Assembly: GCA_013349405.1 (NCBI GenBank)
Contig: DUZS01000015.1
Span: forward strand, 1 to 64,000
Source: Desulfuromonadales bacterium
Lineage (GTDB): Bacteria > Desulfobacterota > Desulfuromonadia > Geobacterales > Pseudopelobacteraceae
DNA length: 64,000 nucleotides
Direction of reading: 5' to 3'
Shown here: positions 1-64,000 of the stretch, piece after piece
How positions within the stretch are numbered: the stretch's first letter is position 1
Layout of the letters: each line of letters begins with the position of its first letter
Position numbers and translations under genes: made by a program
The notes under the pieces: generated by a model
The model's input: the letters and a program-made list of their open reading frames with translations, nothing else
Told to the model about the DNA's origin: nothing
Database searches by the model: none

Positions 1-271
1 CACTGGTATTGTTATTGAAACTGTTGTCGGCGAGGTCGGCACGTCCCCAGCCGTAGAGGTGCAGGGACAGGTTGCCGTCAGCCAGTTTGTCGGCGGTCAG
101 GCCAAGAAACTGGGTGGCGGGGGCAAGGGTCTCATTCGCGCCACCGGAAACGTCGCGCTTGCCGATGCCGAGCAGGGTACTGGAGTCAACGGTGATATCT
201 GCCGCCAGGACGCCGTACGGCGCTGCAGCAAGAGAAGCTGCGCAGAGCAGGGTGCAACAGGTTTTCTTCAT
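1..271 (-). CDS. Secreted outer-membrane-type protein, N-terminal part (cut by window edge)
   Basis: The 90 visible codons start at ATG 271 behind a good ribosome binding site (AGGAG, 7-8 bases upstream). They open with a classical signal peptide: MKKTCC, a hydrophobic Ala/Leu stretch, then a likely cleavage site after VLAA. The mature start (DITVDSSTLLGIGKRD) and a later LHLYGWGRADL stretch look like the first strands of an outer-membrane beta-barrel, which is inference only. It lies downstream of flhB on the same strand, 136 bases away, so it may be a separate transcript. The gene continues beyond the left edge and its function cannot be named. Confidence 0.7.
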   Translation of the reverse strand, partial: MKKTCCTLLCAASLAAAPYGVLAADITVDSSTLLGIGKRDVSGGANETLAPATQFLGLTADKLADGNLSLHLYGWGRADLADNSFNNNTS

Positions 272-407
272 GGAGTGGCTCCTGTAAGAAGGGAAATGTG
301 GAAAGCGGCAAGGATCAAGCCGGGATTTATTTAATTTTTCTTATTTTATAACAGCTCGGGTTGCTTTTATCAGTAAAGACGCAGTTAATCAATATAAAAA
401 TCGTGCG

Positions 408-1481
408 TCACACCTTCCCCTTCAGTTTATAAACGTACGCCAGTACCTCGGCAACGGCGGCATAGAGGGCTTCCGGAATCGGCTCGTTTTCTTTGACCTG
501 GTCATACAGTTCACGAGCCAGGAAGCGGTTTTCCACAAGGGTAATGCTGTGTTCACGGGCAATTTTTTTGATCGCCTCCGCCATAATATCCATGCCTTTA
601 CCGAGTACGACCGGAGCGACCATCTTCTGACGATCATATTTCAGCGCAACGGCAAAGTGAGTCGGGTTGGTAATGACAACATCGGCCAGCGGTATTATTT
701 TAGTCATGCGGCGGTGTGCCATCTGGTACTGCATCTTCTTGATTTTCCCTTTTATTTCCGGGTTACCTTCTGATTCCTTATGCTCGTCCTTGACCTCCTG
801 CTTGGTCATTTTCAGTTTTTCAATATACTGCCATTTAACATACAGCAGGTCCAGCAGGCCGAGAACGATCATGATGCCACAGGTATGAATGACGATCTTG
901 AATGCAATGTGGCCGACAAAGTTGAATATAGTTTGAATATCAGCTTCTGCAAGAAAGGTGATATTCTGCATTTCATCGCGCACGACACCGTATGCGATCC
1001 AGGCAACGACCACCAGTTTGAGCAGCGACTTAAGCATCTCAACCAGGGCATCCTTATTAAAAAGCCTGCCGAAGCCGCTCAACGGATTCAGTTTGTTGAA
1101 GCTTAATTTCAGGCGTGATGTCTGAAATTCAAATCTGCCGTTGTCCTGAATAAGCTTGGAAACCACCGCCGTAGCTATGATTGTTACGATGAGGGGGGCA
1201 AGCAGCAGCGCAATAGTACCGAACAGCTTGACAACCATCACATGCAGATTTGCCTCGGTCATCTGGAAGTTGCCCAACGTTGACAGAATTGTTGACGTAC
1301 TCTGTTTGAGGCCATCCATCATGAAACTGCCGAACATATAGAGGCTGATGATACCGGTGAGCAGCGTGAGTGACGACGTCAGCATCTGGCTCATTGGCGG
1401 CGGACTGTCTTCCCGTGACTTCTCCAGCCGCTTGCCGGTCGGCTGTTCGGTTTTTGAGTGTTTATCTGAATCGTCAGCCGT
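408..1481 (-). CDS. flhB: Flagellar export switch protein FlhB
   Basis: FlhB is the autocleaving membrane subunit of the flagellar type III export gate and switches the substrate class from hook to filament. The NPTH autocleavage motif is present near residue 272, preceded by four hydrophobic segments and followed by the usual soluble domain. The conserved FlhB N-terminus (ADDSDK..KTEQPTGKRLEKSRE) lies upstream of the first ATG (1394), in frame right after the fliR stop. No ATG, GTG or TTG occurs there. The codon at the expected position is ACG (1479-1481), seven bases after a GGGGGG Shine-Dalgarno-like run. I therefore place the start at ACG, giving 357 residues, normal for the family. If 1394 is used, the protein loses 29 conserved residues. 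Confidence 0.9.
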   Translation of the reverse strand, partial: TADDSDKHSKTEQPTGKRLEKSREDSPPPMSQMLTSSLTLLTGIISLYMFGSFMMDGLKQSTSTILSTLGNFQMTEANLHVMVVKLFGTIALLLAPLIVTIIATAVVSKLIQDNGRFEFQTSRLKLSFNKLNPLSGFGRLFNKDALVEMLKSLLKLVVVAWIAYGVVRDEMQNITFLAEADIQTIFNFVGHIAFKIVIHTCGIMIVLGLLDLLYVKWQYIEKLKMTKQEVKDEHKESEGNPEIKGKIKKMQYQMAHRRMTKIIPLADVVITNPTHFAVALKYDRQKMVAPVVLGKGMDIMAEAIKKIAREHSITLVENRFLARELYDQVKENEPIPEALYAAVAEVLAYVYKLKGKV

Positions 1482-1484
1482 AGG

Positions 1485-2279
1485 TCATCCCCCCTTTGCC
1501 ATGAGGCGAAAGAGTGCGGCTATTTGCGCCGATAATTGTCCGAAGGACACCTCCAGAACATGGAAAAATATTGTCAGAGTCATGCCGAGAATCACCAGGC
1601 CGAGTCCGACGTTGAGCGGCAGACTGATCATGAAAATATTCATCTGTGGAAAAGCACGGGCCATGATGCCAAGCGCTACTGTGGTAAGGAGCAGTGCCAC
1701 CATAACCGGGGCAGCCAGGCGGATGCCAATGATAAAAATATCAGCCGTACGCATAACGAGAAAATTCACCAGCTCGCCACTCAAACGCCACCCGCCGAGC
1801 GGAATGACTTTAAAGCTGTCCATAATTGCCCGGATAAACAGGTGGTGAATATTAAGAGACAGAAACATGAGTGTCGCAAACAGCGTCTGGACAACGGACA
1901 TGATCTGGGTTTGCGTCCCCCGGGAGGGATCAAGTATTGATGAAATGGTGAGCCCCATCTGCATGCCGATGATCTGGCCGCTGAATTCAACCGCCGCAAA
2001 AATGATTTGAGTTATGAATGCCAGCGTCAGGCCGATCATTACTTCGCTAAAGGCCAGCAAGGCGAGGGTGAAAACATCCGAAGGCATTTGAGGCAGGGCC
2101 ACTGAAAGCGTCGGGAAGCAGACGAGTGCGATCATGAGAACGATGAGCGCTTTTATGCGGGTCGGCACAACTTTCCCGCCGAAAACCGGAAGAGCGGCAA
2201 AAATCCCGGCCACGCGACTTACGACCAGCATATAAAATATGACTTCTCGGGGTGACGGAAAGGGGAGGAGCGGAAACAT
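1485..2279 (-). CDS. fliR: Flagellar export apparatus protein FliR
   Basis: FliR is part of the FliP-FliQ-FliR export gate in the cytoplasmic membrane. The 264-residue product has the FliR opening (PFPSPREVIFYMLVVSRVAGIFAALPVFGG), about six hydrophobic segments, and a conserved interior (FSGQIIGMQMGLTISSILDP). It lies six bases after fliQ and its TGA stop is in the same frame as the following flhB, so the two proteins are separated by one stop codon plus one codon before the FlhB start. FliR-FlhB fusions are known in some bacteria; here they remain separate unless the stop is read through. Confidence 0.96.
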   Translation of the reverse strand: MFPLLPFPSPREVIFYMLVVSRVAGIFAALPVFGGKVVPTRIKALIVLMIALVCFPTLSVALPQMPSDVFTLALLAFSEVMIGLTLAFITQIIFAAVEFSGQIIGMQMGLTISSILDPSRGTQTQIMSVVQTLFATLMFLSLNIHHLFIRAIMDSFKVIPLGGWRLSGELVNFLVMRTADIFIIGIRLAAPVMVALLLTTVALGIMARAFPQMNIFMISLPLNVGLGLVILGMTLTIFFHVLEVSFGQLSAQIAALFRLMAKGG

Positions 2280-2285
2280 GGGAGG

Positions 2286-2555
2286 CTAACGCCTCATAGT
2301 GGCAATAAACGAGTAGATTTCACGGGTAAAGTCACTCATGTAGCTCATCATCCAGGGGAAGAAAATGATCATGGCAATCATGACGGCAATGATTTTCGGA
2401 GCGAAAGCAAGTGTCGCTTCGTTAATTGAGGTGACGGCCTGAAAGATACTGATGATGAGGCCGACAATCAAACTGGCGATCAGGAGCGGAGCAGCCAGTA
2501 ATAAAGTGGCTTCAAAGCTGCGCCGGGCGAGTTGTACGACAAGTTCGGGAGTCAT
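2286..2555 (-). CDS. fliQ: Flagellar export apparatus protein FliQ
   Basis: This 89-residue protein has two membrane helices with the conserved FliQ pattern (MTPELVVQLARRSFEATLLLAAPLLIA at the start, a second helix at about 50-75, and FPWMM). It is the small subunit of the FliPQR gate. The usual length for the family is about 89-90 residues. It sits between fliP (8 bases) and fliR (6 bases), which is the standard gene order. Confidence 0.97.
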   Translation of the reverse strand: MTPELVVQLARRSFEATLLLAAPLLIASLIVGLIISIFQAVTSINEATLAFAPKIIAVMIAMIIFFPWMMSYMSDFTREIYSFIATMRR

Positions 2556-2563
2556 TAAATCAC

Positions 2564-3343
2564 CTAGCCAAAGCTTTTAACCAGCGAGCTGATAACCAGC
2601 CCCCAGCCATCAACAAGCACAAAGAGCAGTATTTTGAACGGGAGCGAAATCATGACCGGCGGTAGCATCATCATCCCCATCGACATCAGGACTGACGCCA
2701 CGACCATATCAACAACGATAAAAGGAATATAGATCAGAAATCCGATCTGAAACGCCGTGCGCAGTTCAGAAATCATAAAAGCCGGGATGATGGTCAAGGT
2801 CGGAATATCTTCAGCATTCTTTGGTCTCTGCAGCTTTGAGAGGCTCACAAAGAGTGCCAGATCTTTTTCACGGGTCTGGGACAGCATAAACATGCGTACC
2901 GGCCTGACCGCCCTCTCCATTGCCTGCTCCTGGCTGATCAACTGCGCCTTCCATGGCTGATAGGCGTCCTTGTTGATCTGCTGCCAGACCGGCGTCATGA
3001 TGAAAAATGTCAAAAACATCGATAACGCCAGAATAATCTGGTTTGAAGGGGCAGCCTGAGTACCCATGGCCGTACGCAGAAACGACAGCACCACCGAAAT
3101 CCGGGTAAACGATGTGGTCATGATCAACAGGCCCGGAGCAAGCGACATGATTGTCAAGAGCAGGAAGATCTGCATCGTCACGGCAACATCATTCGGTTTT
3201 GTGGCGGTGCCGACCCCGATGCTGACCGACGGAAACGGCACAGGTGCAGAATACGCCACTGCTCCGGCCGTCAGCAGCAGGGCGGTCAGGCTGAAAATCA
3301 AGGCGCGTTTTGTGATCTGCCTGTTTGTCAGGTTGGATGTCAT
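2564..3343 (-). CDS. fliP: Flagellar export apparatus protein FliP
   Basis: FliP forms the pentameric core of the export gate. The 259 residues start with a signal-sequence-like hydrophobic segment and carry the family signatures FTRISVVLSFLRTAMG and FMISELRTAFQIGFLIYIPF. The start codon overlaps the fliO stop by four bases (ATGA type), implying translational coupling. Length and gene position are normal for FliP, and nothing unusual was seen. Confidence 0.97.
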   Translation of the reverse strand: MTSNLTNRQITKRALIFSLTALLLTAGAVAYSAPVPFPSVSIGVGTATKPNDVAVTMQIFLLLTIMSLAPGLLIMTTSFTRISVVLSFLRTAMGTQAAPSNQIILALSMFLTFFIMTPVWQQINKDAYQPWKAQLISQEQAMERAVRPVRMFMLSQTREKDLALFVSLSKLQRPKNAEDIPTLTIIPAFMISELRTAFQIGFLIYIPFIVVDMVVASVLMSMGMMMLPPVMISLPFKILLFVLVDGWGLVISSLVKSFG

Positions 3344-3759
3344 GATGTCTGTCTCAAGCGTGTCAGTAGTGCTGCGAAACTGCTTTGCTCCGGCTTCTCT
3401 TCAATAATTTCGACATCTTCAAGCATGTCAATCTGTTTAACAAGAGTAAGACCGCTCTCGCTACTGGAGAGCAGCAGGTACTCGCCACCGACTTCAATTA
3501 GCAGCAGGGCCTTCTTCGGCCCGAAATAGCGTGTTTCGACAAGACGAATATGCTTTGAATGCAGCTGCTGCCCGATTGGCAAACCTTTCATCAATTTGCT
3601 TGAAAAATGCCATGTGATGAGAATAAGGCCGACAACAAGGGCCAGGGCCGCAATCATTTGCAGAAAACTTGCCAGAAAACTGAATTCCGGCACGGAACTT
3701 TCGGCAGCGGACACAATGGAAGGAAGGATAACGAGAAGTGCGGAAGCCGCACGTTTCAC
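3340..3759 (-). CDS. fliO: Flagellar biosynthesis protein FliO
   Basis: This 139-residue protein has an N-terminal signal-like stretch, one membrane helix at about residues 28-50, and a cytoplasmic domain with the FliO pattern (HIRLVETRYFGPKKALLLIEVGGEYLLLSSSESG). FliO assists assembly of the FliP complex. It overlaps fliN upstream and fliP downstream by four bases each, so it is tightly coupled inside the export block. FliO is poorly conserved, but position and motif agree. Confidence 0.92.
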   Translation of the reverse strand: MKRAASALLVILPSIVSAAESSVPEFSFLASFLQMIAALALVVGLILITWHFSSKLMKGLPIGQQLHSKHIRLVETRYFGPKKALLLIEVGGEYLLLSSSESGLTLVKQIDMLEDVEIIEEKPEQSSFAALLTRLRQTS

Positions 3760-4055
3760 AGAATTTTCTCCACCCGCTCATTTGGTGCAATAATATCAAT
3801 GAGACGCACACCGAACTTCTCGTTGACAACAACCGCTTCGCCGCGCGCAACCAGTTTGGAATTGACAAAAATATCCAGCGGTTCACCAGCCAGTTTGGTT
3901 AATTCGACTACGGCACCTTGATTCAACTGCAGAATATCCTTGACCAGCAGCTTGGTTCTCCCCAGTTCCACACTTACCTGTAACGGAATATCGAGGATAA
4001 AGTCGAGATTTTTCTTGTCAAGCGTGGTTTCATTTGCTTCAGGTATATCACTCAC
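3756..4055 (-). CDS. fliN: Flagellar motor switch protein FliN
   Basis: FliN is the C-ring protein that, with FliM and FliG, sets the direction of rotation. The 99 residues contain a single SpoA domain (LDFILDIPLQVSVELGRTKL.. LVARGEAVVVNEKFGVRLIDI). The start is GTG at 4055, sharing a base with the fliM TAG stop. This is the short, single-domain FliN; the longer FliY form is absent at this position. Confidence 0.96.
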   Translation of the reverse strand: MSDIPEANETTLDKKNLDFILDIPLQVSVELGRTKLLVKDILQLNQGAVVELTKLAGEPLDIFVNSKLVARGEAVVVNEKFGVRLIDIIAPNERVEKIL

Positions 4056-5044
4056 TACTGCCCCCTCTCATTACAAATCTTACTGATCTGAACGGCTTTG
4101 TTACCATGCTTGATACCCGGTATGCCGAAATATTTTGGTATTCCCTCGACTTTGACTAACATGTCACTTGAACAGCCCTTATCAAGTACGATAGTATCTC
4201 CCGGAGCAAGATCGAGCAGTTCGCGCAGTGTGATAAGAGCGTTGCCCATCTCGACGGAAGCTTCCAGCGGGGCTTCAAGAATTTCATTAGAAAGCCGGGA
4301 TGACCAGAGTGGATCGACCGCCATCAAATCGAATTGCATACCGGTTTTGAGCTTGTCCCGAATAGGATCGACGGTCATATACGGCACGGCAAACATCATA
4401 TTTCCGGAGATATCACCCGCCTGAATTTTGAGAGCCATGGTTACGATCTGGTATTCCGGCGGGACTATATTGAGCAGACGCGGATTGGTTTCCATGCGTA
4501 ACAGGCTCATGCGGGTCTGACAGAGGGGAGCCCAGGCTTTTTCAAAATCCACCAGGAGATCAATAACCAGCTTTTCCATCAATTTCAGTTCAATCAAGGT
4601 AAAGAGACGATTGGCAGCCGGAGCTTTTGTACTGCCGGTGCCGCCGAGAAGAGTGTCAACCAGAGATACGACCAGGTTATTGTCAAGGGATATAAGGGCG
4701 GCACCCTTAAGTGGTTCAATCTTGAAAATACCCATGCAGACAGGTGTAGGAAGTGTCTGAAGGAAATCATCAAATTTATAGGAACGGGCCCCGATTTTTT
4801 TTATATCAACTGATTTACGCAGGCGGTTTGAAAAATTGACCCGGTAGGTACGGAGAAAACTGTCGTAAATAATATCTAAATTCGGGGTTGAACCCTTTTG
4901 AGCATCCGCATTGATCAGGTCATACTTGAGTACAGCACCCTCTGCCTTTGTGAGCTCCTTCTCCGGTTCAATCCGGCCCTCAAATACGGCATTAAGCAGG
5001 GCCTCAATTTCAGCTTTTGTAAGTATTTTTTCCATGGCAGCCAT
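4055..5044 (-). CDS. fliM: Flagellar motor switch protein FliM
   Basis: This C-ring protein binds phosphorylated CheY through its N-terminal peptide. The 329 residues show the CheY-binding type N-terminus (MEKILTKAEIEALLNAV), a CheC-like middle domain, and a C-terminal SpoA domain similar to FliN. Two starts are possible, ATG 5044 and ATG 5035; the second gives the N-terminus usual in the family (MEKIL...), and neither has a strong ribosome binding site. The gene lies seven bases after fliL and overlaps fliN by one base. Confidence 0.96.
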   Translation of the reverse strand: MAAMEKILTKAEIEALLNAVFEGRIEPEKELTKAEGAVLKYDLINADAQKGSTPNLDIIYDSFLRTYRVNFSNRLRKSVDIKKIGARSYKFDDFLQTLPTPVCMGIFKIEPLKGAALISLDNNLVVSLVDTLLGGTGSTKAPAANRLFTLIELKLMEKLVIDLLVDFEKAWAPLCQTRMSLLRMETNPRLLNIVPPEYQIVTMALKIQAGDISGNMMFAVPYMTVDPIRDKLKTGMQFDLMAVDPLWSSRLSNEILEAPLEASVEMGNALITLRELLDLAPGDTIVLDKGCSSDMLVKVEGIPKYFGIPGIKHGNKAVQISKICNERGQ

Positions 5045-5051
5045 TCAGTGT

Positions 5052-5636
5052 CTACTGGACCACGAAATCAGTGAAATAGACCTTCGCTATCTTGCCGGGA
5101 GGGATGTTCTTATTTATTGCCGTCATTATTTCATCTTTAAGCGTATTTTTTCCCTGAACATCCTGAATATCCTGAAGTGTTTTTGCGCTGAGCAAAATCA
5201 GCAATGAATCACGAATAGAAGCCAGTCGAGCATCCAGTTCCGTTTTTATGGCGGGACTGACCATTTCAAGTTCAATTTTGACCTTGAGATAGCGCAATTC
5301 CTGGCCGTCATAAATATTTACGATGAATGGATCCAGCGGGAATATATTTGCAGAAGGCCCCGCAGCTGCTCCTGCTGCAGGAGCACCATGGCCGCCTGCA
5401 GCCGCTGCGCCATGACCGCCTGCAGCGGCGGGAGCGGCGGCACCATGGCCGCCTTCTGCCTGGGCGACTTCACCCTCTTTCTGCACCTTTTTATCCCCTT
5501 TACCAAGCATCATAAAGGCAACAACACCAATAATCAGAGCAACAGCCACCGCTGCGCCAATAATGATGAGCTTCTTTTTTTTGCCGCCGTCGTCTTCGAC
5601 TTCTGCTTCTGCCGGAACCTGCTCTTCTTTGGCCAT
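5052..5636 (-). CDS. fliL: Flagellar basal body-associated protein FliL
   Basis: FliL surrounds the stator around the rod and affects torque. The 194 residues comprise a charged cytoplasmic N-terminus, one membrane helix (about 24-45) and a periplasmic FliL domain (NIFPLDPFIVNIYD..., ending TDFVVQ). Between helix and domain lies a low-complexity Ala/Gly/His stretch with about four copies of a GGHGA unit (about residues 62-90), which FliL proteins normally lack. It is probably a flexible or metal-tinted linker. A strong GGAGG ribosome binding site precedes ATG 5636. Confidence 0.94.
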   Translation of the reverse strand: MAKEEQVPAEAEVEDDGGKKKKLIIIGAAVAVALIIGVVAFMMLGKGDKKVQKEGEVAQAEGGHGAAAPAAAGGHGAAAAGGHGAPAAGAAAGPSANIFPLDPFIVNIYDGQELRYLKVKIELEMVSPAIKTELDARLASIRDSLLILLSAKTLQDIQDVQGKNTLKDEIMTAINKNIPPGKIAKVYFTDFVVQ

Positions 5637-5727
5637 ATCATCCTCCGCGAATGGATAATGAATTCAATGGATTAAATTGTAGATGCACTATGTAAAACGA
5701 TTTCATAGTTTTTGCAACTATTTAAAC

Positions 5728-5781
5728 GGGGACGGAGGCATGTCCCGATTTATCGGAACACCCCCCCGCCTGCATTACCTG
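5728..5781. repeat. Degenerate palindromic repeat element
   Basis: The 158-base gap between fliL and the flgE-like gene holds a left arm beginning GGGGACGGAGGCATGTCCCGAT. A decayed right arm follows after two bases (ATCGG-AC, then a C-rich run). The arms can form a hairpin within the polycistronic message, so it may act as a partial terminator or mRNA stabiliser. It looks like an interspersed palindrome that has lost part of one arm. Other copies of this exact type were not found in the window. Confidence 0.5.
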
Positions 5782-5794
5782 GAAAACAGAAGAA

Positions 5795-6709
5795 TTAACG
5801 CTTGATATTCAGAACTTCCTGCATCATTTCATCCGAGGTCGTGATCGTTTTTGAATTGGCTGAATATGCCCGCTGCGTCTGGATCATCTTGACGAATTCA
5901 CTGGCAAGGTCGACGTTGCTCAACTCAAGGTTGCTGGAGATAATCTGTTCGGTTGAGCCGTTCGGGCCGCCTATAACCGGTGTTCCCGAGCCACCGACAA
6001 CAACACCGGATTCACGGTAGAGTGAACCGCCAACTTTTACCAAGCCGGGAGGATTGGGTATATTCGCTGTGCCTACGAATACTGTCGGGACGGTCAAAAC
6101 GGGAGGTGCACCGTTGCCATCATAGAATACGGTTGCGCTGTTGCCTCTTGAATCAGCGTAAAGGAGACTCATTTCCCCCTTGGTGCTGACACTGATTACT
6201 TTCTGAAAATCGAGCACAATGGGGGGGACGGTTGGCGGAACGGTTGCCGGGGGGGTATAGGTTGGCGTAAACACAATCGGCTTACTTTGAGAATCAAGTA
6301 CGTTAAAGTTGTCAGGAGTGATCAGGTTCCTGCCGGTATTGTCCACACGGAAGGAACCGGCACGGGTATAATAGGCGCCGGTAGCAGGTACCGCTGCGTT
6401 TGCAGTTGTTCCCGGCGCTGCTACGGCAAAGAACTCTTTACCCTGAATGAAGAGGTCCGTTGGTGATGTTGTTGTTTCCATCGAACTTTGGGAAAAGATG
6501 GTATCCACTTTCTGAATCTGCACGCCATGGCCGATCTGACCGACAGCGACGTTGCCGATCGTCGTTGACAGGACATCCGAGAACAGCATCCGGGATCCTT
6601 TGAAACCGATAGTATTGACGTTGGCAATATTGTTGCCGATAACACTCATTCCTTCTGCCTGGTTAAGTAAGCCACTGACTCCGGTAAACATCGTAGATGT
6701 AAGACTCAT
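5795..6709 (-). CDS. flgE: Flagellar hook protein, short FlgE-like
   Basis: The 304-residue protein starts with the hook/rod family signature (MFTGVSGLLNQAEGMSVIGNNIANVNTIGFKGS), has the FlgE-type SQSSMETTTSPTDLFIQGKEFF segment, and ends in the conserved helix (EFVKMIQTQRAYSANSKTITTSDEMMQEVLNI). It follows flgD and the flagellar operon protein, the normal place of flgE. Typical FlgE is about 400 residues or more, so the variable surface domain between the conserved ends is much reduced here. FlgF/FlgG-type rod proteins share the same ends; gene order favours hook. Confidence 0.85.
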   Translation of the reverse strand: MSLTSTMFTGVSGLLNQAEGMSVIGNNIANVNTIGFKGSRMLFSDVLSTTIGNVAVGQIGHGVQIQKVDTIFSQSSMETTTSPTDLFIQGKEFFAVAAPGTTANAAVPATGAYYTRAGSFRVDNTGRNLITPDNFNVLDSQSKPIVFTPTYTPPATVPPTVPPIVLDFQKVISVSTKGEMSLLYADSRGNSATVFYDGNGAPPVLTVPTVFVGTANIPNPPGLVKVGGSLYRESGVVVGGSGTPVIGGPNGSTEQIISSNLELSNVDLASEFVKMIQTQRAYSANSKTITTSDEMMQEVLNIKR

Positions 6710-6809
6710 GGTGTTGCCTCCTGTTTCTTTTTTTTGAGTGTGGGTGAAGCGTGTCAGTCGGACAGCGCTTCAGGGCTTCCTCAAGGAGGGCCGGCCCGGT
6801 ACAACTAAG

Positions 6810-7196
6810 CTAAATAATGACTGCTGAATCAATGTTGGTAAAGACGTTGCCCCGCATCTGCGTCTTATCAAGAGCGGTTACTACCGTGCGATTCCTGACA
6901 CTGACAACCAGTGCCGCATCGCCCATCATCACCAGAGACTCCTTGCCCCCTTTTTGAGCCACGCTGGTTACCGCTCCTTCGAGATTTGCGAGTTCTGCGG
7001 GTGAAAACGTAATATTTCGCGCCCGAAGTCGATCCTGGGCATGCTGAGAAAATTTGACCCCCTGTGCTGGAAGTTTTTGATCCAGAACCTGAGCAAACGG
7101 TGAATTAACGGTCTGGCCTGATACCGGTTTCTGTTGTTGCGGGCGGGCGGGCCTGCCCGGTTGAACCGGATTTGGAATAAAAATCTGATCTACCAT
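6810..7196 (-). CDS. Flagellar operon protein (TIGR02530 type)
   Basis: This 128-residue protein shows the features of the small flagellar operon protein found between flgD and flgE in many bacteria: a Pro/Gln-rich N-terminus and a conserved core (GVKFSQHAQDRLRARNITFS...) ending in NRTVVTALDKTQMRGNVFTNIDSAVII. Its molecular role is not established. It starts six bases after the flgD stop, so it is co-translated with the hook-cap gene. Confidence 0.88.
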   Translation of the reverse strand: MVDQIFIPNPVQPGRPARPQQQKPVSGQTVNSPFAQVLDQKLPAQGVKFSQHAQDRLRARNITFSPAELANLEGAVTSVAQKGGKESLVMMGDAALVVSVRNRTVVTALDKTQMRGNVFTNIDSAVII

Positions 7197-7202
7197 TGTT
7201 TG

Positions 7203-7862
7203 TTACACCCCCATACTGATGACATCACTTAACGCCACGGAAGTAGCGCCGATAGACAGCTGCGGTGTGCTGCCGGAGAGATTGACACCATCAACTCTTC
7301 CTGTGGTGTATGTGGTTGCCGGGAGAGTTTTGCCGCTGGCATCAGTGGCGCGAACCATAAATGTGTATGCTCCGGCGGGAAGTAATGCACCGCTCGTATC
7401 ACGGCCATCCCAGGAGAATACTTTGTCACCCGCTGTATTTGCCCCGAGCTCGGTGGTCCGTACCACTTTACCCGATGCGTCGACAACTGCGAGCTGAGTA
7501 GCTGCTGACGGGAGCGAAAGGCTAAATTCCAGGGTAGATGGCGTGCTGCCGTCAAACGATGCGGCATTACCATTCGCTTTGACATCTTTACCAATGAAAG
7601 AAACCGCTGTCAGGCTGATGGAGTTATTTTGTGCCTTGAGCAGGTTATTCAATGACGTATTGCTGTTATACGACTGCTCAACCAGAGACAGCTGCGAAAG
7701 CTGATCCAGCATGGCACTCGGGTCTTGCGGTTTCATAGGATCCTGGTACTGCAGTTGGGCAATAAACAACTTCATGAAATCATCCTTGTTCATTCCCAGC
7801 GATTTTTTCATGGCCGCTTGTGCCGAAGCTGCATCCGTTGTTGCTGTTACTGTGCTTACCAT
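7203..7862 (-). CDS. flgD: Flagellar hook-capping protein FlgD
   Basis: FlgD forms the cap under which hook subunits polymerise. The 219 residues include the conserved N-terminal motif (DDFMKLFIAQLQYQDPMKPQDPSAMLDQLSQLS) and a C-terminal Ig/tudor-like part with FSWDGRDTSGALLPAGAYTF. I chose ATG 7862 because it follows a GAGGTGAG ribosome binding site and lies 16 bases after the fliK stop. The open frame extends 35 codons further without FlgD-like sequence. Confidence 0.95.
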   Translation of the reverse strand: MVSTVTATTDAASAQAAMKKSLGMNKDDFMKLFIAQLQYQDPMKPQDPSAMLDQLSQLSLVEQSYNSNTSLNNLLKAQNNSISLTAVSFIGKDVKANGNAASFDGSTPSTLEFSLSLPSAATQLAVVDASGKVVRTTELGANTAGDKVFSWDGRDTSGALLPAGAYTFMVRATDASGKTLPATTYTTGRVDGVNLSGSTPQLSIGATSVALSDVISMGV

Positions 7863-7878
7863 TGTTCTCACCTCACTC

Positions 7879-9291
<1,413 letters not shown>

Positions 9292-9359
9292 TAGTTTTCA
9301 CCTCCTTTCTTGATGGATTTTTTATGGAGTGGACCCTGTTTTTGTCCATAAAATTGAAA

Positions 9360-9938
9360 TTATTTCACCTGCATATTGTCGCTCACCCACTTTATGAGAC
9401 GTGGCTGGCTGATAAACGGTGCCAGCTTTGCAACACTCTTGGTATCCAGCCTGCTCAAGAGAATAAGCGCCATATCTTCTTTCAGTGAATCGATCATCCT
9501 GGCGGACTGTTCACTCTTCATGGTTTTAAACAGCTTAACCATTTTAGTGATCTTTTCATCCTGTAGTTTCTTCTGTGCTTCAGACTGTGCCTTTACGGTA
9601 TCGTCAAGTCTTTTCTTGCTCTCTTCAAGAGCTTTTACCTGAGCTTCAAGTTTATCGCTCAGTTTTTTCAGTTCCTGTTCTTTTGCCGCAAGGGCAGCCT
9701 CTTTCTCGGCCAACTGCTGACGCCGGGCATCCTGAAGGGCTTTTTCTTCGCGAGCGGCTCTCGTCGCATTAATCGGCTGCGGACTCGCCGGGGCGCTCTC
9801 TCTGCCCGCCTCGGCAGGAGCCTTTGCCGCAGTTTCATTCTGAACGGCAGCAGTGGCAAAAAGGGCGGGCATAACATACGGAGTCACAACAACGGCACCC
9901 GCCACCAAGAACAGTGTTATCTGTTTCTTCTGAATCAC
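9360..9938 (-). CDS. MotE-like flagellar protein (MgtE N-domain type)
   Basis: This 192-residue protein has an N-terminal membrane anchor or signal (about 8-30) and a long charged coiled coil (about 60-130, repeated KALEESKKRLDD-type heptads). A C-terminal MgtE-N-like domain follows (KLFKTMKSEQSARMIDSLKEDMALILLSRLDTKSVAKLAPF). This architecture matches the family named MotE in COG annotation, encoded after fliJ in many flagellar operons. Overlap of four bases with fliJ shows translational coupling. A role in periplasmic motor assembly is inferred from the family. Confidence 0.85.
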   Translation of the reverse strand: MIQKKQITLFLVAGAVVVTPYVMPALFATAAVQNETAAKAPAEAGRESAPASPQPINATRAAREEKALQDARRQQLAEKEAALAAKEQELKKLSDKLEAQVKALEESKKRLDDTVKAQSEAQKKLQDEKITKMVKLFKTMKSEQSARMIDSLKEDMALILLSRLDTKSVAKLAPFISQPRLIKWVSDNMQVK

Positions 9939-10378
9939 GTTGCTTTATCCTTCTTTTGAATGGATAGTTCGTCGAGAAAGTTCCGCTCCTTGGTTGCAAT
10001 CACCTGACGAAACTCAACAGCTTTTTTCTCTTTCAATGATTCAAGCACTTTCTTATCCTTACTTGCTTCCATCAAGTCAGACCGTTTTTCATTCATAACC
10101 AGGTCAAGCTCTTCTATCCGTTCGCCATACTGCTTGATCTCTTCGCGCTTCCGGGAAAAAAAATCCAGATAGAGCCGCATGTCATCAATACATCCTATAT
10201 CCTGCTGGCACCGCCGGTATTCCGCTGATAACAGTTCAACCAGCTCCTCTTCCCGTTTCAGTTCCTCATTAGCCTGCTCAAGCACCTGTTTTGCTACTGC
10301 AAACTCCTGTTTACGCAGCTTTTCCATTTCGCGTCGATAGATGAGCACCTGCTCCAGCTCGAATGTTTTCACCGCCAT
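9935..10378 (-). CDS. fliJ: Flagellar export chaperone/stalk protein FliJ
   Basis: This 147-residue, almost entirely helical, charged protein (ELEQVLIYRREMEKLRKQEFAVAKQVLEQANEELKREE...) is typical of FliJ, the coiled-coil stalk inserted in the FliI ATPase ring. It follows fliI by 29 bases and overlaps the MotE-like gene by four. Primary sequence conservation in FliJ is low, so the call rests on length, coiled-coil pattern and position. Confidence 0.9.
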   Translation of the reverse strand: MAVKTFELEQVLIYRREMEKLRKQEFAVAKQVLEQANEELKREEELVELLSAEYRRCQQDIGCIDDMRLYLDFFSRKREEIKQYGERIEELDLVMNEKRSDLMEASKDKKVLESLKEKKAVEFRQVIATKERNFLDELSIQKKDKAT

Positions 10379-10407
10379 CGTAACTGACTCCCCGAAAATC
10401 GCTGAAA

Positions 10408-11727
10408 TCAGGATTCAAACATTACCTTTAAATCCTGTACCGCTTCTTCCAGCATGACCGGATTATGAACCGCCTGTTTCATAAATTGCTGCATTTGCTC
10501 GATATGATCTACAGCATAATCTATGCCACGATTGCTCCCTTTTTTATAGGCCCCGATATTTATCAGATCCTCCGACTGGCGGTATGTCGCGAGCACCTCT
10601 TTGAACCGGGAAGCTACTTTCAGGTGTTCATCCGAAGCCACATCGGTCATGACTCGGCTGGCGCTGGCAAGAATATCGATTGGCGGATAGATGGCCCGTG
10701 CTGCCAGGTCTCGCGATAGTACAATGTGCCCATCCAGGATACTCCGCATGGCGTCGGAAATGGGCTCATTGAAATCGTCGCCTTCAACGAGGACTGTATA
10801 AAGAGCGGTGATACTTCCTTCAGGAAAATTGCCGGTCCGTTCAAGTAATTTCGGCAGCGCGGCAAAGACAGACGGCGTATAGCCTTTGGTCGTCGGCGGC
10901 TCGCCTATGGCAAGCCCAACCTCGCGCATCGCCATAGCGAAACGGGTTGCTGAATCCATCATCAACAGAACTTTTTTGCCCTGATTTTTAAAATATTCCG
11001 CTATTGTTGTCGCTATGTACGCACCGCGCATCCTCACAAGAGGAGGCTGATCAGACGTCGCTACGACCACAACAGATTTTTTCAGCCCCTGCTCCTGCAG
11101 ATCCTTTTCAATAAATTCGCGAAGTTCGCGGCCACGCTCGCCGATAAGGGCAATGACGTTCACATCAGCTTCAGTGTAGCGTGCGATCATCCCGAGCAGG
11201 GTTGATTTACCAACACCGGATCCGGCCATTATGCCGACCCGTTGTCCCTGACCGCAGGTAAGCAGGCCGTTTATACTGCGAATACCGAGATCCAGCGGTT
11301 TGCGGATCGGCGGGCGGGACATCGGGTTTACCGGCAAGGCATAGATCGGATACTCTTCCTCAACATGAATCGGCCCTTTATCGTCAATCGGCTTGCCCAG
11401 GCCGTCGACAACTCGCCCCAGCATGTGTGGTCCCACCCCCAGAGTGGCGTTGTCGCGCCGCACCGAAATCAGACTGTCAAGGCCGACCCCGCGCAGTTCG
11501 CCAAGCGGCATCAGCAGCGTCTTGTTATTGCGAAAACCGACGACCTCAGCCGGAATCGGCTCCCCTTCCAGTGGTTTAATCTCACAAATAGCGCCGACGG
11601 AAGTATCCGGACAGTACCCTTCAATGACCAGACCAACAACCTGGGTCACTTTGCCATGGAGCCTGATCGGCTTTGTTGCCGCAAGTGTCGCGCGGTATTT
11701 TTTAAGATTTATTTTTATCTCAGGCAT
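10408..11727 (-). CDS. fliI: Flagellum-specific ATPase FliI
   Basis: FliI is the hexameric ATPase that energises substrate unloading at the export gate. The 439 residues carry the Walker A motif GSGVGKST (about residue 168), the F1-type signature GERGRELREFIEKDL, a Walker B with LLMMDSATRFAMA, and the conserved IPPIDILASASRVM-like region. Length is standard. The gene lies six bases downstream of fliH, its regulator. Confidence 0.97.
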   Translation of the reverse strand: MPEIKINLKKYRATLAATKPIRLHGKVTQVVGLVIEGYCPDTSVGAICEIKPLEGEPIPAEVVGFRNNKTLLMPLGELRGVGLDSLISVRRDNATLGVGPHMLGRVVDGLGKPIDDKGPIHVEEEYPIYALPVNPMSRPPIRKPLDLGIRSINGLLTCGQGQRVGIMAGSGVGKSTLLGMIARYTEADVNVIALIGERGRELREFIEKDLQEQGLKKSVVVVATSDQPPLVRMRGAYIATTIAEYFKNQGKKVLLMMDSATRFAMAMREVGLAIGEPPTTKGYTPSVFAALPKLLERTGNFPEGSITALYTVLVEGDDFNEPISDAMRSILDGHIVLSRDLAARAIYPPIDILASASRVMTDVASDEHLKVASRFKEVLATYRQSEDLINIGAYKKGSNRGIDYAVDHIEQMQQFMKQAVHNPVMLEEAVQDLKVMFES

Positions 11728-11733
11728 AGCGCA

Positions 11734-12471
11734 TCACTGTTCTTCAACAACTGTGGTTCGTTGTTCAAGAAGGCTTCGGTATATCTGCTCCAGCTGTCCA
11801 TCGAGAGAAGCATCAATAGTCCCCATCTCGGTGTCAACAAGGCAGAAACCCGCCGCAACGGAAGGGTCCGACTTAATTGTCAGGTGTTCATTAAGCAGCT
11901 CCTTGAGGAGCAATTCGTCACGTCCCGATGTAACCAGCTGATAGTCATCCGGATTTATGCGCACGGTAATCTCCTGGCGCGAAGACAGATCGGCTATAGC
12001 GGTTTGGACTACGCCGGCCAGAATTGAACGATCTTGGCTTACTTCATTGACTATCACCTTACGCGCGACAAGCATGATCAGGTTGATTATTTCGTCCTCG
12101 GACTCCCGGAATATTTTATCTCGCAAATTGTGTATAGTCTCACTTGAGGCGCGTAACGCCCGGAAAACATTTATCAGACCCCGTTCAGCAAGATCCTTCC
12201 CCTCTTTCAGGCCGTTATTGAATGCGTCACTGATGCGCTGATCAAGCTCTCCCTCAGTAATTTCAACAAGAGGAGGGCCTTCTTCAACAGGCTCAACCTC
12301 AACCACCTCTTCTTTTGAACCGATTATGTCAAGCGGGACAAAACCACCCGAACTTTCGGCATTTTGAATTCCAGGGGGAACTGCGTCACTCTCTTTCATA
12401 ATTCTGAAGCTGTACTCTGCTAGCCCTGAATTTTGGTTGTCAGCCAATTTTATGACTTTAGACGAGGACAT
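11734..12471 (-). CDS. fliH: Flagellar assembly protein FliH
   Basis: FliH is the peripheral-stalk-like regulator of FliI. The 245-residue protein begins MSSSKVIKL behind an AGGGGAG ribosome binding site. The frame is open 41 codons further upstream but inside fliG and without FliH character. The middle holds the helical GXXXG-poor stretch (DQRISDAFNNGLKEGKDLAERGL) and the C-terminal part resembles V/F-ATPase delta/E subunits (LLKELLNEHLTIKSDPSVAAGFCLVDTEMGTIDASL). With this start it overlaps the fliG end by 14 bases. Confidence 0.92.
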   Translation of the reverse strand: MSSSKVIKLADNQNSGLAEYSFRIMKESDAVPPGIQNAESSGGFVPLDIIGSKEEVVEVEPVEEGPPLVEITEGELDQRISDAFNNGLKEGKDLAERGLINVFRALRASSETIHNLRDKIFRESEDEIINLIMLVARKVIVNEVSQDRSILAGVVQTAIADLSSRQEITVRINPDDYQLVTSGRDELLLKELLNEHLTIKSDPSVAAGFCLVDTEMGTIDASLDGQLEQIYRSLLEQRTTVVEEQ

Positions 12472-13453
12472 CGTCACTCCCCTTGCTGCCACTGAGCACA
12501 ACTTTCCCCTCTTCCTCCATCTTACGGACAATTTTGATGATTTCGCCCTGCGCTTTTTCGACATCCGAAAGGCGTACCGGCCCCATAACCTCAAGGTCCT
12601 CCTTAATCATATCCGCCGCACGGCTGGAGATGTTTCTGAAAATCTTTTCCTTGACCTCGTCGGGAGACGTTTTCATCGCCAGGGTCAAGGTATCATTGGA
12701 CACTTCGCGCATTACCGACTGAATACTGCGATCGTCGAGAGCGAAAACATCCTCAAAGGTAAAGAGATGCTTACGAATCACTTCGGATAACGGAGGACTC
12801 ATGACATCAAGTTTATCAAGGATCTGTTTTTCCTTGGTGCGGTCAAAGTAGTTGAACATATCGACGACCTTATCAACCCCGCCGATATTAAAGCGTTGTG
12901 ACGCTCCCATGGACTTGAGTTCACGCTTCATGGCTTCGTCAAGCTCTCTGATGATTTCAGGGGATATCTGATCAACATCTGCTATCCGGAGCACGACTTC
13001 AGCCTGGAGCTCGGCTGGAAGAAGGCTGATAATTTCAGATGTCTGCTTTGATTTAAGCTTGGCAAGGATGACGGCAATAGTCTGAGGGTGTTCCTGCGAA
13101 AGAAAGTTGGCAAGAGTTTTAGCATCAATATTTGCCATAATATCAGAGATATTGACATAACTGGAGACTTGTAGCTCGGACATCAGTGTCCCGGCTTTTT
13201 CAGCCCCAAGGGTGTTTTCAAGAAGCTTCTGCACAAATTCATCGCCGTGGGAGAACATGCCTGCCCCGGGGCCAATGACGTCATTAAACTCATTAACAAC
13301 ATTCGTGATGGTTTCCCGGGAGATGTGCCCGAGACCACACATGCTTTTACTGATTTTTTTTATTTCAGTGTCATCAAGATGCTCGAAAACCTTCGCTGTT
13401 GCTTCATTGCCAAGGTAGAGCAGCAATATGGCGGCTTTATCTGAACCTGTCAT
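12458..13453 (-). CDS. fliG: Flagellar motor switch protein FliG
   Basis: FliG couples the C ring to the MotAB stator and to FliF. The 331 residues show the N-terminal FliF-binding domain (DKAAILLLYLGNEATAKVFEHL), the middle EHPQTIAVILAKL motif that binds FliM, and the C-terminal charged torque helix region (FTFEDVFALDDRSIQSVMREV). Length and order are normal, and it lies 39 bases downstream of fliF. Confidence 0.97.
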   Translation of the reverse strand: MTGSDKAAILLLYLGNEATAKVFEHLDDTEIKKISKSMCGLGHISRETITNVVNEFNDVIGPGAGMFSHGDEFVQKLLENTLGAEKAGTLMSELQVSSYVNISDIMANIDAKTLANFLSQEHPQTIAVILAKLKSKQTSEIISLLPAELQAEVVLRIADVDQISPEIIRELDEAMKRELKSMGASQRFNIGGVDKVVDMFNYFDRTKEKQILDKLDVMSPPLSEVIRKHLFTFEDVFALDDRSIQSVMREVSNDTLTLAMKTSPDEVKEKIFRNISSRAADMIKEDLEVMGPVRLSDVEKAQGEIIKIVRKMEEEGKVVLSGSKGSDDVLV

Positions 13454-13492
13454 GTCATCCCTCTTCCTGCTGTCAATGTGAGCGTACCAACC

Positions 13493-15076
13493 CTAGCGGT
13501 CCTCGGCGACCCAGCCTTGAAGGATCTGGGCAACCTGGTAGGGGTCTTTCATCACCTGTTCAATCAAATGCTGCTGCTCAGTTGCATGCGAGGTAAGTGC
13601 TCCCTGCTCAGCGGCTCCAGCCAATTGCTCACCACCAGGTCCTATGCCTTCGAAACTTTCAAGTATGGGGGGTTTGCCCATACGAAGCGTGGTAAGAAGC
13701 GGGCGGATTACAAACATGATCAGCAATAGAAAGCTGATACCGATCATCAGATTTTTCGCGAGGGACATATAGAACGGATTGGACCACCACACAGCAGTTT
13801 CTGTCGCTCCGGATTCGCCGGTCTCCTGGAACGGTATATTTTGGACACTCAGCTGGTCTCCGCGCTCCTGGTTAAAGCCGATAGCACTTTTCACCAATGT
13901 TTCAATTTTCTGAAGCTCTTCCGGCGAGCGGGGTGAATATTTAGCCTTTGCAACCTGACCTTCCTTGACTGCTGCCGGTGCTTCATATTTGCCATCAACC
14001 AGCACAGCGATTGATATTTTACTGAGGGCTCCCACCGGCTCGATAATTTTTGCCGTTGAACGGCTTACTTCATAGTTGAGTGTTTCATCATTTTTGGAAC
14101 CACCACCAGAAGTGGCACCACCCGCAGGAGCGTTACGCCCGAGATTTGTCTGGACTCCCGGCACTCCTGAACTGCTGATTGTTGATGAGCCTTTCTCTTC
14201 CGTACGCTGCTCACTGCGCACAGCAATTGATTCAGGATCAAATTTTTCCTCAAGCCGTTCAACCTGCTTAAAGTCGAATGTCGCGGTGACACGTGCGACA
14301 GACTTACCGCCGCCGACTATTCTGTCAAGCAGCGATTGAAGCCGCTCTTCACTGTTTTTTTCATACATCCGCTGAGCTTCCTGCATAGCCGAGGTCATAC
14401 GTGTCGTTGGGTCGCTGCTTCCCCCTTTGCTGAGGATTTTACCGCGACTGTCAAGAACGGTTACATGCTCCGGGTCCATCCCCTCGATTGAAGACGACAC
14501 CAGATGGACAACTCCTTGTACTTCGGAATCCTTGAGCGCACGGTTTGATTTCATTTTGAGGACGATTGAAGCGGTGGCAGGTTTTTCGTTGTCCTTGAAC
14601 AGGGATTTTTCCGGAATGACCAGGTGCACCCGCGCCTGTTCGACTCCGGTCAACTGCGCAATCGTTCGCGATAACTCACCCTGAAGCGCCCGCTGATAAT
14701 TCAGTTTCTGCACGAACTCGGTCATGCCGAAATTCTTCCGGTCAAAAATTTCAAAGCCGACGCCACCACCCTGTGGAATACCTTCAGAAGCAAGTGTCAG
14801 GCGTAGTTCGTATACTTTGTCAGACGGCACAAGAATGCCCTTGCCATCTGCCGTAATCTCGTAGGGTGTCTTGGCATCTTTCAGTTTTTTAACAATTTCT
14901 CCGGCGTCTTCTGAGGTCAGGTTGGTAAAAAGCGGGCGGAATTCAGTGCGGTTGGCAACGAATATCAGCACAGCAAAGGCAACGGCTGAGATGAAGGCCA
15001 CAGCAGCTATCAGCATCTGTTTGCTCGGAGACAGCGCAAGAAAAGGCTCTATAAGTCTTCGGATTCCTTCTGGCAT
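13493..15076 (-). CDS. fliF: Flagellar MS-ring protein FliF
   Basis: FliF forms the membrane and supramembrane ring on which the motor is built. The 527 residues contain the first membrane helix (about 20-42), the ring-building motifs (EGIPQGGGVGFEIFD, FVQKLNYQRALQGELSRTI), a Gly/Ser-rich linker near 305-335, a second membrane helix (about 440-460) and the FliG-binding C-terminus. All expected parts are present and the length is standard. Confidence 0.97.
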   Translation of the reverse strand: MPEGIRRLIEPFLALSPSKQMLIAAVAFISAVAFAVLIFVANRTEFRPLFTNLTSEDAGEIVKKLKDAKTPYEITADGKGILVPSDKVYELRLTLASEGIPQGGGVGFEIFDRKNFGMTEFVQKLNYQRALQGELSRTIAQLTGVEQARVHLVIPEKSLFKDNEKPATASIVLKMKSNRALKDSEVQGVVHLVSSSIEGMDPEHVTVLDSRGKILSKGGSSDPTTRMTSAMQEAQRMYEKNSEERLQSLLDRIVGGGKSVARVTATFDFKQVERLEEKFDPESIAVRSEQRTEEKGSSTISSSGVPGVQTNLGRNAPAGGATSGGGSKNDETLNYEVSRSTAKIIEPVGALSKISIAVLVDGKYEAPAAVKEGQVAKAKYSPRSPEELQKIETLVKSAIGFNQERGDQLSVQNIPFQETGESGATETAVWWSNPFYMSLAKNLMIGISFLLLIMFVIRPLLTTLRMGKPPILESFEGIGPGGEQLAGAAEQGALTSHATEQQHLIEQVMKDPYQVAQILQGWVAEDR

Positions 15077-15135
15077 GGCAGCGTCTATCCTCCTTCCGAA
15101 TGGTTGCTCTTACCCGGTGCTACGTTCATGCGTTC

Positions 15136-15447
15136 CTATACCTGCATACGCATAACTTCCTGATACGCCTCAAGCGCTTTATTGCGTACCTGAGACATAA
15201 ACTGAAACGCAATGCTCGACTTTTCAACGGCTATCATAACTTCATGAAGATTTTTGTTCTCTCCGCTCGCCAGTCCCTGGATTGCTTTATCTGACTGTAC
15301 CTGTATGTCGTTAACTTTTGACACAAGCTCACTGAAAAACTTGCCGGCCCCATCAGCTGTAGAAGAAGAACTGATCTTGCTCAGTTCCGGAAAAGCTTTC
15401 GATATCCCAAATCCGCTCTCAATGCCTGCAATACCTGTAATTGACAT
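15136..15447 (-). CDS. fliE: Flagellar hook-basal body adapter protein FliE
   Basis: This 103-residue protein has the FliE C-terminal pattern ([37 protein letters not shown]). FliE links the MS ring to the rod. It lies between flgC (42-base gap) and fliF (59-base gap), which is the usual order flgB-flgC-fliE-fliF. Confidence 0.96.
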
Positions 15448-15489
15448 AATCGTACCCTCGTGAGTTTTTATGCTGCGCCTGTTTTATTG

Positions 15490-15927
15490 CTACCGGCCAA
15501 TTTCGAGCGTTTTTAACGCCATGCTTTTTGCTGCCTGAACAGCAGTAACATTTGCTTCATAGGCGCGTGTCGCACCGATCATATCCGCCATTTCCTCGAC
15601 CGTATTGACGTTTGGCATGGCAACATACCCTTGCGCATTCGCGTCAGGATGCCCCGGGTCATACTGCAGACGCGGCGGACTCTGGTCTTCAACAATTTCA
15701 TTTACTGCAACTTTACGCACCTGCTGAGCGGTGGCAGCGTCAAGGGCACGGTCAAAGCGTTTTTCCACCGGAGTCGCGGCAAAAACAGCATCTTTCCGTT
15801 TGTATGGACCACCCTCCGGAGTCCTTGTCGTATTGGCATTGGCAAGGTTGCTTGAAATAAGATTCATCCTGGTTCGCCCGGCAGAAAGAGCCGATGAACT
15901 AACATCCATTGCAGTGAAAAAGTCCAT
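15490..15927 (-). CDS. flgC: Flagellar proximal rod protein FlgC
   Basis: The 145-residue rod protein starts MDFFTAMDVSSSALSAGRTRMNLISSNLANANTTRT and ends with the conserved ATRAYEANVTAVQAAKSMALKTLEIGR helix. The internal GPYKRKDAVF and GYVAMPNVN motifs are those of FlgC. It abuts flgB with no gap (stop and start adjacent at 15927/15928). Confidence 0.97.
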   Translation of the reverse strand: MDFFTAMDVSSSALSAGRTRMNLISSNLANANTTRTPEGGPYKRKDAVFAATPVEKRFDRALDAATAQQVRKVAVNEIVEDQSPPRLQYDPGHPDANAQGYVAMPNVNTVEEMADMIGATRAYEANVTAVQAAKSMALKTLEIGR

Positions 15928-16356
15928 TTATTTGCCCTCCCTTATGGCAGACCGCAGTCCTTCGAATTTTTTTGTCAGCAATTGAACCGATGCGTTAAAC
16001 ATGATCTGATTTTCAGACATTTTTCCCATTTCATTTTCAAGTTCCACCGCGTTACCGTCTTTGCCTGGTGTTTTCGCAGGTGTTTCGACAATTTTCCCGG
16101 TAACGGAGTGCAAAGATGATCCTGCGCCACGCACCGGTATATGTCTTTCATGCGGCGCTGTATGAGAGCGCTGGCCGTTTGAACTGTTTTTCAGAGCACT
16201 CTGCAGCTGATCGTCAAAAGCGAGATTTTTAGGTATATAGTTCGGCGTATCTGCATTAGCTATATTTGAGGCGATCAGATTCTGATTTTTAGCTCTCAGG
16301 TCAACACTTTTGCCCAACAGGTTGATGGTGTTACTGAAAATGCCTTCAATTTGCAT
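15928..16356 (-). CDS. flgB: Flagellar proximal rod protein FlgB
   Basis: This 142-residue proximal rod protein carries the family motif LRAKNQNLIASNIANADTPNYIPKNLAFDD and the C-terminal ENQIMFNASVQLLTKKFEGLRSAI helix. It is the first gene of the long operon, preceded by an AAAGGAGTC ribosome binding site and, about 80 bases upstream, by a sigma-54 promoter. Everything from here to flhB appears to be one transcription unit of about 16 kb, as the gaps are short and all genes point the same way. Confidence 0.97.
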   Translation of the reverse strand: MQIEGIFSNTINLLGKSVDLRAKNQNLIASNIANADTPNYIPKNLAFDDQLQSALKNSSNGQRSHTAPHERHIPVRGAGSSLHSVTGKIVETPAKTPGKDGNAVELENEMGKMSENQIMFNASVQLLTKKFEGLRSAIREGK

Positions 16357-16435
16357 ACGTGACTCCTTTCGAAGCGCAAAATGTAACTATTTAACATACC
16401 GACAAAAATACGTACCGGGCCGGGAACCGAGTACC

Positions 16436-16451
16436 AGCAAATACCATGCCA
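16436..16451 (-). promoter_or_regulatory. Sigma-54 promoter of the flagellar operon
   Basis: On the minus strand the sequence TGGCATGGTATTTGCT matches the sigma-54 consensus TGGCACGN4TTGCW at every fixed position except one (T for C at position 6). GG and GC have the required spacing. It lies 80 bases upstream of the flgB start codon. Flagellar genes in this bacterial group are known to depend on RpoN, which fits. Confidence 0.82.
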
Positions 16452-16542
16452 TATTAGAAATTATTTTTATAAATCGAGATCATGCTTGCGTTAGGAGCAG
16501 GCGAGGCGGGGCATTGCGCTGATAATGGCGTAAGGGGCATGC

Positions 16543-16569
16543 CATTATTTTGACTAAGTCAAAATAATG
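16543..16569. promoter_or_regulatory. 27-bp perfect palindrome, candidate enhancer or terminator
   Basis: Two 13-base arms (CATTATTTTGACT and its exact complement) are separated by a single base. The palindrome is centred about 105 bases upstream of the sigma-54 -24 element and 18 bases past the stop of the TPR gene. Spacing fits an upstream activator site for a sigma-54 enhancer-binding protein. As RNA it could also form a hairpin ending the TPR transcript, although the one-base loop and AT-rich stem with no clean T-run make that less likely. Confidence 0.6.
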
Positions 16570-16587
16570 ACCAGCGTTGGCGTATTG

Positions 16588-18696
16588 CTACGGGGGGGAG
16601 GTTTTTGTTTCGAGCGACAGCAGTGACTGGCGGGCGAGTCTCTGCCAGTCGGAGTCTTTGCCGTTTTTGGCAAGCTGCTCGAAAATTATTTTTGCCTGCT
16701 GGACTTTCCCATCCTGGAGGTTTATCTGGCCGGTTCGGTACAGAAACTCTTCGTTGCGCTTGCTATCCGGCAACGTGAGGGCTGCTTCATAGAGTTTTAA
16801 AGCGCCTTTGCGATCACCGAGATTTTCTTTGGCAGAGCCGGCAACATAGTATGCGTCAGGAACAAGACGTGCGTCACGGCCCGAAGGCGATGCCAGGAAA
16901 AGTTCCATGGACTTTGCCGCCTGTGCATAGAGCTGAAGGGCCCACAGCGACCGCCCCAACTGATAATAGCTCTCGGCGCGCTGGGCGCGCTCCCCCTTAT
17001 TGAGCAATTTAAGGAGTGTGTCCTTGACCTGTTGATGCTTTTCAGCAGAAAAATAGAGTGCACCGAGACGCTCATTCATTACCCGAGCTTGACGGTCTGC
17101 CGGGAATTTGTTCAGAAACGTTTTAATCACTCTTTCTGCCGTCGCCGTGTCTCCGATCAGTTCAGCATTGTCAATAATACTGATATACAACTCAGGCGCC
17201 AGAGCAGCAGTCCATATGTGGTCAACCAGCGCCGTCAATAACTTGACCAGCTCAATCGGGCGCCCCGCCTCGTTATAGGCACGGGTAACTGTCGCCAAAA
17301 AACGGGGGTACGCAATACAACCTGCAAGGTAATCGAGCTGCTCATCCATAAAGCGTACCAGTGCCGCCGGGTCTTTATCCCAGCTGGTACCTTGATACAC
17401 TTCAGCAACCAGAACCTCGCGGATCGTCCTGACAACCGCACCATATACTCCGCGGGGAAATTTGCGCTGGAACGACATAATCAGCTGCAGTGACTCTCCC
17501 GCGTCACCATGAATTGACTCAAGCAGAGCGTATTTAAAGTGCGCTTCCTCTCGCATATCAAGATCACCACTCTGCAGGGAGACATTGCGGTAGACAGCGC
17601 TGATCGAGCGATAATTCCAGGGATTGGAGCGAAGAAAATCGCTGTCGGCAAAACGCATCAATGCCATTTTTCCGGCTTTAGTCTCCTTAAAATTGTGAAC
17701 AACATTCTGGTAGATTGCCCGCCCATCCTGCTCATGACCCTGGCGGGTGAAAATATCGCCAAGACGTACAAGCAGTGCCGGAGTGTAGGTTTTGTCAGCT
17801 AAACGTGCAACCAGACCGGCAAGCAATGTTCGAGCCTGGCTCAGCTCTCCATTCCGGGCAATGCTGTCACCATAATAAAAAGTGACTGCCGGATTCAAGC
17901 CAAGATAGGCCGGCCACAGCTTTTCCGCTTCACGAAAAGCGGCCAACGCTTGCGGGTACTTCTGCAACTTATACCACGTCTCACCGAGTCGATAGAGTGA
18001 TAGCGAGCGAATCTGCGTCGGGCGTTCCGAAAAACGGCTGAACAACTCTTCTGCTTCAGTTAAACGCCCTTTGTAAAGAGCAGATTCTGCGGCGGTAAAA
18101 TCTTTTTGGTCTGTTTCTGAAAGGAAACTCTTCAAAATTTGACGATCAGTAGGAGAAAAAGGGATTTCTGATTTCAGTGGCGGATCAAAATCCCTCACCA
18201 GCTTCTCAACACCGCTCCAGATTTTTTCACGCGCTTTCACATAATAGCCAGACATACCTGGTTTGAATGGAGTACCGACATCAAGCGTTATGGCGCTGAT
18301 GTCCGAGCGGGTCAAGTCACGCCATCCGGCCATTTTGGAAATCTGGAAGGTAATCAGCAGGCCGTCACCCCGTTTACTGAGCACCAATCCGCCGATGTTT
18401 TTGTCAGAATACCGTCTGAATTTTTTGAACAGAATTCCATCGGTATCCTGTATGACCAGACGCAGACGATTTCCCGGTATTGCAGCCAGTGAATATTCAG
18501 GCGGCTCGGCAAGCCGGATAGTAAGGCGGGTATATTCCTTTTGTGGCCGTATATCGATGCGATAGAGATGATTAGAAACAGAGGCTGCGGCAGAGCCGGG
18601 AAATAGATTCAGGGCAAGAGTGAGCAGCAGGATACCACTGAAATATCCTGGCGGCAGGCGAGTTTTTCCATAGTGTAAAGCCGGAGGTTGAGCCAT
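16588..18696 (-). CDS. TPR-repeat protein with N-terminal AMIN-like domain
   Basis: The 702-residue exported protein has a signal/anchor segment (about 18-38). A beta-rich N-terminal domain resembling AMIN follows (YRIDIRPQKEYTRLTIRLAEPPEYSLAAIPGNRLRLVIQDT). Then come many TPR-like helical pairs through to the C-terminus (e.g. SLYRLGETWYKLQKYPQALAAFREAEKLWP; AESYYQLGRSLWALQLYAQAAKSMELFL). AMIN domains target periplasmic proteins to the wall or secretin complexes, so a scaffold for envelope machinery, perhaps the flagellum, is plausible. It is encoded just upstream of the flgB promoter and 13 bases after the pseudo-receiver gene. Function is unassigned. Confidence 0.85.
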   Translation of the reverse strand: MAQPPALHYGKTRLPPGYFSGILLLTLALNLFPGSAAASVSNHLYRIDIRPQKEYTRLTIRLAEPPEYSLAAIPGNRLRLVIQDTDGILFKKFRRYSDKNIGGLVLSKRGDGLLITFQISKMAGWRDLTRSDISAITLDVGTPFKPGMSGYYVKAREKIWSGVEKLVRDFDPPLKSEIPFSPTDRQILKSFLSETDQKDFTAAESALYKGRLTEAEELFSRFSERPTQIRSLSLYRLGETWYKLQKYPQALAAFREAEKLWPAYLGLNPAVTFYYGDSIARNGELSQARTLLAGLVARLADKTYTPALLVRLGDIFTRQGHEQDGRAIYQNVVHNFKETKAGKMALMRFADSDFLRSNPWNYRSISAVYRNVSLQSGDLDMREEAHFKYALLESIHGDAGESLQLIMSFQRKFPRGVYGAVVRTIREVLVAEVYQGTSWDKDPAALVRFMDEQLDYLAGCIAYPRFLATVTRAYNEAGRPIELVKLLTALVDHIWTAALAPELYISIIDNAELIGDTATAERVIKTFLNKFPADRQARVMNERLGALYFSAEKHQQVKDTLLKLLNKGERAQRAESYYQLGRSLWALQLYAQAAKSMELFLASPSGRDARLVPDAYYVAGSAKENLGDRKGALKLYEAALTLPDSKRNEEFLYRTGQINLQDGKVQQAKIIFEQLAKNGKDSDWQRLARQSLLSLETKTSPP

Positions 18697-18709
18697 TATC
18701 AGACCCGCA

Positions 18710-19789
18710 TTATTGAACTGGTTCTAATTTGCAGTAGCGCCGCACTTTTGCAACCACTTCATCTTCGTTGAAGGGCTTGATGATGATATCACGAGCCCCG
18801 TATTTAAGAGCTTTCAGGACGGCTGTCCGAGTCCAGCACTCGGCGCTCATGATAATCGGAGGAGGAAAATCCTGGCGCATGGCATGTACTTTAATGCAGA
18901 CGGCAAGCTCTCGATCATCGGCATTTTGTGAGCCAATTATTGCCAATTTTACATTTCTACCGACAAATAACTCTTTTAAATCCGCGTTCAGTGTGCCTTC
19001 AGCGATCTGGAATCCAGTGAACGCGAGCAGGCCAACAATCTGCTGGCGCAAATCGGTGTCGTCTTCAAGCACAACGATGCTTTCAATACCGCCACTACCT
19101 GCAGCAGAGTCGGCCTCCGGATCATCACCTTCAATGCTGTTCGCCGCATGGCCGGGTGAAACATCATCAACATCAACCGCTTCTTCCTCTCCCGTCGCTT
19201 CCCCAACGGCACCTTGAGGGTCAAACAGGTTCCCCAGACCCGTCGGGATAAGCACATCAAGATGCTCCATCTCCTGGTCGGGCATTTCCAGTTTTGAGCG
19301 GAACAGCAGATAATCGCCATCAGGAAAGGGCTGTTCGGGGCTTGACTCATCAATTTCCGAATTATATTTCCTGGGGGGAAGCAGCTTAAAGCTGACTTTG
19401 TTGGGGAGATTCGTCAGGAATGCGGCATTAAGCGCCGCGTTAACCATATTGCCAATCTCGGCAAAAGCATCGATGTCATCATTTTCGATGATGGCAAGGC
19501 GTTTTTTCTCCTGAATTCGCGCCGGGGGAATTCCGAGCAGGATACTGCTCATAACAATAGCGTCCCGCACAGAGAACACCAGATAGAATTGGCCCTCATA
19601 AGATTCTGTTGAGTGTACTCCCAGGATAAAGCAGATGTCTTCGAGCCCGCCGCAGTACGAGCTTTTACTGGTCAAAGACGACTCTGAAAGAGTGATTGAA
19701 AGCTCCTGCCCCAGAAGCATGGCGCATTCTCCGCCCGCCTCCTTCAGAGCCGTCTTCAGGGTCGCGTATAGGATTGCATAACCATCCAT
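18710..19789 (-). CDS. CheC/FliY-like domain fused to a degenerate receiver domain
   Basis: In this 359-residue protein the N-terminal part (about 1-170) contains a CheC/CheX-like segment (DIDAFAEIGNMVNAALNAAFL). An acidic linker (about 200-240) leads to a C-terminal CheY-like receiver fold (SIVVLEDDTDLRQQIVGLLAFTGF..., MSAE, DIIIKPFNEDEV). The acidic pocket (EDD), the Ser in IIMSAE and the Lys of IIKPF are kept. The phosphoacceptor Asp is replaced by Gly, in AIIGSQNAD near residue 284, so this is a pseudo-receiver. Its start overlaps the stop of a short cheY remnant by one base. It probably modulates CheY-P or motor switching, which is inference. Confidence 0.82.
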   Translation of the reverse strand: MDGYAILYATLKTALKEAGGECAMLLGQELSITLSESSLTSKSSYCGGLEDICFILGVHSTESYEGQFYLVFSVRDAIVMSSILLGIPPARIQEKKRLAIIENDDIDAFAEIGNMVNAALNAAFLTNLPNKVSFKLLPPRKYNSEIDESSPEQPFPDGDYLLFRSKLEMPDQEMEHLDVLIPTGLGNLFDPQGAVGEATGEEEAVDVDDVSPGHAANSIEGDDPEADSAAGSGGIESIVVLEDDTDLRQQIVGLLAFTGFQIAEGTLNADLKELFVGRNVKLAIIGSQNADDRELAVCIKVHAMRQDFPPPIIMSAECWTRTAVLKALKYGARDIIIKPFNEDEVVAKVRRYCKLEPVQ

Positions 19790-19863
19790 CAGATCGCGCC
19801 TTCCTTAAGAGTAAGTCCGACGAGCATGGTTGATGAATCATCAACCATCAGAATGTTAGCCAT
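19789..19863 (-). pseudogene. cheY N-terminal remnant (24 codons), possible translational leader
   Basis: A 24-codon frame (MANILMVDDSSTMLVGLTL...) reads exactly like the first beta strand and acidic pocket of a CheY response regulator, then diverges and stops. It is preceded by an AGG-rich ribosome binding site. Its TGA shares a base with the ATG of the next gene (TGATGG), so it now could serve as a coupled leader peptide for the pseudo-receiver protein. It is too short to fold as a receiver. Confidence 0.7.
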
Positions 19864-19998
19864 AAGACCTGCCCTTTTGTGTGTGATATCCGCTGGATAT
19901 TCAGAGTGTCATGTGGTCTGCCCGGGGGATTATAACTGATTTTTCCGTCAGTGCAACTGTGGAGTGATGCCGCTCAAATAAAAGTCACCATTACCGTG

Positions 19999-20139
19999 CT
20001 ATCTGATTCCGGTGATCATCTGCCCAGCCGATAGTCCCGCCTCGACGACGGTGAAGGCGTCGTCATCTTTTTTCAGGATAATCGCCGTGCGCTTCGGATG
20101 GGCAGGGTCGCCCGGCACGCCATCATAGAGTGCAGCCAT
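19999..20139 (-). pseudogene. 46-codon unrecognised gene fragment
   Basis: This open frame (MAALYDGVPGDPAHPKRTAIILKKDDDAFTVVEAGLSAGQMITGIR-like, ending in TAG) has convincing protein-like composition. It has no good ribosome binding site, and the sequence before it is also protein-like in another frame. It resembles the C-terminal end of a larger, lost gene. The 368 bases between the cheY remnant and the DUF5615 remnant hold nothing else I can support. Confidence 0.3.
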
Positions 20140-20231
20140 GAGGTAGCTCGTTCAGCCGGCTGAATTTTCAGCCTGCCCCCCAGGGCGGTGGTGGAAAAGA
20201 TGGAAGGACCAATTTGAGAAATGTCAGGGGC

Positions 20232-20378
20232 TCAGGTGTTATCTGAGATTAACTTGAACGGCAGTTTCCGTAAGCGATGATATGTATCGCTGATTGTGAT
20301 CGAAAAACCAAGCAGTTTAAGAGCAGTAACTGTCTGTGGCGATATGTTCATATCCGCAATAAATTTCAAAGGCTGCAT
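20232..20378 (-). pseudogene. Truncated DUF5615 (PIN-like) toxin
   Basis: Starting nine bases after the DUF433 stop, 48 codons begin with the DUF5615 signature (LKFIADMNISPQTVTALKLLGFSI) including the first catalytic Asp. After the first helix the sequence departs (ISDTYHRLRKLPFKLI...) and ends. Full-length family members are about 100-120 residues and need further acidic residues, so this toxin is very likely inactive. DUF433-DUF5615 is a known VapBC-like arrangement. Confidence 0.7.
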
Positions 20379-20387
20379 TCAGATTTC

Positions 20388-20618
20388 CTAGGCAGCTTTC
20401 ATGTATTGAATCTGGTCGGAAACAATCCAAGCTGCATACTGCATGGCCTGCTTTATGTCATCTGACTCTATTTCTGGATATGCGTCAATCACTTCTGCCG
20501 TTGTTTTACCAGCAGCAAGCATTTTGAGTATTACGCTAACCATTATTCTCATGCCACGAATACATGGCTGTCCCATGCATATATCAGGTTGAACTGTTAT
20601 CCTGTCAAGCTCTGGCAT
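20388..20618 (-). CDS. DUF433 family antitoxin-like protein
   Basis: The 76-residue protein has the DUF433 pattern: DRITVQPDICMGQPCIRGMRIMVSVILKMLAAGKTTAEVIDAYPEIESDDIKQAMQYA. The GxPCIRGxRI and YPxIxxxDIxxAL elements form a winged helix-turn-helix. Such proteins are antitoxins to PIN-like DUF5615 toxins. Here the antitoxin is intact, with an AGGGAGG ribosome binding site, while the partner downstream is truncated. Confidence 0.88.
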   Translation of the reverse strand: MPELDRITVQPDICMGQPCIRGMRIMVSVILKMLAAGKTTAEVIDAYPEIESDDIKQAMQYAAWIVSDQIQYMKAA

Positions 20619-20740
20619 TTTAATGTGCCTCCCTGTAAATATAATGCCGGATTGTAGCGAATTACGAGTTCAAGAACAACCGTATTATGTTTTAATGCAT
20701 TATGTTTTATTTGCCCCTTGCTTCTCCTTGCCCCTGATTT

Positions 20741-20919
20741 TTACAACTTAAACTGCCGCACCAGTCGCTGCAGCTCTTCTGCATTGTAACTTAACTGCGC
20801 CGCTGCCGTAGCTGATTCATGTGCGCCCTGTGATGTCTGCTGCACCACTTCGGTGATCTGCTGCATGTTGCTGGAAATCTCGCTGGTCGTGGCGGTCTGC
20901 TCTTCGGCGGATGAGAGAT
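20741..20919 (-). pseudogene. C-terminal remnant of a methyl-accepting chemotaxis protein
   Basis: About 58 codons read SSAEEQTATTSEISSNMQQITEVVQQTSQGAHESATAAAQLSYNAEELQRLVRQFKL and then stop (TAA 20743). This is the end of the MCP signalling helix with the usual EEQ methylation-type segment. The upstream part is missing; the MCP sequence runs into one copy of a 38-bp direct repeat at 20901-20938 and ends there. No start codon or promoter belongs to it. Confidence 0.85.
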
Positions 20920-20938
20920 AGAAAAAACGGGGAGTTAT
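20901..20938. repeat. 38-bp direct repeat, copy 1
   Basis: This 38-base sequence (begins TCTTCGGCGGATGAG, ends ACGGGGAGTTAT) is identical to 23543-23580, same orientation. Its first 15 bases are part of MCP coding sequence on the minus strand. Flanking bases differ on both sides. With copy 2 it brackets about 2.6 kb that contain the ORF6N gene and the HigBA pair. Confidence 0.9.
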
Positions 20939-21223
20939 AGCTGAAAATTAAAAACGCATCGGCAGCCCAAACACTCCTCAGCCGCATCAACTCACCTCTC
21001 GAAATGCCTACAGATTATTTCTGCCATTTGGAAGCGAATCTTTCCACGACACACCAAGCGGAACGAAGCCAGAGCGACCGACGCCACCGTCAGTTCCCGG
21101 ATGAAGGCCTCATCGCATCTCTAGCACTCGAATATCTCACGGTCGATCCCCAACAGGGTGTCGGTTCGGGGGGGGGCGGTTTTCTTTTCAGATTGCTAAT
21201 GTTTTGATTTTTCAATACTATTG

Positions 21224-21235
21224 CCGAACGTTCGG
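21224..21235. promoter_or_regulatory. 12-bp palindrome upstream of the ORF6N gene
   Basis: CCGAACGTTCGG is a perfect 12-base palindrome ending 37 bases before the ATG of the ORF6N gene. It may be an operator for this gene. The 330 bases between the MCP remnant and the gene otherwise show only an unrecognised 67-codon open frame (21004-21207) with no start signal. Confidence 0.4.
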
Positions 21236-21272
21236 AAATTTGGTTTTTAACTGCTTTGCGTAGGGTAGAGTT

Positions 21273-22151
21273 ATGAATGAATTAGCTCAGGTAGTGAAAA
21301 TTGAGAAACGGATTTTCACCATCCGTGGAGTTCAAGTGATGTTGGATCGGGATCTGGCGGAATTGTACGGTGTAGAGACAAAAGTCCTGAACCAGGCGGT
21401 CAAAAGAAACATTGCCCGGTTTCCCGAACAATTCCGTTTTCAACTCACGCGACCAGAAGCCGATCAACTGGTCACAAATTGTGACCGGTTCAACAATATG
21501 AAACATTCCAGTGCTTTGCCCTATGCTTTCAACGAACAGGGTGTGGCGATGTTGTCAGCAGTTTTACGCAGCGAAACAGCCGTACAAACCAGTATTCTAA
21601 TTATCGACGCCTTCGTGAAAATGCGGCAGTTTCTGGCAAACAACGCTGATCTCTTTATGCGACTGGAGGGTGTCGAAAAACGTCAACTGCTACATGAAAT
21701 TAAAGTAGATGAAAAATTTGAGCAGCTTTTCAACGCACTTGAAGATAAAAGTATCAAACCAAAGCAAGGCATATTTTTTGATGGACAAATTTTCGATGCC
21801 TACGCCTTTGTCTGTGATCTGATTCGTTCCGCCACACAGCGGATTATTCTGATCGACAATTACATCGATGAAAGCGTGTTGACTCTGTTATCCAAGAGAG
21901 AAGCAGCGGTAAACGCCAAAATCCTGACAAATAACATCGGCAAAGCATTAGCTCTGGATATCGAAAAATTTAACCGGCAATACCCCGCTATCGAAGTGAA
22001 AACGTTCAAATCATCGCACGACCGTTTTCTTGTTATCGATGATGACATTTATCACATTGGCGCATCGCTGAAGGACTTGGGCAAGAAATGGTTCGCCTTT
22101 TCGAAGATGGATGCCAGCGCAATTGAAATGTTACAACGGGTGAAAATATGA
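21273..22151 (+). CDS. ORF6N (KilA-N type) protein with PLD-like C-terminal domain
   Basis: In the 292 residues, the N-terminal ORF6N DNA-binding-type domain (about 10-95) is clear: RIFTIRGVQVMLDRDLAELYGVETKVLNQAVKRNIARFPEQFRFQLT, then FNEQGVAMLSAVL. The C-terminal half (about 165-285) has phospholipase-D-like features: FDAYAFVCDLIRSATQRIILIDNYID, and SHDRFLVIDDDIYHIGASLKDLGKKWFAF in place of the HKD motif (HxR/D variant). Such fusions occur in mobile and defence-linked loci. A DNA-processing or DNA-sensing role is inference. It stands alone between the 38-bp repeats, and a weak ribosome binding site (GTAGAG) precedes ATG. Confidence 0.85.
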   Translation: MNELAQVVKIEKRIFTIRGVQVMLDRDLAELYGVETKVLNQAVKRNIARFPEQFRFQLTRPEADQLVTNCDRFNNMKHSSALPYAFNEQGVAMLSAVLRSETAVQTSILIIDAFVKMRQFLANNADLFMRLEGVEKRQLLHEIKVDEKFEQLFNALEDKSIKPKQGIFFDGQIFDAYAFVCDLIRSATQRIILIDNYIDESVLTLLSKREAAVNAKILTNNIGKALALDIEKFNRQYPAIEVKTFKSSHDRFLVIDDDIYHIGASLKDLGKKWFAFSKMDASAIEMLQRVKI

Positions 22152-22380
22152 ATGTAAGGGTGAGGTAAAATTTGGACGGATGCTAATGTATACTTGCTTC
22201 TGTTTATCAGTACTATGTCCCCTGATCTCCGTTGATGAAACAAACGCGACCTACTAACTTCCGCCCAACGTAATAAAGCACACCGGCTCGGCGGGGGCTT
22301 TTTCCCGCTGTTGGTTTATCTGGTTTTGTCAAATGTGTGGGTCTGAGCCTTGATGGTTCTACGTACTTTAGAAATGAAAA

Positions 22381-22427
22381 AGTCGCGTCCTCAACTCGAT
22401 TACACTGTCCGAAGCTGAGACGCGACT
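22381..22427. other. Inverted repeat between ORF6N gene and HigA-like gene
   Basis: AGTCGCGTC and its exact complement GACGCGACT are 29 bases apart, with partial pairing inside. It lies downstream of both convergent neighbours (ORF6N gene on plus, higA-like on minus) and can act as a hairpin for either. A short T-rich stretch follows on the plus side. The rest of the 304-base gap shows nothing recognisable. Confidence 0.4.
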
Positions 22428-22455
22428 CTATGGTTCTCTTCTTTCTCAAGGTGTG

Positions 22456-22758
22456 TTAGACAAGTGCGGCTAATCCTTTTCGGTCAATAAGATCAAGAAG
22501 GCGTTGCGCAGGACCGCTGGGTTTCTTCTGCCCTTGTTCCCACTGCTGGACTGTAGTCTTGCCAATACCAAGAATTGCAGCAAACACTGCTTGGCTTACA
22601 TGACTCTCAGAGCGGATGCGCCTGACATCTTCGGCCTGAATGGGGGGCTTTGGCGTCAAGCAAAGCTTGTCCATTTCTCGCATGGTGATTTCGTCCATGG
22701 CTCCAACCTTAAACAAATCTTTAGCCATCTCATGTGCAATATTCAGTATTTCACTCAT
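22456..22758 (-). CDS. HigA/NadS-like antitoxin (XRE-family)
   Basis: This 100-residue protein has a C-terminal XRE helix-turn-helix (DVRRIRSESHVSQAVFAAILGIGKTTVQQWEQGQKKPSGPAQRLLDLI). The N-terminal extension (MSEILNIAHEMAKDLFKVGAMDEITMREMDKL) is the toxin-binding type seen in antitoxins that follow their RelE/HigB partner. Its start overlaps the toxin gene end by eight bases, so the pair is translationally coupled and probably autoregulated. Confidence 0.9.
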   Translation of the reverse strand: MSEILNIAHEMAKDLFKVGAMDEITMREMDKLCLTPKPPIQAEDVRRIRSESHVSQAVFAAILGIGKTTVQQWEQGQKKPSGPAQRLLDLIDRKGLAALV

Positions 22759-23131
22759 AGTATTGTACCTCCCAAATTGAGCCAGTCGCTAAAAGCTCTT
22801 GTACGTGGCTATCTGTTGTTGCTACAAAAAATTGCGCGGCAAGACTTAAAGCGGCTTCTTCCTTCACGGTAATGTTGGTCTTGTCGTTCTTGGCAAATGC
22901 GTACAGAAAAACGATTCTTTCCGTATTTGGCTTTTTGTATCCCACAACAACACGGTAGCCGCCTCGTTTTCCTGTCCCTGCCCGTGGCAAACGCTTCTTG
23001 AACAAGCAGCCGCCAAGATCAGCGTCAACCTTTCCCGAAGCGACCTCCGCCGCCGCATTTTGCAAAACGACATCTGAAATACCTTCTTTGCTTGCCCAGT
23101 GGTTGAACCATTTGTTTTTGAATATCCTCAT
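22751..23131 (-). CDS. HigB/RelE-like toxin
   Basis: This 126-residue protein has the RelE/HigB-fold pattern of the COG4737 type: FKNKWFNHWASKEGISDVVLQNAAAEVASGKVDADLGGCLFKKRLPRAGTGKRGGYRVVVGYK and FLYAFAKNDKTNIT. Such toxins cleave mRNA at the ribosome. Toxin-first order with a downstream XRE antitoxin is typical of HigBA. The conserved basic core (KKRLPRAGTGKRGGYR) is intact, so it may be active. Confidence 0.9.
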   Translation of the reverse strand: MRIFKNKWFNHWASKEGISDVVLQNAAAEVASGKVDADLGGCLFKKRLPRAGTGKRGGYRVVVGYKKPNTERIVFLYAFAKNDKTNITVKEEAALSLAAQFFVATTDSHVQELLATGSIWEVQYYE

Positions 23132-23274
23132 ATCAAGACTGTATCACTATGTGAGATACTTTGCAAGCGGTACTCTGATCCGTCGTAATAAGTGGAACCG
23201 TTTACGGCGACCTCAAAATATGTCCCATTTAGATGTCGATTGCCAACCAACGAGGTAATTGCTCTCCCCGGAAT

Positions 23275-23556
23275 CGTCATGATGGAGCTGTCACCGCGCT
23301 GAGACATCTCCATCGTAAGGTCACAGGCTACGGAGCCGGCAGGGATCTGGTGAACAAACTTTTCGGCGGAGCAAGAGTTCTGGATGTGGGTGACAGCGGT
23401 TCGCCCGGTCGTACCGTTGGAGAGCAGAATGTTGCAAGGGCACTGGAGATTCTCGAAGTACTCGGATTGAGGGTAAGAAGTGCCGATACCGGCGGAGTCG
23501 TGGGGCGGAAGCTGTATTTCTGCACCGGGACGGCGATGTGTATCTTCGGCGGATGA
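23275..23556 (+). pseudogene. cheD: cheD remnant
   Basis: The frame DLVNKLFGGARVLDVGD..GRTVGEQNVARALEILEVLGLRVRSADTGGVVGRKLYFCTGTA matches the C-terminal half of CheD, the receptor glutamine deamidase. The catalytic Cys/His region of CheD (N-terminal half) is missing, and the 3' end breaks into the second copy of the 38-bp repeat, whose TGA ends the frame. No start signal is present. It is a truncated gene at both ends. Confidence 0.75.
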
Positions 23557-23580
23557 GAGATAGAAAAAACGGGGAGTTAT
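23543..23580. repeat. 38-bp direct repeat, copy 2
   Basis: Identical to 20901-20938 in the same orientation. It carries 15 bases that belong to MCP coding sequence in copy 1, yet here they are joined to the cheD remnant, so at least one junction is a rearrangement. Sequence to the right (23581-23640) shows no feature. Confidence 0.9.
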
Positions 23581-23640
23581 CCTGAAGCCTGCAGAACCTC
23601 GTGAAATCTGAAATCGTTGACACGGCCCGTCGCAGTGGCT

Positions 23641-23976
23641 TCACCCCGTTTTATTCAAGGTTTGTTGGATATTAAAGCCGCCATCCCGGCATATCGGCAG
23701 GACATTAAGCCCTTGAAGATAATCACCAAAATCGAGTGGCGCAGTTATACCGAAATCCGCCAGAAGATCGATGACTTCAGACATGGACAGTTCCAGTTTT
23801 TCGGCAAGGGTGCCCACAGAAATCTTACCCATCCGATATTGACGAAGCATGACAAACTCCCAACCGTAATCGATAAGTTCCCTTGCAATACTGGATTTGT
23901 CTTTCCGCTCCGAAAGCGCCAGCTCTGTAAGTCTGTTCATCTCCCTGTCGTGAAGTCTCAAGCTAAGTACTGTCAT
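23641..23976 (-). CDS. UPF0175-type antitoxin with N-terminal RHH-like region
   Basis: In 111 residues, the N-terminal third (VLSLRLHDREMNRLTELALSERKDKSSIARELIDYGWEF) is ribbon-helix-helix-like. The middle (MLRQYRMGKISVGTLAEKLELSMSEVIDLLADFGI) is the UPF0175 signature. These proteins are antitoxins to DUF3368 PIN-like toxins. Its ATG overlaps the toxin stop by four bases. In the usual arrangement the antitoxin comes first; here the toxin gene precedes it. Confidence 0.88.
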   Translation of the reverse strand: MTVLSLRLHDREMNRLTELALSERKDKSSIARELIDYGWEFVMLRQYRMGKISVGTLAEKLELSMSEVIDLLADFGITAPLDFGDYLQGLNVLPICRDGGFNIQQTLNKTG

Positions 23977-24470
23977 GATATACCCCCACAGATACGCTTT
24001 TCCGCATCTTGTATAATTTGCAACCGATATCTACCCACAATTGAGAGTTTTTTTAACTTTTCCAAGGCGACATCCTGATTTATTGCTTCGGTTTGAACGC
24101 AATTGATGACGAAATGGATAGCAGTGATGAACTGTAGTCCCAATATCTTGCATGCCTTGATAGCAGGTCCGTCATCAACGGCTACGGGAGCAGATAATTC
24201 GAGCGCCAGACAGAGGGCCTCCGCCTCCCCGGCATGTATCCTGAAATCCGCCACAAACTTTTCATAGTTCAGGCGGTTCTGTACGGGCATCGTCCTGATG
24301 AGTGAGCTGTCCAGCAGATAACGGATGACCATTGCATCGGACGAAGCAGACGACAATGCTTCTTCTCTCACTTTATCCGGGATTACAAGGCTGTAACATT
24401 CCGAGATGATACGAAGAAGATCGATTTTTGCAAGCAGAATGAGGGTAGAGGCATCAAGGACAATATTCAT
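23973..24470 (-). CDS. DUF3368 PIN-like toxin
   Basis: The 165-residue protein starts MNIVLDASTLILLAKIDLL with the first PIN-domain Asp. It retains the later acidic motif (HAGEAEALCLALELSAPVAVDDGPAIKACKILGL) expected of DUF3368 ribonuclease-type toxins. I chose ATG 24470, since the 13 upstream codons lie within the promoter and lack family character. No ribosome binding site is present, and the predicted transcript start is almost at the ATG, so the mRNA may be leaderless. Confidence 0.87.
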   Translation of the reverse strand: MNIVLDASTLILLAKIDLLRIISECYSLVIPDKVREEALSSASSDAMVIRYLLDSSLIRTMPVQNRLNYEKFVADFRIHAGEAEALCLALELSAPVAVDDGPAIKACKILGLQFITAIHFVINCVQTEAINQDVALEKLKKLSIVGRYRLQIIQDAEKRICGGIS

Positions 24471-24505
24471 GTAGTTTATAGTACTACAGGTGTATACGGA
24501 GTCAA
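24470..24505 (-). promoter_or_regulatory. Promoter with overlapping inverted repeat for the DUF3368/UPF0175 pair
   Basis: On the minus strand a -35 TTGACT (24505-24500) and a -10 TACTAT (24483-24478) are 16 bases apart, so transcription would begin within a few bases of the ATG at 24470. The -10 element lies within the inverted repeat TGTAGT-N7-ACTACA (24470-24488). That placement is typical of toxin-antitoxin autorepression. The regulatory role is inferred. Confidence 0.6.
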
Positions 24506-24544
24506 GCAAAAAACATCAAAGAATAGTAGGGAACTTAGCGCACC

Positions 24545-24676
24545 ATGCATAACGGACGCAGTTTTGATTTCAAGGATATGATCGCGAATCTTGTCGGGGC
24601 GATTATAGGGACGCTGATCTATACATATCTGGATCGAATCCATCTGGAGAAGAGAGGTTATTGCTCAGGTGAATAA
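24545..24676 (+). pseudogene. VanZ-like C-terminal fragment
   Basis: Forty-three codons (RSFDFKDMIANLVGAIIGTLIYTYLDRI...) resemble the last membrane helix of VanZ-family proteins, where a FDxxDxxANxxGAxxG pattern is common. No ribosome binding site or upstream helices are present. It is a remnant in the 360-base gap between the PIN toxin promoter and the cheX stop. Confidence 0.4.
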
Positions 24677-24679
24677 AGA

Positions 24680-24858
24680 CCTCAACCAAGGATGGTGCCA
24701 AGCCCGAACAATATTTTAAGGGAAAAGAGTTTGTTTATAACCATCATCTGAAAGTACCGTATCACCTGCTGGAAGCGCAGCCGGCTACATCTATTCTCCC
24801 TGACAATGCAGGGACGACCAATCAGGGGGAGAGGGGGAAGAGGCGGCAGATATTTTAA
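24680..24858 (+). pseudogene. Unrecognised in-frame gene fragment
   Basis: An open stretch without start codon reads KDGAKPEQYFKGKEFVYNHHLKVPYHLLEAQPATSILPD and on to TAA 24858. The composition is protein-like and the phrase EFVYNHHLKVPYHLL looks conserved, but I do not recognise the family. It may be the tail or middle of a lost accessory gene. Confidence 0.3.
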
Positions 24859-24870
24859 TTGCGTGTGGCA

Positions 24871-25389
24871 TTATTCATTTTCGACGATGAGCGATATTGC
24901 AAACATCTCCTGGCCCGATTTCAGGTCGAGCGTGATAACGTCCGTTTTGCTGCCTGCCGAAACAGAGTAGCTCGAACCGCACACAACCGAGGGAGTCGAA
25001 AGTTTGACATCATCTCCTGCCCGAGAAAGGTGCTGCTTGAAAGAGCCGCCAATCATGTTGGCAATTTCCCCCATGGCATCATACACATCGCCGTTGATTT
25101 CGCTGACCTCCATATCCAGCATCAGGGAGGTGAATGAAAGTGCCAGTGGCAGAGGGAGTTTGACACTGACCAGACCGTTGTATCTCCCGACCATGCCGAC
25201 CATGGCGGTCAGGTAGCTGCTGCATGTATCCGGTAATTCAGTCTGAGCCGGAAGATGCGTAATATCATCAACACCCAGCATGGTTGAAAAAACATCCTGC
25301 ACGTCTTTAACGAGCGCTGCGGTCAGCTCAAGCTCAGTGGTGTTCAGATTGCGTAACGTATCCGGACTTATCGGCATCGCTGTACTCAC
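24871..25389 (-). CDS. CheX-like chemotaxis phosphatase
   Basis: The 172-residue protein has a CheX/CheC-type alpha-beta fold. It shows GDVYDAMGEIANMIGGSFKQHLS, the E..N phosphatase motif (ExxN in EIANMIGG), and a C-terminal ITLDLKSGQEMFAISLIVENE strand pair. It would dephosphorylate CheY-P. Starts at GTG 25389 (AAGAG ribosome binding site) or ATG 25377 are possible; longer readings run into the divergent gene. It is transcribed away from the REC-HD-GYP gene with about 100 bases between them. Confidence 0.82.
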   Translation of the reverse strand: MSTAMPISPDTLRNLNTTELELTAALVKDVQDVFSTMLGVDDITHLPAQTELPDTCSSYLTAMVGMVGRYNGLVSVKLPLPLALSFTSLMLDMEVSEINGDVYDAMGEIANMIGGSFKQHLSRAGDDVKLSTPSVVCGSSYSVSAGSKTDVITLDLKSGQEMFAISLIVENE

Positions 25390-25491
25390 GGGCTCTTGCC
25401 TGTGTACGTCAAGTGTGGTAGTGTGCCGTCCGATTTCCTTTTCCCTACAATCACATGACATGCAACGGGTCGCTGACAAGGATACCTGACA

Positions 25492-26775
25492 ATGGACGCT
25501 GATAATAAACCCGCAACTATTCTGATCGTTGATGACTTTGCATCCAATGTGGTGCTCCTGAAAGCATTGCTCAAAAATGAGTACGCCATCAGTACCGCCT
25601 CCAGCGGGAAAGAAGCGCTTGAAATCGCCCGGACAACGCTGCCTGACCTGATACTGCTTGATGTCATGATGCCGGAGATGGATGGCTATGAAGTCTGCCA
25701 GGCGCTCAAGGCCGATGCCGTGACAGAAAAAATACCGGTTCTCTTTGTGACGGCACTGCTTGAGCCGGGTGATGAGACCAAAGGCTTTCAGGCGGGGGCC
25801 GTTGATTTTATCACCAAGCCGGTTATCGGCGATGTCGTGCGTGCCCGTGTCAGAGCCCATCTTGCGCTCAAAGCTGCCCAGGATCAACTGGCAGAGTGGA
25901 ACAGCAGCCTGAAAACCAGACTGATGCAGAGTATCAAGACCATCCGCGCCAAGACCGATGCGCTTATGTCGGCAGAAGAAAAAACCTCCGACCTGCGGGG
26001 GTACTCCATGACTCTGGATCTGCTGTCCGGGATTTTTGAATTGATGGAAGACCGCTTCGGTATCCGGGCCCGTGCGATCAGCGAGCTGGCCGGTGATGCC
26101 GCCCGTCAGATGAATCTATCGGCCCTGGATGTTGCCAAGGTCAGAATGGCCGGCCTGCTGCATGATGTCGGGACGCTGGGAAACGTAAAGGATCTGATCC
26201 GGGAAGATAAATACGAATCCGAAATGACTGCTAACGAGGTGGAGGCATATCACGCCCATCCGCTGCGAGGGGAGGACCTCTTTGCGTCGATTGAAGAACT
26301 GCAGGACGTCGGTCTGATGGTGCGCAGTCATCATGAGCGTTTCGGTGGTGGCGGTTTCCCTGATGGCCTGCAGGGGGAGGCTATTCCGCTCGGGGCCCGA
26401 TTGTTAGCGATTGCTGATGTCATCGAGCGGGCGGCAAATTCCGTCAGCAATAACTGCTCCGAATTCGCCATGATGGAGGCCCGCCTGAACGCCCCGGCTG
26501 TTCTGGATCCGAACTTGATCCAGCGCTTTAATCTGATTACCCGCACACTCTATTTTGACCCCAAGAAAACGCTGGCAGGCAGGGAAGTTGAAGTGCCGCC
26601 CAGTCAGCTTGTTTCCGGTATGCGGCTTTCACGGAATGTAAGCAATGAAGCCGGGATGCTGCTGCTCCAGAAGGGTGAAAAACTGGACGATTCCGGGCTC
26701 TCATTGATACGAAGTAACTGCCGGATGAAGCAGATTATCGGTGGTGTGTGGGTATATGTCTACAGCGAAGATTAG
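25492..26775 (+). CDS. Response regulator with HD-GYP-type domain
   Basis: The 427 residues contain a CheY-like receiver (about 9-125: ILIVDDFASN, phosphoacceptor Asp in LILLDVMMPEMDG, Thr in FVTALLE, Lys in ITKP). A helical linker leads to an HD-GYP-type phosphodiesterase domain (LLHDVG near 223, HHERF near 280). The GYP signature is altered: GGGGFPDG stands where DGxGYPxG is expected. It may hydrolyse cyclic di-GMP weakly, or have lost activity. The last 80 residues follow the HD-GYP fold pattern with extra C-terminal strands. An autoregulatory divergent promoter with the CheX-like gene is likely. Confidence 0.87.
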   Translation: MDADNKPATILIVDDFASNVVLLKALLKNEYAISTASSGKEALEIARTTLPDLILLDVMMPEMDGYEVCQALKADAVTEKIPVLFVTALLEPGDETKGFQAGAVDFITKPVIGDVVRARVRAHLALKAAQDQLAEWNSSLKTRLMQSIKTIRAKTDALMSAEEKTSDLRGYSMTLDLLSGIFELMEDRFGIRARAISELAGDAARQMNLSALDVAKVRMAGLLHDVGTLGNVKDLIREDKYESEMTANEVEAYHAHPLRGEDLFASIEELQDVGLMVRSHHERFGGGGFPDGLQGEAIPLGARLLAIADVIERAANSVSNNCSEFAMMEARLNAPAVLDPNLIQRFNLITRTLYFDPKKTLAGREVEVPPSQLVSGMRLSRNVSNEAGMLLLQKGEKLDDSGLSLIRSNCRMKQIIGGVWVYVYSED

Positions 26776-26803
26776 TACGGCAGAAGCTGCCGTGAAATAT
26801 TAT

Positions 26804-27211
26804 TCAGCCCTGTTTTGCTTTTAAAAAATCGACAAATTGTTTGTCCATGTTCTTGATATGATGATTGAGCCAGCGAATGAGTTTGCCTTTGATACTGAGG
26901 GAAAGTTCTCTGGTCGGACCGGCTGTCTCCAGAGTTCTCCGGAATTCGGCCAGCTCTGCAAGGAACAAAGCGTGTTGCTCCTGCTGTTGCGCTAATCCGG
27001 GGTAGTTGTTGTAGCTCTGCAGGTTCTCCTCATAGATGAAATGTTTCTTTGTGTAGCTGTCCAGAAAATCGAAAAGGACTATTATTTCTTTTTCCGCTTC
27101 GCTTTCATCACATTTCTGAAAGAAGTTGGCAATACGATCAAAAATGCCGTGATGCTGAAGATCAAGTGCGGGGATGCCCGTTTCCAGCTCTTTATTCCAC
27201 TCGAATTTCAT
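26804..27211 (-). CDS. Bacteriohemerythrin
   Basis: The 135-residue four-helix protein carries the di-iron ligands of hemerythrin: His in LDLQHHGIF, HFIYEEN (HxxxE), QEQH, and NHHIKNMDKQF (H....D). It binds oxygen or acts as an oxygen sensor or carrier, common in anaerobes and microaerobes. A GGAGG ribosome binding site precedes the ATG. It converges with the HD-GYP gene and stands 21 bases upstream of the phosphohexomutase stop. Confidence 0.93.
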   Translation of the reverse strand: MKFEWNKELETGIPALDLQHHGIFDRIANFFQKCDESEAEKEIIVLFDFLDSYTKKHFIYEENLQSYNNYPGLAQQQEQHALFLAELAEFRRTLETAGPTRELSLSIKGKLIRWLNHHIKNMDKQFVDFLKAKQG

Positions 27212-27232
27212 AGGGTACCTCCTCTTTAAATG

Positions 27233-28642
27233 TTACCGCCCGGCGATCATTATCGCCTGACGCAGGAAGCGCTCAACCTGATCCTGGGACCCCGCTTCAC
27301 TGTACAGCCGCAAAACCGGCTCGGTTCCGGAGGGACGGATCAGCAGCCAGTCACCATTCTCAAAGATAAATTTGAAGCCGTCACTGAAATTGGTTGCCGC
27401 CACCCGTTGGCCGTCAATGCTTTGGGGGGGATGCGCTTGTAGTTGTGCTATCAACTGCAGCTTGGCGTCATCTTCGATACGGCGGTCAATACGTTGATAA
27501 TAAAAATGCCCGATATCGTCCATAGTTTCGTTGAGTAACTGCCGCAACCCTTTGCCGCTGACCGCCATCGCTTCCAGCAGCAGTAAGCCGAGCAGGATGC
27601 CGTCCCGCTCCGGAATATGCCCCTTCACGCCAAGCCCGCCTGACTCTTCACCACCCATAAGAATATCGTGCTTCAGCATCAGCTCACAGATATGCTTAAA
27701 GCCGATCGGGGTCTCAAAAAGCTCCAGGCCGAATTTATCCGCCAGCAGATCAACCATACGGGTTGTTGATACCGTTTTGACAACTGCTCCGGTCATCTTT
27801 TTATATTCAATCAGGTGGCGCAGAATAACGGTGAAGATGCAGTGAGAGGAGAAAAAAACGCCATTCTCGTCAACTGCGCCGATCCGGTCGGCATCGCCAT
27901 CGAGCGCCAGTCCCACCTGATACGTTCCCTTTTTCAGCAGGGCGGATAATTCCTGGAGGTGTTGACCGATCGGTTCGGGCGGTTGCCCGCCAAACGAGGG
28001 GTTTTCATTACTATGAATTTCGGCAACTCCGGGAAGAAGGCGTGGTATAAAGCCGCAGCCGGCGCCATACATCGGGTCGACAACCGCTCTGATCCCGGCC
28101 TTCGCTATCAGATCAAGATCGACATAGCGACTGATCTGATGGAAATAACCTTCGCTGGGGTCAAAAAGGACAATACTGCCTTTTTTCACCGCGTCCTCAT
28201 AGGGGACTGAAATTACCCGACGACCGTTTTCACTGTTGTAGGCAACGATTTCTTCAAGTATTTTGGTTGTTGAGGGGAGCGCTGAACCGCCAAACGCCTC
28301 CTTGATCTTGAAACCGTTATACTCGGGCGGATTATGGCTGGCAGTAATCATCACACCGGCACCAGCGCCGGTCTCATGCACGGCCCACGACACTGCCGGG
28401 GTCGGAGCAAACTCTTCCGTCAAGCGGACGCTGATATCATTGCCAACTGCAATTTCAGCGACACGCCGGGCAAAGTCACGCGACAGAAAGCGCCGGTCAT
28501 AGCCGATTATCAGCCCTTTATTCCCCAGACCCTCGCGATTCAGGTAATCCATGGTGGCCTGCGCCACCTGAGAGAGATTTTCAAAGGTAAAATCACGGGC
28601 GATAACACCGCGCCAGCCATCTGTACCAAACTTTATCTGCAT
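27233..28642 (-). CDS. Phosphoglucomutase/phosphomannomutase family enzyme
   Basis: The alpha-D-phosphohexomutase of 469 residues interconverts hexose 1- and 6-phosphates. All four motifs are present: the active-site Ser loop ITASHNPPEYNG, the Mg loop DGDADR, the sugar loop GGEESGG, and the phosphate loop RPSGTEPVLRLY. ATG 28642 follows GAGGAGGG, while the longer open frame upstream lies inside FlhX sequence. It is the last gene of a run that begins with the FliK-like gene. Substrate preference cannot be told from sequence. Confidence 0.93.
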   Translation of the reverse strand: MQIKFGTDGWRGVIARDFTFENLSQVAQATMDYLNREGLGNKGLIIGYDRRFLSRDFARRVAEIAVGNDISVRLTEEFAPTPAVSWAVHETGAGAGVMITASHNPPEYNGFKIKEAFGGSALPSTTKILEEIVAYNSENGRRVISVPYEDAVKKGSIVLFDPSEGYFHQISRYVDLDLIAKAGIRAVVDPMYGAGCGFIPRLLPGVAEIHSNENPSFGGQPPEPIGQHLQELSALLKKGTYQVGLALDGDADRIGAVDENGVFFSSHCIFTVILRHLIEYKKMTGAVVKTVSTTRMVDLLADKFGLELFETPIGFKHICELMLKHDILMGGEESGGLGVKGHIPERDGILLGLLLLEAMAVSGKGLRQLLNETMDDIGHFYYQRIDRRIEDDAKLQLIAQLQAHPPQSIDGQRVAATNFSDGFKFIFENGDWLLIRPSGTEPVLRLYSEAGSQDQVERFLRQAIMIAGR

Positions 28643-28652
28643 GCATCCCTCC

Positions 28653-28934
28653 TCATTCCATAGGATTTTGTTTATTCTCCAGGTGGTGCAGCCACACAAG
28701 CACTTCTGCAACCGCTCGATACAACTCCGGCGGAATGAACTGATCATTATCAACCTGGAGCAGCAGCCTGACCAGATCCGGTGACTCGTGGACATACACC
28801 CCGGCCTCACGGGCACAGGCGATTATCGCCTCGGCGATCACACCTTTGCCACGGGCAACGACAACCGGGGCATAGTACCCCTGTTTGTATGACAGCGCCG
28901 CAGCCCGGCGCTCATGATCACTACGCTGCGGCAT
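28653..28934 (-). CDS. FlhX: stand-alone FlhB C-terminal cytoplasmic domain
   Basis: This 93-residue protein aligns with the soluble part of FlhB after the NPTH cleavage site: AAALSYKQGYYAPVVVARGKGVIAEAIIACAREAGVYVHESPDLVRLLL, ending in the ELYRAVAEVLVWLHHL helix. The NPTH motif is absent. Such FlhX proteins can replace the cleaved FlhB domain in export switching. It overlaps the FliK-like gene by 14 bases, and that coupling supports a shared role. Confidence 0.9.
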   Translation of the reverse strand: MPQRSDHERRAAALSYKQGYYAPVVVARGKGVIAEAIIACAREAGVYVHESPDLVRLLLQVDNDQFIPPELYRAVAEVLVWLHHLENKQNPME

Positions 28935-31083
28935 GGCTGATTTTCAGCGCAGCCGGGGTAAGCCCCGCACCTTCCAGCTGCTCAATCAGACGCGCCCGGC
29001 CGGTTTCCATAATTGCGACTGAAGCGTCATTTTCAGCGGTGATTGCAACGGCTACAGCACTGCCATCGAGTGTCAGCAGCGCAGTGACCGGCCCGAGGTT
29101 CGGCAGGGTGATCGTTACACTGGTCAGCCAACTCCGCTCACGGCCTCCCGACTTGTTGCGCCCCGCTCCCTTCTCCGCAACAGTCCACTCAAGGCGCTGC
29201 CCGGGAAAGAGATCCCCTCGAAACAGCAGCTGGCCATTCTGCAGAGCCGTCAACTGCTCATTTACCATCGGCAGCGAGCGAAGATCGGCGATGCCGTCAT
29301 GCCCCATGGTGTCACCGGCCTTTTTAATAGCCGCCATCATTTCCGTTGAGCCGGGCCGGGAAGCGGATCGAACCAGAGCCTCAGCAGCTGTGCCCGGTTC
29401 TGTTCCCGGCTGTGCCAGGCGGGGTGACAAGCGCCCCTGCGGCTCCTTGAGGATGTCTTCAAGCGAGTAGCTGCCGCCGAACCAGCGGGCAAGATGGGCT
29501 TCATAAAACAGCCCGCTTTCGCGCAGCCCCTGCTGAAGCATCCGGCCAAGCAGCTGCGCATCGGTCGTCGGCCCGGACAACAGGGTACGCAACATGCCCA
29601 TGGTCGCCTGAGTAGACACCTGCCCGGCAGCTTCCCCGAGAAAACCGCTGAGCCAGCGGCTGACGTCACTGACTTTTGACTCCCCCGTCCGGCCGAAACG
29701 GGCCATCAGGAAGGTCTGCTGCGGTTCGTCGCTTATGAAGAACAGGTTGATCAGGTCGCCACTGCGTACCCCTTTCGGCATGAGGAACTCCATGACCTGT
29801 TTTCCCACCAGCACGCTAAAACGCCCCCCGCCCAGGGCGGCTAAAACTTCGCCTTTCAACTGTTGACCCGGCATAAACGAGCTTGCTGGCCCCTGCTGGT
29901 TTAATGACTCCAGCAGTGCCAGTCGATTGCCGTTGATCACCGCCTGAAGAAGCTTCGCCATATCATCGCTTAAGACAACTCCGTTTCCTGTAAACGCGGA
30001 AGGTGGCGCAGCAGCAGCTGAAGCTGAAGCAGCTGCGGAGATATCGGACGCTGTCCGCCCCGTGGTCTGATACGTCTGCGCTTCATCAGAAATAATGCTG
30101 AGCACAGGCGAATTCGGGGGGAGGCTCTTCAACACGGCATTCAATCGTTCCAGCACATATCCCTGCTGGCTGGATACCCCCCCCTCGCTATGTTCCAGGA
30201 CACTCAGCCAGCGCCCGGCCTCGCTCAACTGAGGCGGGAAACTGTCGGGAACGGACCGTCCCAGAGCAAAGGCCGGCTTCGGCTCGGCTGACAGATACGT
30301 CAGGCGCAGAATGTCTCCCGGAGCAACTTTTTGCGGCAGCACCAGCTCCAGAGTCGTACCGGCAATCTGAACCATTGACCGCCCGCCTGACAACGTCCCG
30401 ACAACGGTGGCATTAACCTCATCACCCGGAAGAAGCGGCAACGGGGTCATCGGATGGGTGGCCGCTTCTACCACGGTGAATCGGGAGTTCTGGGCGATGT
30501 TTTTAAGTATCTGGGCCGCATTTGTTTCAAACGTTGCCAGACGCGCCTGATCCGGAGACAGGCCGCCGCTCCCTGCTGCGCCTATCCCTTTCGCCGCCGC
30601 CCCCCCCGAACCATACGTCAGGGCTTCATCGAGCAGATTGGCCAGCACCGCGGTTTCTCCCGACGAACGCCGCAGCAGGTCGCCGACGCTTTCCAATGAG
30701 GCACGGAGTTGCGGGTCAATTATCTGCTGGCTGGAAACCAGTATACTGAGCAGACGTGAGGCATCAGAAAGCGCCACCGGCGGGGCAACGCCTGCTTGAC
30801 GCGCGATGGCGAACGTCGAGCGCGGCTCGGAGGCGACATAGGTCATCTCCAGAGTCTGGCCGGTGCGCACCGCCATCGGCAGCTCCAGATTGAAACGCTC
30901 CGTTCCGACGCCAACCTGAACCCGGTTGTTGGGCTCCTGAGACAACACCACAGCACTGACCCGCTGGCCGGGCGTCAAAAAACTGACTTCACCTGAACGC
31001 TGCTCTGCGCTGACAAATGAAATATTTGACGCACGCGACAGCAGACTAAAAACCTGCTGCTGGATGTCCGGTGCTACGGCCAT
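28921..31083 (-). CDS. FliK-like protein with three internal repeats
   Basis: The 720 residues have a FliK-type C-terminal domain (about 615-715: VNEQLTALQNGQLLFRGDLFPGQRLEWTV..., VTALLTLDGSAVAVAITAEN). Three copies of a beta-rich module precede it at about 33-95, 213-275 and 402-465. Each runs PGQ/D..., a VxVG strand, LELPxxVxxGxxLxLxYxSxEPxxxFxxxR, and then a helix S..(S/G)RWLS. The protein probably measures or gates a secreted structure, with the partner FlhX next to it. It lies far from the main flagellar operon and is therefore a second FliK-FlhB-type unit. The start at ATG 31083 is assumed. Confidence 0.85.
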   Translation of the reverse strand: MAVAPDIQQQVFSLLSRASNISFVSAEQRSGEVSFLTPGQRVSAVVLSQEPNNRVQVGVGTERFNLELPMAVRTGQTLEMTYVASEPRSTFAIARQAGVAPPVALSDASRLLSILVSSQQIIDPQLRASLESVGDLLRRSSGETAVLANLLDEALTYGSGGAAAKGIGAAGSGGLSPDQARLATFETNAAQILKNIAQNSRFTVVEAATHPMTPLPLLPGDEVNATVVGTLSGGRSMVQIAGTTLELVLPQKVAPGDILRLTYLSAEPKPAFALGRSVPDSFPPQLSEAGRWLSVLEHSEGGVSSQQGYVLERLNAVLKSLPPNSPVLSIISDEAQTYQTTGRTASDISAAASASAAAAPPSAFTGNGVVLSDDMAKLLQAVINGNRLALLESLNQQGPASSFMPGQQLKGEVLAALGGGRFSVLVGKQVMEFLMPKGVRSGDLINLFFISDEPQQTFLMARFGRTGESKVSDVSRWLSGFLGEAAGQVSTQATMGMLRTLLSGPTTDAQLLGRMLQQGLRESGLFYEAHLARWFGGSYSLEDILKEPQGRLSPRLAQPGTEPGTAAEALVRSASRPGSTEMMAAIKKAGDTMGHDGIADLRSLPMVNEQLTALQNGQLLFRGDLFPGQRLEWTVAEKGAGRNKSGGRERSWLTSVTITLPNLGPVTALLTLDGSAVAVAITAENDASVAIMETGRARLIEQLEGAGLTPAALKISHAAA

Positions 31084-31117
31084 ACTAACCCCTGGTCATC
31101 TACAAAATCGTACGTTC

Positions 31118-31414
31118 TCATCCCGCCCGCTCATAAAAAACCACCCCGACCCGCTCAATATGTTCCTTGAGCTCTTTATGACGCAGGGTCTCGTAATGCG
31201 TCACGTCAAACAGGTACGGCGTCGGCAGTTCATCGAGAGCTTCATGCAATTGAGCCGAACAGTCCACAGGACTGCTGAAGGCGAGATCGATGTCAGAGCC
31301 TCGCTGATAATCGCCCTTAGCCCGAGAACCATACATTTTAACCCAGTTGATATCAGGGAATTGCCGAATGCACTCCGCAACCAGCGCCAGAGTCTGTTCA
31401 CACAAGCCGAACAT
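31118..31414 (-). CDS. MntA-type nucleotidyltransferase (antitoxin)
   Basis: This 98-residue minimal nucleotidyltransferase shows the signature GSRAKGDYQRGSDIDLAF (GSxAxG and DxD). Members of this family inactivate the HepT ribonuclease by adding AMP. ATG 31414 overlaps the HepT stop (TGATG); the open frame upstream of it is shared with hepT. The pair is embedded between gspF and the FliK-like gene. Confidence 0.9.
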   Translation of the reverse strand: MFGLCEQTLALVAECIRQFPDINWVKMYGSRAKGDYQRGSDIDLAFSSPVDCSAQLHEALDELPTPYLFDVTHYETLRHKELKEHIERVGVVFYERAG

Positions 31415-31821
31415 CAGGCCAACTTTTCCATAAGAAAACTGTGAAACTGTTCCAAAGTTGGAAAATACGCCTGACAAATCTGTCGCACCGTTTCACGGGC
31501 ACGCTCTTCATCGTATGTGTGGGCTATCTGATTACGATTTTCAAGCATATCGATCCACACCTGCCCATCAATAATGATGTCGTTGGCAAACGCCTGTTTG
31601 ATGACCTCTCGTGGCAACTTGACATCAATACCGTTGTACACAAGATAATCCTTCATGGTTTTCCAGGAAAGTTCAAAGGTCATTTCAAATGCCTTGATCA
31701 ACGCCATCTGGATCAGGTCATCATCTGGATCATCGCCATTGGCTGCGACCGCCTGATGCAGTCGGGCGTAGGCACGTTGCAGATTGCTGAAGCGCTGTTT
31801 CCAGCGGATGTCTTCTGTCAT
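31414..31821 (-). CDS. HepT-like toxin (HI0074 family)
   Basis: The 135-residue helical protein with the family motif RNQIAHTY (Rx4-6H) near its end, and FELSWKTMKDYL, matches the HEPN ribonuclease HepT. The RxxxxHxY catalytic motif is intact. It starts 18 bases after gspF. Together with the MntA-type gene it is a complete toxin-antitoxin pair. Confidence 0.9.
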   Translation of the reverse strand: MTEDIRWKQRFSNLQRAYARLHQAVAANGDDPDDDLIQMALIKAFEMTFELSWKTMKDYLVYNGIDVKLPREVIKQAFANDIIIDGQVWIDMLENRNQIAHTYDEERARETVRQICQAYFPTLEQFHSFLMEKLA

Positions 31822-31839
31822 GAGCTCATTCTACCCCTT

Positions 31840-33051
31840 TTACTTAATCAACTGATTCAACTCAAAAATCGGCAGCAGCACCGCCAGCACCACGATACCG
31901 ACCGCCAGGCCCATTGCCAGAACAAGCAGCGGTTCCATCAATCCCATCAGCCGGGTCAGGCGGGTACTGAACTCCCGCTCATAGGCAACTCCGGCCTTTA
32001 CCAGCATCTCATCCAGATTGCCCCCTTTCTCACCGACTCCCGCGAGATGTACAAGAAGAGGCGGAAAAAGCGGGCTTTTCTTCAGACTGCCGGAGAGACT
32101 CCCCCCTTGCGCAACCTCTTCCATCACGCCACGGAGATATGCACGATAAACCCGGTTGACCACAACCTCTCCGGTAATCTCAAGAGCCTTCATGATCGGG
32201 ACTCCGCTGGAAAGGAGCAGCCCCAGAACCCGGGCAAAGCGGGAGAGAATGAGGCGCTGCAGCATTCCTCCGGCCATCGGCAGGCGCAACAGCAAAGTAT
32301 CACGTTTCAGGCGCAGGTCATCGCGCTTCATGGCGTTGCGATAAAGAGGAACCGAGGCAAGTATCAAGGCGGTGGGAATCCACCAGTACCCCTGTAGGAA
32401 ATGACTGACTTTGATCAGGATGATCGTGATGAGCGGCAGGGCGGCTTTGCTGTCTTCAAAAATTGTCACGATGCGGGGGATAACGACCGTCAGCAGGAAG
32501 AGCATTACTCCCCCCCCCACTAAGATCATCAGGAGAGGATATGCCAGGGCGGAGGTAACTTTGCTGCGTACCTGCTCCTGCTCTTCGAGGAAATCGGCCA
32601 GGCGCTCCAGTACCGCATCAAGAGCACCGCCCGCTTCACCGGCGGCCACCATGCTGACATAGCTTTCACCGAAAATATCCGGTTCGGCTGCCAGAGCCCG
32701 TGACAGCGAAGCCCCTTCGGCAATACGTTCCTTTACCCGTACAAGCGCCTGACGAAGCGGTCCGTTTTCCTCCTGCTCGCAGAGCGACCCCATCGCTTCG
32801 AACAGTGGAATGGAGGAAGCTACGAGAGTGGCAAGGCGACGGGTAAAGAGGGAAAGGTCTTCAGCGGAAACACCCCGTCGAAAGGAGAATGACCCGGCAC
32901 GGCCCTGAGCGCCTCCTTCTTCAGCTACCTCACGCGGCAGCAGCCCTTTGCCTTTCAGCTGCTGCAGCGCCTGTCGTTCAGAGTCCGCCTCAAGCGTGCC
33001 GGAGACGGACGAACCGGTGGCACTATAGGCTTTATAGCGGAACGTCGGCAT
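31840..33051 (-). CDS. gspF: Type II secretion inner membrane protein GspF
   Basis: The platform protein of the type II secretion system has 403 residues. It contains two T2SSF domains (about 60-190 and 265-390) each ending in membrane helices, with the pattern LATLVASSIPLFEAMGSL and LGLLLSSGVPIMKALEIT. The start overlaps the gspE end by 20 bases. No pseudopilin genes (gspG and others) follow; instead a HepT/MntA pair does. Confidence 0.95.
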   Translation of the reverse strand: MPTFRYKAYSATGSSVSGTLEADSERQALQQLKGKGLLPREVAEEGGAQGRAGSFSFRRGVSAEDLSLFTRRLATLVASSIPLFEAMGSLCEQEENGPLRQALVRVKERIAEGASLSRALAAEPDIFGESYVSMVAAGEAGGALDAVLERLADFLEEQEQVRSKVTSALAYPLLMILVGGGVMLFLLTVVIPRIVTIFEDSKAALPLITIILIKVSHFLQGYWWIPTALILASVPLYRNAMKRDDLRLKRDTLLLRLPMAGGMLQRLILSRFARVLGLLLSSGVPIMKALEITGEVVVNRVYRAYLRGVMEEVAQGGSLSGSLKKSPLFPPLLVHLAGVGEKGGNLDEMLVKAGVAYEREFSTRLTRLMGLMEPLLVLAMGLAVGIVVLAVLLPIFELNQLIK

Positions 33052-34609
33052 AATCGTCCTGGGTCACGCGCAGAACCTCTTCGATGGTGGTAATCCCGGC
33101 AGCGGCGCGGGCAATGCCGTCGTCACGCAGCGTCTTCATGCCGTGGGCAACCGCATACTCCTTGATTTCTCCGGCATGAGAGCGGCGTATGATCATCGAG
33201 CAGAGCTCCTGATCAATCGGCATTATTTCGTAGATGGCGGTCCGGCCGAGAGTACCGAGGCCGAAGCAGGCATCACACCCCCGACCGCGATACAGCTTAT
33301 TGGGAAGAGTGACGCCGGCGTACTGCTCCACCGGGCGATACTCTTCGCGACAGTGCGGACAGATCACCCGCACCAGACGCTGGGCGACAACGGCCGAGAG
33401 TGAGGAGGCGATCATGAACGGCTCGATGCCCATGTCAACGAGGCGGGTTACGGCGGTGGCGGCATCATTGGTATGCAGCGTCGACAGTACCAGATGGCCG
33501 GTCAAGCTGGCCTGGATGGCAATTTCGGCGGTTTCGGCGTCACGGATTTCGCCGACCATGATGATGTCAGGATCTTGACGCAGGATGGAACGGAGGCCAC
33601 CGGCAAAGGTAAGGTCGATTTTTGGGTTGACCTGAATCTGGCCGATGCCTCTGATCTGGTATTCAATCGGATCTTCAATGGTGATGATGTTTTTTTCGCT
33701 GGAATTTACTTTATTCAGCGCTGCGTAGAGAGTCGTCGATTTACCGCTGCCGGTCGGACCGGTCACCAGGATGATACCGCTCGTCCGGTTCAGCATCCGC
33801 TCCAGCGTACGCACCCCCTGTTCCCCAAGGCCGATGTCGGCCAGGGAAAGGATACCTTTTTTCTTGTCAAGCAGGCGCAACACCGCCCGCTCCCCGTAGT
33901 ACGTCGGGATGATGGAGACGCGGATATCGACGTCGCGGCCCGCAACCCGCACCCGGATGCGGCCATCCTGCGGCAGGCGCTTCTCGGCTATGTTAAGACC
34001 TGCCATTATTTTGACACGCGAGACAAGAGCATCCTGGATAATTTTGGGGGGGGAAAGTTTTTCGTAGAGGATACCGTCGATGCGAAAACGCACGAGAAGA
34101 TCACGTTCGTACGGTTCGATATGGACGTCACTAACCCGCTCTTTGACCGCTTCGGAGAGGATTGAGTTGAGCAGCCGGATAACCGGAGCTTCGTCAGAGA
34201 GATCGAGCAGGTCAGTCGGGTTGTTCAGTTCAGTGGCAACCGTCGAAAGGTCTTCTCCCTGCAACTCCTGCAGCACTTCGCGAGCGGTCCCGGAGACACT
34301 GGAGTAGACGTGGTTGATGGTATCCGCCAGCAGAGAGTCCGGGAGCAGCACCGCTTCGACCGGCTTGCCGAACAGCAGCCGCAGTTCGCCGAGCTGCAAT
34401 ATTCCGGCGGCACTGGAGACGGCAACCATGATAACGCCGTCAACCTCGCGTAGCGGTAAAATCGAGTTGGTACGGGCAAACGTCAGTGGAATCCGATTGA
34501 GAAGTTCAGCATCAATCTCTTCATTTCTGATTTCAAGCAGGCAGGTAATTCCCAGCCTGTCAGCGGTAGCCCTCAGTTCATCAGGGCTGCTTGCAGTATC
34601 GGCACTCAT
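33032..34609 (-). CDS. gspE: Type II secretion ATPase GspE
   Basis: The 525-residue secretion ATPase has an N-terminal GspE-N domain (about 1-150), Walker A GPTGSGKSTTLY (about 283), Asp box DPDIIMVGEIRD, Walker B-type, and His box. It also has the C-terminal tetracysteine zinc site (CPHC near 418 and CDAC near 447). Length is standard. It overlaps the gspD end by four bases and the gspF start by 20, so all three are co-translated. Confidence 0.96.
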   Translation of the reverse strand: MSADTASSPDELRATADRLGITCLLEIRNEEIDAELLNRIPLTFARTNSILPLREVDGVIMVAVSSAAGILQLGELRLLFGKPVEAVLLPDSLLADTINHVYSSVSGTAREVLQELQGEDLSTVATELNNPTDLLDLSDEAPVIRLLNSILSEAVKERVSDVHIEPYERDLLVRFRIDGILYEKLSPPKIIQDALVSRVKIMAGLNIAEKRLPQDGRIRVRVAGRDVDIRVSIIPTYYGERAVLRLLDKKKGILSLADIGLGEQGVRTLERMLNRTSGIILVTGPTGSGKSTTLYAALNKVNSSEKNIITIEDPIEYQIRGIGQIQVNPKIDLTFAGGLRSILRQDPDIIMVGEIRDAETAEIAIQASLTGHLVLSTLHTNDAATAVTRLVDMGIEPFMIASSLSAVVAQRLVRVICPHCREEYRPVEQYAGVTLPNKLYRGRGCDACFGLGTLGRTAIYEIMPIDQELCSMIIRRSHAGEIKEYAVAHGMKTLRDDGIARAAAGITTIEEVLRVTQDDYADVPL

Positions 34610-36498
34610 TTGCCGGACACCTCTGTGGGAATATCAACCGTACCGGTTTTTTTCGCCGTTTCCTCAAACGTCTGGCGCTGCATCTGCGTCATTTCGGCGA
34701 GGTCGGCGGCATCCTTGATAATATACGGGGTCAGCAGCAGCACCAGATTGGTTTTTTTGCGCACTTTAGACGTGGTTTTAAACATCCAGCCAAGCAGCGG
34801 AATATCGCCCAGAAACGGCACCTTGCTGATGACGTCCTCTTCAAGGTCCTGAATCAGGCCGCCGATTACCACCGTCTCCTTGTTTTTTACGACAACGTTG
34901 GTCTTTGCTGAACGCTTGGTAGTAACCAGATCGATCGCCTGCCCTTTTCCGGCCTTTACCTGGGAGATTTCCTGGTTAATCTCAAGGCGGATGTAATCGC
35001 CTTCACTTATCTGCGGTTTGATTTTAAGAATGATGCCGACGTCCTTGCGCTCAACCGATGTCGTCGAGAATGTGGCACTCTGTGTTGACGCCCCCTGGAA
35101 CGGCACGTTTTCGCCGACGTTGATTTCCGCCTCTTTGTTATCGGAGGTCAGTATGTTCGGCGTCGAGAGGATGTTCAGCAGACCGTTTTTATCCAGAGCC
35201 TTAAGCACTGCGCTCACATTGAGCGCGCTGGCGTTGATAACCGGCGTTAACGTTCCGCCTCCGGCGATAATTGTCCCGATGGTCGTCAGTGATCCAAGCG
35301 GATCATACATACCGGCGACCGTCAGGTTATTACCTGGCTGTCCCCCGCCAATCGCCCCGAGCTGCACCCCCAATTCGTTCGATTTATCAAGTGATATCTC
35401 CGCGATCATTGCCTGTACGAATACCTGTTTACTGCGCCGGTCGAGTTTTTTGATCACCTGAATAAGATTATTGTAATCATTGGGAGAAGCCATGATCACC
35501 AGCGAGTTTGAGGCCTTGTCCGGAGTGATGGTGACTTTGCCGCTGTCAAATGCCGAAGCTTGCGGTGCAGCAGCGCCGGCCTGAGGGGCTGCCTGGGCGG
35601 TGATCCCTTTGACGATATTGTCAAGGACTTTTGCCATTTCGGTCGCGTCGGCGTTTTCCAGATAATAAACGTTGACTTTGCTGCTTGCCTCAGGCGGGGT
35701 GACGTCCAGTTTCGCGACGAGCTCGCGGACCGCTTTTTTGGTTGTTTCGCTACCGAAAACGAGCAGGGCATTCAGCCGTTGATCTGCAATAACTGTAGCA
35801 GAGCTGTTCCCCACTGCCGCGGGCTGGCCGCCGGATTTGCCATCGGAACCGTTCAGCCATTGACGTGCGGTTGTTGCGGCGCTTTCAGCCGAGGCATTTT
35901 TGAGATAGATGATTTCAAGGCCCTCACGGGTACGCTCCGTGTCAATCGTCTGCAAAATGCCATGCAGCTTGCGGATATTGATCGATGAGTCGACCATCAG
36001 AATGAGGTTGCCCGGGCCAAATGCCGAGAGGTGCCCATCCTTGGAGATCATCGGCTGCAGAAAAGTCACCGCTTCCTGCGGGGTGATATATTCAAGCTTG
36101 GTTACCTGGGCTACATAGTTCTCGTTTACCGGCGCCTGTTCACCCTGCGGCAACAGCTTGAAGCCTGACTGCCGGGCAGATGCAGAGGGAACGATCTTGG
36201 CAACCCTGCCGCTCTCGACGACGATAAACCCCTTCAGCTCAAGAACGGAGGTAAAGACATTGTATGCCTCTTCGATCGAGAGTTTCGAGGGAGAATACAC
36301 CGAAATTTTGCCTTTGACACGTTCATCAAGGATAAAATTTTTGCCGGTCAGGTCACTGATGAACTTCACCATGGTGGATATATCCACTTCGTTGAAATTC
36401 AGCACCACTCCTTTGCCCCCGGCGGCCAGTACCGGAGTGGCGCAGAGCGTTGCAACCAGGACTATTGTACAAAAGATTCGAGATATATGTCGTGTCAA
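34606..36498 (-). CDS. gspD: Type II secretion secretin GspD
   Basis: The 630-residue outer-membrane secretin has a signal peptide (RIFCTIVLVATLCATPVLA) and N0-N3 domains (VLNFNEVDISTMVKFISDLTGKNFILD...). The C-terminal beta-barrel (NVPFQGASTQSATFSTTSVERKDVGIILKIKPQI) and VVIGGLIQDLEEDVISKVPFLGDIPLLGWMF follow. The start is TTG 36498, preceded by a perfect AGGAGG five bases upstream; the open frame upstream has no signal-peptide character. It lies 22 bases after gspC. Confidence 0.94.
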   Translation of the reverse strand: MTRHISRIFCTIVLVATLCATPVLAAGGKGVVLNFNEVDISTMVKFISDLTGKNFILDERVKGKISVYSPSKLSIEEAYNVFTSVLELKGFIVVESGRVAKIVPSASARQSGFKLLPQGEQAPVNENYVAQVTKLEYITPQEAVTFLQPMISKDGHLSAFGPGNLILMVDSSINIRKLHGILQTIDTERTREGLEIIYLKNASAESAATTARQWLNGSDGKSGGQPAAVGNSSATVIADQRLNALLVFGSETTKKAVRELVAKLDVTPPEASSKVNVYYLENADATEMAKVLDNIVKGITAQAAPQAGAAAPQASAFDSGKVTITPDKASNSLVIMASPNDYNNLIQVIKKLDRRSKQVFVQAMIAEISLDKSNELGVQLGAIGGGQPGNNLTVAGMYDPLGSLTTIGTIIAGGGTLTPVINASALNVSAVLKALDKNGLLNILSTPNILTSDNKEAEINVGENVPFQGASTQSATFSTTSVERKDVGIILKIKPQISEGDYIRLEINQEISQVKAGKGQAIDLVTTKRSAKTNVVVKNKETVVIGGLIQDLEEDVISKVPFLGDIPLLGWMFKTTSKVRKKTNLVLLLTPYIIKDAADLAEMTQMQRQTFEETAKKTGTVDIPTEVSGK

Positions 36499-36520
36499 GT
36501 GCGCCTCCTGAGTGCTACCT

Positions 36521-37405
36521 TCATCGGATATCGTAATTGAACGTCTGCGGCAGGCCATCCCGGATAATATCCAGTTTCAGCCGGCTCTGCCCTTTGAGGG
36601 CAATGAATGATTGCAGCGCCTTGTCCGGCGAATCCATCGGAAAATCATTCAACCGCAACAGCACGTCACCATTTTTAATGCCGATCATTGCGAATAAACC
36701 ATTCGGTTTTACCTCTGATGCCCGGAAGCCTTCTACCTTGCCATCCTTCTGGCTGGGGAGCAGACGGGCATCACTCATTGCCTGAGCCGGGTTATCCAGT
36801 GTGGCATTAAGCGCCCGCTGATCAATGACAAAGCTGCCGGCACCCGTGCTGGTAACTCCAACTGCTGAATGGGCCGCTCCCGCTGCGGCCTGACTGGGCG
36901 GAGGGGTCGCCGCCGGCGCCATGGGAGTCAACAGTTCAACTCTCTTGTTATTGATGACGATGAAGGCTCGTTCACTGACCACTTCAGCAAGTCGCCCGGC
37001 ATCAAAAACCATATCTCCGAGACGGAACACCCGCTCTTCCTGTTTTGTCGTATGTCGAACCAGAGCGAAGGTTTCACGGAATGAACCGACCACCGTCCCG
37101 AGCAGCATCAGTTCTGACGGTGCCGTGGTCGGGACAGCTGCCTGAGCGGCCACCGGAGCGTTCGTAATGGGCGTGAGCGCACCGACTGTTGCCGGCCCGA
37201 ATAAACCGCCTGTAAGAATCGGGGCATAGAAAGAGAGCTCTTCCGTGCGTGCAGGAGCGGATGACGAAGCGGCAAGCGGCGCACCCCCTTTGGGCAGAAA
37301 TACGTTGCCGAGTTTTGCCGACAGGCGTTCCGTCGTTATCCCTGCCAATAAAGCGATAATGGCAATACCAAGAAGGCCATTTATGATGGTTACGGTACGT
37401 GGCAT
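36521..37405 (-). CDS. gspC: Type II secretion coupling protein GspC
   Basis: This 294-residue bitopic membrane protein has one N-terminal helix (about 8-26) and the homology region (LMLLGTVVGSFRETFALVRHTTKQEERVFRLGDMVFDAGRLAEVVSERAFI). A C-terminal PDZ-like domain follows (FRASEVKPNGLFAMIGIKNGDVLLRLNDFPMDSPDKALQ). It connects the platform to the secretin. Its ATG shares a base with the dapF stop. Confidence 0.93.
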   Translation of the reverse strand: MPRTVTIINGLLGIAIIALLAGITTERLSAKLGNVFLPKGGAPLAASSSAPARTEELSFYAPILTGGLFGPATVGALTPITNAPVAAQAAVPTTAPSELMLLGTVVGSFRETFALVRHTTKQEERVFRLGDMVFDAGRLAEVVSERAFIVINNKRVELLTPMAPAATPPPSQAAAGAAHSAVGVTSTGAGSFVIDQRALNATLDNPAQAMSDARLLPSQKDGKVEGFRASEVKPNGLFAMIGIKNGDVLLRLNDFPMDSPDKALQSFIALKGQSRLKLDIIRDGLPQTFNYDIR

Positions 37406-38241
37406 TACAGCGAGATTTCCCCGCTGAATACTTCTACAGCCGGACCGGTCATGTAAATGCAGCCGTCATCGGCCCATTCCATTTCAAGATCGCCGCCGGA
37501 GAGATGGTTGAGGATCTTTTTCTCCGTCAGGCCGTTCAGAACACACGCTGCCGTCACCGCACTCGAGCCGGTGCCGCAGGCCAGGGTTTCTCCCGCGCCC
37601 CGTTCCCAGGTGCGCTGGCGGATTTCTGTGCGTGAGATGATCTCGATAAATTCAACGTTAGTTCGGCGCGGGAACAGGGCGTTGTTTTCAATGAGCGGCC
37701 CATAGGTCGTCACCGGAAAAGTGACGACATCATCGACAAAGATGACACAGTGCGGGTTGCCCATGGAAGCGCAGGTAATTTTAAATGTTTTGTCCAGAAC
37801 GGTTAATTCTTCAGCAACCACGTGAGCTTCGGGGGCACCGGTCATCGGGATTTCAGCACGCGTCAGGCGCGGCGGCCCCATGTTGACCCGAACCTTATCG
37901 ATTTTTCCATCTGCCCCGGGAACAAGCTGCAGCGTCAGGATGCCGGCCCCGGTTTCTGCCGTTATTTCCGTTTTTGTCACAATGCCGTAGTCATACGCGT
38001 ATTTGGCGACACAGCGGATGCCGTTGCCGCACATCTCCGATTCAGAACCATCGGAGTTGAACATGCGCATTCGCACATCGGCTCCTTCAGACGGCATGAT
38101 CAGGATTAAGCCGTCCGAACCGATGCCGAAATTACGATTTGATACCCGTATTGCCGTCTGTTGAGGGTCGCTGACCGTCTCTTCAAAACAGTTTACATAG
38201 ACATAGTCATTACCAGCACCCTGCATTTTGGTGAATTTCAT
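37405..38241 (-). CDS. dapF: Diaminopimelate epimerase
   Basis: DapF converts LL- to meso-diaminopimelate for lysine and peptidoglycan synthesis. The 278 residues hold both catalytic cysteines in conserved motifs, EMCGNGIRC (about 72) and LACGTGSSA (about 217), plus the [11 protein letters not shown] opening. It heads the run dapF-gspC-gspD-gspE-gspF and overlaps gspC by one base. Confidence 0.97.
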
Positions 38242-38475
38242 CGTATGGAAACCCCTTATCGCTTAAAATTTTACCGCCCAACATAGCAAAAATGGAGCTG
38301 AGCAACAAGCTATTTCGGCTGAAAATCGCCTTAGCCTCGCGAAAAGGCCTCGATTTTAAAGCGTTAAGAGAGAAGATCTTGGTTTTAAATCGTGAAGTAA
38401 TCGTGAGGCTAAAAAAGGTTTAAAGTCACAAAAACAGTTCCCGCCGCCAGCATATTCTGCTAAATATACCGCTCC

Positions 38476-39399
38476 GTGAAAAAAATTATCCTTTACATAT
38501 CTTTGGCAATCAGCTGCTACCTGGCATACGTCGCTGTTTCTCTGGCTCTGCTGCCGCCGGTTTCCGACCTGGCAGACAGGAAGTACAGCACCACTATACA
38601 GGTCAAGGATTGGCAGGGAGAGTACCACCCCTTGGTGGTCGGACCGAAGAACCGCTACTGGGCGTCATCTGAGCGCATCCCGTCCGAGATGAAGTGGGCG
38701 GTGATTGTGGCGGAGGACGCCAACTTTTACAAGCATGAAGGTTTCGACGTCAAAGCCATCAAGAATGCCATCAAGTATGATCTGGAAAAGAAAAGCCTGA
38801 AACGCGGGGCCTCCACGATTACCCAGCAGACCGCCAAGAACCTGTTTCTCTCTCGCGAAAAGACGATTACCCGCAAACTGAAAGAGATCTATCTCGCCTA
38901 TCGGATGGAACAGGAGTTGACCAAGGGACGCATCATCGAGTTTTATCTGAATGTGGCAGAGCTGGGACCGATGGTATATGGCATAGGGCACGGTGCACAG
39001 TATTATTTCGGCAAACCGTTTTCAGCTCTGAACGCGCGGGAATGCGCCTTTCTGGCCGCCATGCTCCCCGGTCCGCGACTGGCCTACAATCCCTACAAGA
39101 ACCTCGCTAAAGTACTGAAACGTTCCGACATGATCCTGCGACTGCTGCGCCAGAAGGGCGTTCTTGGCGAAGCAGAGTATCAGGCTGCCCTCGCGCAGTC
39201 ACCGAATATTGCCGGAATGCAGCGTAAAGTTGACGCGCTTATCAGCGCCCCTCCGCTTTTTACCTCGCAGTCATCGGCTCGGCACGAGGGTCAGCAGAAG
39301 GCGAATGAAGTAGAAAAGAAATCAGAGCCGCCCGCTGTTACCGTACCCGCAGATACCGCCCCTGCCCCACAAAATGAAAGTTTGATTGAAAAAAAATGA
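38476..39399 (+). CDS. mtgA: Monofunctional peptidoglycan glycosyltransferase
   Basis: This 307-residue GT51 enzyme polymerises lipid II into glycan strands. The catalytic Glu lies in [15 protein letters not shown] (about 77). Further motifs are [43 protein letters not shown] and [24 protein letters not shown] membrane anchor is at 4-26 and the C-terminal tail is Pro/Ala/Lys-rich. The start is GTG 38476 without a visible ribosome binding site; no better start exists. It overlaps rlmN by four bases. The 234 bases between dapF and this gene form a divergent control region. Confidence 0.93.
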
Positions 39400-40511
39400 C
39401 CGGAAAAATAGACCTTAAAAACCTCACGTTACCTGCTCTGGAGCAGTTTCTCCAAGGCCAGGGTAAAGAACGCTTTCGCGCCCTCCAGGTGTTCAAGTGG
39501 ATCTACCAGCAGGATGCAGGTGGCTTTGAGGAGATGACCAATATCTCCAAAGCTCTGCGCACAGAGTTGGCCGAAACCGCGTTCATCAGCAATCTGGAGC
39601 CGGAAGCGGTAGAGGAGGGGAGTGATGGTACACGCAAATATCTGTTCAACCTTGGTGACGGCCATGCGGTCGAATCGGTACTGATCCCGATTGAAGGGCG
39701 TAACACCCTCTGCATTTCGTCCCAGGTCGGCTGCGCCATGGCGTGTGAGTTCTGTCTGACCGGAACCTTCAAGCTGACGCGCAATCTGACCACGGCAGAG
39801 ATCATCAATCAGATTATGGCGGTCAAGCGGGATATTGCCAGGAACCCACCTTCACTTTTAGTTGAGCAGAATGAGTTCGACGATGCTGATGAGAGTGACG
39901 ACGGACATCCGGATTCACCAGCTGCAATAAGGAATATTGTATTAATGGGGATGGGTGAACCGCTCCACAATCTGGACAATGTCATCCCTGCCATTCAGAT
40001 CATGATCGACGGCAACGGCCTGCAGCTCTCCAACCGCCGGGTGACCGTTTCCACCTGCGGACTGGTGCCGGAGATGGCCCGGCTGGGGCGAGAGATCCCG
40101 AATGTCAATCTGGCGGTATCACTGAATGCGACGACAAACGAGCTGCGGGACAGGATTATGCCGGTCAACCGGAGTTACCCGATCGAGTCCCTGTTGCAGG
40201 CCTGCCGCGAGTTTCCACTCCCCGGCCGCCGCAAGGTTACCTTCGAATATGTCATGCTGGGAGGAGTGAATGATTCTCTGGATGATGCGAAACGGTTGCT
40301 GCGGCTGATCAGCGATATCCCGAACAAGGTCAACCTGATTCCGTTCAATGAGCATGACGGGTGTGGTTTCAAGGCCCCGTCCCAAAAAGCGATAGATGCC
40401 TTTCACAAATATTTGATCGACCGGCATGTGACGGTAATTACCCGCGACAGCCGGGGAGGGGATATCTCGGCTGCGTGCGGGCAGTTGAAGGGGAAGCTGG
40501 AGAAGAAATAA
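39396..40511 (+). CDS. rlmN: 23S rRNA/tRNA adenine-C2 methyltransferase RlmN
   Basis: The radical SAM enzyme of 371 residues methylates A2503 of 23S rRNA and A37 of tRNA. The CxxxCxxC motif is at Cys113, Cys117 and Cys120 (CAMACEFC), and the second catalytic Cys is near the end in AACGQLKG. Conserved [10 protein letters not shown] and STCGLVP are present. A 20-25-residue acidic insertion ([20 protein letters not shown], about 152-172) interrupts the usual sequence between these motifs. Confidence 0.95.
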
Positions 40512-40512
40512 C

Positions 40513-40536
40513 GATGCCGCCCTCAAAAGCGGCATC
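40513..40536 (+). terminator. Hairpin downstream of rlmN
   Basis: GATGCCGC and its exact complement GCGGCATC flank an eight-base loop one base after the rlmN stop region. A run of T is lacking, so termination may be weak. It lies within 20 bases of a DUF1016 remnant on the opposite strand. Confidence 0.5.
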
Positions 40537-40555
40537 AGCAGTTTGTGATACCAAG

Positions 40556-40696
40556 TCAATTTGCAACGGTCTGTTGCACAATTTCACGATCTTACCAGGC
40601 AGTAGCAAAAGCACGCATATACTTTATGTTTCTCGGAGAAAACCCCTTCATCTCCGGGAATGTCTCTCGCAGATCAACCGCCAGTCGGTCAATAAT
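40556..40696 (-). pseudogene. Remnant of a DUF1016 (YhcG-type) nuclease gene
   Basis: Directly after the restriction-modification stop codon, 47 codons read IIDRLAVDLRETFPEMKGFSPRNIKYMRAFATAW, then a TAA in place of the usual Pro codon, then DREIVQQTVAN and TGA. This is the end of the DUF1016 N-terminal domain, which continues with a PD-(D/E)XK nuclease. Only this piece is left, with an in-frame stop, so it cannot make an active protein. Confidence 0.7.
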
Positions 40697-40697
40697 C

Positions 40698-43600
40698 TTA
40701 GCTCCCCACCACGGCAATTTCCTCCTCAGTCAGACCGTAGAGATCATACACAAGGCGGTCAATTTCGGCTTCAAGTTGCGCTACGTCGATCTCGCTCCCC
40801 CCTTCAGAAAGGGTACCCTCTGGGGCATAAAGGGCTGGGGGGGATTTCTGTGCCGCAAGGATTTGCTGAACGCGCTCAATGATGGGGGCTTGCTGGGCAT
40901 CGGTAGCGGGCGGGATGGGGAGTTGTTCCATATAAGGCATCTGCATGGCACGGGCACCGCCGACAAGCCCCGATGTCAGGTTACCAAGATACCACCAAAA
41001 AAGTTTGCTGTTTAGAAGAGCCAGAAAAAAGTCGTTTTTTTCTGGTATCAGGAAGCACTTGTTGTTGCAAATTAACTCATCTTTTGCGTATCCAAACGAC
41101 TGAAATGTTGCAATTTCCTGATACACGATTTTCTGTTTTTCAATATCTTCCCAATAGGCACACGCTCGTAATTCCCACCAAAACCGGCCCTTATCATCCC
41201 GCTTCTTGAGCCCCGTTTCCCACTGAGAAAGATGTGCATGAACGGCTGGGTATGCCCGCGCAAAAACCGGTCGTGCCGTTGCTTCTGCCTTCTCCTCTGA
41301 CCAGGGCCATTCTTTGTTGCCACTGCTGGCAATGGCGATAATATACAGTCCTGCCCATTCCGCCTGCCATTTCTTGATATCCCGTCCTCGCAGCCATGGC
41401 TTGATGATCTCGGCACTTTTCGGATCTTCGGCGATCAGTCGGGCACTGGTCTCTGCATCGATAACAAATGCCTCGTTCAAACCTGTCAGCACACCACGAT
41501 AAAACCGCCCCTCCACATACTCACCCAATGGTTTGCCGACTGTGCGCAATTTGTCCATCAGCGCCAGTGTTTCCGGGCGTTCCAGTGCCCACCCTTCATC
41601 CCGCAGTGCTGTAACCGGCATAGAGAAACCGACCGTGGCGAGAGTTTCGTCAAAACGGGTCAGTTGGGCGGGGTCGGTGAAGGTGGCGGCGAAAAAATCT
41701 CCCTCACCCATCCCTAAAACCTTACCACCCCTAACCCCTCCTAAAACAGGAGGGGGACTATTAAGCCCCCTCCTTGATAAGGAGGGGGTTGGGGGTGGTG
41801 CCTTCTCCACCATCACAATCGACGGATACGTGGTCGCCTCGTCAAAAATCGGAAGATCACCAAAGTCCAGTACCATCAACGGTTTTGCCTGGGTCGTCAG
41901 CAGTTCGCGGGTATTCTTGCCGTATCCGGCACGCATGAATTTGTTGGGAGCGATATAGCAGAGTGTGGCACCGGGCTTGAGCAGGTTCAAGCCGGTTTTG
42001 TAAAAGTAGGTGTAGATATCGGCTGTGCCGCAATAGAAGCTGCCAAACATCTCCATGAATGCCGGTTTCTGATCTTTGATGGCCTCTTGCCGGATGTACG
42101 GCGGATTGCCGATGATGGCGTCAAAGCCAACGAAATCCCCCTCGTCATCCAGCACCTCGGGGAACTCAAAGCGCCATTCAAAGGCGCTGTGATAAACAAG
42201 CTTTTCCTTCTCGGCAAAGCGCCGCTCCATCTCTGCAAGCTGTTCATGAAGTTTTTGCCGTTTCTCTGTCTCTTTCTGGTCAAAGCCGAACAGCGCCATC
42301 ACGGACAGCTCTTCCTTTTTCAGCCATAACGACTTCAAATCCTTGTCGTTGGGCAGGCCGAAATTTTCCAGTGAATGCTTGAGATTATCAATCTCTTTAC
42401 GCAGCACACCTTTGTTGCTTGGCGATTGTTTGTACTCCCACACGAGCTGCCGGTATTTGTCGGTCAGCTCTTTCAGTTTGCGCCGGTTGACGGCGGGGAT
42501 ATTCGGATTGCCGCTGATGGCAAACCTGCTGACCAGCGAGTTACCGCACTTGATGTTGATATCAATGTTGGGGAGGGTTTCCAGCGCGTCGCTGCCGCGC
42601 CGATAATAGGCATTTTTCAGCAGCTCTATCCATAATCTCAGGCGACAGATGGCTACTGATTTGGGGTTGATGTCCACACCGAAAAGGCAGTTTTCGATGA
42701 TGGCCTCTTTCTCGTGGAAGAAGGTTTCCTGCAGCCGCTGCGATTCAGCGTCCTTGTAATGATACTCGAATATCTGATCATCAACGGTGATGATCAACTC
42801 GTCATTTTCGACGGTGACATCACAGCGCAACAGCTTGCCGTCACTGTCGGCGAGTATGCGCAGCCGGCTCTTGACAGCGATGATTTCGTTGAGCGCCGAA
42901 ACGAGGAAGTGGCCGGAACCGACCGCCGGATCGCATATTTTGAGGCTGTTAACCACTGCGTTTGCTTCGTGCAACGGGATGCGCTGGCGGTACAGGTCGT
43001 TGTGCAGATCGATCAGGTTTTCGCAGCTCCAGCCGTACGTTTCGTTGAAGCTGCGCAGCACCGCACGGCGGATTGTCTCGCGGCAGATATACATGGTGAT
43101 GAAGCCGGGAGTGAAGAAGGAACCGTCCTTGTAGCCGTTTATTTTCTCGAATATCAGACCCAGCACCGAGGCGTTGATGATGCTCTTGTTCTGCTCCTGA
43201 ATATCTGCGCTTCCCTCTGCGCCGAAGTCGTAGGCGTCAAGGAAATCGAACAGATAGCCGAGGGTGCTTTTATTGCCGGAGAGGCGCTTGCCGTTGGTCC
43301 CCTTCAATACGGTTGAGCCATGCAGCGGCAGTTCGAGCCGGTTTTTAAGTTCATTGATCCGCATCGTAGAGCGTTCCAGATCGCTTTCCTCAAACAGGGA
43401 ACTGTTCAGATACGGAATCGTGCCGAACTTGACCCGAACCGATTCGCTCCGATCTTCAATTCTGACCGCCAGCGCCTCGAAAAAGAGTTCGTTCAACTCA
43501 TCAAAATCTGCAATTCGGCTGCTGTTCAAAAAAGCGAAATTGCGATCCCCCCCATGGTAGCCAATCAACTGACCTTCCAGCAGCTTCAGGAATAACAGGC

Positions 43601-44624
43601 GGTTCAGCCAGGTGATGCACAACTCCAGAGCGACACTGAAACATTGCTCATCCGCGTCAGCGCCGTACTGCCGGAGGTTGGATAACGCCGTAAGCCGTCC
43701 ACGGGTTTTAAGAAAGTTGCAGGTATTCTCCAGCAGTGAGCCGTCATTGCGACTCCCATCCGCCTTGCGGCGGATCAGTTTTTTCCCCTTCTCCTTAACC
43801 TCTTCCAAGCCGAGGATGTGCAGAAGCTCACTGTAAAATTCTTTGTTGAGAGAGTTGCTGTCATTGGCAAAGCTCTGTTTGAGCAGGTGCTGTGGGGAAA
43901 GTACCTTGTAGAGGGCGATCAAGCGCTTTTGTAGGGGCGCCGCTTGCTGCGCCCTGTCCGGATCACCACCAAGCATGGGCGCAGCAAGCAGCGCCCCTAC
44001 ATATTCCCTCAAATCAAAATAGGTGCAGGACAGTTCATCCAGTTCCTTTTCAATGAACGGCTTGGCGATCTCCTGATAGAACCAGTCGGTGTTGGTGCTG
44101 ACTAGCAGCCCGTTGTTCCAATCCTTATAGCTCTTGACCAGCTTCTGGTTGCTGAAGAAGAATCGTTCGAAATCAACGGCGTCAAAAATATACCACTCGT
44201 AAATATTACACACGATGAGATGCCGGATCTCATTGTTATCCTTGATGTAGCGTTCCTGCATGTAGTAGTGCAGCAGCTCATGCAGTGCCTTGGTATTTGG
44301 GCGCTCAGGAGAAATCATTTCGCTCTTGTTGGCGGGGCGTTTGACTTCGATCAGCACTCCAACTGATACAGATGAGGTTGTGCCATTATGGATCACCAGA
44401 TCGGCGCGACCACTGGTGTTGATCTCATTGGTCTGTTTGTACCAGGTGTCTTTAAGGAAATCTGAGAGGATATTCTTGAGGTGTTCTTCATGCTCTTCTG
44501 TACGGATGCGCTCGAACATTCGAGCCAGGTTGGCCTTGAACAGTTCGATCTGCTCGCGCTTGAGGCTCTGTTTGAGATGCGACTTGTTGAGGGCTTTTGC
44601 CGGTGGAGTAACTGTGAGTTTCAT
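40698..44624 (-). CDS. Single-chain restriction-modification enzyme (type IIG/Eco57I-like)
   Basis: Residue numbers here count from the farther ATG 44681. An N-terminal nuclease-type domain shows D in GRADLVIHNG (about 92) and EVK in GVLIEVKRP (about 112), a PD-(D/E)XK layout. A gamma-class N6-adenine methyltransferase follows with motif I DPAVGSGHFL (about 582) and catalytic motif IV NPPY (about 856). A TRD-like specificity domain is C-terminal. I chose ATG 44624: family members begin MKL..PAKALNKxxLKQSLKREQ, and the sequence just upstream of 44681 is -10-like (TATAAA). Three palindromic repeats are translated within it. There is no cognate separate methylase. Confidence 0.88.
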   Translation of the reverse strand: MKLTVTPPAKALNKSHLKQSLKREQIELFKANLARMFERIRTEEHEEHLKNILSDFLKDTWYKQTNEINTSGRADLVIHNGTTSSVSVGVLIEVKRPANKSEMISPERPNTKALHELLHYYMQERYIKDNNEIRHLIVCNIYEWYIFDAVDFERFFFSNQKLVKSYKDWNNGLLVSTNTDWFYQEIAKPFIEKELDELSCTYFDLREYVGALLAAPMLGGDPDRAQQAAPLQKRLIALYKVLSPQHLLKQSFANDSNSLNKEFYSELLHILGLEEVKEKGKKLIRRKADGSRNDGSLLENTCNFLKTRGRLTALSNLRQYGADADEQCFSVALELCITWLNRLLFLKLLEGQLIGYHGGDRNFAFLNSSRIADFDELNELFFEALAVRIEDRSESVRVKFGTIPYLNSSLFEESDLERSTMRINELKNRLELPLHGSTVLKGTNGKRLSGNKSTLGYLFDFLDAYDFGAEGSADIQEQNKSIINASVLGLIFEKINGYKDGSFFTPGFITMYICRETIRRAVLRSFNETYGWSCENLIDLHNDLYRQRIPLHEANAVVNSLKICDPAVGSGHFLVSALNEIIAVKSRLRILADSDGKLLRCDVTVENDELIITVDDQIFEYHYKDAESQRLQETFFHEKEAIIENCLFGVDINPKSVAICRLRLWIELLKNAYYRRGSDALETLPNIDINIKCGNSLVSRFAISGNPNIPAVNRRKLKELTDKYRQLVWEYKQSPSNKGVLRKEIDNLKHSLENFGLPNDKDLKSLWLKKEELSVMALFGFDQKETEKRQKLHEQLAEMERRFAEKEKLVYHSAFEWRFEFPEVLDDEGDFVGFDAIIGNPPYIRQEAIKDQKPAFMEMFGSFYCGTADIYTYFYKTGLNLLKPGATLCYIAPNKFMRAGYGKNTRELLTTQAKPLMVLDFGDLPIFDEATTYPSIVMVEKAPPPTPSLSRRGLNSPPPVLGGVRGGKVLGMGEGDFFAATFTDPAQLTRFDETLATVGFSMPVTALRDEGWALERPETLALMDKLRTVGKPLGEYVEGRFYRGVLTGLNEAFVIDAETSARLIAEDPKSAEIIKPWLRGRDIKKWQAEWAGLYIIAIASSGNKEWPWSEEKAEATARPVFARAYPAVHAHLSQWETGLKKRDDKGRFWWELRACAYWEDIEKQKIVYQEIATFQSFGYAKDELICNNKCFLIPEKNDFFLALLNSKLFWWYLGNLTSGLVGGARAMQMPYMEQLPIPPATDAQQAPIIERVQQILAAQKSPPALYAPEGTLSEGGSEIDVAQLEAEIDRLVYDLYGLTEEEIAVVGS
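40796..40844. repeat. Palindromic repeat inside the R-M gene, element C
   Basis: This element begins TCCCCCC and ends GGGGGGGA with internal short stems (CCTTCAGAAAGGG). Its minus strand begins AAATCCCCC.. like the repeat at 60453-60500. It encodes about 16 residues (PPALYAPEGTLSEGG) between the TRD end and the final helix. It is degenerate but in frame. Confidence 0.6.
41724..41799. repeat. Palindromic repeat inside the R-M gene, element B
   Basis: A compound palindrome: outer arms ACCACCCCTAACCCCTCCT and AGGAGGGGGTTGGGGGTGGT enclose two inner hairpins (CCCCTCCT..AGGAGGGG and CCCCCTCCTT..AAGGAGGGGG). It encodes a Pro/Gly-rich stretch (about residues 961-986 from ATG 44681) in the TRD domain with no homology to R-M proteins. 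Confidence 0.85.
43930..44001. repeat. Palindromic repeat inside the R-M gene, element A
   Basis: Two 25-base arms (TGTAGGGGCGCCGCTTGCTGCGCCC and a nearly exact complement, one mismatch) enclose 22 bases. The whole is 72 bases, exactly 24 codons. It encodes about residues 227-251 from ATG 44681 (GALLAAPMLGGDPDRAQQAAPLQ) between the nuclease and methyltransferase parts. The reading frame is kept. Confidence 0.9.
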
Positions 44625-44720
44625 ACGCTGTGGGCCTTTAACTGCACGTTGTCTGCTGATTAGTTTAAAATTATCGGACATTTATAGCAAATCAAGCGAC
44701 CATTTACCACACAAACAAAA

Positions 44721-44742
44721 AGAGCGGCATCGCTGCCGCTCT
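44721..44742 (-). terminator. Intrinsic terminator of the DEAD-box helicase gene
   Basis: A nine-base perfect stem (AGAGCGGCA / TGCCGCTCT) with a four-base TCGC loop is followed on the minus strand by TTTTTGTTTG. It lies about 30 bases past the helicase stop, so it ends that transcript just upstream of the R-M gene. Confidence 0.85.
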
Positions 44743-44771
44743 CTATTATTATGCTAACCATGTATATCTTT

Positions 44772-46121
44772 TTACGCCTGTGGACGCCGTGAACGGTACT
44801 CAATCACCGGCTCGTGCCGGGCGACAGGTGCTGTTCGCGGAGTGCTGCCCGCCGGTTTGGCCGATTTGCTCCACGGTTTTGCCTGACCGTCACGTCCACC
44901 AGCAGGCTTGCCGAAGCGTCCAGCAGGGCCGCCGGGGCCGCTTTTCCGTGGACCGCCGCTGCGTCCGGCCGGTTTCCTGATTGAAGTTGACGGTTCATGT
45001 CCGACAATCTGAAGCTCCGGAAGTTTTTTGCCGATGAAGCGCTCAATGCGCTCCAGATAGTTCCGTTCTCCGGCAGATGCGAAGGAGATGGCAATTCCTG
45101 CGGCTCCGGCACGTCCGGTACGTCCGATGCGGTGGACATAATCTTCGGCAAAGCGCGGCAGGTCAAAATTGATAACGTGACTGATACCGTTTACGTCGAG
45201 GCCGCGAGCAGCAACATCAGTGGCAACCAGCAGACGGATGCCGCCGCGACGCATACGATCGATGGTCTTGTTGCGCGCCATCTGAGTCATATCGCCATGC
45301 AGGGCAGCAGCAGGGTAGCCGTTGCGGGAGAGCTCACGGGATAATTCGTCGGCATCACGCTTGGTTGCCGAGAAGATAATGGCACGGGTCAACTCAGAGT
45401 CGCTGACGAGATGATTGAGAAGCTCTTTTTTGTGGTTCAGGTTGTCGGTAACATGCAGACGCTGCTCGATCAGGGGGATCGATGAGGTGCTGACAGCCAG
45501 TTGCACCCGCTTTGGTTCACGCATCATTTTTTCGGCCAGTCGTGCGACGTCACCTTCCATGGTGGCGGTGAACATCAGGGTCTGACGATCCACGGGTGCG
45601 CGTGAAACGATCTTGTTGATATCTTCACTGAAACCCATATCAAGCATACGGTCGGCTTCATCAAGAACCAGCAGTTCCAGACGGTCGAGGCGGATACTGC
45701 CACGCTCGATGTGATCGACAAGGCGTCCCGGAGTGGCGACGATGATGTCAACCGGTGCGGAAAGCAGGCGCAGCTGCTCACGATACGGCATACCGCCGAG
45801 CAGTGTGCCGCAGCGGGGACGGATGCCGCGACCGTAGTTGCGGGCTGATTCCATAACCTGACCGGCCAGTTCGCGGGTCGGTGCCAAAACCAGAATGCGG
45901 GGGCCTTTGCCGGGCAGCGTCGATTTCTTTGTCAGGAGTTCCAGTGCCGGCAGCACGAAGGCGGCTGTTTTGCCGGTACCGGTTTGAGCGGTGGCGATGA
46001 CATCGTTTCCGGCTAATACCAGCGGGATTGACTGTTCCTGAATGGGGGTCGGGGTTGTGTAACCACAGGCGGTAATCGCCGAGAGGATAGCCGGATTAAG
46101 GCCGAGTTCTGCAAACGTCAT
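44772..46121 (-). CDS. DEAD-box RNA helicase (RhlE-like)
   Basis: The 449-residue helicase carries motif I AQTGTGKT, PTRELA, TPGRLVDH, DEAD, the TAT form of motif III, and IFSATKRDADELS, VATDVAARGLD and HRIGRTGRAGAAG in the second RecA fold. A basic Gly/Lys/Pro-rich tail (about 385-449) binds RNA. ATG 46121 is preceded by AAAGGAATC; the longer frame upstream is not conserved. RhlE, RhlB and DeaD share these motifs; the Q-motif and length favour RhlE. Confidence 0.92.
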   Translation of the reverse strand: MTFAELGLNPAILSAITACGYTTPTPIQEQSIPLVLAGNDVIATAQTGTGKTAAFVLPALELLTKKSTLPGKGPRILVLAPTRELAGQVMESARNYGRGIRPRCGTLLGGMPYREQLRLLSAPVDIIVATPGRLVDHIERGSIRLDRLELLVLDEADRMLDMGFSEDINKIVSRAPVDRQTLMFTATMEGDVARLAEKMMREPKRVQLAVSTSSIPLIEQRLHVTDNLNHKKELLNHLVSDSELTRAIIFSATKRDADELSRELSRNGYPAAALHGDMTQMARNKTIDRMRRGGIRLLVATDVAARGLDVNGISHVINFDLPRFAEDYVHRIGRTGRAGAAGIAISFASAGERNYLERIERFIGKKLPELQIVGHEPSTSIRKPAGRSGGPRKSGPGGPAGRFGKPAGGRDGQAKPWSKSAKPAGSTPRTAPVARHEPVIEYRSRRPQA

Positions 46122-46510
46122 GATGATTCCTTTTCTGGGAGCGGTGTAAAGACAAAAGCGCACACGAACCGGGGAATCAAACAGATGATTCCAGGAAAGG
46201 GTAAGGCAGATGCGTGCGGGCAGACAATAAATCTTCGCCTGCCGAACGGTCTGCTTGGTTCAATCGGGATTGAAGGTGCAGGGGGGGCAGAATGCGATGA
46301 TCAAAAGAAAAATAACGGACACCATACCGTTACTTCGTGTGGTTCAGTAATCAGGCACTATAAATGCTTTGTTTTATAATAGCAAGCTTTTATTTTGGCA
46401 GCCCCCGTCCCAACTGCGTACATGACTGAATCAGCCCTTGTGCATTGATCCTTCATCGTGATAACTTCAGCATTACATTTATTATCAACGCATCAATAGA
46501 GGAGCATCAC
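46122..46510. other. Divergent control region, no gene seen
   Basis: The 389 bases between the helicase gene (minus) and the OB-HD gene (plus) carry a long leader for each. There is AT-rich sequence near 46365-46400 and imperfect GGCAG/CTGCC stems near 46207-46250. No open frame has a ribosome binding site. A cold-shock-type leader for the helicase is possible but not shown by the sequence. Confidence 0.4.
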
Positions 46511-47605
46511 GTGCCAAAACAGTTTGTCGGAGAGATAAAAGATCGTGATCCGGTCAATGCCGTATTTCTGGTGAAAGATAAGATTCTGGCTATGGCCAAG
46601 AACGGCAAACCGTATATGAATCTGCGTCTGATGGATAAAAGCGGCGATATTGAAGCCAAGGTGTGGGACAATACCGAAGTTCTCGACAAGCAGTTTGACA
46701 AGGATGATTTTGTCCGTGTACGCGGCAAGGCTTCTGTCTATATGAATAAAATGCAGGTCGTCATTGCCGAAATTTCCAAGATTCCGGAGGAACAGGTTGT
46801 GCTGGCTGATTTTCTCCCGGAGTCGCCTCGTGATGCTGCCGAGATGCGCCGGGAACTATCTGACGTTGTCGCCGCGCTGGCCAACCGTCACCTGAAAGGG
46901 TTGATGGAATCCTTTCTCGCAGATGAGCCGTTTATGGCTCTCTATTGTCAGGCTCCGGCCGCAAAAGGGATGCATCATGTCTATCTGGGCGGACTCCTGG
47001 AACATTCGCTGTCATTAGTCAAGCTGGTGAAGAACGTCGTACCGCTCTATGTCGGGATCAATGAAGACCTGTTGACCGTCGGAGCGCTGCTGCACGATGT
47101 CGGCAAGATTTACGAGATGAGTTTTGCCCGGGCTATTGATTATACTGACGAAGGGAAACTGCTCGGGCATATTACGATCGGCGTCGAGCTGGTGGGAGAG
47201 AAAATTCATGGGGTGGAGGGCTTTCCACGAGAGCTGTCACTACTGCTCAAACATATGCTGCTGTCCCACCATGGCCAGTACGAATACGGGTCACCCAAGC
47301 GCCCTAAGACTGTTGAGGCAACAATCCTCAATTATCTGGATGATATGGACTCAAAAATCAATGGCATCCAGACGCACATCTCCAAAGAGACCGCTTCGAC
47401 ATCCCGCTGGACCGCACATCACCGGCTCTATGACCGCTATTTTTTCAAGAGCAACGGGATGGATGGCGAGCAGGAGGTCGAGTGTACACAGGATGAAACC
47501 TGCCAGGCAGCGCCGGCTCCGTTGGAGAGAGTCGGTGAACGAGAAGAGCGGCAGTCGTTCAATAACCAGCCGCTCAAGGCGCTGGAAAATTTGAAGCTGT
47601 TTTAG
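46511..47605 (+). CDS. OB-fold/HD-domain protein (YhaM-like 3'-5' exoribonuclease family)
   Basis: The 364-residue protein has an N-terminal OB-fold (about 1-95: VKDKILAMAKNGKPYMNLRLMDKSGDIEAKVWDN). A metal-dependent HD phosphohydrolase domain follows (about 155-300: H in HHVYLGGLLEHSLSL, LLHDVGKI, HHGQYEYGSPKRP). This is the YhaM arrangement. The start is GTG 46511 with GAGGAG six bases before; the upstream open frame lacks a ribosome binding site. It is first in a plus-strand run with the Nudix and nitrilase-like genes. Confidence 0.88.
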   Translation: MPKQFVGEIKDRDPVNAVFLVKDKILAMAKNGKPYMNLRLMDKSGDIEAKVWDNTEVLDKQFDKDDFVRVRGKASVYMNKMQVVIAEISKIPEEQVVLADFLPESPRDAAEMRRELSDVVAALANRHLKGLMESFLADEPFMALYCQAPAAKGMHHVYLGGLLEHSLSLVKLVKNVVPLYVGINEDLLTVGALLHDVGKIYEMSFARAIDYTDEGKLLGHITIGVELVGEKIHGVEGFPRELSLLLKHMLLSHHGQYEYGSPKRPKTVEATILNYLDDMDSKINGIQTHISKETASTSRWTAHHRLYDRYFFKSNGMDGEQEVECTQDETCQAAPAPLERVGEREERQSFNNQPLKALENLKLF

Positions 47606-47644
47606 TGTCTGCGTCTCAAGATGTGCCCATAACCGAGAGGCGCC

Positions 47645-48091
47645 ATGCCCAAACCGAAGTTTAAAAAAGATCACGTGGTCACCTCCGTTGTCGCGGTGAT
47701 CATCAACCTGGCCGGTGAAGTCCTGTTGACGCAGCGGAGTATCCCTCCTTTTCTCGGGCAGTGGGTCATGCCAGGCGGCAAGATTGATCTGGGAGAATCG
47801 ATTATCCGGGCTGTGCAGCGAGAGGTGTTTGAGGAGGTCGGTCTTGAAGTAGAAGTTCAGAACCTGCTTGATGTGTTTGAGCGAGTGACACCGGGTGAGG
47901 GACACTATCATTTTGTGATCCTCTACTATCGCTGCCTTCCGCTCAGCGACGAACTGAATCACAACGATGCTGAGGTCGCCGAGGCCCGCTGGGTGCCGCC
48001 GGATGAGCTGTGGCAATACAACATGCCCGACGGGACAAAATTTATCCTGGAAAAACTGTTTCCCGATCCACACTACTGCGAAATAGAGTAA
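47645..48091 (+). CDS. Nudix hydrolase
   Basis: This 148-residue enzyme has a perfect Nudix box GX5EX7REUXEEXGU (GKIDLGE-SIIRAVQ-REVFEEVGL). Such proteins hydrolyse nucleoside diphosphates linked to another moiety. The substrate cannot be told. The start follows GAGAGGC by a few bases. It lies 39 bases after the HD gene and eight bases before the nitrilase-like gene. Confidence 0.94.
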   Translation: MPKPKFKKDHVVTSVVAVIINLAGEVLLTQRSIPPFLGQWVMPGGKIDLGESIIRAVQREVFEEVGLEVEVQNLLDVFERVTPGEGHYHFVILYYRCLPLSDELNHNDAEVAEARWVPPDELWQYNMPDGTKFILEKLFPDPHYCEIE

Positions 48092-48099
48092 GGTTTTAT

Positions 48100-49260
48100 A
48101 TGGTCGCAATCATCGATAAAGAAGTTAATCTTGAATTTTCCATCGGCGAGCATCTGCACTGCATGGTGGCCCAGATCCCCAATCACTTGCGCAAGGAAGA
48201 GCACGGCTTTGTCCTTGCCGATCCTGAGGAGAAGTGGGCACAGATTCGCGGTATCCTTGACCGGGTCATCGAAGGGGAGGGGTACCTGCAGAAGCTTCAC
48301 TTCCTGATGCTCCCCGAAGCCGCGCTCCCGTTCAGCCGTTTCGATGAAATGCTGGATATCCTGAAGCGGGATTTCAACCCCAATACGGTCACCATTTTCG
48401 GCGTAGAACCGGTTCGGCTTCATCTCTACCGGGAACTGCTGGAGCGCTTCCGAGAAGACAACGCTGATGCCATTGAGGCGGTTGATAAAGATATCGAAGG
48501 GGGAAACGTTCGGGAAATGCCGGTCAACTGGTGCTGTATAGCAATCAAGGAGGCAACCGGTACGCTGCGGGTGTTTCTGGAGGCCAAGAGTCACCCGTTT
48601 CACGCTGAGGAACTACTGGACAAGTACCATGACCTTTACCGTGGACGTCACTTCTACTTCTTTCACAGTCGGCCCGGATGCTTCAACTTCATGGCCCTCA
48701 TCTGTCTTGACTATCTCTACCGTAATCTCTACTCATCGAACATTAAACGGGTCATCGATCATGCCAACCAGCTCTTTTTTACGACTCGTCAGGGACTCGA
48801 CGCCATGTTTGTCATCCAGTGCAATCCGAAGCCGGAGCATCACTCCTATCGGGATGTTATCAGCGGTTTCTATGGCGAATACCTGGAAGACACACCCGGT
48901 GTACGGGAAACGGTAACCGTCTTCGGCAACAGCTCCAACGAGACGACAATCGAAGGGGTTACGCCGACATTCAGCTTCGGTCACTCCTCTGTTATTACAA
49001 ACCGACACCACCGGATACAGAAAATTACCCAGAAGGAATTCAAAACCGATGATTTCGGCGGTGCACCGGTCTGCCGACTTCGATTCGGCGCCGATACCCG
49101 ACTCTTTTTTTTCAATCTTCCTCCCCACCACGAACTTGATCCCCGAACATCACGGGTACCACTCAAGTTGCACAGCATCATGCACTGGACCGATAAAGGC
49201 ACATGGGAGAAGCTGCCGGGTGAAGAGCTGAGTTACGACAGGGGATCAAGAAACGCGTGA
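48100..49260 (+). CDS. Divergent nitrilase/carbon-nitrogen hydrolase-like protein
   Basis: The 386-residue protein is of unassigned substrate. I see the three catalytic positions expected of the nitrilase superfamily in the right order: Glu in FLMLPEAALP (about 70), Lys in EAKSHPF (about 165), and Cys in MALICLDYLYR (about 200, like ICYDL). Between them lie long insertions, and the C-terminal 150 residues do not match common nitrilases (e.g. DVISGFYGEYLEDTP). ATG 48100 is preceded by GAGTAAGG; the 30 codons further upstream overlap the Nudix gene. The fold assignment is an inference. Confidence 0.68.
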   Translation: MVAIIDKEVNLEFSIGEHLHCMVAQIPNHLRKEEHGFVLADPEEKWAQIRGILDRVIEGEGYLQKLHFLMLPEAALPFSRFDEMLDILKRDFNPNTVTIFGVEPVRLHLYRELLERFREDNADAIEAVDKDIEGGNVREMPVNWCCIAIKEATGTLRVFLEAKSHPFHAEELLDKYHDLYRGRHFYFFHSRPGCFNFMALICLDYLYRNLYSSNIKRVIDHANQLFFTTRQGLDAMFVIQCNPKPEHHSYRDVISGFYGEYLEDTPGVRETVTVFGNSSNETTIEGVTPTFSFGHSSVITNRHHRIQKITQKEFKTDDFGGAPVCRLRFGADTRLFFFNLPPHHELDPRTSRVPLKLHSIMHWTDKGTWEKLPGEELSYDRGSRNA

Positions 49261-49267
49261 AATACGT

Positions 49268-50710
49268 TCAGCCCCGTTTCATTTCTATCTGTAACTCGGC
49301 AATCTTCTTCCGCAGGGTATTCCGGTTAATACCAAGAACATCGGCTGCTTTGACCTGATTCCAGCGGCATTTTTCCAGTACCAGACGGATCAGGGGACGC
49401 TCGACCTGTTCCAGCACCATTGCGTGAATATCCCCCTTATCAAGCGCTTCAATGCCGTTCATGCAGGCGCGTAATTTCACATCTACGAGCTCCTCAAGCG
49501 AAGTGTCCTGAGATCCGCTCTGTATACACTCATTGGCCGGAAGCAGACTCCCGAAATCGTGCGCCGTCAGTTGTGGATCGTTTGATAAAATAACCGCTCT
49601 TTTAATGGCATTCTCAAGCTCTCGCACGTTACCGGGCCAGGAGTATGACTTCAGGAGCGCCCGCGCATCATCGGTCAACCGCTTGGGGAGAACCGACATC
49701 TCCACACAGGAACGGGAGAGGAAGTAGTTGGCCAGATCGGTGATATCGTCACGTCGTTCGCGCAGCGGTGCGAGCACTATCGGCACGACATTCAGACGAT
49801 AGTAAAGATCTTCCCGGAACTCCTTCTGTCGCACTTTTTCAACCAGCGACTGGTTTGTCGCAGCAACAATCCTGACGTCCACAGGGATATTCTGATTGCC
49901 ACCGATCCTCGTGACCTCATGTTCCTGCAGAACGCGCAGGATCTTGGCCTGCAGATCCAGCGGCATATCGCCTATTTCATCGAGAAAAAGGGTACCGTGA
50001 TTGGCCTGCTCGAACTTGCCCTGTTTCCGTTCGCCAGCACCGGTAAAGGCGCCTTTTTCAGAACCGAACAGCTCGCTCTCCAGCAGGTCGCGCGGTATGG
50101 CGGCGCAGTTGATCGCAATAAACGGCTTCCCGAGACGTTCGGAATTGAAATGGACGGCTCGCGCTACCAGTTCCTTACCGGTACCGGACTCCCCCTGGAT
50201 CAAGATGGTAACATCGCTGACTGCAACCTTGCCGATGGTTTTGTAAACCTCCTGCATTGCCGATGAATTACCGACGATGTTTTTCTCGACCTGATAGCGC
50301 TCTTTCAGCTCCTGTTTGAGCGTGACCACCTGCCCGGCAATATCACGCGCCCGGGCAACTTTTTCGATGATGGCATCGATGACGTCCAGATCGAACGGTT
50401 TGGTGATGTAGTCGTAGGCGCCGCGCTTCATCGCCTCTACCGCATTTTTCATGCTGGCTTCAGCAGTCATGATGACTACTAAAAGATCACTGTTCATTTC
50501 GCGGACTTTGTCGAGAAGGTCAAGTCCGGTGATACCGGGCATCTTGATATCAAGGATAGCCAGATCATAGCAGTTGTCCTTGATCAACTCCAGCGCATGG
50601 CGGCCATCCGGGGCCAGGTCTACGCTGAAGCCTTTCTGTTTGAGTGCTTTTGAAAGCACCCAGCGGATACTCTCTTCATCATCGGCAACCAGTATTCTGT
50701 TAAGCGGCAT
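49268..50710 (-). CDS. ntrC: Nitrogen regulator NtrC-like sigma-54 response regulator
   Basis: The 480-residue regulator has a receiver (phosphoacceptor Asp in LAILDIKMPG, Lys in ITKPF) and an AAA+ sigma-54 activation domain (GESGTGKELVARAVH, GAFTGA, LFLDEIGDMP, SWPGNVRELENAIKRAVIL). A Fis-type DNA-binding helix is at the end (NQVKAADVLGINRNTLRKKI). It is 17 bases after ntrB. Targets would be nitrogen metabolism genes by family; the ligand is not shown here. Confidence 0.93.
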   Translation of the reverse strand: MPLNRILVADDEESIRWVLSKALKQKGFSVDLAPDGRHALELIKDNCYDLAILDIKMPGITGLDLLDKVREMNSDLLVVIMTAEASMKNAVEAMKRGAYDYITKPFDLDVIDAIIEKVARARDIAGQVVTLKQELKERYQVEKNIVGNSSAMQEVYKTIGKVAVSDVTILIQGESGTGKELVARAVHFNSERLGKPFIAINCAAIPRDLLESELFGSEKGAFTGAGERKQGKFEQANHGTLFLDEIGDMPLDLQAKILRVLQEHEVTRIGGNQNIPVDVRIVAATNQSLVEKVRQKEFREDLYYRLNVVPIVLAPLRERRDDITDLANYFLSRSCVEMSVLPKRLTDDARALLKSYSWPGNVRELENAIKRAVILSNDPQLTAHDFGSLLPANECIQSGSQDTSLEELVDVKLRACMNGIEALDKGDIHAMVLEQVERPLIRLVLEKCRWNQVKAADVLGINRNTLRKKIAELQIEMKRG

Positions 50711-50727
50711 AGGAGACCTCTTTCTCT

Positions 50728-51825
50728 TTAACGTACCAACGGCAGCAATACCGTAAATTTTGTGCCATGACCCGGGTTTGATTCGGCTTTAATCATGCCG
50801 CGATGCTCAGAGACGATTTTGTGGCAGATGGTCAAACCCAGGCCGGTGCCACCAGATTTTGTGCTGAAGAACGGCGTCCAGATATTTTCCAGATCTTCTG
50901 CCGGAATACCGGGGCCATCGTCACGCACCTCGATGGCAACCATTCGTGAATTGCGCTGATTCTGCGTCATACGATAATCAGAAAGCACCCTGCTCGATAC
51001 GGTCAGACGACCATCATCGCCCATTGCGTCAAGCGCATTGCAGATCAGGTTTAAAAAAAGCCGGGTCAGCATCTCTTCATCTGCCATGATGTCCGGAATA
51101 CTCGGGTCAAAATGCGGGATAAACGCAATCTCCCGACCGGCTGCGGCCTGTTTCTGCAAGAGGAGGATATCGCCCAGAATCCTGTGCAGATTAACCGGAG
51201 CAAGCCTGAGAGCACGCGGTGAAGCCAGCTCCAATAATTCCCTGATAATATGATCGATCCGTTCTGTTTCCCGGATCATGACCTTGGTGTACTCGAGCAT
51301 TTCACTCTGGGGTTCAAATTCACGTTCCAGCAGTTGGGCAGCGCCCTTTATCCCCCCGAGCGGATTTTTAACTTCGTGGGCCAGTCCTGCGGCCAGCGTT
51401 CCAAGCGTAGAAAGACGATCCGCCTGTCGAACCGCAGCCTCCAATTCACGGATATAGGTGATGTCCTTAAGCGTCAGTATCGCACCGATGTTTTCACCGT
51501 TTCCCTCGACCAGCGGGTAGCAGGTAACGGCTACCGGCGTAACCCTTCCCGTTGAACGGACGACAACATTTTCATGGTCAGAGATGGTGATGCCGGTGCG
51601 CATGGTTTTGGCGAGCATTTCAACCAGAGTTGTTTCGAGCGAAAACAGGCTCTCGAATTCCGCACCCTGCGCCTGTCGCTGGGAGACCCCCGTAATCTCC
51701 TCCGCTGCAGGGTTGCAGAGCGTGATAACGCCGTTGCTGCCGACAACGATAACGCCGTCACCGACACTGTCAATTACGGTGGCGTAGTAATCGTCACGTT
51801 TTTTCTGCTGCTGTTCACTCTGCAT
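50728..51825 (-). CDS. ntrB: NtrB-like sensor histidine kinase
   Basis: In the 365-residue kinase, a PAS domain (about 15-115) precedes the dimerisation/phosphorylation helix with His in GLAHEVKNPLGGIKGAAQLL. An ATPase domain with N (FLNLICNALDAM), G1 DDGPGIP, and G2 GGTGLGLTICHKI follows. ATG 51825 lies one base after the dusB stop and gives tight spacing; a start at 51861 would overlap dusB by 35 bases. No membrane segments are seen, so it is soluble as NtrB is. Confidence 0.9.
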   Translation of the reverse strand: MQSEQQQKKRDDYYATVIDSVGDGVIVVGSNGVITLCNPAAEEITGVSQRQAQGAEFESLFSLETTLVEMLAKTMRTGITISDHENVVVRSTGRVTPVAVTCYPLVEGNGENIGAILTLKDITYIRELEAAVRQADRLSTLGTLAAGLAHEVKNPLGGIKGAAQLLEREFEPQSEMLEYTKVMIRETERIDHIIRELLELASPRALRLAPVNLHRILGDILLLQKQAAAGREIAFIPHFDPSIPDIMADEEMLTRLFLNLICNALDAMGDDGRLTVSSRVLSDYRMTQNQRNSRMVAIEVRDDGPGIPAEDLENIWTPFFSTKSGGTGLGLTICHKIVSEHRGMIKAESNPGHGTKFTVLLPLVR

Positions 51826-51826
51826 C

Positions 51827-52828
51827 TCACTCTGAAGCGTGCCCCGGATGTTCGGGGACACTCCGTATCCTTTCCGTCAGTTGTCGTATATCATGAATTG
51901 AGCAGGCAGAATTTGCTTTACGGCGGACTTCGGAAGCTCCGGCAAAACCCTTGGCGTACCAGCCGATATGTTTCTTGATTTCCCGAACGGCAACCGCCTC
52001 GCCCTGTTCCTCAACAAACAGGCTCAGATGGTTTTCAATAATATCGGCCCGTTCACCTGTTGTGACCTGAGCATAGTGCCCGGTCTGCTGTAAATCCCTC
52101 AGTTGCTTAAAAATCCAGGGGTTGCCGAGTGCACCACGGGCGATCATGATGCCGTCACAGCCGGTCTCTGTCAACATCCGGAGGCAATCTTCCGGCGTAA
52201 ACAGATCCCCGCTCCCCATTACGGGAATTGAAAGTGCCGCCTTCATCTCTGCAAGCTGGCTCCAGTCTGCAGAGCCGGAAAACATCAGACTGCGGCTGCG
52301 CGGATGGAGAGTTATGGCATCACATCCTTCAGCCTCGGCAATGCGGCCTACTTCCTGAAACACATTATCACCGCAGTGCCAGCCGGAACGGATCTTGATT
52401 GTCAGCGGCAGCGTCGTCGCTGCACGGACCGCCCGAACGATGGCGGCGATTTTAAGCGGCTCCTGCAGCAGGGCACTACCGGCTCCGGTGCCGACCACCT
52501 TGCGCACCGGACACCCCATGTTAATGTCCAGCAGGTCGCCAAAGCCCTCAACCATACGTGCTGCTTCAGCAAGGTCATCAGGTTTCTCGCCGAACAGCTG
52601 AATCCCGAGCGGGCGATCCCCGGGGGAACTCTTCAGCAGGGCCAGCGTCTTGGCTCCTTCGCGCACCAGGCCATTAACACTGACCATCTCGGTATAGGCA
52701 AAAGAAGCTCCAGCCTGACGACAGATCAGGCGAAACGGCAGATTTGTGATTCCCGCCAGGGGTGCAAGCACGACGTTGTGCTGAAGGACGAGAGAGCGAA
52801 TAGTTAATGGTTTTAGCACAATACACAC
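51827..52828 (-). CDS. dusB: tRNA-dihydrouridine synthase DusB
   Basis: This 333-residue FMN enzyme reduces U to dihydrouridine in tRNA. It shows APLAGITNLPFRL at the start, the MGCPVRKVVGTGAGSALL active-site loop with its Cys, MIARGALGNPWIF, and HIGWYAKGF near the end. It starts at GTG 52828 (or GTG 52819). In several Proteobacteria the dusB homologue nifR3 heads an operon with ntrB-ntrC, exactly as here. Confidence 0.95.
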   Translation of the reverse strand: MCIVLKPLTIRSLVLQHNVVLAPLAGITNLPFRLICRQAGASFAYTEMVSVNGLVREGAKTLALLKSSPGDRPLGIQLFGEKPDDLAEAARMVEGFGDLLDINMGCPVRKVVGTGAGSALLQEPLKIAAIVRAVRAATTLPLTIKIRSGWHCGDNVFQEVGRIAEAEGCDAITLHPRSRSLMFSGSADWSQLAEMKAALSIPVMGSGDLFTPEDCLRMLTETGCDGIMIARGALGNPWIFKQLRDLQQTGHYAQVTTGERADIIENHLSLFVEEQGEAVAVREIKKHIGWYAKGFAGASEVRRKANSACSIHDIRQLTERIRSVPEHPGHASE

Positions 52829-52996
52829 AAATGAGACGAACCGGAGAGGGAGAAAAACGGTTTTATTTGCCTAAATTTTGGGCATAGTAGCACAGCAATA
52901 GTAAATGGCAAGGGGAAATAAAAGATTTTTATTGCCAACAGGCAGTTTTCCGTTTTTAATACGCTACACTCGTAGCCTGAATAAAGGAGAACTGCA

Positions 52997-53293
52997 ATGT
53001 TTGGAATCGGCATGCCGGAAATGATAATTATTCTCGTTATAGCACTGATAGTTATTGGGCCGCATAAACTGCCTGAATTGGCAAAGTCTCTTGGAAAAGG
53101 ATTGGCAGAGTTCAAGAAAGCGACAGATGACTTTCAGAAAAATGTTCAGGAAGAGTCACGCAAGAGCGAGGAGAAGTCAGAACCACCGCCACAGGTGGCA
53201 TCCGTTGTGACTCCTCATGTGGAAACAGCCGTCGTTGCGCCGCATCCTGTACCGGCTGAAAAGAAGGAACATGTGCCGACATATTCAATCTGA
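52997..53293 (+). CDS. tatA: Twin-arginine translocase subunit TatA/TatB
   Basis: The 98-residue protein has the TatA N-terminal helix (MFGIGMPEMIIILVIALIVIGPHKLPELAKSLGKGLAEFKKATDDF). The hinge and amphipathic helix are complete and a Pro/Val-rich tail follows. TatA and TatB look alike, and no tatC is in the window. AAAGGAG precedes ATG by seven bases. It is transcribed away from dusB over a 168-base control region. Confidence 0.93.
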   Translation: MFGIGMPEMIIILVIALIVIGPHKLPELAKSLGKGLAEFKKATDDFQKNVQEESRKSEEKSEPPPQVASVVTPHVETAVVAPHPVPAEKKEHVPTYSI

Positions 53294-53352
53294 TTTACAA
53301 CAATAATGGAACTTGACTTACTGGACTGAGATGAAGTAGAGTCTCTTCCTAA

Positions 53353-53496
53353 TAAAGGGGAGTAGCTATCAGCCGGAGACATGGCTGATCCCGTGTTCGT
53401 CAACACAGTCGCAAGACTCGGACCGGGAACGATATATATCGCAAGCAAGACTTTTATCCAAAGCGTAGTACGCCGTGGGTAAAGGTCTTTTTTTTT
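53353..53496 (+). promoter_or_regulatory. yybP-ykoY manganese riboswitch with terminator platform
   Basis: The 5' conserved block AAAGGGGAGTAGC (53354 on), an internal GTTCGTCAACAC loop, and the 3' block CAAGCAAGACTTTTATCC match the yybP-ykoY aptamer, which senses Mn2+. A terminator follows: GACTTTTATCC (53449-53459) pairs with GGGTAAAGGTC (53477-53487), then nine T (53488-53496). Ligand binding would use the same left arm, so the switch is probably ON with manganese. It lies 33 bases before the collapsed htpX and about 1.8 kb before terC. Confidence 0.88.
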
Positions 53497-53529
53497 ACCC
53501 CGGCGAAATCTAAATCGTCGGAGGTTGTA

Positions 53530-53708
53530 ATGAACACCATACTTAAAACCACCTTCTCCTTTCCCTGCTTACCATTTTACTGGTTGCCATGGGCGGCTCA
53601 GTTTCATTCCCGCTGACCGGCGGCGGCATGATGGCGCTCTTCTCTACTCATCCCCCCATGGAAGAGCGTGTCGCACGACTCGAAGCACTGGCCATCCGAA
53701 CGCACTGA
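53530..53708 (+). pseudogene. htpX: Collapsed htpX gene
   Basis: A good ribosome binding site (CGGAGG) and ATG start MNTILKTTF; after a one-base shift the frame reads [17 protein letters not shown], the first helix of the membrane protease HtpX. It then jumps to [29 protein letters not shown], the HtpX C-terminus. About 200 residues including the HEXXH zinc site are missing. So only the two ends remain, with an internal deletion and a frameshift. It is the first coding sequence after the riboswitch. Confidence 0.85.
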
Positions 53709-53763
53709 CCGAATCATTCTAACAGCCGGACAATAATGTCACGGCACACCAAGGGAGTTCAAA

Positions 53764-54210
53764 ATGAAAAAATACGCAATCAAAGTCATTACCGTCATGG
53801 CCGCCGTACTGTTTGTAAGCATCACTGTGCTGGAACTTTCCGCTGAAGCGAGAGCCGGCGGCAGCCGTTCTTCCGGCAGTCGCGGGTCACGCAGCTATTC
53901 CAGGCCGGCGGCAGCGCCCACATATCAGCCACCACCACGGCAGCAGGCTGCGCCAGCACCTGGGACCTTACAGCAACCAGCCGGTGGCGGCTTTATGAGA
54001 AGTATGGCCGGTGGTCTCGCGGGCGGTATGCTGGGCAGCATGCTGTTCAGTAGTTTTGCGGGTGCTGGTGGAGGTGCAGGCGGCATGGGAGGCGGAGGTG
54101 GCATCGGCATGTTTGAGATTATTCTTCTGGCTGGCGGAGGATATCTGATTTACCGCTACATCAAGAAGAAAATGGCGGAAAGTGCCGCCATACCAGTTGA
54201 TCGGAGATGA
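53764..54210 (+). CDS. Tim44-like protein N-terminal half (domain missing)
   Basis: The 148-residue exported protein has a signal peptide with AEARA cleavage, a Ser/Gly/Arg-rich stretch, a Pro/Gln segment, GGFMRSMAGGLAGGMLGSMLFSS, and a C-terminal membrane helix (MFEIILLAGGGYLIYRYIKKK). This is the N-terminal layout of Tim44-like secreted proteins, which normally carry a Tim44 domain after the helix. Here the frame stops just after it. It may be a functional short form or a truncated gene. Confidence 0.75.
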   Translation: MKKYAIKVITVMAAVLFVSITVLELSAEARAGGSRSSGSRGSRSYSRPAAAPTYQPPPRQQAAPAPGTLQQPAGGGFMRSMAGGLAGGMLGSMLFSSFAGAGGGAGGMGGGGGIGMFEIILLAGGGYLIYRYIKKKMAESAAIPVDRR

Positions 54211-54290
54211 TGTCGTTTGATCTGAAAACTGGCAACAAGCGATATACCGATAAAACGACCCAGATCGAATCAAAAAAAGGAGAATGAACT

Positions 54291-54581
54291 ATGAAATGTC
54301 CCGTATGTACTACCGTAAATCTTGTCATGACCGACCGCCAGGGTGTTGAAATCGATTATTGTCCGGAATGCCGTGGAGTCTGGCTGGACCGGGGTGAACT
54401 CGACAAGATTCTTGAGCGCTCTGCTCCACAGGCGTCAGCGCCTCCACCCCAAACACAACAGCAGTATGCACCACAACCACAGGCCTATGTGAACGGCCAT
54501 GCTCCAAAATATGGTCATGGTGATTCCCACGGGTATAAGCCGCACCACAAAAAATCGTTTCTGCAGGAACTGTTTGACTAA
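54291..54581 (+). CDS. Zinc-ribbon protein (zf-TFIIB type)
   Basis: The 96-residue protein has a TFIIB-type zinc ribbon: MKCPVC..., YCPECRGVWLDRGELDKILE (two CxxC pairs). The C-terminal part is Gln/Pro/His-rich with HKKS..LQELFD. The family's role is unknown. It starts after AAAAAAGGAG and belongs to the run between the riboswitch and terC. Confidence 0.88.
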   Translation: MKCPVCTTVNLVMTDRQGVEIDYCPECRGVWLDRGELDKILERSAPQASAPPPQTQQQYAPQPQAYVNGHAPKYGHGDSHGYKPHHKKSFLQELFD

Positions 54582-54623
54582 ACACACGATATTTTCAGAA
54601 CCTGGAATATCGACAACCACAAC

Positions 54624-54654
54624 CGCTGCGGGAGGGATATTTCCTCCCGCAGCG
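54624..54654 (+). other. Twelve-base-pair hairpin upstream of the lipoprotein gene
   Basis: CGCTGCGGGAGG and its exact complement flank a seven-base AT-rich loop. No T-run follows. It lies in the 109-base gap between the zinc-ribbon and lipoprotein genes and may be an mRNA processing or stability element, or a weak terminator within the run. Confidence 0.6.
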
Positions 54655-54690
54655 TTACGAGCAGACAATGGCACTGGGGAGAAACAAACC

Positions 54691-55239
54691 ATGAAACACA
54701 TCGCACTGCTTATTCTCACAAGCGGGATTATGGCGCTGTTCGGCTGTACAGCTGAAAAAACAGCTGCGCCGCAGCAACAGATTCCTGCTATTACACTTTC
54801 CGCTGCTGACAAAGAAAAACTGCAGGCATTCCAGAAGGAGATTCTGAATATTGAAAACCTTACGGACAAGGCTGTCAAAATGGCGGTCGATGAACTAAAG
54901 AATGTCATCAAAGGTGGCGATGTCTCCATCAACGTATCTTCCGTAATAGACAAGGCAAAGGCTGATTGTCTGCTGGCTGGAGAAGCATTGGCAAAAAAGA
55001 CAATTCCAGAAGCACTGCCACCTGAGGCGAAAAACCTTCTTAACGATGGTAAGACAGGCCTGATTGCAGCATATAAAGCATATGCGGAATCATTTGATGC
55101 CATCAAGAGTTTTGTTACTGACAAAAACCCTATGGCGCTGCTTGAATACCGGAAGAAAAACACACAGGCTCTGGAACTTTATAATTCAGCCGCTGACAAA
55201 TTCAAAATGATTATGACGGCGGCCAGTATATCGAAATAA
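54691..55239 (+). CDS. Predicted lipoprotein
   Basis: The 182-residue protein has a lipobox signal (ILTSGIMALFGC, Cys near 19) and a helical remainder (EKLQAFQKEILNIENLTDKAVKMAVDELKNVI..., ALELYNSAADKFKMIM). It is not in a family I can name. ATG 54691 is chosen because of the signal peptide and GGGGAGAAAC upstream; the longer frame runs through the hairpin. It lies 30 bases before terC. Confidence 0.8.
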   Translation: MKHIALLILTSGIMALFGCTAEKTAAPQQQIPAITLSAADKEKLQAFQKEILNIENLTDKAVKMAVDELKNVIKGGDVSINVSSVIDKAKADCLLAGEALAKKTIPEALPPEAKNLLNDGKTGLIAAYKAYAESFDAIKSFVTDKNPMALLEYRKKNTQALELYNSAADKFKMIMTAASISK

Positions 55240-55269
55240 CATCATATCGAACGTGAGGAAAAGAAGCTG

Positions 55270-56214
55270 ATGTCAGAACAATCAATGATGTGGTCAGCTT
55301 TCGGGGTTTTGATGGTCGTCATGCTGGCGATCGACCTGGGGATGAACCGTACGGCCCACACCGTTTCATTTCGTCAGGCACTGACCTGGAGTCTGATCTG
55401 GGTTTCACTGGCGCTGGCCTTCAATGTCGGGATTTATACCTTTCTGGGCAAAAGCAAGGCGCTTGAGTTTTTCACCGGATATATTATTGAAAAATCTCTG
55501 TCGGTCGACAACCTGTTTGTCTTCATCATGATCTTTGGCTATTTCAAGATTCGCGGCGAGCATCAGGCCCGCATTCTCAAGTGGGGTATTATCGGGGCAC
55601 TGGTCCTGCGGGCACTGTTCATCTTCACCGGTATCGAACTGCTGACAACTTTCCACTGGATGTTCTATCTGTTCGGCGCACTGCTGCTCTTCACCGCCTG
55701 GAAAATGGCTTTTGGCGCAGAGGAAGAGGTGCACCCGGATAATAACCTGCTGGTCAAATTGGCTCGCAGTCTGTTTCCTTTCACAAAACGGGTACGCGGT
55801 GACTGGTTCTTTACGCGCCGAAAGGGGTTGCTGGTCGCCAGCCCTCTGTTTCTAGCACTGGTGATGGTAGAGAGCAGCGACGTGCTGTTTGCGATTGATT
55901 CCATACCAGCCATCTTTGCCGTGACACTTGATCCGTTCATCGTTTTTACTTCCAACATCTTCGCCATTATGGGGTTGCGGGCTCTCTATTTCCTGCTGGC
56001 CAGCGTCATGGGGATGTTTGTCTACCTGAAGCTGGGTATTTCGTCGATTCTGGCCTTCGTCGGCGGCAAGATGATTGCCACGGCCATGGGGTTTCACATT
56101 CCGATTCAGTTTTCTTTGCTGGTAATTTTTACCTGTCTGGCTATGTCAGTTCTTGCTTCGCTTGTTATAGGGAAGAAAAATGAGCGAACAACGGTTCCTG
56201 CTGGAATAACATGA
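55270..56214 (+). CDS. terC: TerC/Alx-family membrane protein (probable Mn2+ exporter)
   Basis: The 314-residue protein has about eight to nine membrane helices. It carries family motifs EKSLSVDNLFVFIMIFGYF, KWGIIGALVLRALFIFTG and VMVESSDVLFAIDSIPAIFAVT with the conserved Asp residues. TerC members are often under yybP-ykoY riboswitches and protect from manganese. Here a riboswitch stands upstream of the four-gene run ending with terC. GTGAGGAAAAG precedes ATG. Confidence 0.93.
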   Translation: MSEQSMMWSAFGVLMVVMLAIDLGMNRTAHTVSFRQALTWSLIWVSLALAFNVGIYTFLGKSKALEFFTGYIIEKSLSVDNLFVFIMIFGYFKIRGEHQARILKWGIIGALVLRALFIFTGIELLTTFHWMFYLFGALLLFTAWKMAFGAEEEVHPDNNLLVKLARSLFPFTKRVRGDWFFTRRKGLLVASPLFLALVMVESSDVLFAIDSIPAIFAVTLDPFIVFTSNIFAIMGLRALYFLLASVMGMFVYLKLGISSILAFVGGKMIATAMGFHIPIQFSLLVIFTCLAMSVLASLVIGKKNERTTVPAGIT

Positions 56215-56394
56215 TTTTGTAGTACACTAACGTCAAACAGAGGCCAACCGACCACTAAAGATAACAGGAGCAATCACATGATTGACGACATCACTCTGCA
56301 GCAAGAAAAAATCAAAGTTGATCTACAGTTCCTGCTGGAGTGCCTGCCGAGAAGGTGGAAGCTCCGAAATCATAGGCCAGATGGTTTTACAAAC

Positions 56395-56427
56395 AAAAAG
56401 GGGATGCTTTCCGGCATCCCTTTTTTA
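56395..56427 (+). terminator. Bidirectional intrinsic terminator between terC and sulP
   Basis: A GGGATGC / GCATCCC stem with a six-base loop is bordered by AAAAAG on the left and TTTTTTAT on the right, so it works on both strands. It ends the plus-strand run with terC and probably the minus-strand SulP gene, whose stop is 56475. Confidence 0.88.
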
Positions 56428-56474
56428 TTTGTGTGTGCCCAGTCAGTGCGCCATCACCTTGCTGCCTTGAATAT

Positions 56475-58070
56475 TCATGATTTACTTCTCTTTGCCGTTT
56501 TCAAGGCAGCACTTTTGATTTTTATTGCTTTTTTTTGAGCGCCACTGCGACGTTGGTGGAATTTTCGGGACAGCTCGTCCCACTCTATTGTCAGAGAGCC
56601 ATTGGTGGTTTTATGCTGTTTTTCCCAGTTAGCGAGCAGGTCAAAACAGGCGTGATCGATGTATTCAAGTTTATCAAGGTGCACATGTACGGCTGTTCCG
56701 GAACGCACCTGTTCCAATGCCGAAGCCAGCATCGGCAGGCGAATCAGGGTGGCGGAGCCGGTCAGTCGGAGATGCACAGAGTTCTTCGCGACATCATCCC
56801 GGTATTCAATATCGAGCTGCGAGAACACATAGAGCAGTTTGAACAGCGATAGCAGCAGTCCCAGGACCACACCCTTGAGCAGATCGGCACCGACTATCAC
56901 AGCAATAGTCACTGCATAAATAGCTACTTCACTCTTGCCGAACTCGAGAAGCTTTGGCACAGCCTTCGGATACGCCAGTTTATACCCTGTGAACACCAGC
57001 ACGGCAGCCAGACATGAAACGGGAATATAACGCAATGTGAATGGCAGTACGGCTGCAAACAGCAACAGCCATAACCCATGAAAAATGGCGGAAGCCCTGG
57101 TCTTCGCACCTGCTTCGATGTTGGCACTGGAGCGAACGATAACACCGGTCATAGGCAAGACACCCAAGATTCCGCAGATAGCATTGCCAATACCTTGTGC
57201 CGTCAGTTCCTTATCATACTTGGTACGCTCTCCCTGATGCATCTGATCAACCGCACTGGCGCACAGCAGCGTTTCTGCACTGGCAATAAAAGCCACGGAA
57301 ACAGCGGCAATCAGAATCGGCGTTTCGAAGCCATGTGTAAGGTTTTCAAGCGTCGGATATTGAATCACTGACCAGATGTTGTCCGGTACAATAACGTAGT
57401 TGATCTTGAGTTTGAAATATGCCGCAGCTATTACCGCAATCACAACGGCAATCAGCGGTGCAGGCAATACCTTGAGTTTTTTCGGCGCGTACGCACCCCA
57501 CAGGGCCATCACTGCAATACTCACAATACCAATGTATAAGGCATGGAGCGGCGCACCGCCACCGGTAACTGCACGATTCAGGGCATCCGGGATAGCAAAT
57601 AGATTATCGATACCTTTGCCGATCGGTTTGCCATCGAGCATCACGTGGAACTGCGCCGTCAGGATCAACAGGCCGATGCCGGCGAGCATGCCATGGATAA
57701 CAGCCGGTGACACCGCACGGAACCATTGCCCCAGCTTGAGGACTCCAGCCGCAAGTTGGAACAGTCCTGCCATCAACACGATTACTCCCAGCATCGGCAA
57801 ACCATGCTGCTGTACCAGTTGCCACACCAGTACCGTAAGGCCTGCGGCCGGGCCGCTCACCTGGAATGGCGAACCTGCGAATACTCCGACTATCAGACCC
57901 CCGACAATACCGGTTATCAGCCCAGAGGTAGGCGGCACTCCGGAGGCGATCGAGACACCCATGCAGAGCGGCAGGGCCACCAGAAAAACAACGACGGAAG
58001 CCATTGCATCTTTACCGAGCCACACCTTGAAACCTGATTGTACGGGAGCCACAGACACATCATCAGACAT
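56475..58070 (-). CDS. SulP-family anion transporter
   Basis: The 531-residue transporter has about eleven to twelve membrane helices and the SulP signature (GVSIASGVPPTSGLITGIVGGLIVGVFAGSPFQVSGPAAGLT). The C-terminal STAS domain is reduced: the nucleotide-site Ser is absent (YIDHACFDLL). It resembles the SulP group linked to bicarbonate or carbonic anhydrase; sulphate is also possible. ATG 58070 is after AAGGAAAAACTG; 20 upstream codons are less likely. The 88 bases to maeB hold nothing notable. Confidence 0.88.
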   Translation of the reverse strand: MSDDVSVAPVQSGFKVWLGKDAMASVVVFLVALPLCMGVSIASGVPPTSGLITGIVGGLIVGVFAGSPFQVSGPAAGLTVLVWQLVQQHGLPMLGVIVLMAGLFQLAAGVLKLGQWFRAVSPAVIHGMLAGIGLLILTAQFHVMLDGKPIGKGIDNLFAIPDALNRAVTGGGAPLHALYIGIVSIAVMALWGAYAPKKLKVLPAPLIAVVIAVIAAAYFKLKINYVIVPDNIWSVIQYPTLENLTHGFETPILIAAVSVAFIASAETLLCASAVDQMHQGERTKYDKELTAQGIGNAICGILGVLPMTGVIVRSSANIEAGAKTRASAIFHGLWLLLFAAVLPFTLRYIPVSCLAAVLVFTGYKLAYPKAVPKLLEFGKSEVAIYAVTIAVIVGADLLKGVVLGLLLSLFKLLYVFSQLDIEYRDDVAKNSVHLRLTGSATLIRLPMLASALEQVRSGTAVHVHLDKLEYIDHACFDLLANWEKQHKTTNGSLTIEWDELSRKFHQRRSGAQKKAIKIKSAALKTAKRSKS

Positions 58071-58158
58071 CAGTTTTTCCTTTATCTTGTAACGCATAAC
58101 GACGTGCGCCAGAGAGACTGTCCGACGCACGTCGTTCTGTTACTGACGCTTAAATCTT

Positions 58159-60408
<2,250 letters not shown>

Positions 60409-60452
60409 ATTCTGATTTCTCCTTTTTTTGATTACTGATTAACGACATTCCT

Positions 60453-60500
60453 TAAAACCTCTCCCTTTTTGAAAGGGGGATTGAGGGGGATTTGCTTTTA
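60453..60500. repeat. Interspersed palindromic repeat, copy between maeB and sucD
   Basis: CCTCTCCCTTTTTGAAAGGGGGATTGAGGGGGATTT is an inverted structure whose minus strand begins AAATCCCCC, like element C in the R-M gene. It occupies most of the 107-base gap between sucD and maeB. Confidence 0.7.
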
Positions 60501-60515
60501 ATCTGGGAGGTACTA

Positions 60516-61388
60516 TTACGGCTTATAAATCTTCAGCAGCGCCTCTGCCATCTCCGCCGGACTGGCGGCAACGCTGATGCCGCACGCTTCCAGCACAGCG
60601 ACCTTTTCAGCGGCTGTGCCCTTGCCGCCGGAGATGATCGCACCGGCATGACCCATACGCTTGCCGGGAGGAGCGGTGACGCCGGCAATATAGGCGGCTA
60701 CCGGCTTATTCATATGCTCTTTGACGAAGTAGGCTGCTTCTTCTTCGGAGGTGCCGCCGATTTCACCGATCATGATGACGGCGTCGGTGTTCGGATCTTC
60801 CTGGAACATTCTGAGGACGTCGAGATGGTTGGTGCCATTGACCGGGTCACCGCCGATGCCGACGCAGGTGGATTGACCGATGCCGAGACAGGTGAGTTGC
60901 CAGACGGCTTCGTAGGTAAGGGTGCCGGAGCGGGAGACGACGCCGACTCTTCCCGGTTTGTGGATGTAGCCCGGCATGATGCCGATTTTGCATTCACCGG
61001 GGGTGATGACACCGGGGCAGTTGGGGCCGATGAGGCGGGTCTTTTTGCCGATCATGTATTGTTTGACTTTGACCATGTCAAGGACCGGGATCCCTTCGGT
61101 GATGCAGCAGACCAGTTCAACGCCGGCGTCGACGGCTTCCATGATGGAGTCGGCGGCGAATGGCGGCGGGACGTAGATGACGGAGGCGGTGGCGCCGGTC
61201 TGTTTGACGGCGTCGAGGACGGTGTCGTAGACCGGGAAGCCGTCGATGACGGTGCCCCCTTTGCCGGGGGTGACTCCGCCGACCATCTGGGTGCCGTAGT
61301 CACGGGCGCCCTGGGCGTGGAAGAGGCCGGTGGCACCGGTGATTCCCTGAGTGATTACTTTGGTGGTTTTATCGATGAGGATACTCAT
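60516..61388 (-). CDS. sucD: Succinyl-CoA synthetase alpha subunit
   Basis: The 290-residue subunit carries the CoA-binding fold and the phosphohistidine ([17 protein letters not shown], near residue 246). It pairs with SucC to make succinate, ATP or GTP, and CoA. It starts one base after the sucC stop. A long open frame on the opposite strand is an artefact of codon bias. Confidence 0.97.
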
Positions 61389-61389
61389 A

Positions 61390-62559
<1,170 letters not shown>

Positions 62560-62832
62560 GAAGCTCTCCTTGGTGGGTTTTGAGTTGTGGCTTAACTACA
62601 CAGTATCACATCCGAACAAAATAGTTGATTTTAGAGAAAAGTCAAACGGAATATTTAATCATGATAAATACATTTATTTTTGGTAAATGTTATTCCAAAT
62701 CAAAATAAAAAGTCATATCAAGGCGGCGAGGATTGAGGCGCCGCAGGCATACCACCAGTATGTTGAGGAGCCGAACACGAGCCCACAAAGAGAGCGCCTT
62801 GATGTGGCGTCGGAATTACTTGTGGCTGAAAC

Positions 62833-62870
62833 GCTAACAGGAGCCTGGACGTATCCGGGCTCCTGTTAGC
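62833..62870. terminator. Hairpin downstream of the Hsp20 gene
   Basis: GCTAACAGGAGCC and its exact complement (13 bp) flank a 12-base loop, 20 bases past the Hsp20 stop on the minus strand. No T-run follows, so its role as terminator is not certain. The remaining 270 bases to sucC (62560-62832) have AT-rich sequence and a 60-codon open frame (62687-62869) that I do not think is a gene, since it runs through the hairpin. Confidence 0.65.
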
Positions 62871-62890
62871 ATCAGCTCTCTATGGCGGCT

Positions 62891-63337
62891 CTACTTCACC
62901 TGTATGTTGATTTGCTTCGGCTTTTTCTCATTTTTTTTAGGCAGTGTAATTGTAAGGACTCCTTTTTCGCAATTTGCTTCTACCTTTTCCTGATCTACCG
63001 ACGTCGGCAAGCTGAAGCTGCGCTGGAATGAGCCAAAATACCTCTCAATACGATGATAGTTTTCTTTTTTTACCTCATCTTCATGCTTACGCTCACCTTT
63101 TAAAATCAGTGTGCTATCCTCAATGCGTACTTCAATGTCTTTCTGATCAACATCCGGCAGTTCGGCTTTTATCACAATTGAATCGGCCGTTTCATAAATA
63201 TCGACTGCCGGCTGCCAAAGCCCCTCTTTAATATCTTCACTGGGCAGATCATGATTCCAGGAAAGATTGAGGAGCCGGTTCATCTGATCCTGCATGGTGC
63301 GCAGCTCACGCAGCGGGCTGTACTTTACAAGTGCCAT
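62891..63337 (-). CDS. Small heat-shock protein, Hsp20 family
   Basis: This 148-residue chaperone has the alpha-crystallin domain (about 40-135: WQPAVDIYETADSIVIKAELPDVDQKDIEVRIEDSTLILKGERKHE, YGSFQRSFSLPTSVDQEKVEANCEKGVLTITLPK). It holds unfolding proteins in an ATP-independent manner. A GAAGGAGGATG ribosome binding site precedes ATG 63337. Confidence 0.96.
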   Translation of the reverse strand: MALVKYSPLRELRTMQDQMNRLLNLSWNHDLPSEDIKEGLWQPAVDIYETADSIVIKAELPDVDQKDIEVRIEDSTLILKGERKHEDEVKKENYHRIERYFGSFQRSFSLPTSVDQEKVEANCEKGVLTITLPKKNEKKPKQINIQVK

Positions 63338-63387
63338 GACTACATCCTCCTTCGAGCGGTAAAATTGGGTAGTGCCCTGCTACTCGT

Positions 63388-63416
63388 ATCCATAATCACT
63401 AATTGAGAAAAGTCAA
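63388..63416 (-). promoter_or_regulatory. Candidate promoter of the Hsp20 gene
   Basis: On the minus strand CTTGACT is followed after 15-17 bases by TTATGG/ATGGAT. The -35 half looks like either sigma-70 or the CTTGA of a heat-shock sigma factor; no clear CCCCAT -10 is seen. It lies about 50-80 bases from the start codon. Confidence 0.4.
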
Positions 63417-63609
63417 GCCAACTACTATCGAAACGGTTATTCATCAGCAGCTTTTTCCCTGCATTTTAACACTGAAACGGTCAATCTGCGTGACACGGCC
63501 TAAAAATGCCCTAAAACACAAAACAAGATAAAAGCCAGGCCCTCCTATTCAAATTGTTTAAAAACGCCATTAATCGTTATTTTAGCGCAATACCCTCTCA
63601 GCCCTTATT

Positions 63610-64000
63610 TTATGGTGCTTTGCACGATTTTAGCACCGTCAGTACCCGTTCACCCATATTTTCAGGCAGAACATAGCGCTGAGTGGAGACAACAGTGAAG
63701 CCACCGGCCTGTAAACTGCTATCGCTTGCAGAAATTTCGCACTCCGCCTGCTCACCTTTCATCGCGATCAGTACACCACCTTCCGCAAGAAACGGAGAAG
63801 CCAGGGCGACAAAACGATCCAGACGGGTAAATGCACGCGATATAATAACAGTAAATGAATTGAGCTCTGCTTTATGAAGCTCTTCAATGCGTGCGTGAAC
63901 TGCTTTAATATTTTTTAAGTCAAGAAGACGAATGATGTGTCTTTGGAAATGGATTTTTTTTGCAACAGCATCGACAGAGACCATAGAGATTTCCGGGCGG
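63610..64000 (-). CDS. rsmG: 16S rRNA m7G527 methyltransferase RsmG, C-terminal part (cut by window edge)
   Basis: The visible 130 codons read through the right edge (RPEISMVSVDAVAKKIHFQRHIIRLLDLKN...). They match the second half of RsmG: SVDAVAKKIHFQRH follows the SAM-binding motif, then VHARIEEL, ISRAFTRLDRFVALASPFLAEGGVLIAMKG. RsmG makes m7G at 527 of 16S rRNA. The SAM glycine motif and the start lie outside the window. The 272 bases upstream of Hsp20 (63338-63609) hold only the promoter listed. Confidence 0.9.
   Translation of the reverse strand, partial: RPEISMVSVDAVAKKIHFQRHIIRLLDLKNIKAVHARIEELHKAELNSFTVIISRAFTRLDRFVALASPFLAEGGVLIAMKGEQAECEISASDSSLQAGGFTVVSTQRYVLPENMGERVLTVLKSCKAP

Follow-up and report, generated by a model that had tools for sequence, protein, structure and literature searches.

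What does a flagellated bacterium do with a second pair of genes of the export-switch type? The question is raised by a stretch of 64,000 nucleotides (the window) in which the main flagellar operon has its own fliK (7879..9291, minus strand; PF02120, E 6.2e-20) and its own full-length flhB with the NPTH autocleavage site (about 408..1457, minus strand; PF01312 matched over positions 2–335; open frame of 358 aa). Outside this operon lies another pair of genes of the same two types, one encoding a FliK-like protein and the other the C-terminal domain of FlhB. An earlier note, made from the letters of the window, had reported this second FliK–FlhB-type pair and its position outside the operon. 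Both points hold: the coordinates are right, the three repeats in the FliK-like protein score above shuffled sequences, and the two products have a Flg_hook domain and a free FlhB C-terminal domain, respectively.

A FliK-type gene and its overlapping partner, which encodes the FlhB C-terminal domain alone

The larger gene of the pair (28921..31083, minus strand) encodes a FliK-like protein of 720 aa, here termed FliK2, in which three modules precede a C-terminal T3S4/Flg_hook switch domain. The switch domain (about residues 648–717; 28930..29145, minus strand) is matched by Pfam PF02120 with an E value of 4.9e-13 and a bit score of 49.1, above the curated cut-off of 29.8, and the best structural matches of the C-terminal part are the substrate-switch domain of PscP (5cuk) and the C-terminal domain of FliK (2rrl). 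Because Pfam and predicted fold agree, the C-terminus of FliK2 can be firmly assigned as a switch domain. The Flg_hook assignment is also the only feature that FliK2 has in common with the main FliK, and a BLAST comparison of the two proteins found no significant similarity. Whereas the N-terminus of the main FliK is of low-complexity, ruler-like composition, FliK2 has no such part and instead carries three modules that are predicted to be folded; the fraction of order-promoting residues is 0.31 in FliK2 versus 0.22 in the main FliK.

The smaller gene, flhX (28653..28934, minus strand), encodes a free FlhB cytoplasmic C-terminal domain of 93 aa, recognized by Pfam PF01312, by FlhB chains in the PDB and in an alignment of 102 sequences. 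FlhX matches PF01312 (Bac_export_2) only at profile positions 262–334 (E 1.3e-17) and has no membrane part. The start codon of flhX sits inside the end of fliK2 (...ATGCCGCAGCGTAG...), and this 14-bp overlap between the fliK2 stop and the flhX start (28921..28934, minus strand, from the ORF coordinates) suggests that the two genes are translationally coupled. Against the NCBIfam model TIGR00789, FlhX scores 81.7 bits, below the curated cut-off of 117.35 bits, which is reached by none of the 296 genomes sampled from the phylum.

The NPTH autocleavage site is absent from all 102 aligned FlhX sequences, and FlhX thus corresponds to FlhB-CC as it is after autocleavage. The set also shares the loss of a single residue, at position 324 of Salmonella FlhB. 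In Salmonella FlhB, the pocket for early substrates is made up of A286, P287, A341 and L344. These residues are kept in the 93-aa FlhX as A22, P23, A76 and L79, and across the 102 sequences the four positions are retained in 101, 101, 102 and 97, respectively. Because no more than 18 of the 77 alignment columns are conserved at 95% or more, the retained pocket suggests that FlhX may still be able to bind early substrates; conservation of a purely structural kind, serving the core fold, is a possible alternative. Long frames around flhX in some GC-rich genomes (L063–L069) were considered as FliK–FlhX gene fusions and rejected, being out-of-frame over or beside the upstream gene.

Distribution of the pair

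In the source genome's family, FliK2 is encoded by 52 of 59 genomes. These 52 are also the genomes in which one or more Flg_hook domains occur, and the seven genomes without Flg_hook all lack FliK2. At least two Flg_hook matches are present in 50 of the 52 FliK2-bearing genomes, and a search for FlhB in the 58 nearest relatives gives a picture that agrees with these counts. The pair thus accompanies the main flagellar genes and never clearly replaces them, which is how the earlier note had placed it; replacement of the main fliK is rejected by the counts from both family and phylum. Two genomes (G008 and G023) have FliK2 only, but their assemblies are fragmented, into 510 and 800 contigs. Two others (G020 and G365) have three Flg_hook matches rather than two, the third being either a further FliK-type gene or contamination (listed as 9 and 6%).

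Across the phylum, 188 of the 296 sampled genomes have an FlhB-type gene, of which 120 have at least two and 68 just one. At least two Flg_hook genes occur in 93 of the 120 genomes with multiple FlhB-type genes versus 4 of the 68 with a single one (Fisher p about 3e-23, calculated over lineages that are not independent). For two of these four exceptions (G189 and G231), the sole FlhB-type match scores like FlhX, so that the assembly probably lacks the main flhB. Furthermore, in a scan of 47 proteins, namely FliK2 and the products of 46 genes located immediately upstream of flhX, 42 matched Flg_hook. Extra FlhB-type and extra FliK-type genes are co-inherited across the phylum, and the FliK2–FlhX pair is widespread in the phylum and strictly tied to flagellar genes in its own family. 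In the same order, several genomes with flagella have one FlhB-type gene only, and some flagellated relatives lack the pair.

A proposed role in the flagellar export switch

The switch between classes of exported substrate has been studied in Salmonella, where a 2026 study found it to be the FliK-dependent ejection of the cleaved FlhB-CCD, on which early export depends; a hydrophobic pocket for early substrates in FlhB-CC is also mentioned (PMC13344023). The pair described here resembles Salmonella FliK and FlhB-CCD in bringing together a T3S4 switch domain and an FlhB-CC domain. However, the FlhB-CCD of Salmonella is produced by autocleavage of FlhB (PMC13344023), whereas here it is encoded by a separate gene, and FliK2 additionally has modules that are predicted to be folded.

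Given that ejection of FlhB-CC constitutes the switch, a separate FlhB-CC gene overlapping a FliK-type gene is consistent with a cassette by which the switch is tuned or reset. We put the probability at roughly one half that FliK2–FlhX is an accessory cassette for the substrate-specificity switch, working on the only flagellar type III apparatus present, in which FlhX serves as a spare FlhB-CC in already cleaved form and FliK2 is the switch protein that goes with it. The probable role of such a cassette is to tune the flagellar export switch or to reset it, and not to serve a second hook. The basis for this reading is the gene overlap, co-inheritance, the domain types, the absent NPTH site, pocket conservation, the single apparatus and the history of the modules. 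Points that speak against it are the possible structural role of the pocket residues, the single FlhB-type gene in several flagellated genomes of the order and in 68 of 188 genomes of the phylum, the TIGR00789 score below cut-off, the position of the locus among non-flagellar genes and the modest confidence of the FliK2 model.

As proposed, FlhX would be a stand-alone, already-cleaved copy of FlhB-CC that retains the early-substrate pocket, and FliK2 would be its dedicated partner, with a C-terminal T3S4 domain of the type that contacts FlhB-CC and with N-terminal OB-like modules that may act as folded binding or spacing domains. The two proteins would form a complex, and FlhX would dock at an empty FlhB-CC site, so that early (rod and hook) export is kept or restored. 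FliK2 would either deliver FlhX or eject it, and together the two would tune when, or whether, the switch begun by the main FliK becomes final. A bolder version, which we consider doubtful, is that the switch is reversible: the main FliK would eject FlhB-CC, FlhX would re-occupy the site and return the apparatus to early export, and FliK2 would serve as both carrier and ejector. If correct, this would provide for repair or for a second round of rod- or hook-type export.

The main rival to the cassette reading is that FlhX is a decoy that never docks but instead binds FliK2, or the main FliK, and retains it in the cytosol, with FliK2 acting as an anti-switch or delay. Co-inheritance and gene overlap would hold equally in that case, and the predicted folding of FliK2 over its modules is more in line with a protein of the cytosol than with a ruler that is exported. 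However, nearly all FlhX proteins retain the early-substrate pocket, for which a simple decoy would have no use, and Helicobacter pylori HP1575 is reported, by the title of a paper cited in PMC3040844, to be able to replace FlhB-CC. A decoy is a possible explanation of the pair, although not the one we favor.

HP1575 (FlhX/FlhB2) is termed a "spare part" for FlhB-CC in that title (Wand et al. 2006, as cited in PMC3040844). Both it and the FlhX described here are free FlhB C-terminal domains found beside a full FlhB, which is a likeness of description. To our knowledge, HP1575 is the only free FlhB C-terminal homologue to have been tested, and we know of no triple-module FliK adjoining it. In Bacillus subtilis, a FliK-like gene, ylqG, presumably adjoins the FlhB C-terminal-like gene ylqH, which would be the same gene arrangement in a different phylum; we know of no published function for these genes. 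An flhX–fliK pair has also been named in Campylobacterota (Nitratiruptor), in a survey that does no more than name it (PMC9321776), and FlhX has been named in Actinobacteria (PMC10746217). Like the pair described here, that of Nitratiruptor combines a fliK gene with one for the FlhB C-terminal domain on its own, at a site apart from the main flagellar cluster, but it is known from gene names only, and the pair in the source genome has a main fliK besides. Searches of the open-licence literature returned nothing on the function of YlqG/YlqH or of a second FliK, and no paper on the function of an flhX–fliK pair, of the module or of its triplication. The pair is thus already known at the level of gene names (flhX–fliK).

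Little function has been assigned to free FlhB C-terminal domains, although they occur widely in the phylum (in about 120 of the 188 genomes that have an FlhB-type gene). In the light of the 2026 study, in which the switch proved to consist in the removal of FlhB-CC, a separate copy of FlhB-CC that has no cleavage site and comes with its own FliK partner offers a genetic handle on whether the switch can be held back or reset.

Repeat modules of FliK2 and their history

The three modules of FliK2 are R1 (residues 1–160; 30604..31083), R2 (about residues 183–344; 30052..30537) and R3 (about residues 370–531; 29491..29976), all on the minus strand. R1 is supported by a profile match in the genome and is predicted to form a helix, six strands and further helices; R2 and R3 are each supported by alignment, profile–profile comparison, structure prediction and a profile match. 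Local alignment scores of 187 (R1–R2), 145 (R2–R3) and 120 (R1–R3) lie well above those of shuffled sequences (means 32–36, standard deviations 5–6, maxima 55–57), and profile–profile probabilities among the three are 99.6, 99.6 and 98.4%. The repeat motif quoted in the earlier note is present in three copies as claimed, but its letters are not constant: R1 ends in RLLS rather than RWLS, R2 has PGD and LVLP, and R3 has FLMP. Moreover, the repeat unit, at about 155 residues, is longer than that motif. The C-terminal domain was considered as a fourth repeat and rejected by alignment scores and profile–profile comparison. Between R3 and the C-terminal part, the family alignment reveals a further motif, SGLFYE.HLARWF (residues 523–535; 29479..29517, minus strand), which is mostly invariant in 39 family sequences and is also carried by relatives with a single module.

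An AlphaFold2 model of FliK2 built on 39 family sequences is of modest quality overall (mean pLDDT 58.9, pTM 0.29), with the module barrels at a pLDDT of about 70–84. R1, R2 and R3 have the same predicted order of elements, starting with one helix at the N-terminus and continuing with six strands and then three helices, which agrees with the repeats being like folds. The earlier note's reading of a second pair passes both of the checks set in that note, on accompaniment of the main fliK and on likeness of fold. In structural comparison, the barrel core of each module resembles OB-type chains (NusA S1, eIF5A, exosome, eIF2alpha, IF-1 and PAN/Rpt) at Z scores of 5–7, a range in which a shared arrangement is possible, and Foldseek gave E values of 0.02 or higher. 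The modules may therefore be described as OB-like, as a lead and not as proof; it is the predicted barrel core that matches the OB-fold domains of NusA S1, eIF5A, IF-1 and PAN/Rpt, without sequence relation. A model of a single module, built on 76 modules, was worse than the full-length model and was set aside (mean pLDDT 58.7, pTM 0.40; Foldseek E again 0.02 or higher). Sequence searches of the PDB with the modules gave nothing reliable, and a search of PHROGs gave no match.

A genome-wide search for the module yields three matches in each of six family members and single matches in nine other genomes, and all nine of the single modules lie directly upstream of an flhX gene. With an iterated profile, the module is found once in most FlhX partners. 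Because module matches lie upstream of flhX, and the main FliK of the source genome has no module by the same iterated profile, the module is, as judged by profile matches, a hallmark of the FlhX partner and not of flagellar rulers generally. No module was found in the upstream proteins of L035, L038–L040, L046, L048, L057 and L062, most of which are cut by the start of the locus.

In a tree of modules, the R1 copies and the R2 copies of the family fall into clades of their own (support 0.999), and R3 modules group together with weak support; the triplication thus predates the family. The module is usually single-copy and, as read from these sequences, was tripled once, in the source genome's family. 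In one species of the family, G351 (contig 135, L092), the frame encoding FliK2 is 330 aa long and holds just one module, whereas its gene-bearing congeners have three. The first third of this module is R1-like (44/61 residues identical to R1 of G352, versus 15/59 for R2 and 13/59 for R3), and its last third is R3-like (35/57 identical to R3 of G352, versus 7/51 for R1 and 7/52 for R2). Because the module is an R1/R3 chimera, and the C-terminal domain of the protein nests with those of the three-module sisters G352 and G353, the single module of G351 reflects a secondary loss of two modules through recombination between R1 and R3, with the main fliK and the pair both kept. G351 is in effect a natural deletion experiment, and the family provides a natural series of modules (three copies, with one in a close relative) that bears on whether FliK2 is a ruler or a regulator.

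The earlier note had viewed the repeats as ruler units or as a substrate-recognition array, and the pair as possibly controlling a second hook length or some other exported fiber. Recognition of substrates may be a role of the modules. The ruler reading, put in full, is that FliK2 would be a second exported ruler, its three modules specifying either a longer hook or another hook-like axial structure. Hook length in Salmonella is indeed set by the length of the FliK ruler (PMC13344023), and FliK2 does have a FliK-type switch domain behind a long N-terminal part. However, a second hook or other fiber finds no support in the source genome, which has one FlhA and one full FlhB and thus no second export apparatus; a second type III apparatus was rejected on this count. 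The strict ruler reading is further weakened because other lineages manage with one module, G351 went from three to one while keeping its main fliK, and the modules are predicted to be folded, the ruler-like low-complexity N-terminus belonging to the main FliK. A second ruler is therefore unlikely, although FliK2 may still be exported. The hook-type genes listed for this question were of the FlgE/F/G type only, and a second hook protein is possible.

Genomic neighborhood

The fliK2–flhX locus is surrounded by type II secretion and sugar-phosphate genes, not by flagellar ones. Directly downstream of flhX is a gene of the phosphoglucomutase/phosphomannomutase family (27233..28648, minus strand), which is a conserved neighbor. 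Upstream of fliK2 are the type II secretion genes gspD-gspE-gspF (31840..36558, minus strand), named from their sequences and conserved as neighbors in the genus, and gspC (36521–37405; Pfam T2SSC). A function of the pair in type II secretion, or in some other system of the envelope, instead of in flagella is very unlikely: gspDEF lie directly upstream in the genus, but the neighbors of fliK2–flhX vary between lineages, FliK2 is absent from 7/7 family genomes without Flg_hook genes, and both proteins have flagellar type III switch domains. The least probable explanation is that of a redundant relic under weak selection and with no present role, since, although the pair is absent from some flagellated relatives and FliK2 is split over two frames in the single-contig genome G356, the protein is full-length in nearly all family members, with 43–82% identity and many invariant residues, and is strictly tied to flagellar genes.

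The split gene of G356 (contig 1, 3870500–3877800; L095) has R1 in a 262-aa frame and R2, R3 and the C-terminal part in a 585-aa frame; a split gene, decay or a sequencing error are all possible. In the source genome, flhA is located at G000 contig 3, 59700–61658 (plus strand), on a different contig from flhB, so the flagellar genes lie in at least two clusters. Beside flgD in the main operon, at 5795–6709 (minus strand), is a gene for a FlgE/F/G-type axial protein of 304 aa, which is short for a hook protein and falls below the equivalog cut-offs shown. Between gspF and fliK2, at 31118–31821 (minus strand), is a toxin–antitoxin-like pair made up of a nucleotidyltransferase (MntA/Polbeta-type) and a HepT-like/NTase substrate-binding protein. 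Among the relatives checked, this pair is present only in L083, and several others have gspF directly before fliK2. An ORF6N-domain gene of phage or mobile-element type (21273–22151, plus strand) lies between flagellar and chemotaxis-type genes.
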